From Candidatus Peribacteria bacterium (GTDB lineage: Bacteria; Patescibacteriota; Gracilibacteria; Peribacterales; Peribacteraceae), in the NCBI GenBank assembly GCA_023245765.1, contig JAHFJP010000013.1, forward strand, positions 1 through 34,157: a stretch of 34,157 bases of DNA, written 5' to 3'. Both the position numbers and the translations under genes were made by a program. Positions within the stretch are counted from its first letter, which is position 1, and each line of letters begins with the position of its first letter. Under the pieces are notes generated by a model. The model ran no database searches. It was not told where the DNA came from and was given only the letters and a program-made list of their open reading frames with translations. This document shows positions 1-34,157 of the stretch, piece after piece.

Positions 1-62
1 CATTCCTCGCGACGGAATTTGAGGGCGGGAGGCACGTGAAGCGGATCGAAGATCTGGAGTAA
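1..62 (+). CDS. 3' end of an unidentified gene (clipped by window edge)
   Basis: One plus-strand frame stays open from the window edge and ends with FLATEFEGGRHVKRIEDLE followed by TAA at 60-62. Its stop abuts the stop of the convergent gene at 63, the same zero-gap arrangement seen at two other convergent pairs here, which supports a real gene end. Nineteen residues are too few to assign a family. The other two plus frames are closed. Confidence 0.4.
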   Translation, partial: FLATEFEGGRHVKRIEDLE

Positions 63-548
63 TCAGGGTTTTTGTTTACGTTTTCCTGCTCTTATCGCTG
101 CAAGAATCCCCGCAGCCCCTTCCTGAGCGGTGTCATACTTTTTCGGTGGTTTTCCAGCATCTTTCGCTCCAGGTTTTGCTGGGGCTGTTCCATCCGGTGG
201 TAGCGGTTTTTCAATTGTGGCCGTTGGTTCGAGAGCATCGTGGGTCTTTGTTGCTGCGGCAGGGACCTGGTGTGTGGCTGTGACGGTAGCGGCAATAGTT
301 TTTTTTGGCACAAGCATCACTTTCCCTATCCATGCAGTGAAAAACTGTGCAATCACCCGAACTGTTGCTTCCCGGAGAATCTCTGGTTGCAGATTAGGAT
401 GTTTGGCGTCACCCCATTCGATGGTGATCTTTGGTTTTGTTTTCAGCAAAACATTAATTCTTTCTTCATTTGCTTGAAGAGTTTTTAGAATTCGTGCGTC
501 GAGATCTTGAGGTGGATTTGCTGGGATTGGAGCGTTCTCTTTCACCAT
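63..548 (-). CDS. Hypothetical protein, 161 aa, Ala/Pro/Lys-rich tail
   Basis: I do not recognise this protein. The N-terminal half (about residues 15-80) looks like a folded alpha/beta segment containing KPKITIEWGDAKHPNLQPEI. The rest is low-complexity, rich in Ala, Pro, Thr and Lys, and ends in a basic stretch (AGKRKQKP). There is no signal peptide or membrane segment. A -10-like hexamer on the minus strand (plus 557-562) ends 8 nt before the ATG at 548, matching the leaderless pattern of its neighbours and supporting this start. It diverges from the AEC transporter. The basic tail could mean nucleic-acid binding, but that is a guess. Confidence 0.7.
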   Translation of the reverse strand: MVKENAPIPANPPQDLDARILKTLQANEERINVLLKTKPKITIEWGDAKHPNLQPEILREATVRVIAQFFTAWIGKVMLVPKKTIAATVTATHQVPAAATKTHDALEPTATIEKPLPPDGTAPAKPGAKDAGKPPKKYDTAQEGAAGILAAIRAGKRKQKP

Positions 549-556
549 TGACGTTC

Positions 557-562
557 ACCATA
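557..562 (-). promoter_or_regulatory. Putative -10 for the 161-aa hypothetical gene
   Basis: Minus-strand TATGGT ends 8 nt before the ATG at 548. It fits the leaderless-start pattern seen across the window. Confidence 0.35.
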
Positions 563-591
563 CCCCTGATTTTTGTCCGGTAAAGCAACGA

Positions 592-620
592 GAGACACCC
601 GCGCGACTTCTCCGTATACT
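592..620 (+). promoter_or_regulatory. Putative promoter of the AEC transporter
   Basis: GAGACA (592-597, four of six matches to TTGACA) is followed by a 17-nt spacer and TATACT (615-620). The -10 ends 6 nt before an ATA codon at 627, so transcription should start at or next to that codon. It lies inside the longer open frame that begins with TTG at 573, which argues against the TTG start. Confidence 0.55.
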
Positions 621-626
621 CAAGCC

Positions 627-1544
627 ATAGAGATCTTCCTGATCCTCCTCGGCAAGCTGATTCCCCTTTACGTCTTCATCAGTCTGGGATTCGTTACCGG
701 CAGGATCCTCAAGCTCTCCAAAGAAACCGTCGCGCGACTCCTGATCTACGTTCTTTCCCCGGCCATTAACTTCTACGGCATTCTCACGCTCGATTTCCAC
801 GCGTCGTTGCTGCTCCTGCCGGTCACGTATTTTCTGCTGAGTCTGATCACCTGCGCAATCGGTTACATGATTGCCTCGACTGTCTGGCGCGATGCGCATC
901 GCAATATCCTCGGCTTCACGTCGGGCACTGGGAACACCGGCTATTTCGGCTTCCCCGTCGCGATTGCGATCTTCGGTGAGCAGGCGCTCGGTTTGATGGT
1001 CCTGGGGTCCCTTGGCGCGGTCATCTACGAAAGCACCGTGGGGTTCTTCCTTGTCGCGCGCGGACACAACAGTGGGCGCGAGAGCATGATGCGCGTGCTC
1101 AAACTCCCGACGGTCTATGCGGCGGCGCTCGGACTTGCCTGCAATCTCGGCGGCGTCCATTTGCCGGTGCCGGTCAACGACATCTTCATCAGCGCTCGCG
1201 GCGCGTACACGATTCTCGGTGCGATGATGGTGGGGCTCGGCCTCACCGGCGCGGCAAGCTTCCGCGTCGACTGGATTTTCACTGCCGTCGCGTTCTTCAT
1301 GAAGTTCCTTGTCTGGCCCGCACTGATGGTCGCACTGCTCGCCGCCGATGCGGCTTCGGTGCGACTCTTTACAGCGGATATGCGCAGTATCCTGCTCCTG
1401 CTTTCCATCGTGCCGATGGCAGCCAATACCGTCGCGTTTGCTACGGAGCTGAAAACCGAGCCGGAGAAGGCCGCTACAGCGGTTTTTCTCAGTACATTCT
1501 TCGCTCTGTTCTTCATCCCCTTGATGGTGGTGATGTTCTTCTAG
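627..1544 (+). CDS. AEC-family permease (auxin efflux carrier type)
   Basis: This is an integral membrane transporter of the AEC family, usually linked to export of organic anions or small metabolites; the substrate cannot be told. About ten hydrophobic segments are visible, with the family's break in the middle (residues about 98-110, GFTSGTGNTGYFGFPVAIAI) and a C-terminal half beginning near VYAAALGLACNLGG. The open frame extends to TTG 573, but the 18 extra residues are polar and unlike AEC N-termini. Starting at ATA 627 gives MEIFLILLGKLIPLYVF, the expected form, and 305 aa, a typical family length. The -10 at 615-620 supports this unusual AUA start. The gene ends just before a small hairpin and the rpe promoter. 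Confidence 0.85.
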   Translation: MEIFLILLGKLIPLYVFISLGFVTGRILKLSKETVARLLIYVLSPAINFYGILTLDFHASLLLLPVTYFLLSLITCAIGYMIASTVWRDAHRNILGFTSGTGNTGYFGFPVAIAIFGEQALGLMVLGSLGAVIYESTVGFFLVARGHNSGRESMMRVLKLPTVYAAALGLACNLGGVHLPVPVNDIFISARGAYTILGAMMVGLGLTGAASFRVDWIFTAVAFFMKFLVWPALMVALLAADAASVRLFTADMRSILLLLSIVPMAANTVAFATELKTEPEKAATAVFLSTFFALFFIPLMVVMFF

Positions 1545-1545
1545 C

Positions 1546-1562
1546 GCGGGCATTCTGCCCGC
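1546..1562 (+). other. Perfect hairpin between AEC gene and rpe
   Basis: GCGGGC-attct-GCCCGC forms a 6-bp stem with a 5-nt loop directly after the AEC stop codon. No T-run follows, so a classical intrinsic terminator is not supported. It may protect the mRNA end. Confidence 0.4.
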
Positions 1563-1568
1563 CTGGAG

Positions 1569-1574
1569 TACAAT
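1569..1574 (+). promoter_or_regulatory. Putative -10 for rpe
   Basis: TACAAT ends 9 nt before the ATG at 1584. No convincing -35 or Shine-Dalgarno sequence is visible, so a leaderless or very short-leader transcript is likely. Confidence 0.4.
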
Positions 1575-1583
1575 GTTAGTGCC

Positions 1584-2228
1584 ATGTCATCGTCCAAGAT
1601 TCTCATCACTCCTTCCATCCTCTCCTGCAATCTCACCCGGCTGCAGGAGGAAGTCGACACGATCTCTTCCGCCGACTGGCTGCAGGTCGATGTGATGGAC
1701 GGGCACTTTGTGCCAAACCTCAGCTTTGGTGCGGCCGTCGTCAAGAATCTCAAAACGAAACTCCCACTCGATATTCATCTGATGGTTAGTAATCCCCTTG
1801 AGCGCCTGAAAGAGTTTTTCGCTGTCGGCGCCAAACACATCACCTTCCACGCCGAAGCGGTCACCGATACGGCCGACCGGGAGGAGATCATCGCTCACAT
1901 ACGCAAAGGTGGTGCCGGCGCGGGCATTGCGATCAATCCGGGGACTCCCATTAGTGCGATCGATGACGTTATCGGCGATGTTGACCTTGTGCTCGTGATG
2001 TCGGTGCATCCGGGCTTTAGCGGACAGTCGTTCATTCCCGAAGTACTCGAGAAGGTGAAGGCACTGCGCAAGGTACACCCGGAACTGATGATTCAAATGG
2101 ACGGGGGGATTGATGCGTTGACGGCGAAAGACTGCAAGCGGGCGGGGGCAAATAATCTGGTGGCGGCGAGTTATATCTTTAATGCGCAGGATAGAAAAGC
2201 GGCTATTGAGGCCCTTCGTTCCGCATAA
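1584..2228 (+). CDS. rpe: Ribulose-phosphate 3-epimerase
   Basis: This cytosolic TIM-barrel enzyme interconverts ribulose 5-phosphate and xylulose 5-phosphate in the pentose phosphate pathway. At 214 aa it has the usual length. Visible family motifs in order are TPSILSCN near residue 9, VDVMDGHFVPNLSFG near 35, the metal-binding HLMV near 66, MSVHPGFSGQSF near 138 and the phosphate-binding MDGGI near 173. The catalytic Asp of VDVMDG and Asp of MDGG are present. The ATG at 1584 matches the family N-terminus. It is followed by a structured region and a DUF192 lipoprotein gene on the same strand. Confidence 0.97.
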   Translation: MSSSKILITPSILSCNLTRLQEEVDTISSADWLQVDVMDGHFVPNLSFGAAVVKNLKTKLPLDIHLMVSNPLERLKEFFAVGAKHITFHAEAVTDTADREEIIAHIRKGGAGAGIAINPGTPISAIDDVIGDVDLVLVMSVHPGFSGQSFIPEVLEKVKALRKVHPELMIQMDGGIDALTAKDCKRAGANNLVAASYIFNAQDRKAAIEALRSA

Positions 2229-2259
2229 AATTGTTCTGTTTATGAATCTCAGATTGTTC

Positions 2260-2291
2260 GCCATTTTCTTTGCTCGCCCAAAGAAAATGGC
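2260..2291 (+). repeat. Long perfect palindrome (12-bp stem)
   Basis: GCCATTTTCTTT (2260-2271), an 8-nt spacer, and AAAGAAAATGGC (2280-2291) form a perfect hairpin 31 nt after the rpe stop. Similar TTTCTTTG...CAAAGAAA palindromes occur in intergenic repeats of many bacteria; the comparison is from memory. It probably belongs to one element with the GC-rich fold at 2330-2406. Confidence 0.6.
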
Positions 2292-2329
2292 CAAAAAGAA
2301 AGGCGGCGCGCACCAACACCCCTCCGCCC

Positions 2330-2406
2330 GGCTCCGTGTCTCCGCTTCGAGGCCTCCAAGGATTCGGCCTCGAAGCGTCGAGCGCGCTGCGGCGCGAGAC
2401 GGAGCC
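2330..2406 (+). other. GC-rich nested hairpin, possible structured RNA or repeat
   Basis: The outer arms GGCTCCG/CTC (2330-2342) and GAGACGGAGCC (2396-2406) pair with a 2-nt bulge. Inside, GCTTCGAGGCC (2344-2354) pairs perfectly with GGCCTCGAAGC (2366-2376) around an 11-nt loop, and a short GCGC-rich arm follows. The region is open in the DUF192 frame, but that translation is basic, low-complexity and not protein-like, so it is more likely an untranslated element. Confidence 0.5.
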
Positions 2407-2424
2407 TTCCCCTTCACCCCCCTG

Positions 2425-2940
2425 GTGCGCGACCACCCCGTGTACTGTGTGTTTTTTTGTTTGTTTCTTCTAACAGCTTGCTCCTCTGTATCTTCACCCC
2501 CAATTTCTATGTCCGTTGTTTCGTCTGCTCCATTGGCGGCTGGATCGGAAGTGGAACTGAAGGGATGGAAGGTGACGCTGATCAGTCCGGATGGCTCGCG
2601 CTCGGTTGCGGTCCATGCCGAAGTGGCCGATACCGATGAGACGCGGGCCCGTGGACTCATGGACAGAGAGCAGTTGGATGACGGTGCCGGAATGCTCTTT
2701 CTGTTTGAAGACGCCGCGCCGCGGAGTTTCTGGATGAAAAACACACTCATTCCCCTGGATATCATTTTCTTCGATGCCGAATGGAAAATCATCTCTATCA
2801 AGACAATGACGCCGTGTCTCACTGATCCTTGCCCCATGTATTCTTCCGATGGCGCTGCAAAATATGCGCTTGAAGTGAATGCGGGCTTTGTCAAAAACAA
2901 CGGAATCACGAAGGACTGGAGCCTCGCTGCTCCATGGTGA
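2425..2940 (+). CDS. DUF192 (COG1430) lipoprotein
   Basis: The C-terminal part is a clear DUF192 domain, a small beta-rich fold of unsettled function. Family features are ARGLMDREQLDDGAGMLFLF, SFWMKNTLIPLDIIF and the closing KYALEVNAGF. Upstream is a hydrophobic stretch ending in the lipobox LTAC followed by Ser-Ser, so the mature protein is probably lipid-anchored at the outer face of the membrane. The open frame extends back to 2182, overlapping rpe, but that part crosses the structured element. I take GTG 2425 (about 172 aa); GTG at 2440 or 2449 are alternatives. No Shine-Dalgarno sequence decides it. Co-transcription with rpe is plausible. Confidence 0.85.
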   Translation: MRDHPVYCVFFCLFLLTACSSVSSPPISMSVVSSAPLAAGSEVELKGWKVTLISPDGSRSVAVHAEVADTDETRARGLMDREQLDDGAGMLFLFEDAAPRSFWMKNTLIPLDIIFFDAEWKIISIKTMTPCLTDPCPMYSSDGAAKYALEVNAGFVKNNGITKDWSLAAPW

Positions 2941-2943
2941 ATG

Positions 2944-3915
2944 TTATGCGAGGTATTGCTTCAAGTTCTTTCCAATTCTCCCGATCACGTCGGGATCCTT
3001 CGGAATCTCAAACGGCAATCCCGTCATCTTTTCGTACAGATCGATGTACTTGGCGGCGAGCATCACACGCACGTCATCGGTCACTGCCGGGCGCGGTCGT
3101 CCGTCATCGATAAATCCCTGGTCTTTGAGCCAGAGACGGAAGAATTCCTTATCGAGTGATTCCGGCTCTTTGCCCTCTGCGAAGCGCTTCTCATAGGTCG
3201 AGGCGATCCAGTAACGGGAGGAGTCGGGCGTGTGGACTTCATCACCCACGCGGAGCACTCCTTCCGTGTCATACCCCATCTCGTATTTAGTATCGACCAG
3301 GATCAACCCGCGCTTTGCAGCCACTTCCTGGCCGCGCTTGAAGAGCGCGAAGGCGTGATCCTTCACACGGTCGATTTCTTCGCGCTTGGTCACTCCAAGT
3401 CCGATCAATCCTTCCGGGCTCATCGATTCGTCATGGCCTGTCTCGGGTTTCGTCGATGGCGTGAAGATGGTCTTGCTCAGTTTCTGGTTCTTCTTCATGC
3501 CATCGGGCAATGCGTTGCCGCAGAAGTCGCGCACGCCTTTTTCGTAGTTCACCCAGGCGGATGTTGTGGTCGAACCTGTCAGGTACGCGCGGACGACGAC
3601 TTCAAATTTGAGCATCTTTAGCTTCTTCGCAACGGTCACGTTGGGATCGGGAGTCGCGACGACGTGTGTGGGCATCACGTCGTTGACCTGCTCAAACCAC
3701 CAGTTACTGAGTTGGTTCAACACCTGTCCCTTGAGCGGGATCGTCGTCCACTGGTAATCGAATGCCGACTGTCGATCAGAGGAAATTAGAATCACCCGAT
3801 CGTCTTTCGAATACACATCCCGCACCTTACCGGTGTACTTGGCTCCGAGATTTTTGAAATCGGTGCTGTCGAGCGTCGTGGAGAGGAACGGCCGGAGAAT
3901 GTCGTGCGAAATCAT
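2944..3915 (-). CDS. purC: Phosphoribosylaminoimidazole-succinocarboxamide synthase (SAICAR synthetase)
   Basis: This cytosolic enzyme joins CAIR and aspartate using ATP, a late step of de novo purine synthesis. Visible family elements are GKVRDVY with downstream ISSDRQSAFD in the ATP-binding lobe, VVVRAYLTGST near residue 127, the substrate loop TPSTKPETGHDE and the metal/ATP segment LILVDTKYEMG. At 323 aa it belongs to the longer form of the family. A minus-strand TATCAT (plus 3922-3927) ends 6 nt before the ATG and fixes the start. The gene converges on DUF192 with 3 bp between stops. purB, the next enzyme in the pathway, lies about 17 kb away in this window. Confidence 0.95.
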   Translation of the reverse strand: MISHDILRPFLSTTLDSTDFKNLGAKYTGKVRDVYSKDDRVILISSDRQSAFDYQWTTIPLKGQVLNQLSNWWFEQVNDVMPTHVVATPDPNVTVAKKLKMLKFEVVVRAYLTGSTTTSAWVNYEKGVRDFCGNALPDGMKKNQKLSKTIFTPSTKPETGHDESMSPEGLIGLGVTKREEIDRVKDHAFALFKRGQEVAAKRGLILVDTKYEMGYDTEGVLRVGDEVHTPDSSRYWIASTYEKRFAEGKEPESLDKEFFRLWLKDQGFIDDGRPRPAVTDDVRVMLAAKYIDLYEKMTGLPFEIPKDPDVIGRIGKNLKQYLA

Positions 3916-3921
3916 GCGCAG

Positions 3922-3927
3922 ATGATA
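3922..3927 (-). promoter_or_regulatory. Putative -10 for purC
   Basis: Minus-strand TATCAT ends 6 nt before the purC ATG at 3915, consistent with a leaderless transcript. The -35 is not recognisable. Confidence 0.45.
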
Positions 3928-3959
3928 GGGATTTGATTTGCTTCCCGGAAGGGCTTAGC

Positions 3960-4415
3960 ATGGTTCCCGACATCCCCCCATTTTCCATGGACATTTCCGC
4001 CGGTTCTTCGAGACGAGGAAGCAAAGCCCTCAACATGATCATTGTGATCGGGCTCATCGCTCTCGTCCTGGTTCTCGATCTCCGGAGGCGCGACGCGGAG
4101 AAGAAGTTGATGGAGCTCTCGGTCCAGGTGGAACAGCAGGGTGGCAACCAGGCGCAGAACCAGGAAATTGCCAAGCAGGTCGTTGCCAGAGTGCGAAAAC
4201 TCTACGTGATTCCCGAGGGCATCGAGCCCACGGTGGCCACGATCGTCGATGTCGCCCAGCTGCGGTCCCGCAACGCCTTCTACAACAAGGCGAAGAATGG
4301 CGATCATCTGATCGTCACCAATGACCGCGCGATCCTCTACGATCCGATTGCCGACAAGATCATCGACGTGGTGCCGGTGCAGATTCAGGCGCCGGCGGCG
4401 GAGCCGAAGAAATAG
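3960..4415 (+). CDS. Membrane-anchored hypothetical protein (CPR-type family)
   Basis: The protein has one N-terminal membrane segment (MIIVIGLIALVLVLDL, near residues 26-41), then a short Gln-rich coiled stretch and a compact C-terminal domain. That domain (VIPEGIEPTVATIVDVAQL, then AKNGDHLIVTNDRAILYDP) resembles a small domain common in Patescibacteria, by memory; no function is known to me. The frame opens at TTG 3933, but a Shine-Dalgarno-like GGAAGGG (3947-3953) sits 6 nt before ATG 3960, so I use that start (151 aa). It is one of few genes here with a clear ribosome-binding site. The soluble domain probably faces outward. Confidence 0.8.
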   Translation: MVPDIPPFSMDISAGSSRRGSKALNMIIVIGLIALVLVLDLRRRDAEKKLMELSVQVEQQGGNQAQNQEIAKQVVARVRKLYVIPEGIEPTVATIVDVAQLRSRNAFYNKAKNGDHLIVTNDRAILYDPIADKIIDVVPVQIQAPAAEPKK

Positions 4416-4431
4416 AGCTGGATAGAGTACT

Positions 4432-4449
4432 AGAATACTAGAGTATTAG
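4432..4449 (+). repeat. Left inverted repeat flanking the four-helix-bundle gene
   Basis: This 18-nt sequence is a perfect reverse complement of 4946-4963. It lies in a run of near-identical octamers (TAGAGTAC, TAGAATAC, TAGAGTAT, from 4423). The two arrays bracket the gene at 4582-4941. Confidence 0.8.
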
Positions 4450-4463
4450 GGCCAGGAGGAATT

Positions 4464-4483
4464 GTTCCATGAGGTCGTGGAAC
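4464..4483 (+). repeat. 20-bp dyad, copy 1
   Basis: GTTCCATGAGGTCGTGGAAC is a near-perfect palindrome centred on GG. It differs from the copy at 29006-29025 by two transitions. It lies between the left octamer array and the four-helix-bundle gene and could be a protein-binding site or a dispersed repeat. Confidence 0.5.
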
Positions 4484-4581
4484 TAAATTAACGGCTTCAG
4501 AGAGCGAAAATTTGCCTTTCTTAAAAAAGAAATCCAATTTCCTATCTGTCTCCTCTGGATTGACTCCGTAACACTGTTTTT

Positions 4582-4941
4582 ATGAAGTCATTTACTGATC
4601 TGAAAGTCTGGCAAAAGGGCATGGAGCTCATGGCCGCAGCGTATGAGCTCTCAAAGAAGTTCCCGCGCAGTGAATGTTATGGATTGACCCAACAGCTGCA
4701 CGATTCTACCAGAAGTGTTGTTTCCAATATTGCCGAAGGCTTCGGCCGATTTACTTTTCCCGATAAGGCAAATAGATACACCATTGCAAGAGGCGAATGT
4801 GCGGAAAGCGAATCGCATATTCTCATGGCAATCACGCTCAAATATGTTACGGCTGAAGAAGCATCAAGATGTCTCGGGATGGCCCGTGAAGTCGGTCGAA
4901 TGCTTTCGGGATTAATCTCTGCCTGCCGCAGCAGGTCCTAA
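4582..4941 (+). CDS. Four-helix-bundle protein (23S rRNA IVP / S23 family)
   Basis: The 119-aa protein matches the S23/IVP family: FTDLKVWQKGMEL at the start, an aromatic-basic first helix, then LTQQLHDSTRSVVSNIAEGF near residues 36-55 (the family hallmark SIxxNIAEG) and two further amphipathic helices. Relatives are encoded in intervening sequences of some 23S rRNA genes, and Avd of diversity-generating retroelements shares the fold. The cellular role of free-standing copies is unclear. Here the gene is stand-alone and enclosed by perfect inverted repeats 497 nt apart, which recalls the terminal stem of an rRNA intervening sequence. No reverse transcriptase is in the window. The ATG at 4582 matches the usual N-terminus. 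Confidence 0.93.
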   Translation: MKSFTDLKVWQKGMELMAAAYELSKKFPRSECYGLTQQLHDSTRSVVSNIAEGFGRFTFPDKANRYTIARGECAESESHILMAITLKYVTAEEASRCLGMAREVGRMLSGLISACRSRS

Positions 4942-4945
4942 TATT

Positions 4946-4963
4946 CTAATACTCTAGTATTCT
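4946..4963 (+). repeat. Right inverted repeat flanking the four-helix-bundle gene
   Basis: This is the perfect reverse complement of 4432-4449, starting 5 nt after the gene's stop. It lies within octamers TAATATTC, TAATACTC and TAGTATTC. TATTCT at 4958-4963 could also act as a -10 for the gene starting at 4974. Confidence 0.8.
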
Positions 4964-4973
4964 TTCTTTTCCT

Positions 4974-5414
4974 ATGCGTTCAACAATTCTCACATTACTC
5001 GCGATTGTCTTGGCTCTTGCTCTGGGCATCCTCCTTGGCTGCATATTCAGCATCACGTGGCGGACCATTCCGCCAACAATCCTGCGTGAGGACACACGCC
5101 CGATCATCCCCGTCATCATGATCACTGGCGTGCAGAATGGGAGTCTCACTGGAATCATGCGCGGCGATGTCCGGTTCTTCGTTCGTGATACGCAAGTCCT
5201 TCCGTCTGCGAGTGGATCGTTCAAAGCTCCTGCGGGATCGCTCTTGAAGAATCTTACGACCGTGAAGGTTCCCGCAGGCATGAAGTTCGCTGCGTCGAAG
5301 CGCGGTACGAAGTACTACCCCGTTGCATCCCGGTCAGCCCAAAATCTCTCTCCCGAAAACCGCATCTACTTCCGGTCTGCGGCGGATGCCGAAGCGGCTG
5401 GATACGTTCAATAA
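4974..5414 (+). CDS. Membrane-anchored protein with a Cys-less Ada-like domain
   Basis: An N-terminal hydrophobic segment (residues about 4-25) precedes an extracytoplasmic region. The last 40 or so residues (ASKRGTKYYPVASRSAQ, then LSPENRIYFRSAADAEAAGY) match the small Ada-like metal-binding domain common in Patescibacteria, normally ending in I-x-F-x-S-x-x-x-A-x-x-A-G-Y. In the versions I recall a Cys sits in the motif after Y-x-P-W; here Ser residues occupy that place and the protein has only one Cys (Cys16, in the membrane segment). Zinc binding through the usual ligand is therefore doubtful. No Shine-Dalgarno sequence is seen. The gene starts 11 nt after the right inverted repeat. Confidence 0.75.
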   Translation: MRSTILTLLAIVLALALGILLGCIFSITWRTIPPTILREDTRPIIPVIMITGVQNGSLTGIMRGDVRFFVRDTQVLPSASGSFKAPAGSLLKNLTTVKVPAGMKFAASKRGTKYYPVASRSAQNLSPENRIYFRSAADAEAAGYVQ

Positions 5415-5421
5415 CAGCGCA

Positions 5422-6678
5422 TCACCGCTTCTCCGGATCCGGAAGCGTCGTGAGTCGGTATGCGGTCACGCAGAGAACGACCAGCAGTAGCAGTGTGCGA
5501 AGAGCCATGATCACAAACAGTCGTGGCGAGGCGACGGTGCCGTGGAACCAATCGAGATATTCGGTGTAATTGAGGGGAAAGATGACTTGTGTCATCAGCA
5601 GGCCGGCCATCACACTCAAGATGACGAATTTTCGCAGTGAGGTTTTGAACCATGCGAGAGGAATGAATGGCAGGAATGCCACCGCCCACCAGAGATACTG
5701 GGGATTCACGACTTTCGAGAAGAAGAGGAATGCGAAGAGCAGCAAAAACGCGTACCCCGGATCGGTGAAACCGCGACGACGCCCGACGCGGAAAATGCCA
5801 ATAATGGCCGCGCCGGTCGGCAGGATCCAGAAATTGTTGAGGACAGGGTCGCTCAGGAGCGGTAGGTCGGTCGTGAGGCCATGGACGCCGTAGTTGGGAG
5901 TGATCCTGAGCGGTATGCCTGCGAGATACTGCACGATCGTGATGGCATTCCCCCAAAATCCTTCCAGTCCGACAGGCTTGAGTTGATGGATAGCGAGACT
6001 TTGCAGCATGCCATCGAACGACAGACCGAGTTCGATGGCGAGGACGACGGGACCGAGCAGGCCGATGAAAAACCAGAGCAGCGTATGCAGCATTCCGCGC
6101 CAATCTCTCGCTGCGAAACCAGGCATCAGAACGACTGGCATCAGAACGACTGGATACAATTTGATGCTCGTCGCGATTCCGAGCAGTAGTGCCGCGTCCG
6201 CGTGCCGGTCTTTTTGGAAGAGCATCCATGCGACGAGCGTCAGAAGACTCACGAGCAGTTCAAACCGGAAGAGCAGGATGGGGCCCATCGCCGCCGCAAC
6301 AGCCAGAAAGAAGAGCGCCGCGTACCGGTGTCCGACCGCGCGGAAGAATGCGAAATGTGCTGCGATCAATGCCGCGTTGACCAGCATCGCTGCCGTGAGA
6401 AATGCTTCGTAATTGTCAGCACTGGGCGTCAGGAATCCCAAAAATGCGAAGAACCAGAGAGCGCCGGGCTGGTACTCGTTGTAGTCCATTCCCGCCCAGG
6501 AGCCGTTTGAGAAGAAATGATTCGCGCGCGATTGGAACGCGCCGATATCGGGTTCCAGATGCTGCCTCCACCACGGATGGAACGCTTGAATAAAGAGCAT
6601 CACGAGAAGCGCCGCAAGCAGACACCATGATACCGCCGGAGAGAGTGCGAGGCGCCTCAGCGCCGTACTCTTCTTCAT
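5422..6678 (-). CDS. GT87-like polytopic glycosyltransferase (GT-C fold), copy A
   Basis: This 418-aa protein has about ten membrane helices. The first outer loop carries the acidic motif LEPDIGAFQSRA near residue 44, followed by SWAGMDYNEYQPGALW, typical of GT-C enzymes that take sugars from polyprenyl-phosphate donors. Other conserved pieces are SIKLYPVVLMP, LKPVGLEGFWG and NPQYLWW. All are shared with the gene at 9598-10857, so the two are paralogues. The start overlaps the asnB stop by 4 nt (ATGA), indicating translational coupling. A perfect 15-bp tandem duplication gives an extra VVLMP in a loop or helix. Sugar and acceptor are unknown; surface-glycan assembly is inferred from context. 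Confidence 0.85.
   Translation of the reverse strand: MKKSTALRRLALSPAVSWCLLAALLVMLFIQAFHPWWRQHLEPDIGAFQSRANHFFSNGSWAGMDYNEYQPGALWFFAFLGFLTPSADNYEAFLTAAMLVNAALIAAHFAFFRAVGHRYAALFFLAVAAAMGPILLFRFELLVSLLTLVAWMLFQKDRHADAALLLGIATSIKLYPVVLMPVVLMPGFAARDWRGMLHTLLWFFIGLLGPVVLAIELGLSFDGMLQSLAIHQLKPVGLEGFWGNAITIVQYLAGIPLRITPNYGVHGLTTDLPLLSDPVLNNFWILPTGAAIIGIFRVGRRRGFTDPGYAFLLLFAFLFFSKVVNPQYLWWAVAFLPFIPLAWFKTSLRKFVILSVMAGLLMTQVIFPLNYTEYLDWFHGTVASPRLFVIMALRTLLLLVVLCVTAYRLTTLPDPEKR
6122..6151 (-). repeat. 15-bp perfect tandem duplication inside GT87-like copy A
   Basis: GGCATCAGAACGACT occurs twice head-to-tail and encodes a duplicated five-residue VVLMP. The paralogue at 9598-10857 has a single copy (VILLP), so the duplication is specific to this gene. 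Confidence 0.85.
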
Positions 6679-8576
6679 AGGTCAGTATTCTGCACCGAAC
6701 GTTCACGTTGTTCCAGCCATTCGACCAGCCAGAGCAACATCCAGACTTGCGGAGACCGGTCGACGCGCGAATCGAAGTAGTCCCGGAGAAACGCTGCGGT
6801 GTTTTTACGGTCAAAGAGCGTCCAAAAACTCCGCGGCGCGCCAAGGATCCGCTCGCGCACGTACGGCGACAGTTCGCCGCGGAACCACGGATCGAGCGGG
6901 AGACGGAATCCCTGCTTGCGTTTGCGCAATGTTTCCTCCGGAAGGATGCCGCGCAGGAGTCGCTTGAAGAGCCATTTCGTCGCCCATCCCCGGACGTGGT
7001 AGCGGGCCGGCATCGTCGCGGTCAGTTCCAGCAGCTCCTGATCAAGGAGCGGCGAGCGCACTTCGAGTGACCATGCCATGGAACCGAGATCGACTTTTGG
7101 CAGCAGATCGTCCGGCAGATAGGTTTCAAGATCAGCGTTCATCGCCTGGTGAATCAGATCGTCCGCCCGGGAACGCGCGTCGTGCGTACGCGAGGCAAAC
7201 CATTCGTCGCTGCGGGGGAAGCGTGCGGAGAGGGGGGTCTCGATGCGGCGTTTTTCTTCCTCCGTGAAGCCGCCCATGTACGAGAGGACGCGCTCTGGCC
7301 ACGGCTGCGTGAGTGAATCGTGGAACACCGCGTTCCTGTAGGAGAATGTATCGTTGCGAAGCCGGTGGAACAGCCGTGCCCCGCCGCGAACAGCTGACCG
7401 CGCAAGAGCGGGCACCGCACGGTTCCAACGCTCGGAAAACCGGAGGATCGGATACCGCACGTATCCTCCAAAGCATTCATCGCCGCCGTCACCACTCAAC
7501 GCGACCGTGACGTCCCTGCGGGTATGTTTGGCGAGGAGATACGTGGGAAGAACGGATGGATCGCCGAATGGCTCCTCATACGTTGAGACGAGTGCGGGTA
7601 GCGTTCGCATGATGTCGGGTTCGAGAACGATCGGATGATGATCGGTCCCGAAGGCACTCGCAATTCGCAGGGCATCCGGCAGTTCGCTCATCGCGTTTTT
7701 GCTTCCGATGGAAAACGTTTTGATAGGCTGCGGATGCAGGCGGCTCATCAGCGCGACGATCGTCGCGGAATCGACCCCCCCGGAAAGAAACGCTCCCACG
7801 GGCACGTCGGCGATCATCCGCAGTTCGACGGACTTTTTGAGCGTTGAGAGGATTTCCTGTGACCACTGTTCCTCCGATTTGCGTTCGTCGGGCGCGTAGC
7901 GAAGCGACCAGTACCGCCGCATCTCCGTCCGCCCGCTTTCCAGATGTATCGTCATGCAATGTGCGGCGGGCAATTTGTGGATGCCGCGCGTGCCCGTGAG
8001 CGGAGCGGGCAGGTATGTGACAGTCAAAAAATGATGCAGCGCCTCCCAGTCGGTTTCGCGCGGGCACTGTGGCAGTGTGCGGAGTGCTTTCTCTTCGGAC
8101 GCGAACGCGAAGACGCCATCTTCATGGAAGTATTTGACCGGTTTTTTCCCCACTCGATCGCGCGCGAGGAAGAGCGTTTTTTTTGCGCAATCAACAACGG
8201 CAAACGCGAACATGCCGCGCAAGAATTCCAAACATCCTTCACCGTGGATTTCGTAGAGCTTCAGCAGCACCTCGGTGTCGCCGCTCGACCGAAACCGGTG
8301 GCCCTGCGCCTCCAGCGTGACCCGCAATTCCCGGAAGTTATAGATCTCTCCGTTGAAGACGAGCGCGAACCGTCCGTCTGGTGAAAGCATCGGCTGACTG
8401 GCCGCTTCGCTCAGATCAATAATCTTGAGTCGGCGATGCCCCAGAGCGACGTTTGCATTCGTCCAAGTACCACTGCCATCGGGGCCTCGGTGCATGAGGG
8501 CGTCTGTCATCGCCGCAACCGCATGGGGATCCGGCGTTGTGCCGTCGAACCGAACGATGCCTGCGATACCGCACAT
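6675..8576 (-). CDS. asnB: Asparagine synthase (glutamine-hydrolysing)
   Basis: The two-domain enzyme has an N-terminal glutaminase with catalytic Cys2 (MCGIAG), the substrate residues of GHRRLKIIDLSEAA and FNGEIYNF, and SSGDTEVLLKLYEIHG. The C-terminal synthetase has the PP-loop FLSGGVDSATIVAL near residues 263-276 and ALSGDGGDECFGGY. It makes asparagine, or amidates another acceptor, from glutamine with ATP. At 633 aa it is of usual size. AsnB-type enzymes often sit in polysaccharide clusters, and here it is coupled by a 4-nt overlap to a GT-C gene, so amidation of a sugar or surface compound is possible. A minus-strand TACGGT ends 6 nt before the ATG. Confidence 0.95.
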   Translation of the reverse strand: MCGIAGIVRFDGTTPDPHAVAAMTDALMHRGPDGSGTWTNANVALGHRRLKIIDLSEAASQPMLSPDGRFALVFNGEIYNFRELRVTLEAQGHRFRSSGDTEVLLKLYEIHGEGCLEFLRGMFAFAVVDCAKKTLFLARDRVGKKPVKYFHEDGVFAFASEEKALRTLPQCPRETDWEALHHFLTVTYLPAPLTGTRGIHKLPAAHCMTIHLESGRTEMRRYWSLRYAPDERKSEEQWSQEILSTLKKSVELRMIADVPVGAFLSGGVDSATIVALMSRLHPQPIKTFSIGSKNAMSELPDALRIASAFGTDHHPIVLEPDIMRTLPALVSTYEEPFGDPSVLPTYLLAKHTRRDVTVALSGDGGDECFGGYVRYPILRFSERWNRAVPALARSAVRGGARLFHRLRNDTFSYRNAVFHDSLTQPWPERVLSYMGGFTEEEKRRIETPLSARFPRSDEWFASRTHDARSRADDLIHQAMNADLETYLPDDLLPKVDLGSMAWSLEVRSPLLDQELLELTATMPARYHVRGWATKWLFKRLLRGILPEETLRKRKQGFRLPLDPWFRGELSPYVRERILGAPRSFWTLFDRKNTAAFLRDYFDSRVDRSPQVWMLLWLVEWLEQRERSVQNTDL

Positions 8577-8582
8577 GTCTCT

Positions 8583-8588
8583 ACCGTA
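8583..8588 (-). promoter_or_regulatory. Putative -10 for asnB
   Basis: Minus-strand TACGGT ends 6 nt before the ATG at 8576. It lies in the 19-nt gap after the upstream GT2 gene, so asnB may have its own promoter as well as read-through. Confidence 0.35.
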
Positions 8589-8595
8589 GCAGAAA

Positions 8596-9561
8596 TCAGC
8601 CCGGAGTCCCGATACCGATCGTTTCCTTCACGCTGTAGGATTTTCTGCCGGGTTGTTCAAAGTAAATACGGATGAGCAATTCCGCCTGCAATCCAAGGAG
8701 GAGCGAGAGCATCCCCACCGTCACGAGGAACACACCGAGAAGAGGCAGAGGGGTATCGACGAAATCGCGCAATTTCATGATCTTCAGAACAATCGACGCC
8801 GTGCCCGACACCATGCCGATGCTCATGAGGATCACGCCGATTGCGCCGAAAAAGTGCATCGGGCGTGTGATGTAAGAATGGAGAAACTTCACCGTGATCA
8901 GATCGAGGAGAACACGCAGGGTTCTGCCGCAGATGCCGTAGTGCGATTTCCCGTGCGCCCGCAAATGGTGACGCACGGGCATCTCCGTGACCCGGGCCCC
9001 GTACCATGCGGCGAAGACGGGGATGAATCGGTGCATTTCGCCGTAGAGTGGGATCAGTTGCACGTACTCGCGCCGGTATGCCTTTAAGGAGCATCCATAA
9101 TCATTAAGATGAACGCCGGTGAGCCAGGAGATCAGCGAGTTTGCCCGGCGGGACACGAATCGTTTTGCCCAGGAATCATGCCGGTCGCGGCGCCAGCCGG
9201 AGACGATGTCGAAACCCTCATCCAGTTTTTGTAACAGCATGGGCACGTCGTCGGGATCGTTCTGCAGGTCGGCGTCGAGCGTGACGATCACGTCGTAGCG
9301 ACTCTCGTGGATACCGGCACTCATCGCCGCTGTTTGTCCAAAATTCCGCTGGAACCGGATCGCGCGCACTTTTGCATCGCGCGCGGCGATCGTTTTGATT
9401 TCGGCAAAGCTGCCGTCGTCGGATCCGTCATCCACGAATATCATCTCGTATGTATATCCTTCGCGCTGGCACATCGTCGCAATGGCTTGATGCAGACGCG
9501 CTAGCGATGCCCGCTCGTTATGAACGGGAAGGACGAAGGAAATGTTCCGGAGGGAGGCCAT
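8596..9561 (-). CDS. GT2 polyprenyl-phosphate sugar synthase (GtrB/DPM1-like)
   Basis: The N-terminal GT-A domain begins with SFVLPVHNE, has VDDGSDDGS near residue 46 and the metal-binding LDADLQNDPDD near 95. The typical FQRNFGQTAAMSAGI segment lies between them. Two membrane helices follow in the last 90 residues (around FFGAIGVILMSIGMVSG and LGVFLVTVGMLSLLLG). This layout is that of enzymes transferring glucose, mannose or aminoarabinose from a nucleotide sugar to polyprenyl phosphate at the inner leaflet. The product would feed the GT-C enzymes next door. The sugar cannot be deduced. A minus-strand TACCAT ends 8 nt before the ATG. Confidence 0.92.
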   Translation of the reverse strand: MASLRNISFVLPVHNERASLARLHQAIATMCQREGYTYEMIFVDDGSDDGSFAEIKTIAARDAKVRAIRFQRNFGQTAAMSAGIHESRYDVIVTLDADLQNDPDDVPMLLQKLDEGFDIVSGWRRDRHDSWAKRFVSRRANSLISWLTGVHLNDYGCSLKAYRREYVQLIPLYGEMHRFIPVFAAWYGARVTEMPVRHHLRAHGKSHYGICGRTLRVLLDLITVKFLHSYITRPMHFFGAIGVILMSIGMVSGTASIVLKIMKLRDFVDTPLPLLGVFLVTVGMLSLLLGLQAELLIRIYFEQPGRKSYSVKETIGIGTPG

Positions 9562-9569
9562 GCCCGCCG

Positions 9570-9575
9570 ATGGTA
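9570..9575 (-). promoter_or_regulatory. Putative -10 for the GT2 gene
   Basis: Minus-strand TACCAT ends 8 nt before the ATG at 9561. No good -35 is visible. Confidence 0.3.
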
Positions 9576-9597
9576 CTCCCGATCCGGCTTTGGGGCA

Positions 9598-10857
9598 TCA
9601 CGCTGCCACTGTTGTCCGGGAAATCCGGACCATACGGACGAGGGCAGATCCGAGAATGGAGAGCAGCAGGAGGTCGCGAATCGCGATAATCCAGAAGTAG
9701 AACGAATCCGCCGATGACCCGTAGTACCAGGCCAGAAACGCGTCGTAGTAGACGGGATAATCGTACTGCGCCAGCGCGAATGCCGCTGCCATCAGGATTG
9801 CCGCAAACCACCGATGTGAGGTGCGGTACCACGAGATCGAGACCAGCGGCAGTATCGATGCCATCCACCAGACGTAGTGGGGGTTCATCACTTTATTGAA
9901 GTACACGAACGCAAAGAGGAGGAGAAACGGCAGTCCCCAGTCGGTGTATCCCCGCCGCCGGTAGAGCAGCAGGATTGTCCCATAGAGGAGCGCGACGGGC
10001 AGGATCCAGAAATAATTCAGCACGGTATCAGTGACCAGCGGCAGATCCGGTGTCAGTCCGTGGATGCCGTACCCGGCGCCCACGCGGAGCGGGATGCCCG
10101 CGGCTTTCTGTATCAGCGTCAGCACAACTCCCCAGAATCCCTCGAGTCCGACGGGTTTGAGTCCATGCACCCGCATGCTCTCCATAAACCCGGCCAGTGA
10201 TCCGCCGAGGGAAATGAAGAACGCGAGAGGGGCGAGGAAACCGATCGTCCAGAATATCGCCGCTCGTCCAACATCCATCCATCGTCGCTGCCGCATGAGT
10301 TCAAGGAAGAAGAGCGGGAGGAGAATCACCGGATAGAGTTTTGTTCCCGTCGCGAGACCGAGCAGCAGTGCACCTGCGGCCGGGCGATTCTTCCGTAGAC
10401 AATCCCATCCTAGAAGAACAAGAAGGCTGACGAACAACTCAAACCGCAGCAGCAAAAATGGTCCGGCACCGAGAACGATGAGCAGGAAAATCGGCGCCGC
10501 GCGGCGGTATTCCTTCTGGAGGAAGAATGCGACGTGCGCGCAGAGCAGCGCGACGTTCAGCAGCATCGTCGCCGTGAGGAATGCGTCATAATTTTGGATG
10601 TTCGGCACGAGCAAGCCGGTGAAAACGAAGTACCAGAGTGCTCCCGGTTGGTATTCGTCGTACTCCATGCCAGCCCAGCTGCCACTCGTCAAAAAATGTT
10701 GAGCGCGTGAATGGTACGTTCCAACATCCGCGGCAAGATGTCCGTGCCACCACGGATGGCGTGCGAGCCCCAGCAGTACAATCGCTGTCAGGAAGAAGAG
10801 CGACCATGTGATGATTCGCCACTGCGACGCGAGTTGTCGAGTTCGTCGTTGTTCCAT
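9598..10857 (-). CDS. GT87-like polytopic glycosyltransferase (GT-C fold), copy B
   Basis: This is a paralogue of the gene at 5422-6678 with the same succession of motifs: HLAADVGTYHSRAQHF, SWAGMEYDEYQPGALW, GTKLYPVILLP, LKPVGLEGFWG and NPHYVWW, over about ten membrane helices. The acidic residue in the first outer loop is kept (Asp). The open frame continues to 11166 but runs into the divergent ALG10-like gene. The ATG at 10857 (MEQRRTRQL, 419 aa) matches the length of copy A, so I use it. No Shine-Dalgarno or close -10 was found for this start. It probably transfers a sugar from a polyprenyl-phosphate donor on the outer face. Confidence 0.85.
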   Translation of the reverse strand: MEQRRTRQLASQWRIITWSLFFLTAIVLLGLARHPWWHGHLAADVGTYHSRAQHFLTSGSWAGMEYDEYQPGALWYFVFTGLLVPNIQNYDAFLTATMLLNVALLCAHVAFFLQKEYRRAAPIFLLIVLGAGPFLLLRFELFVSLLVLLGWDCLRKNRPAAGALLLGLATGTKLYPVILLPLFFLELMRQRRWMDVGRAAIFWTIGFLAPLAFFISLGGSLAGFMESMRVHGLKPVGLEGFWGVVLTLIQKAAGIPLRVGAGYGIHGLTPDLPLVTDTVLNYFWILPVALLYGTILLLYRRRGYTDWGLPFLLLFAFVYFNKVMNPHYVWWMASILPLVSISWYRTSHRWFAAILMAAAFALAQYDYPVYYDAFLAWYYGSSADSFYFWIIAIRDLLLLSILGSALVRMVRISRTTVAA

Positions 10858-10920
10858 GCGGAGGAGAGCGTTGGTATCGTAGTCGCCGCGCGCATCGGAC
10901 GCAATTTCCATACTACAGTC

Positions 10921-12216
10921 ATGGCTTTCTTGTCTTTGCATGGCCGGGTCCGGCGGCGATCTCGTCGCGATACCCTGTATCTGTTCATCATCATGGTTGC
11001 GGTTGCCATGGGGTACTTCGCAATCGGGAACAACGGGTATTTTGGCGATGAGGGATTCCATGCGGAGCGTATCCGCAATTTCCTTGCGGGAAATTTCGAT
11101 CTCGCCACACCGTCGGCGGCACCGGGTTTTCATCTCACCGTTTGGGCCTTTGCAGCGCCATTCCATCAGGATTCACTGCAATTCTTCCGGGGTGTATCGC
11201 TGATCTTCGGGCTGCTCTCGGTGGTGGTGTTCCATGCAGCACGCAAAACGATCACCGCGACGGCGGCCCCGGCGCGCACGATCCAGTACGTCTTTAACCC
11301 GATCGTCTATCCGTTTCTGTTCTTTGCCTACACTGACGGATTTTCATTATTCCTGGTGCTGCTCGCCGCTCTCCTGCTTCTGCGTCGCCGATACGTGCTC
11401 ATGATGCTCGCCGGTATCGCGGCGATCATCGTCCGGCAGAACAATATTCTCTGGTTCGCTTTCTTCTTCCTACTCTTCTTCTGGCAGGAAATCCCCGCGT
11501 TCCTGCGCTTCGTCCCCCGGTGGATCCGCAAAAAAATTCCGATGGTCTCGGACGTGCGCGTATCGCGCAAAATTCCGTGGGGCGTCATTGCGGCGAACAT
11601 CGTCTTCCTCATTGCATGTGCACTGTTCGTGGCGTTCCTCAAATGGAACGGCGGCATTGCGCTGGGCGACAAAGAAGCGCATCCGTTCCCGTCGTTTCAT
11701 ACGGGCAATATTTTCTTCTGTCTCTTCCTCGCATTCTTCTTTTTCCTGCCGCTCCATATTGCGAACATCCGACCGGTGATGCACCGCATTGCGACGTCTC
11801 GCTTCCTGCTTCCACTGCTGACGCTGACGTTCCTGATCTACGTTCTCAGTTTCTTCAATACGCATTTCTACAACCAGGGTCTCGATTCCGTCTATCTCCG
11901 CAATCGCATCCTTGTGTACTTCACCATGACGGAATGGCACCGGATGATCTTCTTCATCCCGGTCGGTTTGACGATACTCTCTCTGACCGTCACGAAACTG
12001 TCGCGCCCGGAATTTTATCTGTTCTATCCGATGACGGTTGTTTTTCTCTGTCTCTCATGGCTGATTGAGCAGCGGTATTACATGATCCCGCTCTCACTCT
12101 TCCTGCTCTTCCGCGAAGAACGTTCTCAAACGACGGAAAATGCCTCCGCCTTGTACGAACTCATTTTTGCGATGGCGCTCTTTATTCCGATTGTGCTGCT
12201 GTGGTTCTTCCTCTAA
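10921..12216 (+). CDS. DIE2/ALG10-like alpha-glucosyltransferase (GT-C fold)
   Basis: A protein of 431 aa with ten or more membrane helices. It carries the order of motifs known from eukaryotic ALG10, which adds the last glucose to the lipid-linked N-glycan precursor using dolichyl-phosphate-glucose: YFGDEGFHAERIRNFLAGNF in the first outer loop, IVRQNNILWFAFFF, WNGGIALGDKEAH and IEQRYYMIPLSLFLLFRE near the C-terminus. The acidic GDE of the first loop is the expected catalytic site. The open frame reaches back to 10711 across the divergent gene, so ATG 10921 is preferred; CATACT at 10909-10914 ends 6 nt before it. The next gene encodes an ALG5-like donor synthase, which fits functionally. Bacterial substrate is unknown. 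Confidence 0.8.
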   Translation: MAFLSLHGRVRRRSRRDTLYLFIIMVAVAMGYFAIGNNGYFGDEGFHAERIRNFLAGNFDLATPSAAPGFHLTVWAFAAPFHQDSLQFFRGVSLIFGLLSVVVFHAARKTITATAAPARTIQYVFNPIVYPFLFFAYTDGFSLFLVLLAALLLLRRRYVLMMLAGIAAIIVRQNNILWFAFFFLLFFWQEIPAFLRFVPRWIRKKIPMVSDVRVSRKIPWGVIAANIVFLIACALFVAFLKWNGGIALGDKEAHPFPSFHTGNIFFCLFLAFFFFLPLHIANIRPVMHRIATSRFLLPLLTLTFLIYVLSFFNTHFYNQGLDSVYLRNRILVYFTMTEWHRMIFFIPVGLTILSLTVTKLSRPEFYLFYPMTVVFLCLSWLIEQRYYMIPLSLFLLFREERSQTTENASALYELIFAMALFIPIVLLWFFL

Positions 12217-12233
12217 ATCGTCACGATTCTTCT

Positions 12234-12261
12234 TTGGCTTGCGGCAGCGATCGGCTAGGAT
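12234..12261 (+). promoter_or_regulatory. Putative leaderless promoter of the ALG5-like gene
   Basis: TTGGCT (12234-12239), a 16-nt spacer and TAGGAT (12256-12261) end 6 nt before GTG 12268. There is no Shine-Dalgarno sequence. Confidence 0.45.
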
Positions 12262-12267
12262 TCGGTC

Positions 12268-12981
12268 GTGACGCTTTCGATCATCATTCCGGCGTATAAC
12301 GAGGCTCCGCGCCTCCCCCAGACGCTTGCGGCCATCGCGGGATTTTTCGCGCACGCCCATCCGGCCCTGACGCTCCATGAGGTGATCGTCGCCGACGACG
12401 GCTCGCGCGACGAGACAGTCGCCCTTGCGAACTCGTGGAGCGGGGACCTTCCCATCCGCGTCGTCACACTTCCCGAAAATCGTGGAAAAGGTGCAGCAGT
12501 GCGCAAGGGCATGCTGGCGGCTGATGGAGATCTCCTCCTGATGTATGACGCCGACGGCGCGACGCCGATTCGTGAAGTCATCCGCTTATACGAAGCAATG
12601 CAGGCGCAGCATGCCGACATTGCCATTGGGTCGCGTGTCGATAGCAGTACGGATGTCTCGATGCAGATCCACCGTCGCCTGATCGGGCGCATCTACCACA
12701 TGCTCTGCGCGGGTTTGCACCCCGGCATCCGCGATGCGGCGTGCGGATGCAAGCTCTTTACCCGAGAGGCAGCCAAAAAAATCTTCCCTCTGCAGACGAT
12801 CGACCGCTTTGCGTTCGATGTCGAAATCCTCTCGCTTGCGATCGGGCAGGGCATGACGATTGCCGAAATTCCGGTGCAGTGGAGCGCGGTGGAGAAATCG
12901 AAAGTGCGTATTGTCCGCGATGGCGTGCAGATGTTCTGGTCGGTGATCGTGCTCTACTGGAGACGGTGGTTTTCCCGTTGA
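12268..12981 (+). CDS. GT2 polyprenyl-phosphate glucosyltransferase, ALG5-like
   Basis: This 237-aa GT-A enzyme lacks C-terminal membrane helices. The motifs follow dolichyl-phosphate beta-glucosyltransferase (ALG5): SIIIPAYNEAPRLPQTL, VADDGSRDET, LPENRGKGAAVRKGML, the DXD-like MYDADGATPI, IGSRVD, then DAACGCKLFTREAAKKIF and RFAFDVEILSLA, with the closing W-x-x-V-x-x-S-K-V. It should make polyprenyl-phosphate-glucose from UDP-glucose on the cytoplasmic side, a donor for the neighbouring ALG10-like protein. GTG 12268 is set by the -10 placed 6 nt upstream. Its TGA abuts the stop of the convergent PMT gene with no gap. Confidence 0.92.
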   Translation: MTLSIIIPAYNEAPRLPQTLAAIAGFFAHAHPALTLHEVIVADDGSRDETVALANSWSGDLPIRVVTLPENRGKGAAVRKGMLAADGDLLLMYDADGATPIREVIRLYEAMQAQHADIAIGSRVDSSTDVSMQIHRRLIGRIYHMLCAGLHPGIRDAACGCKLFTREAAKKIFPLQTIDRFAFDVEILSLAIGQGMTIAEIPVQWSAVEKSKVRIVRDGVQMFWSVIVLYWRRWFSR

Positions 12982-14505
12982 TCACTGTTGCTCTGGTGGA
13001 CGTGGAACGGCGAGGCCGTTATCACGCGGACAGTTCACACAATGCATATCCCACGGACCGAAGATGTTGCGTCGGGCGAACTGCGCGTCGGTGAGCAATT
13101 CGTAGTAGGTCAAAGGCCGGTAGAACTGGTGGCCGAGGAAAATCATCGCTGCGAGCGAAAGAGCGAGGAGTGTCTTGCCGTAGTCTTCGAGAGGTTTGCG
13201 TCCAAGGGACTGGATCTCATCAAACACGAGCCCCACGAGAACGAAACTGATCAGGAGCGGAATGAAGTAGTGGTAGAGGTACAGGACCCGCGGAATCCGC
13301 AGGATCGCAATCATGAAGGAGAGGTAGAGCCCCAGGAACACGCACATGAGGAAGCGGTGCTTGAGAGGTTTTTTTGGCGGGCAAATGACCGAGCAGATCA
13401 GCATCGCGCCCGCGAGGAGGACAGCGGCGAAGGCGCCCCACCAGACGACCGGGTTCGGGACCAGGTAGAGATAGCGGAATCCAGTACCGTCTGGCGTTTC
13501 CCACCGGTAGTTGATCGTGCGTGCGCCGAGCGGCCACATCCACGGAACACTGCCGTTCTCATCGTCCTTGCAGAGATCGAGCCGCGGCGCTCCGCGATTG
13601 TAGAAGGGGATGTAGGCGAGCGAGTCGCGGAACATCACCGGGAAATTTCTGAGTGACGCCGTCTCTCCCTTGGCGATGATCTCCTTATATTGTTCGGATG
13701 CCTGGTAGTAACCGTTGTCCGGAAGCTCCGGTTGGATTCTCTTGCCCAATGCGAAGTGGATCCACCACACGGAGCAGAAGACGAGCAGTGCACTACCGCC
13801 GAAGAGTGCCAGGAATCCAAGCGCGCGCTTCCACTTTGGAAGCAGCTTCCAGAGGACTGGCAGTGTGAGCAGGATGAACGCGAGACCGAGTACTTTCGTG
13901 CTGATCATCATGCCGAAACTGATGCCAAAGAGCCCCGTCCAGAGCCAAAACATGCGCTTGCGATCGCGCTCCAGGAACGTGAGCAGGAAGAAGAGAATCG
14001 TGATCGCAGAGAAGAACGACAGCGGACCTTCGAGCATCGCGCCACGCGTATGGACAATCAGCGCGTTATCAAAAATATAGAAAAAACTCAGCAGTGCGCT
14101 GTGTAACGGATTACGCAGAAGCAGTAGGAGGATCAAAAACATCACGGGTGCCGTCCACCAGGCGAGCAGGGCGGAGAAGAACCGGTATCCGACGAAGGAG
14201 AAGTTTGCGTCGAAGTCCGTCCCATAGTCTGTCGTCAAAAACTGATCGTTGCGTTCGTTGCCATGGAACATCTTCTCTCCCAGCGCGATCAGGAGTTTAC
14301 CGAGCGGCGGGTGTTGTTCCATGAAGTACACGCCGTTCATGTACTTCTGCGCGCTCGCGATGTGATAGTTTTCGTCCCAGAAGACGGCTTTGGGTTCCCA
14401 GTACCGGTGGAAGTACGTGAAGTACGACAGCACGAGCACGAACCCGAGGAGGAGCCAGGTATGCCAGGGCTTCCAGGTCGTTGGAGCAAAGGACTTTGTA
14501 GACAT
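12982..14505 (-). CDS. PMT-family (dolichyl-phosphate-mannose-protein mannosyltransferase-like) GT-C
   Basis: The 507-aa membrane protein shows PMT hallmarks: the acidic pair in FWDENYHIASAQKYMNG (Asp44-Glu45), the HPPLGK motif at 65-70, GAMLEGPLSFFSAI, and a large outer loop with WRWETPDGT-like sequence (YRWETPDGTGFRYLYLVPNP) leading to PVVWWGA. PMT enzymes move mannose from polyprenyl-phosphate-mannose to Ser/Thr of exported proteins; actinobacterial versions work on secreted lipoproteins. The donor could come from the GT2 at 8596-9561. The C-terminus (FGPWDMHCVNCPRDNGLAVP) carries an outward Cys pair whose role is unclear. A minus-strand TATACT ends 8 nt before the ATG. Confidence 0.9.
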   Translation of the reverse strand: MSTKSFAPTTWKPWHTWLLLGFVLVLSYFTYFHRYWEPKAVFWDENYHIASAQKYMNGVYFMEQHPPLGKLLIALGEKMFHGNERNDQFLTTDYGTDFDANFSFVGYRFFSALLAWWTAPVMFLILLLLLRNPLHSALLSFFYIFDNALIVHTRGAMLEGPLSFFSAITILFFLLTFLERDRKRMFWLWTGLFGISFGMMISTKVLGLAFILLTLPVLWKLLPKWKRALGFLALFGGSALLVFCSVWWIHFALGKRIQPELPDNGYYQASEQYKEIIAKGETASLRNFPVMFRDSLAYIPFYNRGAPRLDLCKDDENGSVPWMWPLGARTINYRWETPDGTGFRYLYLVPNPVVWWGAFAAVLLAGAMLICSVICPPKKPLKHRFLMCVFLGLYLSFMIAILRIPRVLYLYHYFIPLLISFVLVGLVFDEIQSLGRKPLEDYGKTLLALSLAAMIFLGHQFYRPLTYYELLTDAQFARRNIFGPWDMHCVNCPRDNGLAVPRPPEQQ

Positions 14506-14513
14506 CAGATGGG

Positions 14514-14519
14514 AGTATA
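14514..14519 (-). promoter_or_regulatory. Putative -10 for the PMT-family gene
   Basis: Minus-strand TATACT, a strong -10, ends 8 nt before the ATG at 14505. Confidence 0.45.
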
Positions 14520-14549
14520 AGGAGGTGGGAGCAATCGAAGCAAACGAAG

Positions 14550-14570
14550 ATCCTTCGCTACGCTCAGGAT
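14550..14570. repeat. GAGCGNAGCGA-loop hairpin, single copy
   Basis: ATCCT (14550-14554) and AGGAT (14566-14570) enclose an 11-nt loop reading GAGCGTAGCGA on the minus strand. It belongs to the same family as the array at 17790-17985. It sits between the divergent PMT and ftsH genes. Confidence 0.7.
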
Positions 14571-14598
14571 AAATGCTCGTTTTCCTCTTGCTTGAGTG

Positions 14599-14627
14599 AT
14601 GACCGCTCGGCTTCCGGCTGCTATTCT
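14599..14627 (+). promoter_or_regulatory. Putative leaderless promoter of ftsH
   Basis: ATGACC (14599-14604, four of six matches to TTGACA), a 17-nt spacer and TATTCT (14622-14627) end 6 nt before GTG 14634. This supports GTG over the TTG at 14592. Confidence 0.45.
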
Positions 14628-14633
14628 CCTCTC

Positions 14634-16589
14634 GTGCCCCCTCTCTCCCGTCCCCCGCAGCGCAACCGCCAGCAATGGATTCTGAGTATTCTCCTTTTTG
14701 GATTGCTCGCGTTCCTCTCGATTGCGTTTCTCATGCAACCACAGTGGCAGAACGAGAAAAAGTACGCCGATGCCGAAGAAGTGCCGATCAGCCGCGTGAC
14801 GCAGGGATATGCGGCGAAAGAATTCAAGGATATTCTCATCCGTGACAGTGTCGTCTACGCGACTCTCAAAGATGGCAAAATCCTCCAGTCCTACAAAGAA
14901 TCTGACGATACGGTGACCAGGCTTGGCTGGAACGATCCCAAAAATCCGACGATCGTCGATATCGAGAACCAGGAAACCCGCAACCTCTTCTTCGCCATTC
15001 TCCCCGATGCACTCTTCTTCCTCCTCGTGATTGCCGGAGTCATCTGGCTCTTCCGCGGCATTGCCCGCAGCCAGTCCACCGCGCTTTCCTTCGGTAAGTC
15101 GCGCGCGCGCATTGCCGATGCAAAGCAAGTCAAGACGCGGTTTGTGGATGTCGCTGGAGCGGAGGAGGCAAAAGAAGATCTCGTCGAGGTTGTCGACTTC
15201 CTGAAGAACCCGACCAAGTACACCAATATCGGCGCGAAGATTCCCAAAGGAGTCCTGCTCGTTGGCGCTCCAGGAACGGGAAAAACGCTCCTCGCGCGCG
15301 CGGTTGCCGGCGAAGCGGGCGTGCCGTTCTTCTCGATTGCCGGTTCCGAATTCGTCGAAATGTTCGTGGGTGTGGGAGCGTCACGCGTGCGCGATCTTTT
15401 CACCAAAGCCAAGCGCAACGCGCCGTGCATCATCTTCATCGACGAAATCGACGCCGTCGGCCGCCAGCGCGGTGGTGCCGGATTCGGCGGCGGTCATGAC
15501 GAGCGCGAGCAGACTCTCAACCAGATTCTCACCGAGATGGATGGCTTCGAGCAGGGGACCAACGTGATCGTCATGGCCGCGACCAACCGTCCCGACGTCC
15601 TTGATATCGCCCTCCTTCGACCGGGCCGCTTTGACCGCCGGATATTCATCGATAAGCCCGATCTCGGCGCACGGCAGAAAATTCTGGAGGTGCACGCACG
15701 CAACAAGAAAATGGCGAAAAACATCAAGATGTCGGACGTCGCAAAGCAGACCGTCGGCCTTACCGGTGCGGACTTGGAGAACATCATGAACGAGGCGGCG
15801 ATCTTCGCTGCCAAGCGCAAGCGTCCGGCCGTCGTGCAGCGGGATCTGATCGATGCGGTCGAGAAAGTGACGATCGGTGCGGAGAAGAAGTCACGGAAGC
15901 TCACCCCGCACGAAAAAGACATCACCGCCTACCACGAACTCGGCCACGCGATCGTCGGCCACCTCTGTACGCATTCCGATCCACTCCACAAGATCAGTAT
16001 CGTCTCGCGCGGATCGGCGCTCGGTGTCACGTGGTTCCTGCCGCAAGAGGATCAATTCACAACGTCCAAATCCAAATTCATCGACGAAATTTGCGGACTC
16101 CTGGGCGGCCGTGCGGCGGAGGAAATCATCTTCAACGAGATCACGACCGGGGCATCCAATGATCTCGAACGCGCATCGGCCATCGCCCGCGGCATGGCGA
16201 TGAAGTTCGGCATGGGGGATGATGCGCTCGGTCTCGTTGTCTACGGCGAGAAGCAAGGTTCGATGTTCCTCGGCGTCGACCCGGGCATGGCGCGCAACTA
16301 CTCCGATGGGATGGCGCAGAAGATTGATGACTATGTCCGCAAAATCATCGGTGAGCAGTACGTGCGCGCAAAAGGGTATCTGATCAAACACCGCGGAAAA
16401 CTCGATGAATTGGCCAAACTTCTGCTGCACAAAGAGACGCTCACGGTCGAAGAGTTTGTGGAGGTCTTCGATGGTGAGGTAGGGAAGGAAATCGAGAAGA
16501 AGAAGGCGAAGGAGAGTGGGATGAAGTCGGAGCTCAAGGGTGAGGAAACTGAAGAAAACGAGGGAAACGAAGAAAACGAGGAGGCGTAA
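14634..16589 (+). CDS. ftsH: ATP-dependent zinc metalloprotease FtsH
   Basis: This is a membrane-bound AAA+ protease that degrades damaged membrane proteins and regulators. From GTG 14634 it has 651 aa. Two membrane helices (about 16-34 and 119-139) flank an outer domain. The AAA module has Walker A GAPGTGKT at 211-218, Walker B IIFIDEID near 266-273 and the second region of homology [19 protein letters not shown]. The protease part has HELGH (434-438; most FtsH have HEAGH) and a later [11 protein letters not shown] segment supplying the third zinc ligand. The C-terminus is an acidic low-complexity tail. The start is chosen from the -10 at 14622-14627. Two PH-domain genes follow 28 nt later, probably in the same operon. 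Confidence 0.97.
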
Positions 16590-16617
16590 ACGTACATTAT
16601 CCATTTCCTTTTCATTC

Positions 16618-17148
16618 ATGCAGATCGCCACAAGCCCCACCCGGACGCAGTTCCCGCTCAGCACCAAAAAAGTTCTGAAGAAGACCATTGTGGGGAGCAT
16701 CGTCTGGATCGTGCTCTTTGGTTTCTTCGTCTCCTTCGCGGGGCCCATGGCATTCATTCTTTCCATGGATCCCGGACTGCGAGCCATTGTCGGGTCCCTC
16801 TTCTTCATCATTACTCTTTTCTTCGTTGCCATCATTGTCCTCACCTATCTCTATCAACGCTGGTACTACGCCGTGTACTTTTACGATCTGACGCCGGATT
16901 ACATCATCATCCGCAAGGGGCCGATCACGCCGCGCGAGATCACGATCCCGTACGAGCGCATTCAGGATGTGTACGTCGATCAGGATCTCTTCGATCGCTT
17001 CTTCGGGCTATACGACGTGCACCTTTCCAGCGCGACCGTTTCCTCCGGGATGCAGGCGCACATCGACGGTGTGGAGAAAGCCGCAGCAGACGGACTCCGC
17101 GCCCAGCTTCTGGAGACCGTGAGCCGCAAGATTGGCAGGAAATCCTGA
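16618..17148 (+). CDS. Bacterial PH-domain membrane protein (YdbS-like), copy 1
   Basis: Two membrane helices (around residues 20-75, including IVWIVLFGFFVSFAG and IITLFFVAIIVLTYLY) precede a bacterial PH (bPH2, former DUF304) domain. Diagnostic pieces are YYAVYFYDLTPDYIIIRKG, ITIPYERIQDVYVDQDLFDRFFGLYDV and the closing GVEKAAADGLRAQL. The function is unknown; a role at the cytoplasmic membrane face is inferred. The frame extends into the ftsH tail, but ATG 16618 (176 aa) gives a normal N-terminus. It stands between ftsH and a second bPH2 gene, and the pair resembles ydbS-ydbT. Confidence 0.88.
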   Translation: MQIATSPTRTQFPLSTKKVLKKTIVGSIVWIVLFGFFVSFAGPMAFILSMDPGLRAIVGSLFFIITLFFVAIIVLTYLYQRWYYAVYFYDLTPDYIIIRKGPITPREITIPYERIQDVYVDQDLFDRFFGLYDVHLSSATVSSGMQAHIDGVEKAAADGLRAQLLETVSRKIGRKS

Positions 17149-17157
17149 CTGCTCTTC

Positions 17158-17745
17158 ATGCCGAATACTTCTCCCATCAACAATGCAACGTATCCCGTCC
17201 AGAAGCGGTGGTTGTTTAAGCAGGTGCTGATGTCCCTCCCCATTTTTTTCGTGATGATAGTCTTCGTTGTGTTTCAGCAGGAGGATGCCTTTGTATTCCT
17301 TGTCCTCGGAATGATCATTGTTGGCGGTGGTATCAACATTCTGATCGCCGCATTGCGCGTCTCGTGCTTCTCCTACGATCTTGATGAAAAATTTCTCAAC
17401 ATACGCCAAGGAGTTCTTAGCAAGCAGGAGCGCCATATCCCGTATGGCGTGATTCAGGAAATCACCATCGGACAGGGAATCGCCGACAGGGTCCTGGGGC
17501 TTGCGGCAATCTCCATCACCAACGCTTCGCAATCCGGCTCGTACAACGATGCCTATGGGAACAGCACGACCGTGTGGCATGGGATACCGATCAGCACGCG
17601 GAGAAAGCAGAGCATGGAACTTCTTGGATTTAGAGGAAACCTGGTCCATATTCCCGGATTACTCCCAGCCCATGCCGAAGAACTCAAGACTGCGCTTCTT
17701 GCGAAGATGAAGGAGCATGAGAGCGATACCGGAGCAGGTCTATAA
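17158..17745 (+). CDS. Bacterial PH-domain membrane protein, copy 2
   Basis: A 195-aa protein with two membrane helices (VLMSLPIFFVMIVFVVF and FLVLGMIIVGGGINILIAAL), then a bPH2 domain with FSYDLDEKFLNIRQGVLSKQ, HIPYGVIQEITIGQGIADRVLGLAAI and a C-terminal HAEELKTALLAKM helix. The domain order matches the preceding gene, which ends 9 nt upstream, so the two proteins probably work together, perhaps with FtsH. A loop of about 20 residues (SGSYNDAYGNSTTVWHG) is unusually polar. Function is not established. The hairpin array begins 45 nt after its stop. Confidence 0.88.
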   Translation: MPNTSPINNATYPVQKRWLFKQVLMSLPIFFVMIVFVVFQQEDAFVFLVLGMIIVGGGINILIAALRVSCFSYDLDEKFLNIRQGVLSKQERHIPYGVIQEITIGQGIADRVLGLAAISITNASQSGSYNDAYGNSTTVWHGIPISTRRKQSMELLGFRGNLVHIPGLLPAHAEELKTALLAKMKEHESDTGAGL

Positions 17746-18004
17746 TCGTCTGAGGGCGTGGCGAAAATCTGTTACAATGGCTTTCACTACATGGTTCGCT
17801 TCGCTCACCATGACAGACGAATGTATTTGAAGATCGTCTTCGCTCCGTTCAGACTTTTTCACTTAGGCCCTGAGCGGAGCGAAGGGCCTCTATCTAAAAT
17901 TACCTAACTGTCATCGTGAGCGGAGCGAACGATGACGATGGGAAACGATGAGCAGCCATCCTGAGTCCTTCGCTACCACTCAGGACAGGTTCCAAGAAGG
18001 ATGA
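17746..18004. repeat. Intergenic array of five hairpins with a shared 11-nt loop
   Basis: Five hairpins each enclose exactly 11 nt. A: CATGGT/ACCATG (17790-17812). B: GTCT/AGAC (17836-17854, followed by five T). C: AGGCCCT/AGGGCCT (17865-17889). D: GTCATCGT/ACGATGAC (17910-17936). E: TCCTGAGT/ACTCAGGA (17959-17985). Loops, read on one strand or the other, are GAGCGAAGCGA, GAACGGAGCGA, GAGCGGAGCGA, GAGCGGAGCGA and the divergent GGTAGCGAAGG. Stem sequences differ but stay complementary while the loop is kept. I see no convincing gene; a 38-codon frame at 17791-17907 consists largely of repeat sequence. Confidence 0.8.
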
Positions 18005-18472
18005 TCAGCATTCCCCCTCAATGATCATGGTCGGATGCTTTGAGTAATCCGAGAAGCGCATCCAGCGGGGAGTGACTTTGAAGAACTTCACGTGGGGATC
18101 GCGCAGGAATTTTTTCGTGCATGGCGTGTCCTTCGCCAGCATCAGGCGAACGCAGGCTTCGCGTTCATTCTCCTCCAGTACCTCGTGCGCCTCTCCTTCG
18201 CATTGGAGCGTACAGTGGACGCCAAGGTCCCACCCGATCACAAATGCGACGTTTGGATGGGCCCGCAGATTCTCATATTTCCGTGCTACATCGAACGTCT
18301 CAAAAATAATTTCCAGATTCTCGGTCTCGGCAAACGCGATCAGCGCGGATTCGGGATGGCCCGTTTTCGCGTCACTGGTGCTGATCACGGCCATCGGGTT
18401 ATTTTGCATGAAGGTCAGAATCACAGTCTTTTCTTCCGGAGTGAGCTGCATAAGGCGGGCATTGGCAACCAT
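18005..18472 (-). CDS. Pyridoxamine 5'-phosphate oxidase-like flavoprotein
   Basis: At 155 aa this is a single split-barrel domain of the PNPOx-like/general stress protein type, which binds FMN or a related flavin. Visible features are the first strands MAVISTSDAKTGHPESALIAF and LEIIFETFDVARKYENLRAHPNVAFVIG, followed by TLQCEGEAHEV. It is shorter than true PdxH and lacks its C-terminal substrate arginines, so vitamin B6 synthesis is unlikely; the substrate is unknown. A purine-rich GAGAG lies about 7 nt before the ATG at 18472. It lies 8 nt downstream of the hypothetical gene on the same strand and may be co-transcribed. Confidence 0.85.
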   Translation of the reverse strand: MVANARLMQLTPEEKTVILTFMQNNPMAVISTSDAKTGHPESALIAFAETENLEIIFETFDVARKYENLRAHPNVAFVIGWDLGVHCTLQCEGEAHEVLEENEREACVRLMLAKDTPCTKKFLRDPHVKFFKVTPRWMRFSDYSKHPTMIIEGEC

Positions 18473-18480
18473 TTGTTCTC

Positions 18481-19572
18481 TCAGTTACCCTTCACGGTCC
18501 ACAGCGTTCCATTTGTCGATCCGTACTGAATTTGCAGGGAATCATCCGTACCGCGCAGGACGACGTCTGCGAGCAGGTCAACAGTGATCAGCGTTGCGGT
18601 CGACACAAAGGCTCCCGCTTTCAGCGGGCAGGAAATGGTTGACGTCTTCGGCAGGAAATCGCATGTCGCCGGTGCCTCCATTCCGGGCAACTGCACATGG
18701 ATGTTGTTCAGTGTCGTTTGCTTTCCACCAATGACGGTAAACGAGATAGAGGGAAACGACAGGAGAATGTCCGGTTTGGCTTTGGAGATCGAGTATGAGA
18801 ATTTTGCGATGGTCTTCACCGATCCGGGAGTCAGTACACCGGTCGCTTCACCTGCATTATGACGCTCGTTGACGGAAAAATTTGTGGCGTATACGTTGGC
18901 AAATTGTGTGAGAGACGGAGACAGAGAAGGGGAGAGCGGACGTCCGGTGTCAGCGAGAACTGCGTAGGCGGATATGACGGAAAACATTCCTTTATACCCT
19001 TCTTCAATCGGGGTATCCGACGGAATGAATCCACGCATGTAGAACTTACTTACCGTATTCCGGGGCAGCTGTAATGGCTGGGGGAGGGACAAGCCCATGT
19101 TTAAGAGTGAATCCGTCGGCGTTGCCATGCCAATGAGCAGGCCGTCATCCCTGTAGATGAAAATTTTCGTGAACCGCGATTTTTCACTCATAGTGATCAT
19201 GATTTTCCCGATGGATCGGTCAAACGGGTCCGCTTCAAATCCGATGCGCCCGAAGATGCCTCCGGTCGTTCCGGGAACAATTTCATTTCCCATGGAACGG
19301 TCATTGTTTGTGTCGTACGTTCCAGTCGAGGCAGGCGCTACGGAATTGACTGAGGCAGAGGATATCGATGTTGTCGTACCCGAAGTTACGGAATTCCTGG
19401 AAGATGATGCTCGTTTAGTCCGGGGGAATTGCAATGTCGTTTGCTTCCGGATCATCTTTCCTTCCAGCATCCAGGAAGAAGAATTGGTCGCATATCCAAG
19501 AATCACGATGAGTCCTGCAATCATGAGCGAGGAGAGAGCCATACCCACATTACTTTTCCATTTCTTTGCCAT
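18481..19572 (-). CDS. Membrane-anchored extracytoplasmic hypothetical protein
   Basis: I do not recognise this protein. From ATG 19572 (MAKKWKSN, 363 aa) it has a short basic start, one hydrophobic segment (MALSSLMIAGLIVILGYAT), a Ser/Thr-rich linker and a long beta-rich region with alternating polar and hydrophobic strands, like surface beta-sandwich proteins. One close Cys pair (CDFLPKTSTISC) could form a disulfide outside the cell. The frame extends to GTG 19596, an alternative start. The gene diverges from the purB remnant and lies 8 nt before the PNPOx-like gene. A cell-surface or pseudopilus-like component is possible but unproved. Confidence 0.7.
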   Translation of the reverse strand: MAKKWKSNVGMALSSLMIAGLIVILGYATNSSSWMLEGKMIRKQTTLQFPRTKRASSSRNSVTSGTTTSISSASVNSVAPASTGTYDTNNDRSMGNEIVPGTTGGIFGRIGFEADPFDRSIGKIMITMSEKSRFTKIFIYRDDGLLIGMATPTDSLLNMGLSLPQPLQLPRNTVSKFYMRGFIPSDTPIEEGYKGMFSVISAYAVLADTGRPLSPSLSPSLTQFANVYATNFSVNERHNAGEATGVLTPGSVKTIAKFSYSISKAKPDILLSFPSISFTVIGGKQTTLNNIHVQLPGMEAPATCDFLPKTSTISCPLKAGAFVSTATLITVDLLADVVLRGTDDSLQIQYGSTNGTLWTVKGN

Positions 19573-19651
19573 ACGAAAGGAATGAAGAAATTGCACGTAA
19601 CGCTATGTCTGCAGGATTTCAATGTCAATGAACCATTTGCCCATTTATTAC

Positions 19652-19657
19652 TAGACT
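19652..19657 (+). promoter_or_regulatory. Relic -10 of the purB remnant
   Basis: TAGACT ends 6 nt before the GTG of the purB-like fragment. Intact purB has TATCAT 7 nt before its GTG, so the promoter-start geometry appears preserved in the remnant. Confidence 0.35.
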
Positions 19658-19663
19658 GTATTT

Positions 19664-19762
19664 GTGACAGTTCCGCTTTCCCCCCTCGACGGCCGCTACG
19701 AGAAACAAGTCGATGCGTTGCGACTGTTCTTTTCCAAGAAGTCGTTCATGTGTGTGTCATAG
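19664..19762 (+). pseudogene. Truncated second copy of the purB 5' end
   Basis: GTG at 19664 opens a 32-codon frame reading VPLSPLDGRYEKQVDALRLF and then FSKKSFM before a TAG at 19760. The intact purB protein reads HPLSPLDGRYAKSVDALRPF then FSEEALM at the same place. A hand alignment of 78 aligned bases finds about 59 identical, many differences being synonymous. Homology fades just after the Met codon, and no later part of purB follows; an AT-rich promoter and the HExxH gene come next. This is a remnant of a duplicated or replaced purB, not a functional gene. Intact purB lies about 1.16 kb downstream in the same orientation. Confidence 0.8.
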
Positions 19763-19779
19763 AGGCCACAGCACTTAAT

Positions 19780-19809
19780 TTGACAATATATAAATAAAGT
19801 ATATATTAT
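19780..19809 (+). promoter_or_regulatory. Strong leaderless promoter of the HExxH protein gene
   Basis: A perfect -35 TTGACA (19780-19785), an 18-nt AT-rich spacer and TATTAT (19804-19809) lie 7 nt before GTG 19817; TATATT at 19802-19807 with a 16-nt spacer is an alternative -10. Transcription would begin at or beside the start codon. This is the best-matching promoter in the window. Confidence 0.7.
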
Positions 19810-19816
19810 CTATCCT

Positions 19817-20770
19817 GTGTCAGAACCCCTCCCATCTCGGGCAGAGCAGATCGAGCGAAATAAAGACAAAACAAACCTCAGGCCTGGATTGGCATTCGTT
19901 GAGCAACACCTCTCCCAGTACCAGGCAAATGTCGATCGTTTTCTCTCGGGGGAAGGATTCCCGGAATCCCGGGCGTTTGCCGAGGGGAGAGCGTTCGATC
20001 TCAGCAATGCTGATCAAAACACTCCGCCCCAAATTTCTATCGCTGATACACAAAATCTGATTGCCCATATTCCCCCCGCTCTCATCAGACTCTCAGAACT
20101 GAAGACAGTAGATTTTCGTTATCATAATATGGTGGGTGTTCCGAACTTTGCCGAAGACGGGAATCTTGATAGAGAGACATTATGTCGCGGCGTTGTCACT
20201 GCGGATGAATTTGTTCGAAAGCCCCAAGACTATCATCCACAACGTCTGTTGATCGGAGTAACGGCCCAGGATGGCCAGACAATCTTCCCGACCGCAATTC
20301 CTTCGACTGTTTCGACGAATCCCCAGGCGATCAGGCTCTACCAGCTGCATGTGATGCTGCATGAATTCTTTCATACAATCGAGCTGACCCGCCGTGATGA
20401 CGAAAAATCAGCCGCTATCGTCATCAATCGCGCCACCGGACGGACATTTGCGGATTGGGCACGCGATTATCTGCGCAGTCTTGAAGAGGAGAAAATTCTT
20501 ACGTCCGAATATTCCGCAGTGTATGCGGACCGGCTCTTCGATGGGCAGGGGAACATCCTTCCGGACGTGACGCCCTATGACGTTCCGGTCCGGGAAGACA
20601 TGGCGGAAGCGTGGGTCGCGAGCCACTTTGATATCATTTCCAACCCCCATGGCTACACGTCATTCTCAAATTATGCATTTGGCAATCCTCACCCCGAGCA
20701 TCAGCTTCGAAAGCATGGTGTTGCTAGCAAACGCGCTGCGCTGATGAAAGAATTGAGAACGATGCAATGA
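19817..20770 (+). CDS. Putative zinc metalloprotease-like protein (HExxH)
   Basis: The 317-aa protein has a central HEFFH motif in LHVMLHEFFHTIELTRRDDE (near residues 175-194) and, about 80 residues later, REDMAEAWVASHFDI, where the Glu could be the third zinc ligand as in ATLF/lethal-factor-like gluzincins. No signal peptide or membrane helix is evident, so it is probably cytoplasmic. I cannot name the family or substrate. GTG 19817 follows directly on a strong leaderless promoter. It lies between the purB remnant and intact purB, and its upstream region is much more AT-rich than the surroundings, consistent with later arrival. Confidence 0.75.
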   Translation: MSEPLPSRAEQIERNKDKTNLRPGLAFVEQHLSQYQANVDRFLSGEGFPESRAFAEGRAFDLSNADQNTPPQISIADTQNLIAHIPPALIRLSELKTVDFRYHNMVGVPNFAEDGNLDRETLCRGVVTADEFVRKPQDYHPQRLLIGVTAQDGQTIFPTAIPSTVSTNPQAIRLYQLHVMLHEFFHTIELTRRDDEKSAAIVINRATGRTFADWARDYLRSLEEEKILTSEYSAVYADRLFDGQGNILPDVTPYDVPVREDMAEAWVASHFDIISNPHGYTSFSNYAFGNPHPEHQLRKHGVASKRAALMKELRTMQ

Positions 20771-20811
20771 GTGAATGGGAGTGGTTGTGGCCATACTGCG
20801 CATCAGTCCGC

Positions 20812-20817
20812 TATCAT
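20812..20817 (+). promoter_or_regulatory. Putative -10 for purB
   Basis: TATCAT ends 7 nt before GTG 20825, supporting that start over the ATG at 20771. The same hexamer serves purC in this window. Confidence 0.45.
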
Positions 20818-20824
20818 CCACCCA

Positions 20825-22132
20825 GTGCACCCCCTCTCTCCCCTCGATGGCCGCTACGCAAAGTCCGTTGATGCGTTGCGCCCGTTCTTTTCTGAGGAGG
20901 CTCTCATGCAGGCGCGGGTGGAGGTCGAGGTGCGGTACTTTATAGCGCTGTCGCATTTGGAGGGTGTGCGGGAACTCAAACGCGTGAGTCATGGTCAGGA
21001 GAAGGCGCTCCTGATATTGGTTGAGAAGTTCAACGACGCAGCCTATCACAGGATCAAAGAAATCGAAGGTGTCACCAAGCATGATGTGAAGGCGGTCGAG
21101 TATTACATCAAGGAAAAGGCCGCGCGGATTCCCGGTCTCAAAAAATCCTTGGAGTTCATCCACTTCGGTCTCACGAGCGAAGACGTGAATAACCTGGCGT
21201 ACGGTCTCTGCATTCACCGGGCCCTGCGTCTTTCCATACTGCCATCACTCACCTCATTCTCCGGAGAACTCAAGAAACTTGCATCGTCCACGAAGAACAT
21301 CCGCCTCCTCAGTCTCACCCACGGTCAGCCCGCCACGCCGACGACGCTCGGCAAGGAGATGATGGTCTTCGTCGCGCGGCTCAGCCATCAACTCAATCAA
21401 CTTACGCGCGGCCGCCTCAGCGGCAAACTCGGCGGAGCTGTAGGGAACTTCTCCGCACACGGAGCGGCATATCCCAATGTCGCGTGGGAGAAGTTCCGCG
21501 ACAAATTTGTGAAAAGTCTTGGTCTGTTGCCGCTCGAATACACCACGCAGATCAATCCGCACGACGACATCGCCGAACTCAGTCATCTCATGTCGCGCAT
21601 CAACACGATCCTGTTGAGCTTCAGCCGCGATATGTGGATGTACATCAGCCGTGGCGTCTTCCGTCAGAGAGTCGTCAAAAAAGAAGTCGGCTCATCGGCG
21701 ATGCCGCACAAAGTGAATCCTATTGATTTCGAAAATGCCGAAGGAAACTTTGGCGTCAGTTCGGCTCTCTTCATGCACTTCGCCGAGAAGCTCCCCGTGA
21801 GCCGTCTGCAGCGTGATCTGAGTGACTCGACCGTGCAGCGCAACATTGGTGTTGCGTTCGGGTATCACTTCCTTGCCGTCCAGTCATTGATCAAAGGCCT
21901 CGGCAAAGTCGACGTCGATCGCTCAGCCATCAAACATGAACTCGATATGCATCCCGAAGTCGCCGCCGAAGCGATTCAAATGATTCTGCGCAAGCACGGC
22001 GTCAGCGGTGCCTACGAGCAACTCAAAGCGCTCACGCGGGGGGAGAAGGTGACGAAAGACATGCTCAAGAAGTTTATCGGGACGCTGGAGATTCCGAAGG
22101 CGGAGAGGGAGAGGCTGAAGAAGATGCTGTGA
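20825..22132 (+). CDS. purB: Adenylosuccinate lyase
   Basis: This cytosolic tetrameric enzyme of the fumarase/aspartase superfamily cleaves SAICAR to AICAR and adenylosuccinate to AMP, both with release of fumarate. Starting at GTG 20825 it has 435 aa. Motifs in order are HPLSPLDGRYAKSVDALRPF, EIEGVTKHDVKAVEYYIKEK near residue 82, FIHFGLTSEDVNN, SLTHGQPATPTTLGKE with the catalytic His near 157, and the signature loop GSSAMPHKVNPIDFENAEGN near 292. The set matches the E. coli-type PurB. The frame starts earlier at 20771, but the -10 and the parallel start in the remnant copy favour GTG 20825. Its TGA abuts the next convergent stop. Confidence 0.96.
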   Translation: MHPLSPLDGRYAKSVDALRPFFSEEALMQARVEVEVRYFIALSHLEGVRELKRVSHGQEKALLILVEKFNDAAYHRIKEIEGVTKHDVKAVEYYIKEKAARIPGLKKSLEFIHFGLTSEDVNNLAYGLCIHRALRLSILPSLTSFSGELKKLASSTKNIRLLSLTHGQPATPTTLGKEMMVFVARLSHQLNQLTRGRLSGKLGGAVGNFSAHGAAYPNVAWEKFRDKFVKSLGLLPLEYTTQINPHDDIAELSHLMSRINTILLSFSRDMWMYISRGVFRQRVVKKEVGSSAMPHKVNPIDFENAEGNFGVSSALFMHFAEKLPVSRLQRDLSDSTVQRNIGVAFGYHFLAVQSLIKGLGKVDVDRSAIKHELDMHPEVAAEAIQMILRKHGVSGAYEQLKALTRGEKVTKDMLKKFIGTLEIPKAERERLKKML

Positions 22133-23395
22133 TTATTTTTTCGGCGGAGCGCCCTTCGAGCCGCCACCCTTTCCCTGCTGATTTTCGTCGCCTTTTCCCG
22201 TCAACTCGTCGCGTTTCTTCGCGACGCCAGTCAGTCCTTCCATTAATTTGCCGCAGCCCCCCTGATCGCGTATCAAAACACGCAGTTTCGCATCACCTGT
22301 TTTCTGCTGCTGGTCCGCAGCTGCGGCAAGAATTTCTTTGCGTACTTTGTCGAATGCCTCACTCTCATTATCGTTCTTGGCAAGCGCGTCACCCATTCCG
22401 CGCTGGCTGCACAGTTCGCTGGCGATGGAGAGCCCTTTCTCTTTTCCCGCCGGGCTTTTGCCTTGAAGGAGACTCAGCGCCTGCTGGAAACTGAATTTGG
22501 ACATTCCGGAGGAGGCTGCAGCTGCTCCCTCCTGCGCTTCCTGTTCAAACATCTCGTCATCGACAACAGGCATGTGCGTCATAATTTCCTTCAGCCAGAC
22601 GCCGACTACTCCCTCCAGTGGATTGTTTTCCTTTGCGCGTTTCGCGAGATCCCTGTCCACAATTTCCTGACAATATGCAATCACCACTTTGCGAAGCATC
22701 CATTCTTTTTTATTGACTGGAGCCGTCAACAAAATTTTTCGCAGCGCAGCGCATGCGCAAGACTCACCGGGGATTTTTGCGAAGAGGGGAATCTGCTTCT
22801 CGATGGGCAGTTTGCTCGTTGTATATGAAGTTTTGTCTGCTTCAGGAAGATGATTCTTCAGAAGACTATCTCCGACAATCTTGGCTGCAATGTCGCCTTC
22901 TATGATGCTGGAAATGAGGCGGCCACGTACCAGTTGCTCCAATAATTTTGCTTCCTGCTCAAACGCCGAAGGAGCGTCTGGCAAGTCGTTCGCGGTATCA
23001 ACCAATTTTGCGTTGACCGTCTCAGCGCCAGCAGGGGGCTTTGGCGGAATGAAAGCGAGTGACAGGGTAATGGACTTGCCATCCATGCCTTCCGCACTGT
23101 CCAGAAAAATTACCGCTCCAAGTTTCTCAACAATTTCCTCATGGACGTGAACGGCAATCGCGTTGATGCGCTTCTTGGGATCGTCCGGTGATTGAAGGAC
23201 AAAGACACATTGTTCAGGGGGCGCTATTCTCTGCGGCTCATCCGTCCGTTGCGTCATTCTTTTTACAACGAGAGATCGCACGCCGCCGTTGGCGATGATG
23301 AAACTGCCTTCCCTGCGCTCCAGTATGAGGACCCCGCCGCGGAGTTGCGGTTTCGCATTCGTTTCCCCATCAGCTGGCGGTTTTTCTTGGGGCAC
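22133..23395 (-). CDS. Hypothetical protein, about 420 aa, Gly/Lys-rich C-terminus
   Basis: I do not recognise this protein. It is soluble, with no signal peptide or membrane helix. The first part (about 20-130) is probably beta-rich (GGVLILERREGSFIIANGG, CVFVLQSPDDPKKRINAIAV); the middle is helical (AFEQEAKLLEQLVRGRL) and carries a CACAALR motif; the end is low-complexity (GKGDENQQGKGGGSKGAPPKK-like). The frame begins at TTG 23398, but minus-strand TACGGT (plus 23402-23407) ends 6 nt before GTG 23395, which I use. Several Cys residues are spread through it without a clear zinc motif. It converges on purB with zero spacing. Confidence 0.7.
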   Translation of the reverse strand: MPQEKPPADGETNAKPQLRGGVLILERREGSFIIANGGVRSLVVKRMTQRTDEPQRIAPPEQCVFVLQSPDDPKKRINAIAVHVHEEIVEKLGAVIFLDSAEGMDGKSITLSLAFIPPKPPAGAETVNAKLVDTANDLPDAPSAFEQEAKLLEQLVRGRLISSIIEGDIAAKIVGDSLLKNHLPEADKTSYTTSKLPIEKQIPLFAKIPGESCACAALRKILLTAPVNKKEWMLRKVVIAYCQEIVDRDLAKRAKENNPLEGVVGVWLKEIMTHMPVVDDEMFEQEAQEGAAAASSGMSKFSFQQALSLLQGKSPAGKEKGLSIASELCSQRGMGDALAKNDNESEAFDKVRKEILAAAADQQQKTGDAKLRVLIRDQGGCGKLMEGLTGVAKKRDELTGKGDENQQGKGGGSKGAPPKK

Positions 23396-23401
23396 CAAAA
23401 T

Positions 23402-23407
23402 ACCGTA
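23402..23407 (-). promoter_or_regulatory. Putative -10 for the 420-aa hypothetical gene
   Basis: Minus-strand TACGGT ends 6 nt before GTG 23395. The same hexamer and spacing occur at asnB. Confidence 0.4.
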
Positions 23408-23510
23408 CGAGCACTTGGTGCGGGCGGCAAGATCCTTGCCGCCGAAAACTGACGGTTATCATTCTTTACTCTTCTGGAAGCCAAAAAAAGCATTGCCACC
23501 GATGTCATGC

Positions 23511-24665
23511 TCACGGCTCGCGATCGCCATTGCGATGCAGTGCCTTTTGCAGCAGCGCGATTTCCTTGAGACCGCTCCCGGTGTTGATGAGGAGGATGTT
23601 CTTGCCGAGTGCGGAAATCCTTTTGGAATTCTCCAGGAACGCGGCGAAGACGCTGGCGGAGGAGAACTCGGGGAAGATTCCTTCCCGGTCGATCGCGTAG
23701 CGCAGGCCGTCGATTACCTGATCGTCGGTCACCGAAATGCCGAAGCCGCCGGACTCCCGCATCGCATGGATGGCCTTGGCGCTGCAGTAGGATTCGTTTG
23801 CAACGATCGCTTCGCATTCCGACTCGGGAACGTTCTTGAGGACCGTGACCCACTTGCCGCTCTCAAACGCCTGGTTGATCGGATCACCGCCCTGTACCTG
23901 CACGCAGATCATCACGGGAATTTTTTCGGCAAGTCCCCAGCGCTTCAGTTCCGCGAAGCCGTGATAGATCGATGCGAATGCCGAACCGTTGCCCGCGCAG
24001 CAGAGGACGGCATCCGGCACGCCGTGCATCTGTTGCCAGACTTCGTACGCGATGGTCTTGGCTCCTTCGCAGCGCAGCGAGAAGACACCGGAGGTCATGT
24101 TGTGCACTCCCGAAGGCAGATTTTCGAGCAGATACCGGTACGTCTCCTCGTAGCTCTCGCCGACCTTGTGCGCGTGCCCCCCGAACATTTCGATCATCTG
24201 CACTTTCGTTTTCGACGTGCGCCGTGGCACATAGCACGTCATCCGGATGCCATAAATCCGCGCGTAGAAGGCCGCCGAGAGCGCCGCGTTGCCCGAGGAG
24301 GCGATTGCGAGATCATCCCATCCCTGCTCATGCGCGTACGCGAGCGCAAGCGCGCTCTCGCGATCCTTGAAGCTCCCCGTGGGATTCATTCCCTCATTCT
24401 TAATGAAGAGTTGCGCAAACACCTTCGATTGAATCAGTGGGGTGTTTCCTTCTCCCAGCGAGAATGGAATGTCCCGGATCGGTAGCACCGGCAGGAACCG
24501 TGCGATGCCCTGCCGATCGGGATCGTAAAAATCCCCGTCCGGTTTCGGGACGTGGAGAAAGCACGTGTCGTAGCCCTTTTCGTGTGCCGGGAGATCCCGC
24601 GCGTCGTGCGTGCGCTTGCCGGTGATCACGTCTTCGCATTCAGGCGGTCTTTTTTCGCAGAGCAT
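23511..24665 (-). CDS. Threonine synthase-like PLP-dependent enzyme
   Basis: The 384-aa protein belongs to fold-type II PLP enzymes. It shows GEGNTPLIQSK near residue 71, FIKNEGMNPTGSFKDRESAL with the PLP lysine at about residue 100, IASSGNAALSAAFYAR, and the phosphate-binding CCAGNGSAFASIYHGF. The arrangement is that of threonine synthase, which converts O-phosphohomoserine to threonine, but related enzymes make other amino acids by beta- or gamma-replacement. No other threonine-pathway gene is in the window. Its start lies 26 nt inside the preceding gene, tying it to the argS-M20 operon. It is the last gene of that operon. The true reaction may differ from ThrC. Confidence 0.85.
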   Translation of the reverse strand: MLCEKRPPECEDVITGKRTHDARDLPAHEKGYDTCFLHVPKPDGDFYDPDRQGIARFLPVLPIRDIPFSLGEGNTPLIQSKVFAQLFIKNEGMNPTGSFKDRESALALAYAHEQGWDDLAIASSGNAALSAAFYARIYGIRMTCYVPRRTSKTKVQMIEMFGGHAHKVGESYEETYRYLLENLPSGVHNMTSGVFSLRCEGAKTIAYEVWQQMHGVPDAVLCCAGNGSAFASIYHGFAELKRWGLAEKIPVMICVQVQGGDPINQAFESGKWVTVLKNVPESECEAIVANESYCSAKAIHAMRESGGFGISVTDDQVIDGLRYAIDREGIFPEFSSASVFAAFLENSKRISALGKNILLINTGSGLKEIALLQKALHRNGDREP

Positions 24666-25620
24666 GGTGGGCGCCGGAGGAATGGGGGAGGGACTGCGAC
24701 TCGGACGTGAAGATGTTGAAGAACGGCATCACGCGCACGCCGAAGTGATCCATCAGAATCTGCCGCACTTTTTTCTGTTGTCCTTTAAAGCTGAACTCCC
24801 GCTCATTCTGGCGCCTGGGGAGCACATTGACGATGCCCTGGCCGAGATAGGCGTACTTGATGATCGAGAGTGCGGCGTCGAGTGACGCGCAGCTCATTTT
24901 TCCCTGGTCCAGTGACATCAGTTCCACGCCACGGTACCCCAGGAGAAGTTTTCTGTTTGCCTCGGACGGAGTGATGCCGTCATCGCCGGATGCAGACTCC
25001 TTCTCGGACACCAGTGACTGGAAGCGGTGCATGTACTCCACCATTGAGCGTGCAAGCGGCGCCATGTCGGCTTCCCACATCAGATAATCCGGCGGAAAAC
25101 CGTTCTCTTCCGCGAGCGACAGATACGCATCGACATCCAGATTCTCGTCGTGCGCGCCGGTCGCCGGATTGGGATTATAGTTATCGACGAACAAGACCCG
25201 TTGCACGCGGATCCTCTGTTGTTCGAGCAGCACGGTCAGTCGCCGAGCATCGGCGTACTGCAATTCCATCGAACGCACGAAGTCGGGATCGTCCATGCTC
25301 TGGAACATGTACGCGTGCGCCGCCTCGAGCACGACGGTCGTGATATGGGCGTTGCGGATTCTGTGGACCAACTGCTCCACGTGGCGCGGTGCCGGATCGG
25401 ACGCTCCCTGCAGCACCGGATGTGCCGGAACCTTTCGCCCGGCATTCTCCGAGAGAATTTTCCCCCAGACCTGCGGCACCGTCTGATCGTATTGATTGGT
25501 CTGCAGGATCGTCTGATGCAACCGCTGGAAGAAATGCCGCTGGTTGAACTGCGTCAGCATCGGCATCTTCCCATTCGGTGCAACCGGTTCGCGCTGGAGG
25601 CGGGAGGGTGAGACGATCAT
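24640..25620 (-). CDS. Unrecognised protein in the argS-M20-PLP operon
   Basis: I cannot assign this 326-aa soluble protein. Visible elements are a helical first third (FNQRHFFQRLHQTILQTNQY), THxx-type segments HITTVVLEAAHAYMFQSMDD, a predicted strand-loop VLFVDNYNPNPATGAHDENLD, ANRKLLLGYRGVELMSLDQG, and SIIKYAYLGQGIVNVLPRRQ near the C-terminus. Gene overlaps are tight: 4 nt (ATGA) with the M20 gene upstream and 26 nt with the PLP-enzyme gene downstream, so the three are almost certainly made together. An enzyme acting on an aminoacyl or amino-acid intermediate would fit, but this is inference from position only. Confidence 0.75.
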   Translation of the reverse strand: MIVSPSRLQREPVAPNGKMPMLTQFNQRHFFQRLHQTILQTNQYDQTVPQVWGKILSENAGRKVPAHPVLQGASDPAPRHVEQLVHRIRNAHITTVVLEAAHAYMFQSMDDPDFVRSMELQYADARRLTVLLEQQRIRVQRVLFVDNYNPNPATGAHDENLDVDAYLSLAEENGFPPDYLMWEADMAPLARSMVEYMHRFQSLVSEKESASGDDGITPSEANRKLLLGYRGVELMSLDQGKMSCASLDAALSIIKYAYLGQGIVNVLPRRQNEREFSFKGQQKKVRQILMDHFGVRVMPFFNIFTSESQSLPHSSGAHHALRKKTA

Positions 25621-26855
25621 GAGGGGAGAGGGGAAGGTTGAGCCGATCGCAGAAAGACGTTTGCGTAGAGATCAGCGCCGGCGAAGACCGAGGCGATCCG
25701 GATGCGCTCATCGGGCTGGTGGGCGAACGCGAGGTCGCCCGGCCCCATGGTGATGCCCTGCATGTCCGCGCCATTGCGGAAAATCCGGCCCTCGTCGCCG
25801 CCGTTGAATCCCGCGGCTTTGCGGCCGCTCGCCTCCTCGGCGATGCGGACGATATCCGCCGCCGCGGGCGTCATCGATCCCTCGCCGTCCTTGAGAATTT
25901 CCAGTGTCACAGTCTCGCCGCCGGGCAGCGTCTGTGACGTGATCAGATCGATCATCTCTTCCACCCGCAGGCGGTGCACAAAGGGGAGCGTGCGCATGTC
26001 CACGGTGAACCGCGCGTGCTGGGGCGTCGTTGAATAATCGCCGGTCTTCACCTCCGCGGCGGAGACCTGCACGGTGGAGTGCGGTGGATCGAAAATCTGC
26101 GCTTCGGCATCGCGCCGACTGCCGTAGTGCATCATGCGGCCGTACTCTGCGATCTCGTGAACGATGCTTGAGCCCGCCATCAGCGCGTTTTGTACCAGCT
26201 GCGACACGTGGCCGGCGTTGAGTGCCTGCACGCGGAAGTGCGCCAAAAATCTCCCTTTATGCGCGCGCATCGGCGTAATATGCCCGCCGATTTCGGTCGG
26301 TTCGCCGGCGAGAAAATTATTTGTTTGGAGCAGCCGCGGCGTGCCGAGCAGTCCGGCTGCCAAACGCGCCCCGCGCATGGAGAGTTCCAGTGTCGTCGCT
26401 TCCTCGTCGTAGGTGAAGAGGACCGTCACACGTTTGTGCGCGTCGATCAGCGCCTGCCGCACGTCGCTGCGGAGTCCCGCGAGCAGCATGCTGACGCCGG
26501 TGCCGTGCGTGTCGCACGTGCCGCGCCCCACCCAGAGCTCATCAGTTTCGTGGAGCTTCCATGGATTATTCGACCACTGCTGGCCGTCGACGCCGACCAC
26601 GTCACTGTGGCTGACGGCGGCGAGCGTCTGTTCACCGGCTGGATCGCCGATCTCGACCGCCAGGAGCGCGCGATTCGCGAACACGGGGTCGGGGTGGATC
26701 GTGTACGGGAGCGGGTGCTTTCGTAAAATTTCCTCCATCGCCTGGATGAATGCGAGGTTCCCCTCACCGGGCCGCTGGCTGTGCTGCACCATCGTCGACA
26801 TCAGGTCGCGTGCGACCGGATACTCGGGATGGGAGAGGTGCGGAGCGACGGGCAT
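25617..26855 (-). CDS. M20-family amidohydrolase/peptidase (ArgE/DapE-like)
   Basis: The protein has 412 aa and the layout of dinuclear zinc M20 enzymes: VSHSDVVGVDGQQWSNNPW (metal His83 and catalytic Asp85), LWVGRGTCDTHGTGVSMLL (bridging Asp115), FTYDEEATT (catalytic Glu151, metal Glu152), and late MGPGDLAFAHQPDERI supplying the last His. A dimerisation domain lies between. Such enzymes remove acyl groups from N-acyl amino acids (acetylornithine, succinyl-diaminopimelate) or cleave dipeptides; which applies is not decided by sequence. It follows argS by 21 nt and is coupled to the next gene by an ATGA overlap. Substitution of Thr-His in GRGTCDTHG for the common D-M-K is notable. Confidence 0.88.
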   Translation of the reverse strand: MPVAPHLSHPEYPVARDLMSTMVQHSQRPGEGNLAFIQAMEEILRKHPLPYTIHPDPVFANRALLAVEIGDPAGEQTLAAVSHSDVVGVDGQQWSNNPWKLHETDELWVGRGTCDTHGTGVSMLLAGLRSDVRQALIDAHKRVTVLFTYDEEATTLELSMRGARLAAGLLGTPRLLQTNNFLAGEPTEIGGHITPMRAHKGRFLAHFRVQALNAGHVSQLVQNALMAGSSIVHEIAEYGRMMHYGSRRDAEAQIFDPPHSTVQVSAAEVKTGDYSTTPQHARFTVDMRTLPFVHRLRVEEMIDLITSQTLPGGETVTLEILKDGEGSMTPAAADIVRIAEEASGRKAAGFNGGDEGRIFRNGADMQGITMGPGDLAFAHQPDERIRIASVFAGADLYANVFLRSAQPSPLPS

Positions 26856-26876
26856 GTTGGCGAGAGGAAAAAGAAG

Positions 26877-29027
26877 TCACATCCGGTCGGGCAATTCGAT
26901 GTGCAGAAGATGCGCGGCGTTGAGGAGCACCTGGCGGCAGCTCTCAATGAGCCGCAGCCGGAAGGCCCGCACCGGACCCTCGGCTCTTGTAACCGGATGC
27001 GTGGTGTAGAAGTTATTGGCAAGCTGGCAGAGCTCGGTCATGTACGCGGCGATCTTGTGCGGCGCGTTGCTGTTGACGGCGTCCTGGATCGCGCGCGGGA
27101 AGCCCGCCATCGCAACGAGCATCGCCCGCTCGAGCGCCGAGAGTTCGTCCGGAACGTTCAGTTCACTGGCTGCATCCTCGCCGGAATTCTTCGCCGTGAT
27201 CGCGGCCAGGCGGCAGCAGGTGTACTGGATGTACGGGCAGTGGCCTGACTCGACGTGCTTAGCGGTGTCCGGCGAGAATTCGATATCCCGCCGCCGGTCC
27301 TGGCGCAGATCGTTGAAGATGATCGCGCTGATGCCGACTTTTTTTGCCGTGTCCGCCACATCTGCGTCCGCCATCTGCGCCGACCGGCCGTCGGCGCCGG
27401 TGTTTTTCTCGCGGATCACGGCTTCCGCTGCCTGAATCGATTCGTCCAACACATCGTTGAGTAGCGCCATCTTCCCGCCGCGCGACTTCATCTTCCTTCC
27501 GTCGATGTTCAAGTGCCCGAAGTCGATATGCTCGGCCTGCCCGCGCTTGATATACCCGAGCTGCTCGGCCATACCAAAGAGCATCAGGCAGTGCCGCTGC
27601 TGCTCTTTACCGATCACATAGAGGATCTTTGCGGCACCCAGCTCCTGGGTCCGGTAGCGGATCGCGGCAAGATCGCGCGTGAGGTACACCGTGCCGCCCG
27701 AAGGCTTGAGGATCACCTCCTCCCGGTACGCGTTGTCTTTCCCTTTCATCATTTTGTCGTTCATTTTTCCGCTCGAAGGGTCGTAGAGCGGCTGGCCGGG
27801 GAACACGACCGCACCATCATCATTCTTCCGCAGAACCTGCTTATCCAGACCATCGGCGATCACGGGTTCCATGCGGTCTTCGTAGAAGCTCTCGCCCTGA
27901 GTGGCGTCAAATTCAATTTGCAGGCGCTCGTACACATGGGAAAAATCTTTCATGCTCCATGCCAGGAACTTCTCCCACAGCGCCGTGAGTTCAGGATCTC
28001 CTTTTTCTAGCTTGAGGAAGATATCGCGTGCCTCGGCCACCGCGGTCGTATCCTCCTTCTCCTTCGCGACGAACGCCCGGTAGATCTCCATCAGCACTGC
28101 CGCCGGATTCTCTTCCAATTTCCGCAGAAATTCGTCCCCGCCGTCACGGACTTCTTTGCGATACTGGTGGATGATTTTGCCGAACTGCGTTCCCCAGTCA
28201 CCCAGATGATTAACCCGCAGCGACACATACCCCGCTGCTTCATGCAGATTACAGAGAGCATGTCCGATGATCGTTGAACGCAGGTGCGCGACGGTCATGT
28301 TCTTGGCGACGTTGGGTGCCGAGTAATCGACCAGAACCACGTCGCCCTTCCCTTCGTCGTAGGAACCGTAGTGATCTTTCTGCTCCCGGACTTGATCGAG
28401 CAACATCCGTGCGAAGCCGGTGTGCTCGAGCCGGATGTTCACGAACGGACCCATCGCGGTTGCCTGCGCCACCAGCGGGTGCGACGAAAACGTCTCGGCC
28501 GTTTCGCGCGCGACATCCGCGGGATTGCGCTTCTGTGCCCGGGCCAGCGCGACCATCGTGCAGCAGACGTCGATGTTCTGCGTCGCCTGCACGTCTGTTG
28601 GGGGGATCGAAAGCGTCAGTTGCGCGGCGGGGTCCGGCAGCAGCTGTTGCAATTCTCGTTCCAGGCGCGGCAGCGCATACGAGAGGAGGTCGGGCAGGTG
28701 TTTTTCCCGCGCCTCGGCCTTTTTTTGGGCCAGGCGGCTGCGGACGGCCGCATCGAGTTGCCGGTTTCTTGCCGTTAGCGCATTTCCCACCGTATCAGTC
28801 GCTCGTTCCCGAGTATCAGCCGATGCCAGGCCCACAGAGGGGTCCTGCACCACTTCCGGCTGGCGTTGCAGCACAATCTCCTCAAGCTGGTGAGTATCAA
28901 CAGGCATGAGGCCATACAACGTGAGGGGAAGATCTCGCAGAAGGGGGTGCGCAACAGATTGTTTTTCATATTCCTGTTTTTTGGCTTCAAATAGAGCTAT
29001 TTCCGGTTCCACGGGGTCGTGGAACAC
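26877..29027 (-). CDS. argS: Arginyl-tRNA synthetase with N-terminal extension
   Basis: This class I enzyme charges tRNA-Arg. The catalytic core starts with VLVDYSAPNVAKNMTVAHLR at 231-250 and RVNHLGDWGTQFGKIIHQY; the KMSKS-equivalent is GRKMKSRGGKMALLNDVLDE; the C-terminal anticodon domain ends LLNAAHLLHIELPDRM. In E. coli ArgRS the same core motif begins near residue 118, so about 110 extra charged, mostly helical residues precede the usual N-terminal tRNA-binding domain. The HIGH motif reads T245-V-A-H248 in place of H-V-G-H. GTG 29027 is the longest start; ATG at residue 41 is possible. A 20-bp dyad overlaps the start. The gene heads a four-gene operon. Confidence 0.9.
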   Translation of the reverse strand: MFHDPVEPEIALFEAKKQEYEKQSVAHPLLRDLPLTLYGLMPVDTHQLEEIVLQRQPEVVQDPSVGLASADTRERATDTVGNALTARNRQLDAAVRSRLAQKKAEAREKHLPDLLSYALPRLERELQQLLPDPAAQLTLSIPPTDVQATQNIDVCCTMVALARAQKRNPADVARETAETFSSHPLVAQATAMGPFVNIRLEHTGFARMLLDQVREQKDHYGSYDEGKGDVVLVDYSAPNVAKNMTVAHLRSTIIGHALCNLHEAAGYVSLRVNHLGDWGTQFGKIIHQYRKEVRDGGDEFLRKLEENPAAVLMEIYRAFVAKEKEDTTAVAEARDIFLKLEKGDPELTALWEKFLAWSMKDFSHVYERLQIEFDATQGESFYEDRMEPVIADGLDKQVLRKNDDGAVVFPGQPLYDPSSGKMNDKMMKGKDNAYREEVILKPSGGTVYLTRDLAAIRYRTQELGAAKILYVIGKEQQRHCLMLFGMAEQLGYIKRGQAEHIDFGHLNIDGRKMKSRGGKMALLNDVLDESIQAAEAVIREKNTGADGRSAQMADADVADTAKKVGISAIIFNDLRQDRRRDIEFSPDTAKHVESGHCPYIQYTCCRLAAITAKNSGEDAASELNVPDELSALERAMLVAMAGFPRAIQDAVNSNAPHKIAAYMTELCQLANNFYTTHPVTRAEGPVRAFRLRLIESCRQVLLNAAHLLHIELPDRM
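29006..29025 (-). repeat. 20-bp dyad, copy 2, at the argS start
   Basis: GTTCCACGGGGTCGTGGAAC overlaps the first codons of argS (GTG at 29027-29025). It matches the dyad at 4464-4483 except for two transitions. As it lies at the predicted transcription start it could be an operator or a 5' hairpin in the mRNA. Confidence 0.5.
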
Positions 29028-29052
29028 TTGGGTGATTTTGTATATTTAATAA

Positions 29053-29058
29053 TATTAT
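29053..29058 (+). promoter_or_regulatory. Putative -10 for the UMF1-type transporter
   Basis: TATTAT ends 7 nt before ATG 29066, the same hexamer and spacing as at 19804-19809. The surrounding 29036-29065 is almost pure A+T, in contrast to the flanking genes. TTGGGT (29028-29033) is a weak -35 with a long 19-nt spacer. Confidence 0.45.
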
Positions 29059-29065
29059 TTATAAA

Positions 29066-30376
29066 ATGCAAATCTTCTCATCCCGCTACACTGACTATGT
29101 GTCACATCTCGCAGCTTCTATCCGTCGCCGCAACATCTGGCTCTGGGCGTTCTACGATTTTGCGAACTCGATCGCGTTCGTGAATGTGTCGTTTCACTTC
29201 GCGCTCTGGTTTATCGCGCAGCAGCATGCATCCGATGCGTGGATGAGTGTCTCGGTGGCGGCAACGACGGTCGCGATGCTCATCGTCCTGCCGGTCCTCG
29301 GACGGATGTCCGATGACCGCGGGCGGCGACTGCCGTTTTTGGCGGTCTGCACGATGATGAGCATTTTGGCGCTGCTCGGACTCGGCGTTGTTGCCGCCAT
29401 CGCTCCCACATTCACGCTGCCCGTTACGATATTCGTCTTCGTTCTCTACTCGCTCTTCAATCTCTTCTACATGTCGTGCTTCGCGTTCTATGACGCGCTG
29501 CTGCGGTCGCTCACGACCGGCACCGGCTCTCTCGAAAAAATTTCGGGGTTCGGCGGAGCACTTGGGCAGATCGGGAATGTGGCGGGACTGCTCCTCGTGA
29601 TGCCGATTTCCAAAGGCACGATGTCGTTCTTCGGCATCGGCGGCAAAGGGGGAGTGTTCCTCGCCGCAGGTGTTCTCTTCTTTTTGTCTTCACTGCCCGT
29701 TTTCCTCTTCTTCCGTGAGCAGCCCGTGGAAGGGCGCAGCGACAAAATCGGCAAGACGCTCCGTGAGACGATCAAGGATCTCCGTCACATCCGCCGGTAC
29801 CCCGGCGTTCTGCCGTATTTGATCACGTACGCGCTCTTCGCCGACGCGCTGCTCACGCTTACGCTCTTCGCGTCGTTCTACTTGCAGGCCGTTGGGCACA
29901 TGGATGACGCGGCAAAGACGATGACATTCATGTTCGCGATCGTTGCGGGCATTGTCGGTGCGCTGGCCGGTCCGCTCATCGTGCGGATTTGCGGCAGCCG
30001 CAAGCGGGGTGTGACCGCGTGCATTGCCTTCTGGTTTGTCGTCCTCGCCGGGTTTGGGTTTGCGCGTACGCCGCTGCTCTTTACGATTCTCGTCGCACTC
30101 AACGGCTTTGGCTTCGGCGCGCTCTTTGCGCTTTCCCGAGCGTTCTATTCGGCAATCGTTCCGGCGGAAAAACAGGCCGAAATGTTCAGTCTGTACGCAC
30201 TCTTCGAGCGGACAGCCTCGGTCTTTGGACCGCTGATCTGGAGCACGACGGCGTTCATCTTTGCATCCTACGGTGACGACAAATACCGCTTCTCGGTGTT
30301 CGCACTCGCGATCCTCGTGCTCATCAGTCTGTTCACGTTTCAGTATGTGAAGGAGCCGGAGGCTACACAAACTTGA
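29066..30376 (+). CDS. MFS transporter, UMF1/Atg22-like
   Basis: The 436-aa protein has about twelve membrane helices. Near the start is IWLWAFYDFANSIAFVNVSF, the W-x-x-Y-D-F-A-N-S hallmark of the UMF1/Atg22 family; LGRMSDDRGRRLPFL is the MFS loop 2-3 motif and ISGFGGALGQIGNVAGLLL matches the family's G-rich fifth helix. Atg22 exports amino acids from the yeast vacuole; bacterial members have no settled substrate. The start codon is close behind a -10 in an AT-rich stretch shared with the divergent argS promoter region. The last 14 nt overlap the convergent EamA gene. Confidence 0.9.
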   Translation: MQIFSSRYTDYVSHLAASIRRRNIWLWAFYDFANSIAFVNVSFHFALWFIAQQHASDAWMSVSVAATTVAMLIVLPVLGRMSDDRGRRLPFLAVCTMMSILALLGLGVVAAIAPTFTLPVTIFVFVLYSLFNLFYMSCFAFYDALLRSLTTGTGSLEKISGFGGALGQIGNVAGLLLVMPISKGTMSFFGIGGKGGVFLAAGVLFFLSSLPVFLFFREQPVEGRSDKIGKTLRETIKDLRHIRRYPGVLPYLITYALFADALLTLTLFASFYLQAVGHMDDAAKTMTFMFAIVAGIVGALAGPLIVRICGSRKRGVTACIAFWFVVLAGFGFARTPLLFTILVALNGFGFGALFALSRAFYSAIVPAEKQAEMFSLYALFERTASVFGPLIWSTTAFIFASYGDDKYRFSVFALAILVLISLFTFQYVKEPEATQT

Positions 30377-31232
30377 GCCCCACGATCCCCGCGATGATCA
30401 CGAGCATGCTGAGCCACTGCCCGGCGGAGAGTTTTTCGTGATACCACATCCATGCGAGCAGCGATGTGACGACGAGCGTGCCGCAGGAAATCGCGTTCAT
30501 GATCCCGATGGGACCCAGGCTCGACGCCATACTCATCATTCCCGTGCCGAGGAGAGTCGGGAACGAACATGTGGCGATCATCAGGAACGTCCGGCCATCA
30601 ATCTTTTTCACACTCTTTCCAAAGAAGATTTTCCGGAAAATCAGAAGAGCACCGCACGCTATCGCAATCGTGATCTCCCAAAAATATCCGGCCACAAGCG
30701 GATTCGCTTCGCGGCTCAACACAGCGAGTGCGTAGGTCAGGTACGCGACCGGGATTGCTGCGACCATCACGAGCATGACTCCCCGCGCGAAGCGGACATC
30801 CAAATGCGGGAGATGGCGGTGCTGGAGTCCGATTGTCACGCATCCCGCGATGATGACGCCGATCAGCAGCATGCTCAGCGGAGAAAGAACTTCACCGAGC
30901 AGGAACCACCCAAAGAGCACGATCGCGACTGTTGCCACCGCTTTGGAGACGCTCGAGCAGATTCCCGCGGGCAGGTACGCATACGATCCGTAGATCAGCG
31001 CGAGGTACACGGCGCCGCAGAGCCCCGAAAGCGCGAGCATCTGCCAGTGGGCCGCCATCACTGCAAAGTCGCTCGTCTTTGCGTTGATCAGTAGTGGCAG
31101 GAGCGTGATGACAAACGACATGTTGCGGTAGAACGCCAAGCTCAGCCCGTCGATTTTGCGCGCATAGCGGATGAGCAGCGTCTGCTGCACCGTGTAGCTG
31201 AGCATCGAGCCGAAGGCGTAGAAGTAGAACAT
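30363..31232 (-). CDS. EamA/DMT-family transporter
   Basis: A 289-aa protein with ten predicted membrane helices in two EamA halves. The second half ends in the usual WHYEKLSAGQWLSMLVII-type segment (here YHEKLSAGQWLSMLVIIAGI), and the first has FLLGEVLSPLSMLLIGVIIAG at the same place. Such carriers export or import small metabolites; the substrate is unknown. The frame extends to 31328, but ATG 31232 (MFYFYAFGSML) begins 1 nt after the stop of the cysteine-rich gene, giving a normal EamA N-terminus. The close spacing indicates co-transcription with the two cysteine-rich genes upstream. Confidence 0.9.
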   Translation of the reverse strand: MFYFYAFGSMLSYTVQQTLLIRYARKIDGLSLAFYRNMSFVITLLPLLINAKTSDFAVMAAHWQMLALSGLCGAVYLALIYGSYAYLPAGICSSVSKAVATVAIVLFGWFLLGEVLSPLSMLLIGVIIAGCVTIGLQHRHLPHLDVRFARGVMLVMVAAIPVAYLTYALAVLSREANPLVAGYFWEITIAIACGALLIFRKIFFGKSVKKIDGRTFLMIATCSFPTLLGTGMMSMASSLGPIGIMNAISCGTLVVTSLLAWMWYHEKLSAGQWLSMLVIIAGIVGLKFV

Positions 31233-31233
31233 G

Positions 31234-32940
31234 TCAGGGGAGAGCGTTGAGATAGCACGATTCGCAATAGATATGCATGTCGGTCTCTTCCGGATAACTC
31301 GTCTGCATCGTCTTTCCACAATTGTCACATTTTCCCGACCGGAGTCGCATCGGATTCTTCTCCGCGAATCTCTTCAGGTACCGGCAGTCTACACAACAGT
31401 CGGGGAGGGGAATCCGGCGCTCACGATAGAGGCTGAGTTCCTGCGGCACGATCTTGTAGTTCTTCTTGCACTCTTCGCAGCGGAGAATCTGCGCGGTCAC
31501 GTCATCTTTCACCTCATCAATCTTGTCGGGCACCGCGTAGATCTGATCACGCGACGCCTTGGGTTCATCCTTTTGCCATCGGTAGCCGATAGTCTTCGCT
31601 TTGGCTTGGGAGAGCGGAAAATACTCATTTGCAACAGTGTCATTGTATCCAAAAGGAGAGAGGGAAGCCGGGAAAAATTCCCCCCATGAACCAGTCGCTT
31701 CGCTCCGGTTCAGGGCAAGCGTACTGTCATTTTGCATGTGTTCAATGATCCGCGGCATGAGTTTTTCATATTCCTCTTTTGCATATTCTTTGTTCAGGAT
31801 GCAGTACTTGCCGCGGCGGATGCCGATCGAGCCGAAAATATTTTTTGATGCCGTGATGAACCAGGAGTAGAGGACATTCTGAGACTCCGCGGCACGCAGA
31901 CAGAAGAGGCAGTTGTAGGATCCCGATCCAGATGTCGTCTCATACATGAGCTCGCTATCACGTCCTCCGGAATATTCATCCATCGAGTCATGATGCAGTT
32001 TCACGTCCCAGAGATATTTGGAGTCCGTCGACTTCTGGACGCCGAAGCAGTCATGGCAATTTTTACAGTTGAAGAGATTATCGCCCGTGCTGTCCTCGCA
32101 CCCGACGATCATCAGATTCCGGCGGATCGCCTTCCTCCGGATCCCCGCGTACATCTTCTGCGCTACCTGGACCATCCGCCTCGATCCAAAATCAAACTCC
32201 TTGAGCTTCTTCTCGTACTGCTCTTTCGTCAGTTGCTCATTGAGGAAGCAGTAGCGCTTCTTGCGCAAGTTGCAGCACATAAAACAATCCATGCAGTTAC
32301 GGCAATCAAGCAGAAACGCCGATGTCGCGCAGTCGCTCGAAAAGAAGAGGTAACGACTGTCCTGACAGTTCACGCATTCAACACATTCGTACAGGAAGCT
32401 GCAGTCCGTCACCTGCATGCAGTCGACGCAGTTATTGCTCTTGTTGCCGCGGTACGTGTACATCATCGACTGCGATGAGTGCGTGCGTGAGCAGAGGTAG
32501 CAGTTGCCGCACTCGCGCATGTCGTTGTTGAAGTCGCAGTTTTCCGAGAGTTCGACGCGCAGCGAGGCGAGGGGGACTTCCAGCGACAGTTTTTTGAATT
32601 GATCGAAGAACGATACCGAGAAGTCATACGGGCGTCCGTAGCTCAAGGGATCGAACTTCTCGCTGTACCAATGATCTTTGTCGCAGACTTTGTACGGTGA
32701 ATCCGGAGGGAACACCGAGATGATGTCTTTGCCAGTCACATCGCATTTCCTCCTGTAGAGATGCCGCTCATTGCGAAAACTCATCCGGCGCTGCTGGCGA
32801 CATTCGGGGCAGAGCGTGGGAGGGGGGATCGGGCATTTCTTCTGGCCAAACACCGGTGAAATTTTTTCGTAGAAGATCAAGTCCTCTTTCGCGACCATGA
32901 AGTTCAAGCCGCACTGTGTGCAGGATTTTTCCATATTCAT
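31234..32940 (-). CDS. Cysteine-rich zinc-ribbon protein, paralogue 2
   Basis: About 568 aa with about 40 Cys, mostly as C-x-x-C. Layout: N-terminal ribbon (CTQCGLNF, CPIPPPTLCPEC, RRKCDVTG), a Cys-dense middle (CGNCYLC, ECVECVNCQDSRY, CRNCMDCFMCC), two signature repeats (RYCFLNEQLTKEQYE and KYCILNKEYAKEEYE), and C-terminal ribbons (CEECKKNY, CCVDCRY, CDNCGK, YCESCY). No membrane helix is present. The family is, from memory, common in Patescibacteria under misleading names; its role is unknown and metal binding is inferred. ATG 32940 overlaps the previous stop (ATGA). An 11-residue insertion absent from the paralogue coincides with a GAGCGAAGCGA repeat at 31696-31728. Confidence 0.85.
   Translation of the reverse strand: MNMEKSCTQCGLNFMVAKEDLIFYEKISPVFGQKKCPIPPPTLCPECRQQRRMSFRNERHLYRRKCDVTGKDIISVFPPDSPYKVCDKDHWYSEKFDPLSYGRPYDFSVSFFDQFKKLSLEVPLASLRVELSENCDFNNDMRECGNCYLCSRTHSSQSMMYTYRGNKSNNCVDCMQVTDCSFLYECVECVNCQDSRYLFFSSDCATSAFLLDCRNCMDCFMCCNLRKKRYCFLNEQLTKEQYEKKLKEFDFGSRRMVQVAQKMYAGIRRKAIRRNLMIVGCEDSTGDNLFNCKNCHDCFGVQKSTDSKYLWDVKLHHDSMDEYSGGRDSELMYETTSGSGSYNCLFCLRAAESQNVLYSWFITASKNIFGSIGIRRGKYCILNKEYAKEEYEKLMPRIIEHMQNDSTLALNRSEATGSWGEFFPASLSPFGYNDTVANEYFPLSQAKAKTIGYRWQKDEPKASRDQIYAVPDKIDEVKDDVTAQILRCEECKKNYKIVPQELSLYRERRIPLPDCCVDCRYLKRFAEKNPMRLRSGKCDNCGKTMQTSYPEETDMHIYCESCYLNALP
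31687..31712 (-). repeat. GAGCGAAGCGA hairpin inside a coding sequence
   Basis: TGAACC (31687-31692) and GGTTCA (31707-31712) surround the minus-strand loop GAGCGAAGCGA (31695-31705), the repeat of the array at 17790-17985. Here it is read in frame as N-R-S-E-A and forms part of an insertion relative to the tandem paralogue. Confidence 0.7.
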
Positions 32941-34157
32941 GTCAGGGACTGCGTATAACACGACTCGCAGTAGATGATCTCCGGACGGTCAGGCGCATAT
33001 GTTGTCCGGATCTCCTTCTGACACTTCGTGCACTTTCTGTCGTAGAGCGTGCGGGGATTACGCATCATGCGCCGGTTCGTGTGGCGACAGTAGAAACACA
33101 GTGGCGGCACGGGGGTCTTAAGCTGCCGATAGAGTGCCAGCTCCTGCGCGATGACTTTGTAATTGCGCTTGCAGGCGCGGCAGGCAAGGACCTCGTCCTC
33201 GATCTTCTCCGTGACGGTATCAATCGTCTCGGGCAGTGCGACGGTCTGCGGGCGGTACTCGCGGGCATCAGGATCCCGCCAGGCGTACCCGCGCTGCGTC
33301 GCTTCTTTTTTTGTCAGCGGGAATTGCTCCTGTGCGATCGTTTCGTTGTAGGGGAACATCGCGAACCCGACGGGGTAGAACTCTCCCCATTCACCCGTCT
33401 TGCGCATTGCGTCGATCACCTTTCCGGCAAGCGCTTCGTATTCGTCTTTCGTATATTGTTTGTTGAAGATGCAGTACTGCTTGTGCTGGAGTCCGATGCA
33501 CGCGAAGCAGTTCTTGGAGTGCGGACAGTTCATGCAGTAACTCAGCTGTGCCGAATCGGCCAATGTGAACATGCAGAAGCGCAGGTCGTAGGCGTTGTAG
33601 CCGAGACAGGAGCATTCGTAGAGACGCTCGGCATCACCGCATTCCTGAATGTCCTGTGCCGTCTTGAGCGGATTGAATGCCTGGAAGACGTATCGGCAAT
33701 CCCAGAGATTGCTGGAATCGAAGCAGTGGTGCGCATTCTTGCAATGTGTGAGGTAGTCGCCGGTCGCATTTTCGTTCTGGATGCCGTGCATGAATTTCTG
33801 CGGAAACTTCGCCTTGAAGGTCTCAAAATGCGCGCGCGTCTTCTCGATCGCTCCCGTTGAGCGCAGCTGGCTGGCGACTGCCTCATATTGAGCTTTGGTG
33901 ACCTGTTTGTTCTCAATGCAGTACTCCTTGTTGACCATGTTGCTGCAGAGGATGCAGTTGCGGCAACCGATGCAGCTCTTGAGGAAAAAACTTCCCGAGC
34001 AATTGCTGCAGTCCTGCAGGAATCGCGAGTCGTAGCACTGCAGACAATCAACGCATTCATAGCAGAGCTCGCACTTGCGGACCCGGTAGCAGTCCATGCA
34101 GTTTTTGGAACCGTTGATGCTGTAGCTGTAGTAACAATCCCAGTCTTCGTCGCTGTC
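32937..34157 (-). CDS. Cysteine-rich zinc-ribbon protein, paralogue 1 (5' end clipped)
   Basis: The frame is open to the window edge, so the N-terminus is missing; the ATG at 34097 is internal, since Cys-rich sequence (WDCYYSYSINGSKNCMDC) continues upstream. Visible parts are the Cys-dense core (CELCYECVDCLQCYDSRF, CSNCSGSFFLKSCIGCRNC), two signature repeats (EYCIENKQVTKAQYE and QYCIFNKQYTKDEYE), KTGEWGEFYPVGFAMFPYNE, and C-terminal ribbons (CRACKRNY, CFYCRH, CTKCQK, YCESCY). It aligns with paralogue 2 over its length and is translationally coupled to it by an ATGA overlap. Structural metal binding is likely; function is unknown. Confidence 0.85.
   Translation of the reverse strand, partial: DSDEDWDCYYSYSINGSKNCMDCYRVRKCELCYECVDCLQCYDSRFLQDCSNCSGSFFLKSCIGCRNCILCSNMVNKEYCIENKQVTKAQYEAVASQLRSTGAIEKTRAHFETFKAKFPQKFMHGIQNENATGDYLTHCKNAHHCFDSSNLWDCRYVFQAFNPLKTAQDIQECGDAERLYECSCLGYNAYDLRFCMFTLADSAQLSYCMNCPHSKNCFACIGLQHKQYCIFNKQYTKDEYEALAGKVIDAMRKTGEWGEFYPVGFAMFPYNETIAQEQFPLTKKEATQRGYAWRDPDAREYRPQTVALPETIDTVTEKIEDEVLACRACKRNYKVIAQELALYRQLKTPVPPLCFYCRHTNRRMMRNPRTLYDRKCTKCQKEIRTTYAPDRPEIIYCESCYTQSLT

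Follow-up and report, generated by a model that had tools for sequence, protein, structure and literature searches.

A free-standing S23 gene bracketed by inverted octamer arrays in a Candidatus Peribacteria genome, a candidate gene-bearing member of a two-part repeat system

To our knowledge, no function has been established for the S23/IVP proteins. The palindromes of REPINs are GTAG-tagged, and the STRR sequences of cyanobacteria are heptanucleotide repeats. For the heptanucleotide repeats reported from several lineages, we know of no maker.

The 23S rRNA intervening sequence (IVS) of Coxiella burnetii is described in the available part of PMC4990558 as a sequence of 428 nt, which contains an S23 gene and whose 28-bp terminal stem is cut by RNase III. 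In REPIN/RAYT systems, a gene is tied to a genome-specific repeat and to many short, non-autonomous, extragenic inverted doublets with spacers (PMC3116915, in excerpt), and REP tags of the GTAG and CGTC type are distinguished (title of PMC3733652). The heptanucleotide families comprise TAACTGA (PMC4679880) as well as GGGAATC/GGGGAYT of Xanthomonas and Nostoc, with 70 and 75 convergent inverted pairs in two Xanthomonas genomes (PMC4692102, which also mentions heptanucleotides of Calothrix); the accessible sections of both papers name no S23 partner for these repeats, nor does XCC0516, an S23 gene of X. campestris, appear in those of PMC4692102. The S23 profile PF05635 is said to resemble Avd of diversity-generating retroelements (PMC10053308, in the part available).

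The locus described here lies in a stretch of 34,157 nucleotides from a Candidatus Peribacteria bacterium (the window), which is contig C9 of a genome of 1.45 Mb in 71 contigs (G000; in the following, G-numbers denote genomes and L-numbers loci). Like the 23S rRNA IVS, it consists of an S23-family gene between terminal inverted repeats able to form a long stem, with a size of about 540 bp (4423-4964) against 428 nt. Unlike the IVS, it is situated between two protein genes outside any 23S rRNA gene, its arms are element-specific tandem arrays and gene-free copies are scattered in the genome. With REPIN/RAYT it shares the connection of a gene to a genome-specific repeat and to short extragenic inverted forms, but the enclosed protein is an S23 four-helix bundle and not a HUH (Y1) tyrosine transposase, and the repeats are degenerate tandem units of 6-9 bp and not tagged palindromic REPs. 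The heptanucleotide repeats are likewise intergenic, degenerate arrays of a short unit; as described, they differ from the arrays reported here, which bracket an S23 gene. We propose by analogy that the unit 4423-4964 might be the gene-carrying component of a bipartite repeat system that works like REPIN/RAYT, and we give this proposal an even chance.

The S23 unit and its neighbouring genes

The S23 gene (4582-4941, plus strand) is intact, encodes 119 aa and is flanked by arrays of the degenerate octamer TAGARTAN in head-to-tail arrangement. The left array (4423-4450, plus strand) consists of TAGAGTAC (4423-4430), TAGAATAC (4431-4438), TAGAGTAT (4439-4446) and TAGG (4447-4450). The right array (4937-4964) lies on the minus strand, where it reads AAGAATAC, TAGAGTAT, TAGAATAT and TAGG, and it includes the stop codon TAA of the S23 gene (4939-4941). 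An inverted-repeat search of 3800-5600 detected a single inverted repeat, which is perfect over 18 nt (4432-4449 on the plus strand and 4946-4963 on the minus strand, 100% complementary, spacing 496 nt) and is offset by one octamer relative to the inner TAGG ends. Aligned with each other, the flanks of the locus score 36, a value that none of 2000 Markov-shuffled flank pairs reached (maximum 31). This confirms the perfect repeat within three-octamer arrays around the S23 gene that a preliminary description of the locus had reported.

The RNA of the whole unit has a computed fold with paired arms (-180 kcal/mol, z -4.2), which bears out the suggestion of an RNA-folding unit. The fold is also what an IVS-like RNA insertion would show. 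In such an insertion the arms would only pair in the transcript, the unit would fold away or be cut by RNase III, no recognition in trans would take place, and short arrays would be decayed or gene-less units. The Coxiella IVS with its terminal stem and its RNase III cleavage (PMC4990558, available part) is in line with this, as is the position of several S23 units between co-directional genes, for instance cas or transfer genes. At the window locus, no Rfam match was found in 3900-5500 with E-values up to 1, and no link to 23S rRNA was seen. The same region yielded no sigma-70-type promoter.

The leader of the S23 gene contains a hairpin (GTTCCATGAGGTCGTGGAAC, 4464-4483, plus strand) of the form TTCCAT-N6-GTGGAA, which is often followed by TGGCTT about 12 nt further on. 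Besides the window site, such hairpins are present on the G000 contigs C9, C14, C35, C40, C52 and C69; in the genus they occur upstream of several S23 genes and also solitary elsewhere. Possibly they represent a leader or terminator family. We rejected the hairpin as a part of the element, since it is also found away from S23 genes.

The S23 protein matches PF05635 over the model positions 2-106 of 106 (E 6e-31, 107.2 bits with a cut-off of 33.8). Its only other Pfam match is a weaker one to bAvd (PF22296, 1e-5), which is below the cut-off of that profile. PDB entry 2gsc is a structural relative (E 2.7e-15); 2gsc and 2rld contain five chains each, which is consistent with a pentamer, and Avd is a pentamer. 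The protein belongs to the same fold family as Avd, but unlike diversity-generating retroelements the unit contains no reverse transcriptase, and its neighbour genes have no Pfam match. A general dependence on reverse transcriptase was rejected, because most relatives with S23 arrays have no RVT_1: this domain was found in 18 of 59 relatives and in neither of the two single-contig genomes, G030 and G032, where S23 arrays are present. The reverse-transcriptase frames of G044 and G055 contain 5-14 in-frame TGA codons, which suggests that these two genomes read TGA as an amino acid.

Both neighbour genes encode hypothetical proteins, of 155 aa upstream (3948-4415, plus strand) and of 146 aa downstream (4974-5414, plus strand). 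The distance from the stop codon of the upstream gene to the left array is 8 nt, and that from the end of the right array to the start of the downstream gene is 10 nt. Homologues of the upstream gene exist in 26 of the 59 genomes (27 entries), and in 14 of the 25 entries compared (L178 and L179 were left out) the downstream gene follows. The neighbours, which had been called unrelated, are therefore not a chance pair, as their homologues adjoin without an S23 gene between them in several relatives. The gap between them is then 31 bp in G008, 51 bp in G017, 57 bp in G029 and 75 bp in G023; in six larger gaps of 173-377 bp and one of 1314 bp no S23 gene is present among the matches listed. An S23 gene lies between the neighbour homologues in G000, G001 and G020 (in G020 a distant one), and in G024 a different S23 element with GGGTTGGGGTTA arms directly follows the upstream-gene homologue. 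Orthologous sites without the S23 gene exist, as had been surmised, but clean junctions could not be read: the sites are too diverged for recognizing any target-site duplication.

The position of several arrays only a few nucleotides from a start codon, the conservation of arms at orthologous sites and the translational role proposed for TAACTGA heptamers (PMC4679880, available part) would suit a host regulator. S23 would then bind arrays near start or stop codons, and the arrays would be gene-control operators and not mobile elements. We consider this very improbable, since at one site the S23 gene is present in some genomes and missing from others, since as many as 21 S23 genes in one genome would be odd for a regulator, and since one and the same site may be occupied by an unrelated S23 that has a different unit. 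The last point is illustrated by L026 and L118, which have the same flanking genes but unrelated S23 proteins (protein score 0.19) and different units.

Inverted arrays around S23 genes

PF05635 genes were found in 44 of the 59 relatives. We surveyed 94 S23 loci (34 and a further 60 picked among the matches listed), of which 92 were analysed, L008 and L028 being too short. In the flank test, 350 bp of the left flank were aligned to the reverse-complemented right flank. The median score was 39.5 for own pairs and 19 for cross pairs (99th percentile of the latter 37, n=92). In 46 of the 92 loci the own pair exceeded all 91 crosses, and many of the remaining own pairs were outscored by elements that share the unit or by homologous flanks. 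A score of at least 30 was obtained for 81 of the 92 S23 loci against 5 of 339 ORF-bounded control genes, and one of these five is the S23 gene of the window itself. S23 genes are thus bracketed by inverted arrays of an element-specific unit of 6-9 bp. The IVS-like architecture outside rRNA is the rule. S23 genes without flanking repeats, which had been named as evidence against the bracketed unit, are a minority of 11 loci at a score of 30.

The tandem period of the arms in the 81 loci is mostly 7 (35 loci), 9 (25) or 8 (16) and rarely 6 (4) or 10 (1). On the inward strand the arms are poor in C (0.09, with 0.33 for G), and G exceeds C in 76 of 81. An AG anchor common to all units was rejected, as AG occurred 32 times against 30.5 in shuffled units (69 arms). 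The left arm of L003 (G000:C69:733-900) has grown to about four copies of a higher-order repeat of about 35 bp with GGGTAAAGA-type units, and its right arm has about two copies. In L001 (G000:C58:2463-2777) the S23 gene is broken by one TGA stop and the arms are kept.

The order of the unit variants is common to both arms (identity 0.887 in register vs 0.795 one unit off; 51 of 53). This would be expected from pairing arms in an IVS-like insertion and fits copying as well. Copying is also the core of a neutral explanation, according to which slippage and template switching between inverted copies would build and equalise the arrays, with the S23 gene merely carried along with the flanks. Bacteria commonly contain heptanucleotide repeats, for which a slippage mechanism has been put forward (Mrazek 2007, cited in PMC4679880, available part). 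However, neutral dynamics would not account for the control genes, which lack such flanks, or for a unit length that is stable on the protein tree (see below) while the unit sequence drifts. The orthologous short elements treated in the next section, which retain their arms and not their cores, suggest constraint. We regard the neutral explanation as quite unlikely.

At unrelated sites, unit and protein share their inheritance. Arm similarity can be predicted from protein similarity with a Mantel r of 0.35 (null maximum 0.107 in 999 permutations), calculated from 3031 of 3240 pairs, namely those from different genomes and with no neighbour gene in common. The proportion of pairs with like arms (≥0.5) is 0.1-0.3% in the bins of protein scores under 0.4 and 15.7% at scores of 0.5-0.6; at ≥0.7 it is three of seven pairs. 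On a quick protein tree of 76 of the 81 loci (period 7, 8 or 9, same-site orthologues included), unit length requires 13 changes, whereas 200 shuffles required 33.8 on average and never fewer than 27. This fit of unit length to the protein tree would be left unexplained by pairing in the transcript alone. Units differ between elements, and similar S23 proteins at unrelated sites have similar units. A joint movement of gene and arms as a single unit is supported. Joint inheritance of gene and arms alone could produce both the Mantel result and the result of the unit-length tree.

At a site between lexA- and dinB-like genes (named from the flanking sequence), the arms are of the TTGAGTT type in L021, the ACGAATT type in L107 and the AAGTATT type in L029, with protein scores of 0.60-0.65. 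The unit may therefore change at one site while the gene stays orthologous. Near-identical S23 copies at different sites were found neither among the 94 loci (18 minus-strand loci were wrongly oriented) nor by protein scores, and for this reason recent transposition is unsupported and recent S23 copying within one genome was rejected. One of 151 within-genome pairs has a common unit; this number is uninformative about an exclusion of unit sharing within a genome, because the proteins of these pairs are mostly dissimilar, and the idea was dropped.

The arrays are not restricted to Patescibacteria. A scan of GTDB genomes yielded 80 S23 loci, 76 of them usable (L256, L285, L303 and L271 were dropped), with a median flank score of 35 for own pairs against 19 for cross pairs. 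The own pair exceeded the 99th percentile of the crosses (34) in 9 of 26 loci from Patescibacteria and in 29 of 48 from other groups, two unclassified loci being uncounted. Matching arms were present in Bacteroidota, Clostridia, Proteobacteria, Acidobacteriota, Planctomycetes and Atribacterota, and further S23 genes of the GTDB genomes have different units inside one genome. Plasmids gave 33 records with S23 matches, mostly from cyanobacteria. All eight plasmid S23 genes examined have inverted short-unit arrays (own scores 29-63; for L313 and L318 a cross pair outscored the own pair), and the units lie between ribonucleotide-reductase genes, cas genes, transfer genes and others. The plasmid S23 gene of Trichormus variabilis has arms of the TCAGAAG type. 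These plasmid arrays resemble the heptanucleotide repeats described for cyanobacteria and Xanthomonas. In the cyanobacterial plasmid loci L313, L314 and L319, the array-bracketed S23 gene has its place between cas6 and cas4 (two records) or between cas10 and a cmr3-type gene. Such positions may explain why the S23 family is listed among cas-locus proteins (PMC3936711, available part). GGGAATC arrays, which were looked for because GGGAATC flanks are predicted for the S23 genes of Xanthomonas, were found only in G429 among 369 genomes of the class, and three more genomes fit a looser pattern. G429 has short inverted GGGAATC arrays, with no S23 gene in the four stretches examined.

Gene-free short arrays

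Short inverted arrays of the resident unit without a gene are scattered between genes. Double units of TAGARTAN occur 39 times in G000, 12 times in G001, 13 times in G034 and 0-3 times in the others of the 59 relatives. G000 contains at least 18 gene-free short inverted TAGARTAN arrays; 17 short elements lie within 16 loci and one more at C47:25557-25628. Together with five loci of G001 and four of G034, the 16 loci contain 28 short elements. Octamer arrays at unrelated loci, which the preliminary description had counted as evidence against the bracketed unit, do exist at many loci without an S23 gene, and this objection holds in part. The S23-free arrays are short inverted-array elements with the same unit, and they point to a system of dispersed repeats and not to one remnant of an insertion into rRNA.

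A short element has about three octamers and TAGG on one side, CCTA and about three reversed octamers on the other; the cores in between measure 21-45 bp and have no sequence in common. This bears on the possibility of an ordinary MITE or insertion sequence, in which an unrelated transposase would use the arrays as terminal repeats and the S23 gene would be cargo. The terminal inverted repeats, the gene-free short forms and the unit-free sites are all MITE-like. However, the unrelated cores and a terminal unit that varies from element to element, unlike the fixed ends of an insertion-sequence family, make this reading highly doubtful.

We compared 19 short sites of G000 with seven of G001, seven of G034, two of G002 and one of G017. 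Short elements at matching sites with both neighbours in common are L043/L193, L044/L181 and the second site of L051/L184; one neighbour or a rearranged neighbour pair is common to L043/L180, to the second site of L046 and L182/L189/L194, and to L049/L190. In orthologous short elements the arms are kept and the cores differ. Strict base-pair covariation between the arms was rejected, since variable positions often mismatch. These mismatches argue against an IVS-like insertion, and pure pairing would also leave the gene-free arrays that match the resident unit unexplained; we consider such an insertion unlikely. The short element L182 of G001 contains, next to TAGARTAN units, 21 nt identical to an arm of L064, the S23 element of G001 itself, and L192 of G002 has TTAG-type heptamers on one side and TAGARTAN on the other. 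In these few cases, dispersed arms appear to be rewritten towards the unit of the resident S23 element.

A correspondence between short arrays and the resident S23 unit was predicted for G007, G021, G023, G024 and G026, where GAGCTNT S23 arms had previously been seen. A scan for GAGCTNTGAGCTNTGAG gave 35, 16, 31, 40 and 4 hits, respectively, which partly are the S23 arms themselves. The prediction was thus borne out in all five genomes, and 48 of the 54 other genomes had no hits. The remaining hits were in G013 (11), G011 (10), G009 (3), G029 (3), G008 (1) and G045 (1). In G013, the S23 locus L028 is truncated at the end of its contig, and its left array is a related one. TTAG-type heptamers gave 20 hits in G001, 16 in G002 and 23 in G034, all with S23 arms of that type, compared with 0-4 in seven further genomes; the pattern read in reverse, as a control, gave 5, 15 and 6 in the three genomes. 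The count of G002 provides no support, because 16 barely differs from the backward control of 15, and seven of its 16 hits belong to one array.

Several observations count against a two-part model. G011 and G009 have GAGCTNT arrays although no S23 gene was found there, and G001 and G034 have TAGARTAN arrays without a TAGARTAN-armed S23 gene. Furthermore, G000 contains a second family of short arrays with the unit TTAGCTTN (C47:66337-66406, C47:71756-71840, C40:16694-16779 and C69:8064-8158), the partner of which is absent among the four S23 genes found in this genome. An S23 gene with a unit of the TTAGCTTN kind is L016 in G015.

A possible two-part repeat system

S23 genes and arrays are associated, and the search for other S23 genes with matching flanks that had been suggested turned up such inverted arrays at most loci. 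From the co-inheritance, the constancy of the unit length and the genome-wide match of the unit we infer that S23 recognizes its unit; dispersal we infer likewise. In the most economical model, an oligomer of the S23 four-helix bundle would recognize its own repeated unit in DNA or RNA. Several subunits might read several units, and the gene-free arrays would be clients. The element and its short copies would be spread and maintained through this recognition, as are RAYTs and REPINs. Copying from one arm to the other and from other elements may rewrite the arms, so that both ends would switch the unit together, and template switching or conversion between the arms would keep the two ends alike. 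If transcribed, the arms would pair into a long stem that encloses the gene, and this may allow the unit to reside inside operons. An enzyme for strand breakage or copying is not encoded in the unit and would presumably be provided by the host.

In a wider and more tentative form, to which we give somewhat less than an even chance, the free-standing S23/IVP proteins would be the partners of inverted arrays of degenerate 6-9 bp units throughout the bacteria, including the heptanucleotide repeats of cyanobacteria and Xanthomonas. Each protein would read its own unit and would spread or rewrite arrays across the genome without a nuclease of its own, and the S23 genes in 23S rRNA would be a special case.

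Among the papers listed in searches of the open-access literature, judged by title and the start of the abstract and with subscription papers and preprints outside this scope, we did not find a link between S23 genes and such arrays. The S23 family and short repeats are each known; as far as could be seen, their link and the element-specific inverted arrays are apparently new. The link gives a testable function for the S23 protein and a testable origin for the heptanucleotide repeats, and it places the puzzle of intervening sequences in rRNA within a larger system.

Follow-up and report, generated by a model that had tools for sequence, protein, structure and literature searches.

Loop-constant hairpins of a Candidatus Peribacteria genome as long-loop tagged REPs with a probable GIY-YIG nuclease partner

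A stretch of 34,157 nt from a Candidatus Peribacteria genome (contig JAHFJP010000013.1, positions 1 to 34,157; hereafter the window) contains hairpins that share an 11-nt loop of sequence GAGCGNAGCGA on stems that vary. Judged by their sequence, these hairpins are a long-loop variant of the REPs tagged with TGTC or CGTC, outside the published families 1 to 4. Their identity as tagged REPs, together with their spreading by a single-domain GIY-YIG nuclease of one particular subfamily (defined by motif A, below), is probably the best explanation of the data as a whole. The repeats behave like REPs: they form dimers and clusters of alternating orientation, carry outer stems unique to each locus and are present or absent at a given site depending on the species.

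The hairpins are listed in Table 1. A preliminary description counted five motif-loop hairpins in the intergenic cluster. Four of them carry the loop, exact or with one mismatch; the fifth has an unrelated loop that gave no match to GAGCGNAGCGA when both orientations were compared, and is possibly a degenerate or an unrelated member. Taken alone, the second hairpin of the composite folds no better than shuffled sequences. The hairpin at 14550-14570, confirmed here as a motif-loop copy, sits between divergent genes of the PMT-family and FtsH-type. The element at 31687-31712, described earlier as a hairpin of the same type, proved to belong to a second family: the motif lies within a 14-nt loop, and the stem is longer and different. 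This coding copy, near 31695, coincides with an insertion of ~10 residues relative to the adjacent paralogue (32937-34097, minus strand); since the paralogues have diverged, the junction of the insert is inexact. The segment 31234-34097 encodes two adjacent cysteine-rich paralogues without confident Pfam match, one of them with this REP-derived coding insert.

Table 1. Coordinates of the hairpins in the window and of the intergenic region that holds the cluster.
Feature	Coordinates	Strand	Structure and remarks
Intergenic region with four-hairpin composite (-,-,+,+)	17746..18004	.	Convergent genes on either side
TGTC-tagged hairpin	17790..17815	-	Stem CATGGT/ACCATG (17790-17812, 6 bp); loop GAGCGAAGCGA (17796-17806); TGTC tag at 17812-17815, minus strand; DNA fold z-score -4.5
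Second hairpin of the composite	17836..17854	-	Stem GTCT/AGAC (4 bp); loop GAACGGAGCGA (17840-17850), one mismatch
Hairpin	17865..17889	+	Stem AGGCCCT/AGGGCCT (7 bp); loop GAGCGGAGCGA (17872-17882); z-score -2.3
TGTC-tagged hairpin	17909..17936	+	Stem GTCATCGT/ACGATGAC; paired part 17910-17936, 8 bp stem; loop GAGCGGAGCGA (17918-17928); z-score -3.1
Neighbouring hairpin	~17960..17986	.	TCCTGAGT-CCTTCGCTACC-ACTCAGGA; 11-nt loop; weak evidence
Hairpin	14550..14570	-	Stem ATCCT/AGGAT (5 bp); loop GAGCGTAGCGA (14555-14565)
Member of second stem family	~31684..31715	-	GCCCTGNACCg-GAGCGAAGCGA-ctGGTNCAGGG; within coding region 31234-32961(-)

Five exact GAGCGNAGCGA loops are found in the window. When one mismatch is allowed the number rises to 14, an only moderate excess over the 5.75 expected from shuffles; this is what speaks for a chance or compositional artefact, a reading already refuted by the genome-wide excess, the covariation and the recurrence across phyla described below, and whose probability we consider practically nil. 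Rfam covariance models run against the window at gathering thresholds gave no match. The -,-,+,+ layout of the cluster recurs in the source genome (G000) at locus L047 (6096-6216), and a related layout occurs at locus L041 (9787-10527). In the latter a small ORF (9916-10390) lies between two hairpin composites, its frame ending within a hairpin (it reads ...LRYAQHD...).

A scan of the source genome (1.45 Mb) found 71 exact loops, against 14 for a reversed-pattern control. The 67 copies examined (covering 598 kb) include 35 with four or more perfect pairs immediately next to the loop, as compared with none of the 10 control-pattern sites. With the looser criterion of a stem of at least 5 bp, 38 of 67 copies score versus 2.1% of random positions; 3 of the 10 control-pattern sites also score. 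In a prior-free scan of perfect hairpins, the motif loop was the commonest among loops longer than 6 nt. Loops are thus not equally frequent with and without complementary flanks: paired copies account for the excess over the control, and the loop-constant pattern noted in the preliminary description stands.

Stem covariation was measured in 22 first-family copies of the source genome, picked by their left arm (tag) and loop only, the right arm being left free. Pairs 6 to 8 are all complementary in 19 of these copies (shuffle mean 4.5, maximum 11), and C-G, G-C and T-A pairs are all encountered at the three variable inner pairs. The stems therefore remain paired, as had been proposed; to say that they differ completely is too strong, since most first-family copies start with TGTC(A) and keep a constant T-A closing pair, the variation being mainly in the two or three pairs beneath it. 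Three stem families have the loop in common: TGTCATNNT-loop-ANNAT(GACA), GCCCTGNACCg-loop-ctGGTNCAGGG and CCCTCTCCCTCCG..CC-loop-GGG..CGGAGGGAGAGGG. Loci L035, L036 and L040 of the same genome hold CCCTCTCCCTCCG palindromes with the opposite pattern, constant stems and varying loops, some of them with the GAGCGNAGCGA loop.

Three parts make up a full copy: a tag of four bases, TGTC (CGTC elsewhere); a short stem, variable and usually opening with A-T; and a structured apex closed by GA...GA. In DNA, the 11-nt loop is predicted to fold into a 2x2 GA/GA internal loop, two G-C pairs and a GNA triloop, which would make the only variable base, N, the tip. Among DNA mini-hairpins GCGNAGC stands out for its stability, and GA/GA in tandem is able to form sheared pairs; these repeats may adopt both structures.

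The repeats are not confined to the source lineage. Scanning species genomes with TGTCATNNTGAGCGNAGCGAANNATGACA, a pattern that leaves two variable stem pairs free and hence imposes no selection on their complementarity, returned at least 119 loci in at least 15 phyla as judged by titles, including Chloroflexota, Bacteroidota, Acidobacteriota, Verrucomicrobiota, Bacillota, Gemmatimonadota, Omnitrophota, Myxococcota, Planctomycetota and Pseudomonadota. Both free pairs are complementary in 105 of the 119 among the matches listed (shuffle mean 52, maximum 69). Beyond the tag, 15 of the 119 among the matches listed have extra outer arms of 5-20 bp, unique to the locus. In Hymenobacter, the outer arms are terminator-like hairpins with locus-unique stems and T-tracts, and the element is found at their tip; in other species the orthologous sites are occupied by other hairpins. 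No clean empty sites were found in Hymenobacter, other hairpins having taken the place of the orthologous terminators, and insertion into a pre-existing identical stem is accordingly unsupported there.

The closest relatives of these elements are the CGTC-tagged REPs (Di Nocera, De Gregorio and Rocco 2013, PMC3733652), which include dRS3 of Neisseria and RPE-4 and RPE-6 of Rickettsia. Published families 1 to 4, found in 5 phyla, have stems of 8-9 bp, loops of 4-5 nt and mostly a CCA tail; in one species, CGTC-1 dimers lie within larger palindromes (PMC3733652). Shared features are the TGTC/CGTC tag, the A-T stem start, opposite-orientation dimers or clusters, a mostly intergenic location and many variable stems. 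TGTCA stands at one end of the 22 source-genome copies, a partly circular result as the tag was used in their selection. Pairs 1 to 4 (the tag region) are mostly not conserved as pairs, as is the case for the tag of CGTC REPs, and the tag is also present at the flanks of GIY-YIG genes. The stem starts with A-T in 14 of 22 copies, and the next position is T-A in 15 (C-G in 5). Opposite-orientation dimers or clusters are exemplified by the composites in the window, L041 and L047. In the window copies the stem is shorter than in the published families (~5 bp beyond the tag), the apex is the 11-nt GA-GCGNAGC-GA structure and the end is CT or GACA, which places them as a variant outside families CGTC-1 to -4. 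A further difference is the GIY-YIG partner considered below, none being reported in PMC3733652. The GTAG/GTGG tag and the flanking of Y1 genes that characterize GTAG REPs and RAYT REPtrons are not features of these hairpins.

The preliminary description envisaged a mobile element with a RAYT-like transposase. The kind of element was well chosen; the enzyme was not. Y1/RAYT genes were sought by Pfam in the source genome, in the genomes of 59 relatives and in 19 hairpin-rich genomes. They are present in the source genome and in 33 of the 59 genomes searched, and matched flank repeats also occur at Y1 genes (16/30), as would be expected if a Y1/RAYT transposase mobilised these REPs in the way that GTAG REPs are mobilised and GIY-YIG genes were bystanders. 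Against this, the Y1 flank repeats are other palindromes: at 30 Y1 loci from hairpin-rich genomes the loop was not found once within ~1.5 kb of the gene. Several hairpin-bearing genomes have no Y1 match at all, and the same Y1 negative was obtained for CGTC REPs, which are reported to lack a dedicated transposase and an adjoining Y1 gene (PMC3733652). A Y1/RAYT partner was rejected on finding that no such gene is flanked by these repeats in the genomes searched, and we strongly disfavour this explanation as highly improbable. The sole Y1_Tnp match of the source genome is a RAYT-like ORF (L034, 6892-7620, G000:C12); the palindrome on its flanks is another one, CACGGGTTT..AACCCGTG, with which it forms a separate REP/RAYT pair.

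The tagged palindromes flank genes of another type. A small GIY-YIG ORF was first seen between hairpin pairs in a genome of the same genus (G003), where it is framed by both hairpin types of the window cluster; further GIY-YIG ORFs adjoin hairpins in the source genome and in one Lewinellaceae genome. When hairpin-bearing genomes were searched with Pfam, many single-domain GIY-YIG genes proved to have hairpins on either side; UvrC-type genes had none. When a tagged palindrome is defined structurally (tag GTCAT, complementary ATNNY/RNNAT, GA...GA), matches are found at 24 of the 48 small GIY-YIG genes, at none of the 12 UvrC-type genes and at 1 of 30 Y1 loci (1.45 kb from the gene); a looser regular expression for tagged palindromes also matches at 6 of 30 Y1 loci, a point against the proposed GIY-YIG partnership. 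In genomes selected for hairpins, the density of [CTA]GTCA[TC] palindromes is 2.19/kb within 330 bp of small GIY-YIG genes and 0.07-0.24/kb further out; a separate plasmid sample gives 3.37/kb near the genes versus 0.17-0.26/kb further out. At UvrC-type GIY-YIG genes the density is 0.

The associated single-domain GIY-YIG subfamily is defined by motif A (AIxxEKxxKxW), written after the positives had been seen. Where loci were sampled without regard to hairpins, a tagged palindrome lies within ~330 bp of 20 of 23 motif-A genes, on both sides in 15 cases, compared with 3 of 47 other small GIY-YIG genes from the same unselected samples (Fisher p ~1.6e-11, a descriptive value only, given that the motif was defined after inspection and that close relatives occur among the plasmid matches). 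Some motif-A genes have no recognisable repeat. The plasmid sample was drawn with the motif-A query rather than by hairpins and includes near relatives (several Shinella, Sphingobium and Rhizobiaceae); in most of its GIY-YIG matches, classical CGTC palindromes lie on both sides of the gene. The hosts are Rhizobium, Shinella, Neorhizobium, Sinorhizobium (GTCATCCTCGGGCTTGACCCGAGGATCCA and relatives), Azospirillum, Aeromonas, Sphingobium, Planktothrix and Spirosoma. Sampling by phylum and Pfam score instead, in two more sets of genes, yielded few positives (3/30 and 6/29). In the first set, 30 small GIY-YIG genes of the window's own phylum taken by Pfam score alone, the association is nearly absent because most genes there belong to other subfamilies. 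A universal link to all small GIY-YIG genes is ruled out by the two phylum and Pfam-score samples, hence the split into protein subfamilies. The active-site columns Y, Y, G, R, H and E are ~98% conserved across 62 proteins, in keeping with the GIY...YIG tyrosines and the catalytic arginine and glutamate of GIY-YIG nucleases.

One motif-A GIY-YIG gene was identified in the source genome (G000:C26:162-380), with a TGTCATTCT...AGAATGAC tagged palindrome just downstream. The gene lies apart from the window repeats, and the apex of its palindrome is unlike theirs. The remoteness of the gene, the recurrence of composites in the source genome and the framing of the G003 GIY-YIG gene by the same hairpin types lead us to read the window cluster as a non-autonomous composite.

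Other GIY-YIG loci deserve mention in their own right. On a Planktothrix plasmid (NZ_LR882964, L405), a palindrome-flanked GIY-YIG gene has an MmeI-type restriction gene on one side and drmA of a DISARM locus on the other. Hairpins flanking GIY-YIG genes in genomes G001 (L347 and L365) and G002 (L350) combine a constant base (GTCATCCCGAGTAG / GTAACGAGGGAT) and a constant GGA tip with unique middle stems, and constitute a second loop-constant, stem-variable family. In an Omnitrophota genome (L386), a GIY-YIG gene of the KTTKG-type has the palindrome GCCCCGCACC/GGTGCGGGGC upstream; the stem is identical to a family-2 stem of the source genome and the loop is different.

Enrichment near the genes bears on the possibility that the palindromes are selected as transcription terminators or mRNA 3'-end structures, GIY-YIG genes simply gathering in palindrome-rich intergenic regions. 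The position of the window cluster between convergent genes fits this interpretation, as do the Hymenobacter elements placed at the tips of terminator-like hairpins, with different hairpins at orthologous sites. Yet copies are also found in a divergent intergenic region (14555) and in a coding region (31695), palindrome density falls about ten-fold or more away from GIY-YIG genes, and other small GIY-YIG genes are rarely flanked (the 3 of 47 above). Termination also leaves unexplained why tag and apex are constant across phyla and why the repeats to either side of a nuclease gene match. We regard it as a distinctly unlikely primary explanation; the repeats may have a host role alongside mobility.

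Nuclease and repeat are also matched to each other. Upstream and downstream flanks have a repeat in common at 26 of 46 small GIY-YIG loci, versus 2.3% of mismatched pairs. Own flanks match better than the flanks of same-genome paralogues in 19 of 27 cases (median score 22.5 vs 10.5), and in one Mucilaginibacter genome three GIY-YIG genes are accompanied by three types of repeat. Distances between nucleases are correlated with those between their repeats (Mantel r 0.41, p 2e-4), host relatedness contributing to this value. In Azospirillum lipoferum a GIY-YIG gene, with a palindrome dimer on each side, lies between sufB and sufC; in the four relatives inspected (three at ~95-97% identity) the same interval is a short spacer. 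No clean empty sites were found within the source genus, whose genomes are too diverged (~80% identity in genes).

GIY-YIG enzymes are classical homing endonucleases. The nuclease could thus be a homing-type passenger for which the palindrome is only the target site, the palindromes themselves spreading through replication errors such as template switching in hairpins. Consistent with this are the outer arms reported above, which would result if the element inserted into an existing palindrome or if a flank were copied in inverted form, and the nesting of CGTC-1 dimers in larger palindromes. What template switching alone fails to explain is why one tag and apex occur in many phyla and why the type of repeat goes with the nuclease paralogue, and we deem a passenger role unlikely.

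Under the reading we prefer, in which the nuclease spreads the repeats, the motif-A enzyme would bind the tagged hairpin and make strand breaks there. Repair of the breaks would copy and spread the palindromes and, more rarely, the palindrome-flanked nuclease gene, the stems being free to drift as long as both arms stay complementary. The enzyme acting on the window copies would be encoded elsewhere in the genome, G000:C26:162-380 being the candidate. Chances seem about even that TGTC/CGTC palindromes and motif-A nucleases make up an unrecognised class of bacterial mobile element, a REPtron lacking transposase, integrase and reverse transcriptase, whose enzyme would read the tag and the hairpin apex (GA/GA with a GNA tip; tips of 4-5 nt elsewhere) and not the stem.

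The arrangement resembles the REPtrons formed by GTAG REPs and RAYT (PMC2817692, PMC3733652) in that palindromes flank the gene of a single-domain DNA-cutting enzyme, each enzyme having its own variant; the tag differs, as do the fold and chemistry of the enzyme (GIY-YIG here, HUH-Y1 there). The minimal GIY-YIG domain (Pfam PF01541) is shared with free-standing homing endonucleases and with UPF0213 proteins (1ZG2, 1YWL), structure 1ZG2 being matched at E 3e-6; unlike the genes described here, these are not known to have flanking palindromic repeats. The literature searched yielded no function for UPF0213 proteins. Fungal mitochondria harbor double-hairpin elements and GC clusters, which are small mobile palindromes in genomes that also have GIY-YIG genes and in this respect resemble the present elements. 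Searches for the loop sequence or its frequent peptide readings, and for GIY-YIG together with REP, RAYT, dRS3 or UPF0213, retrieved nothing relevant; the link between GIY-YIG genes and these repeats appears new within this literature, most subscription papers and all preprints falling outside it.

CGTC REPs are a large superfamily, known since at least 2013, for which the mobilising enzyme was not found (PMC3733652). The motif-A GIY-YIG type may be the long-missing enzyme partner of this repeat class, and a subfamily-specific partner with matching flanks makes the question of the mobilising enzyme directly testable. If true, the proposal would account for repeats that abound in many genomes, dRS3 of Neisseria and the palindromes of alphaproteobacteria among them, and would reveal a further mode of mobility, one that relies on a minimal nuclease and parallels RAYT with an unrelated enzyme.
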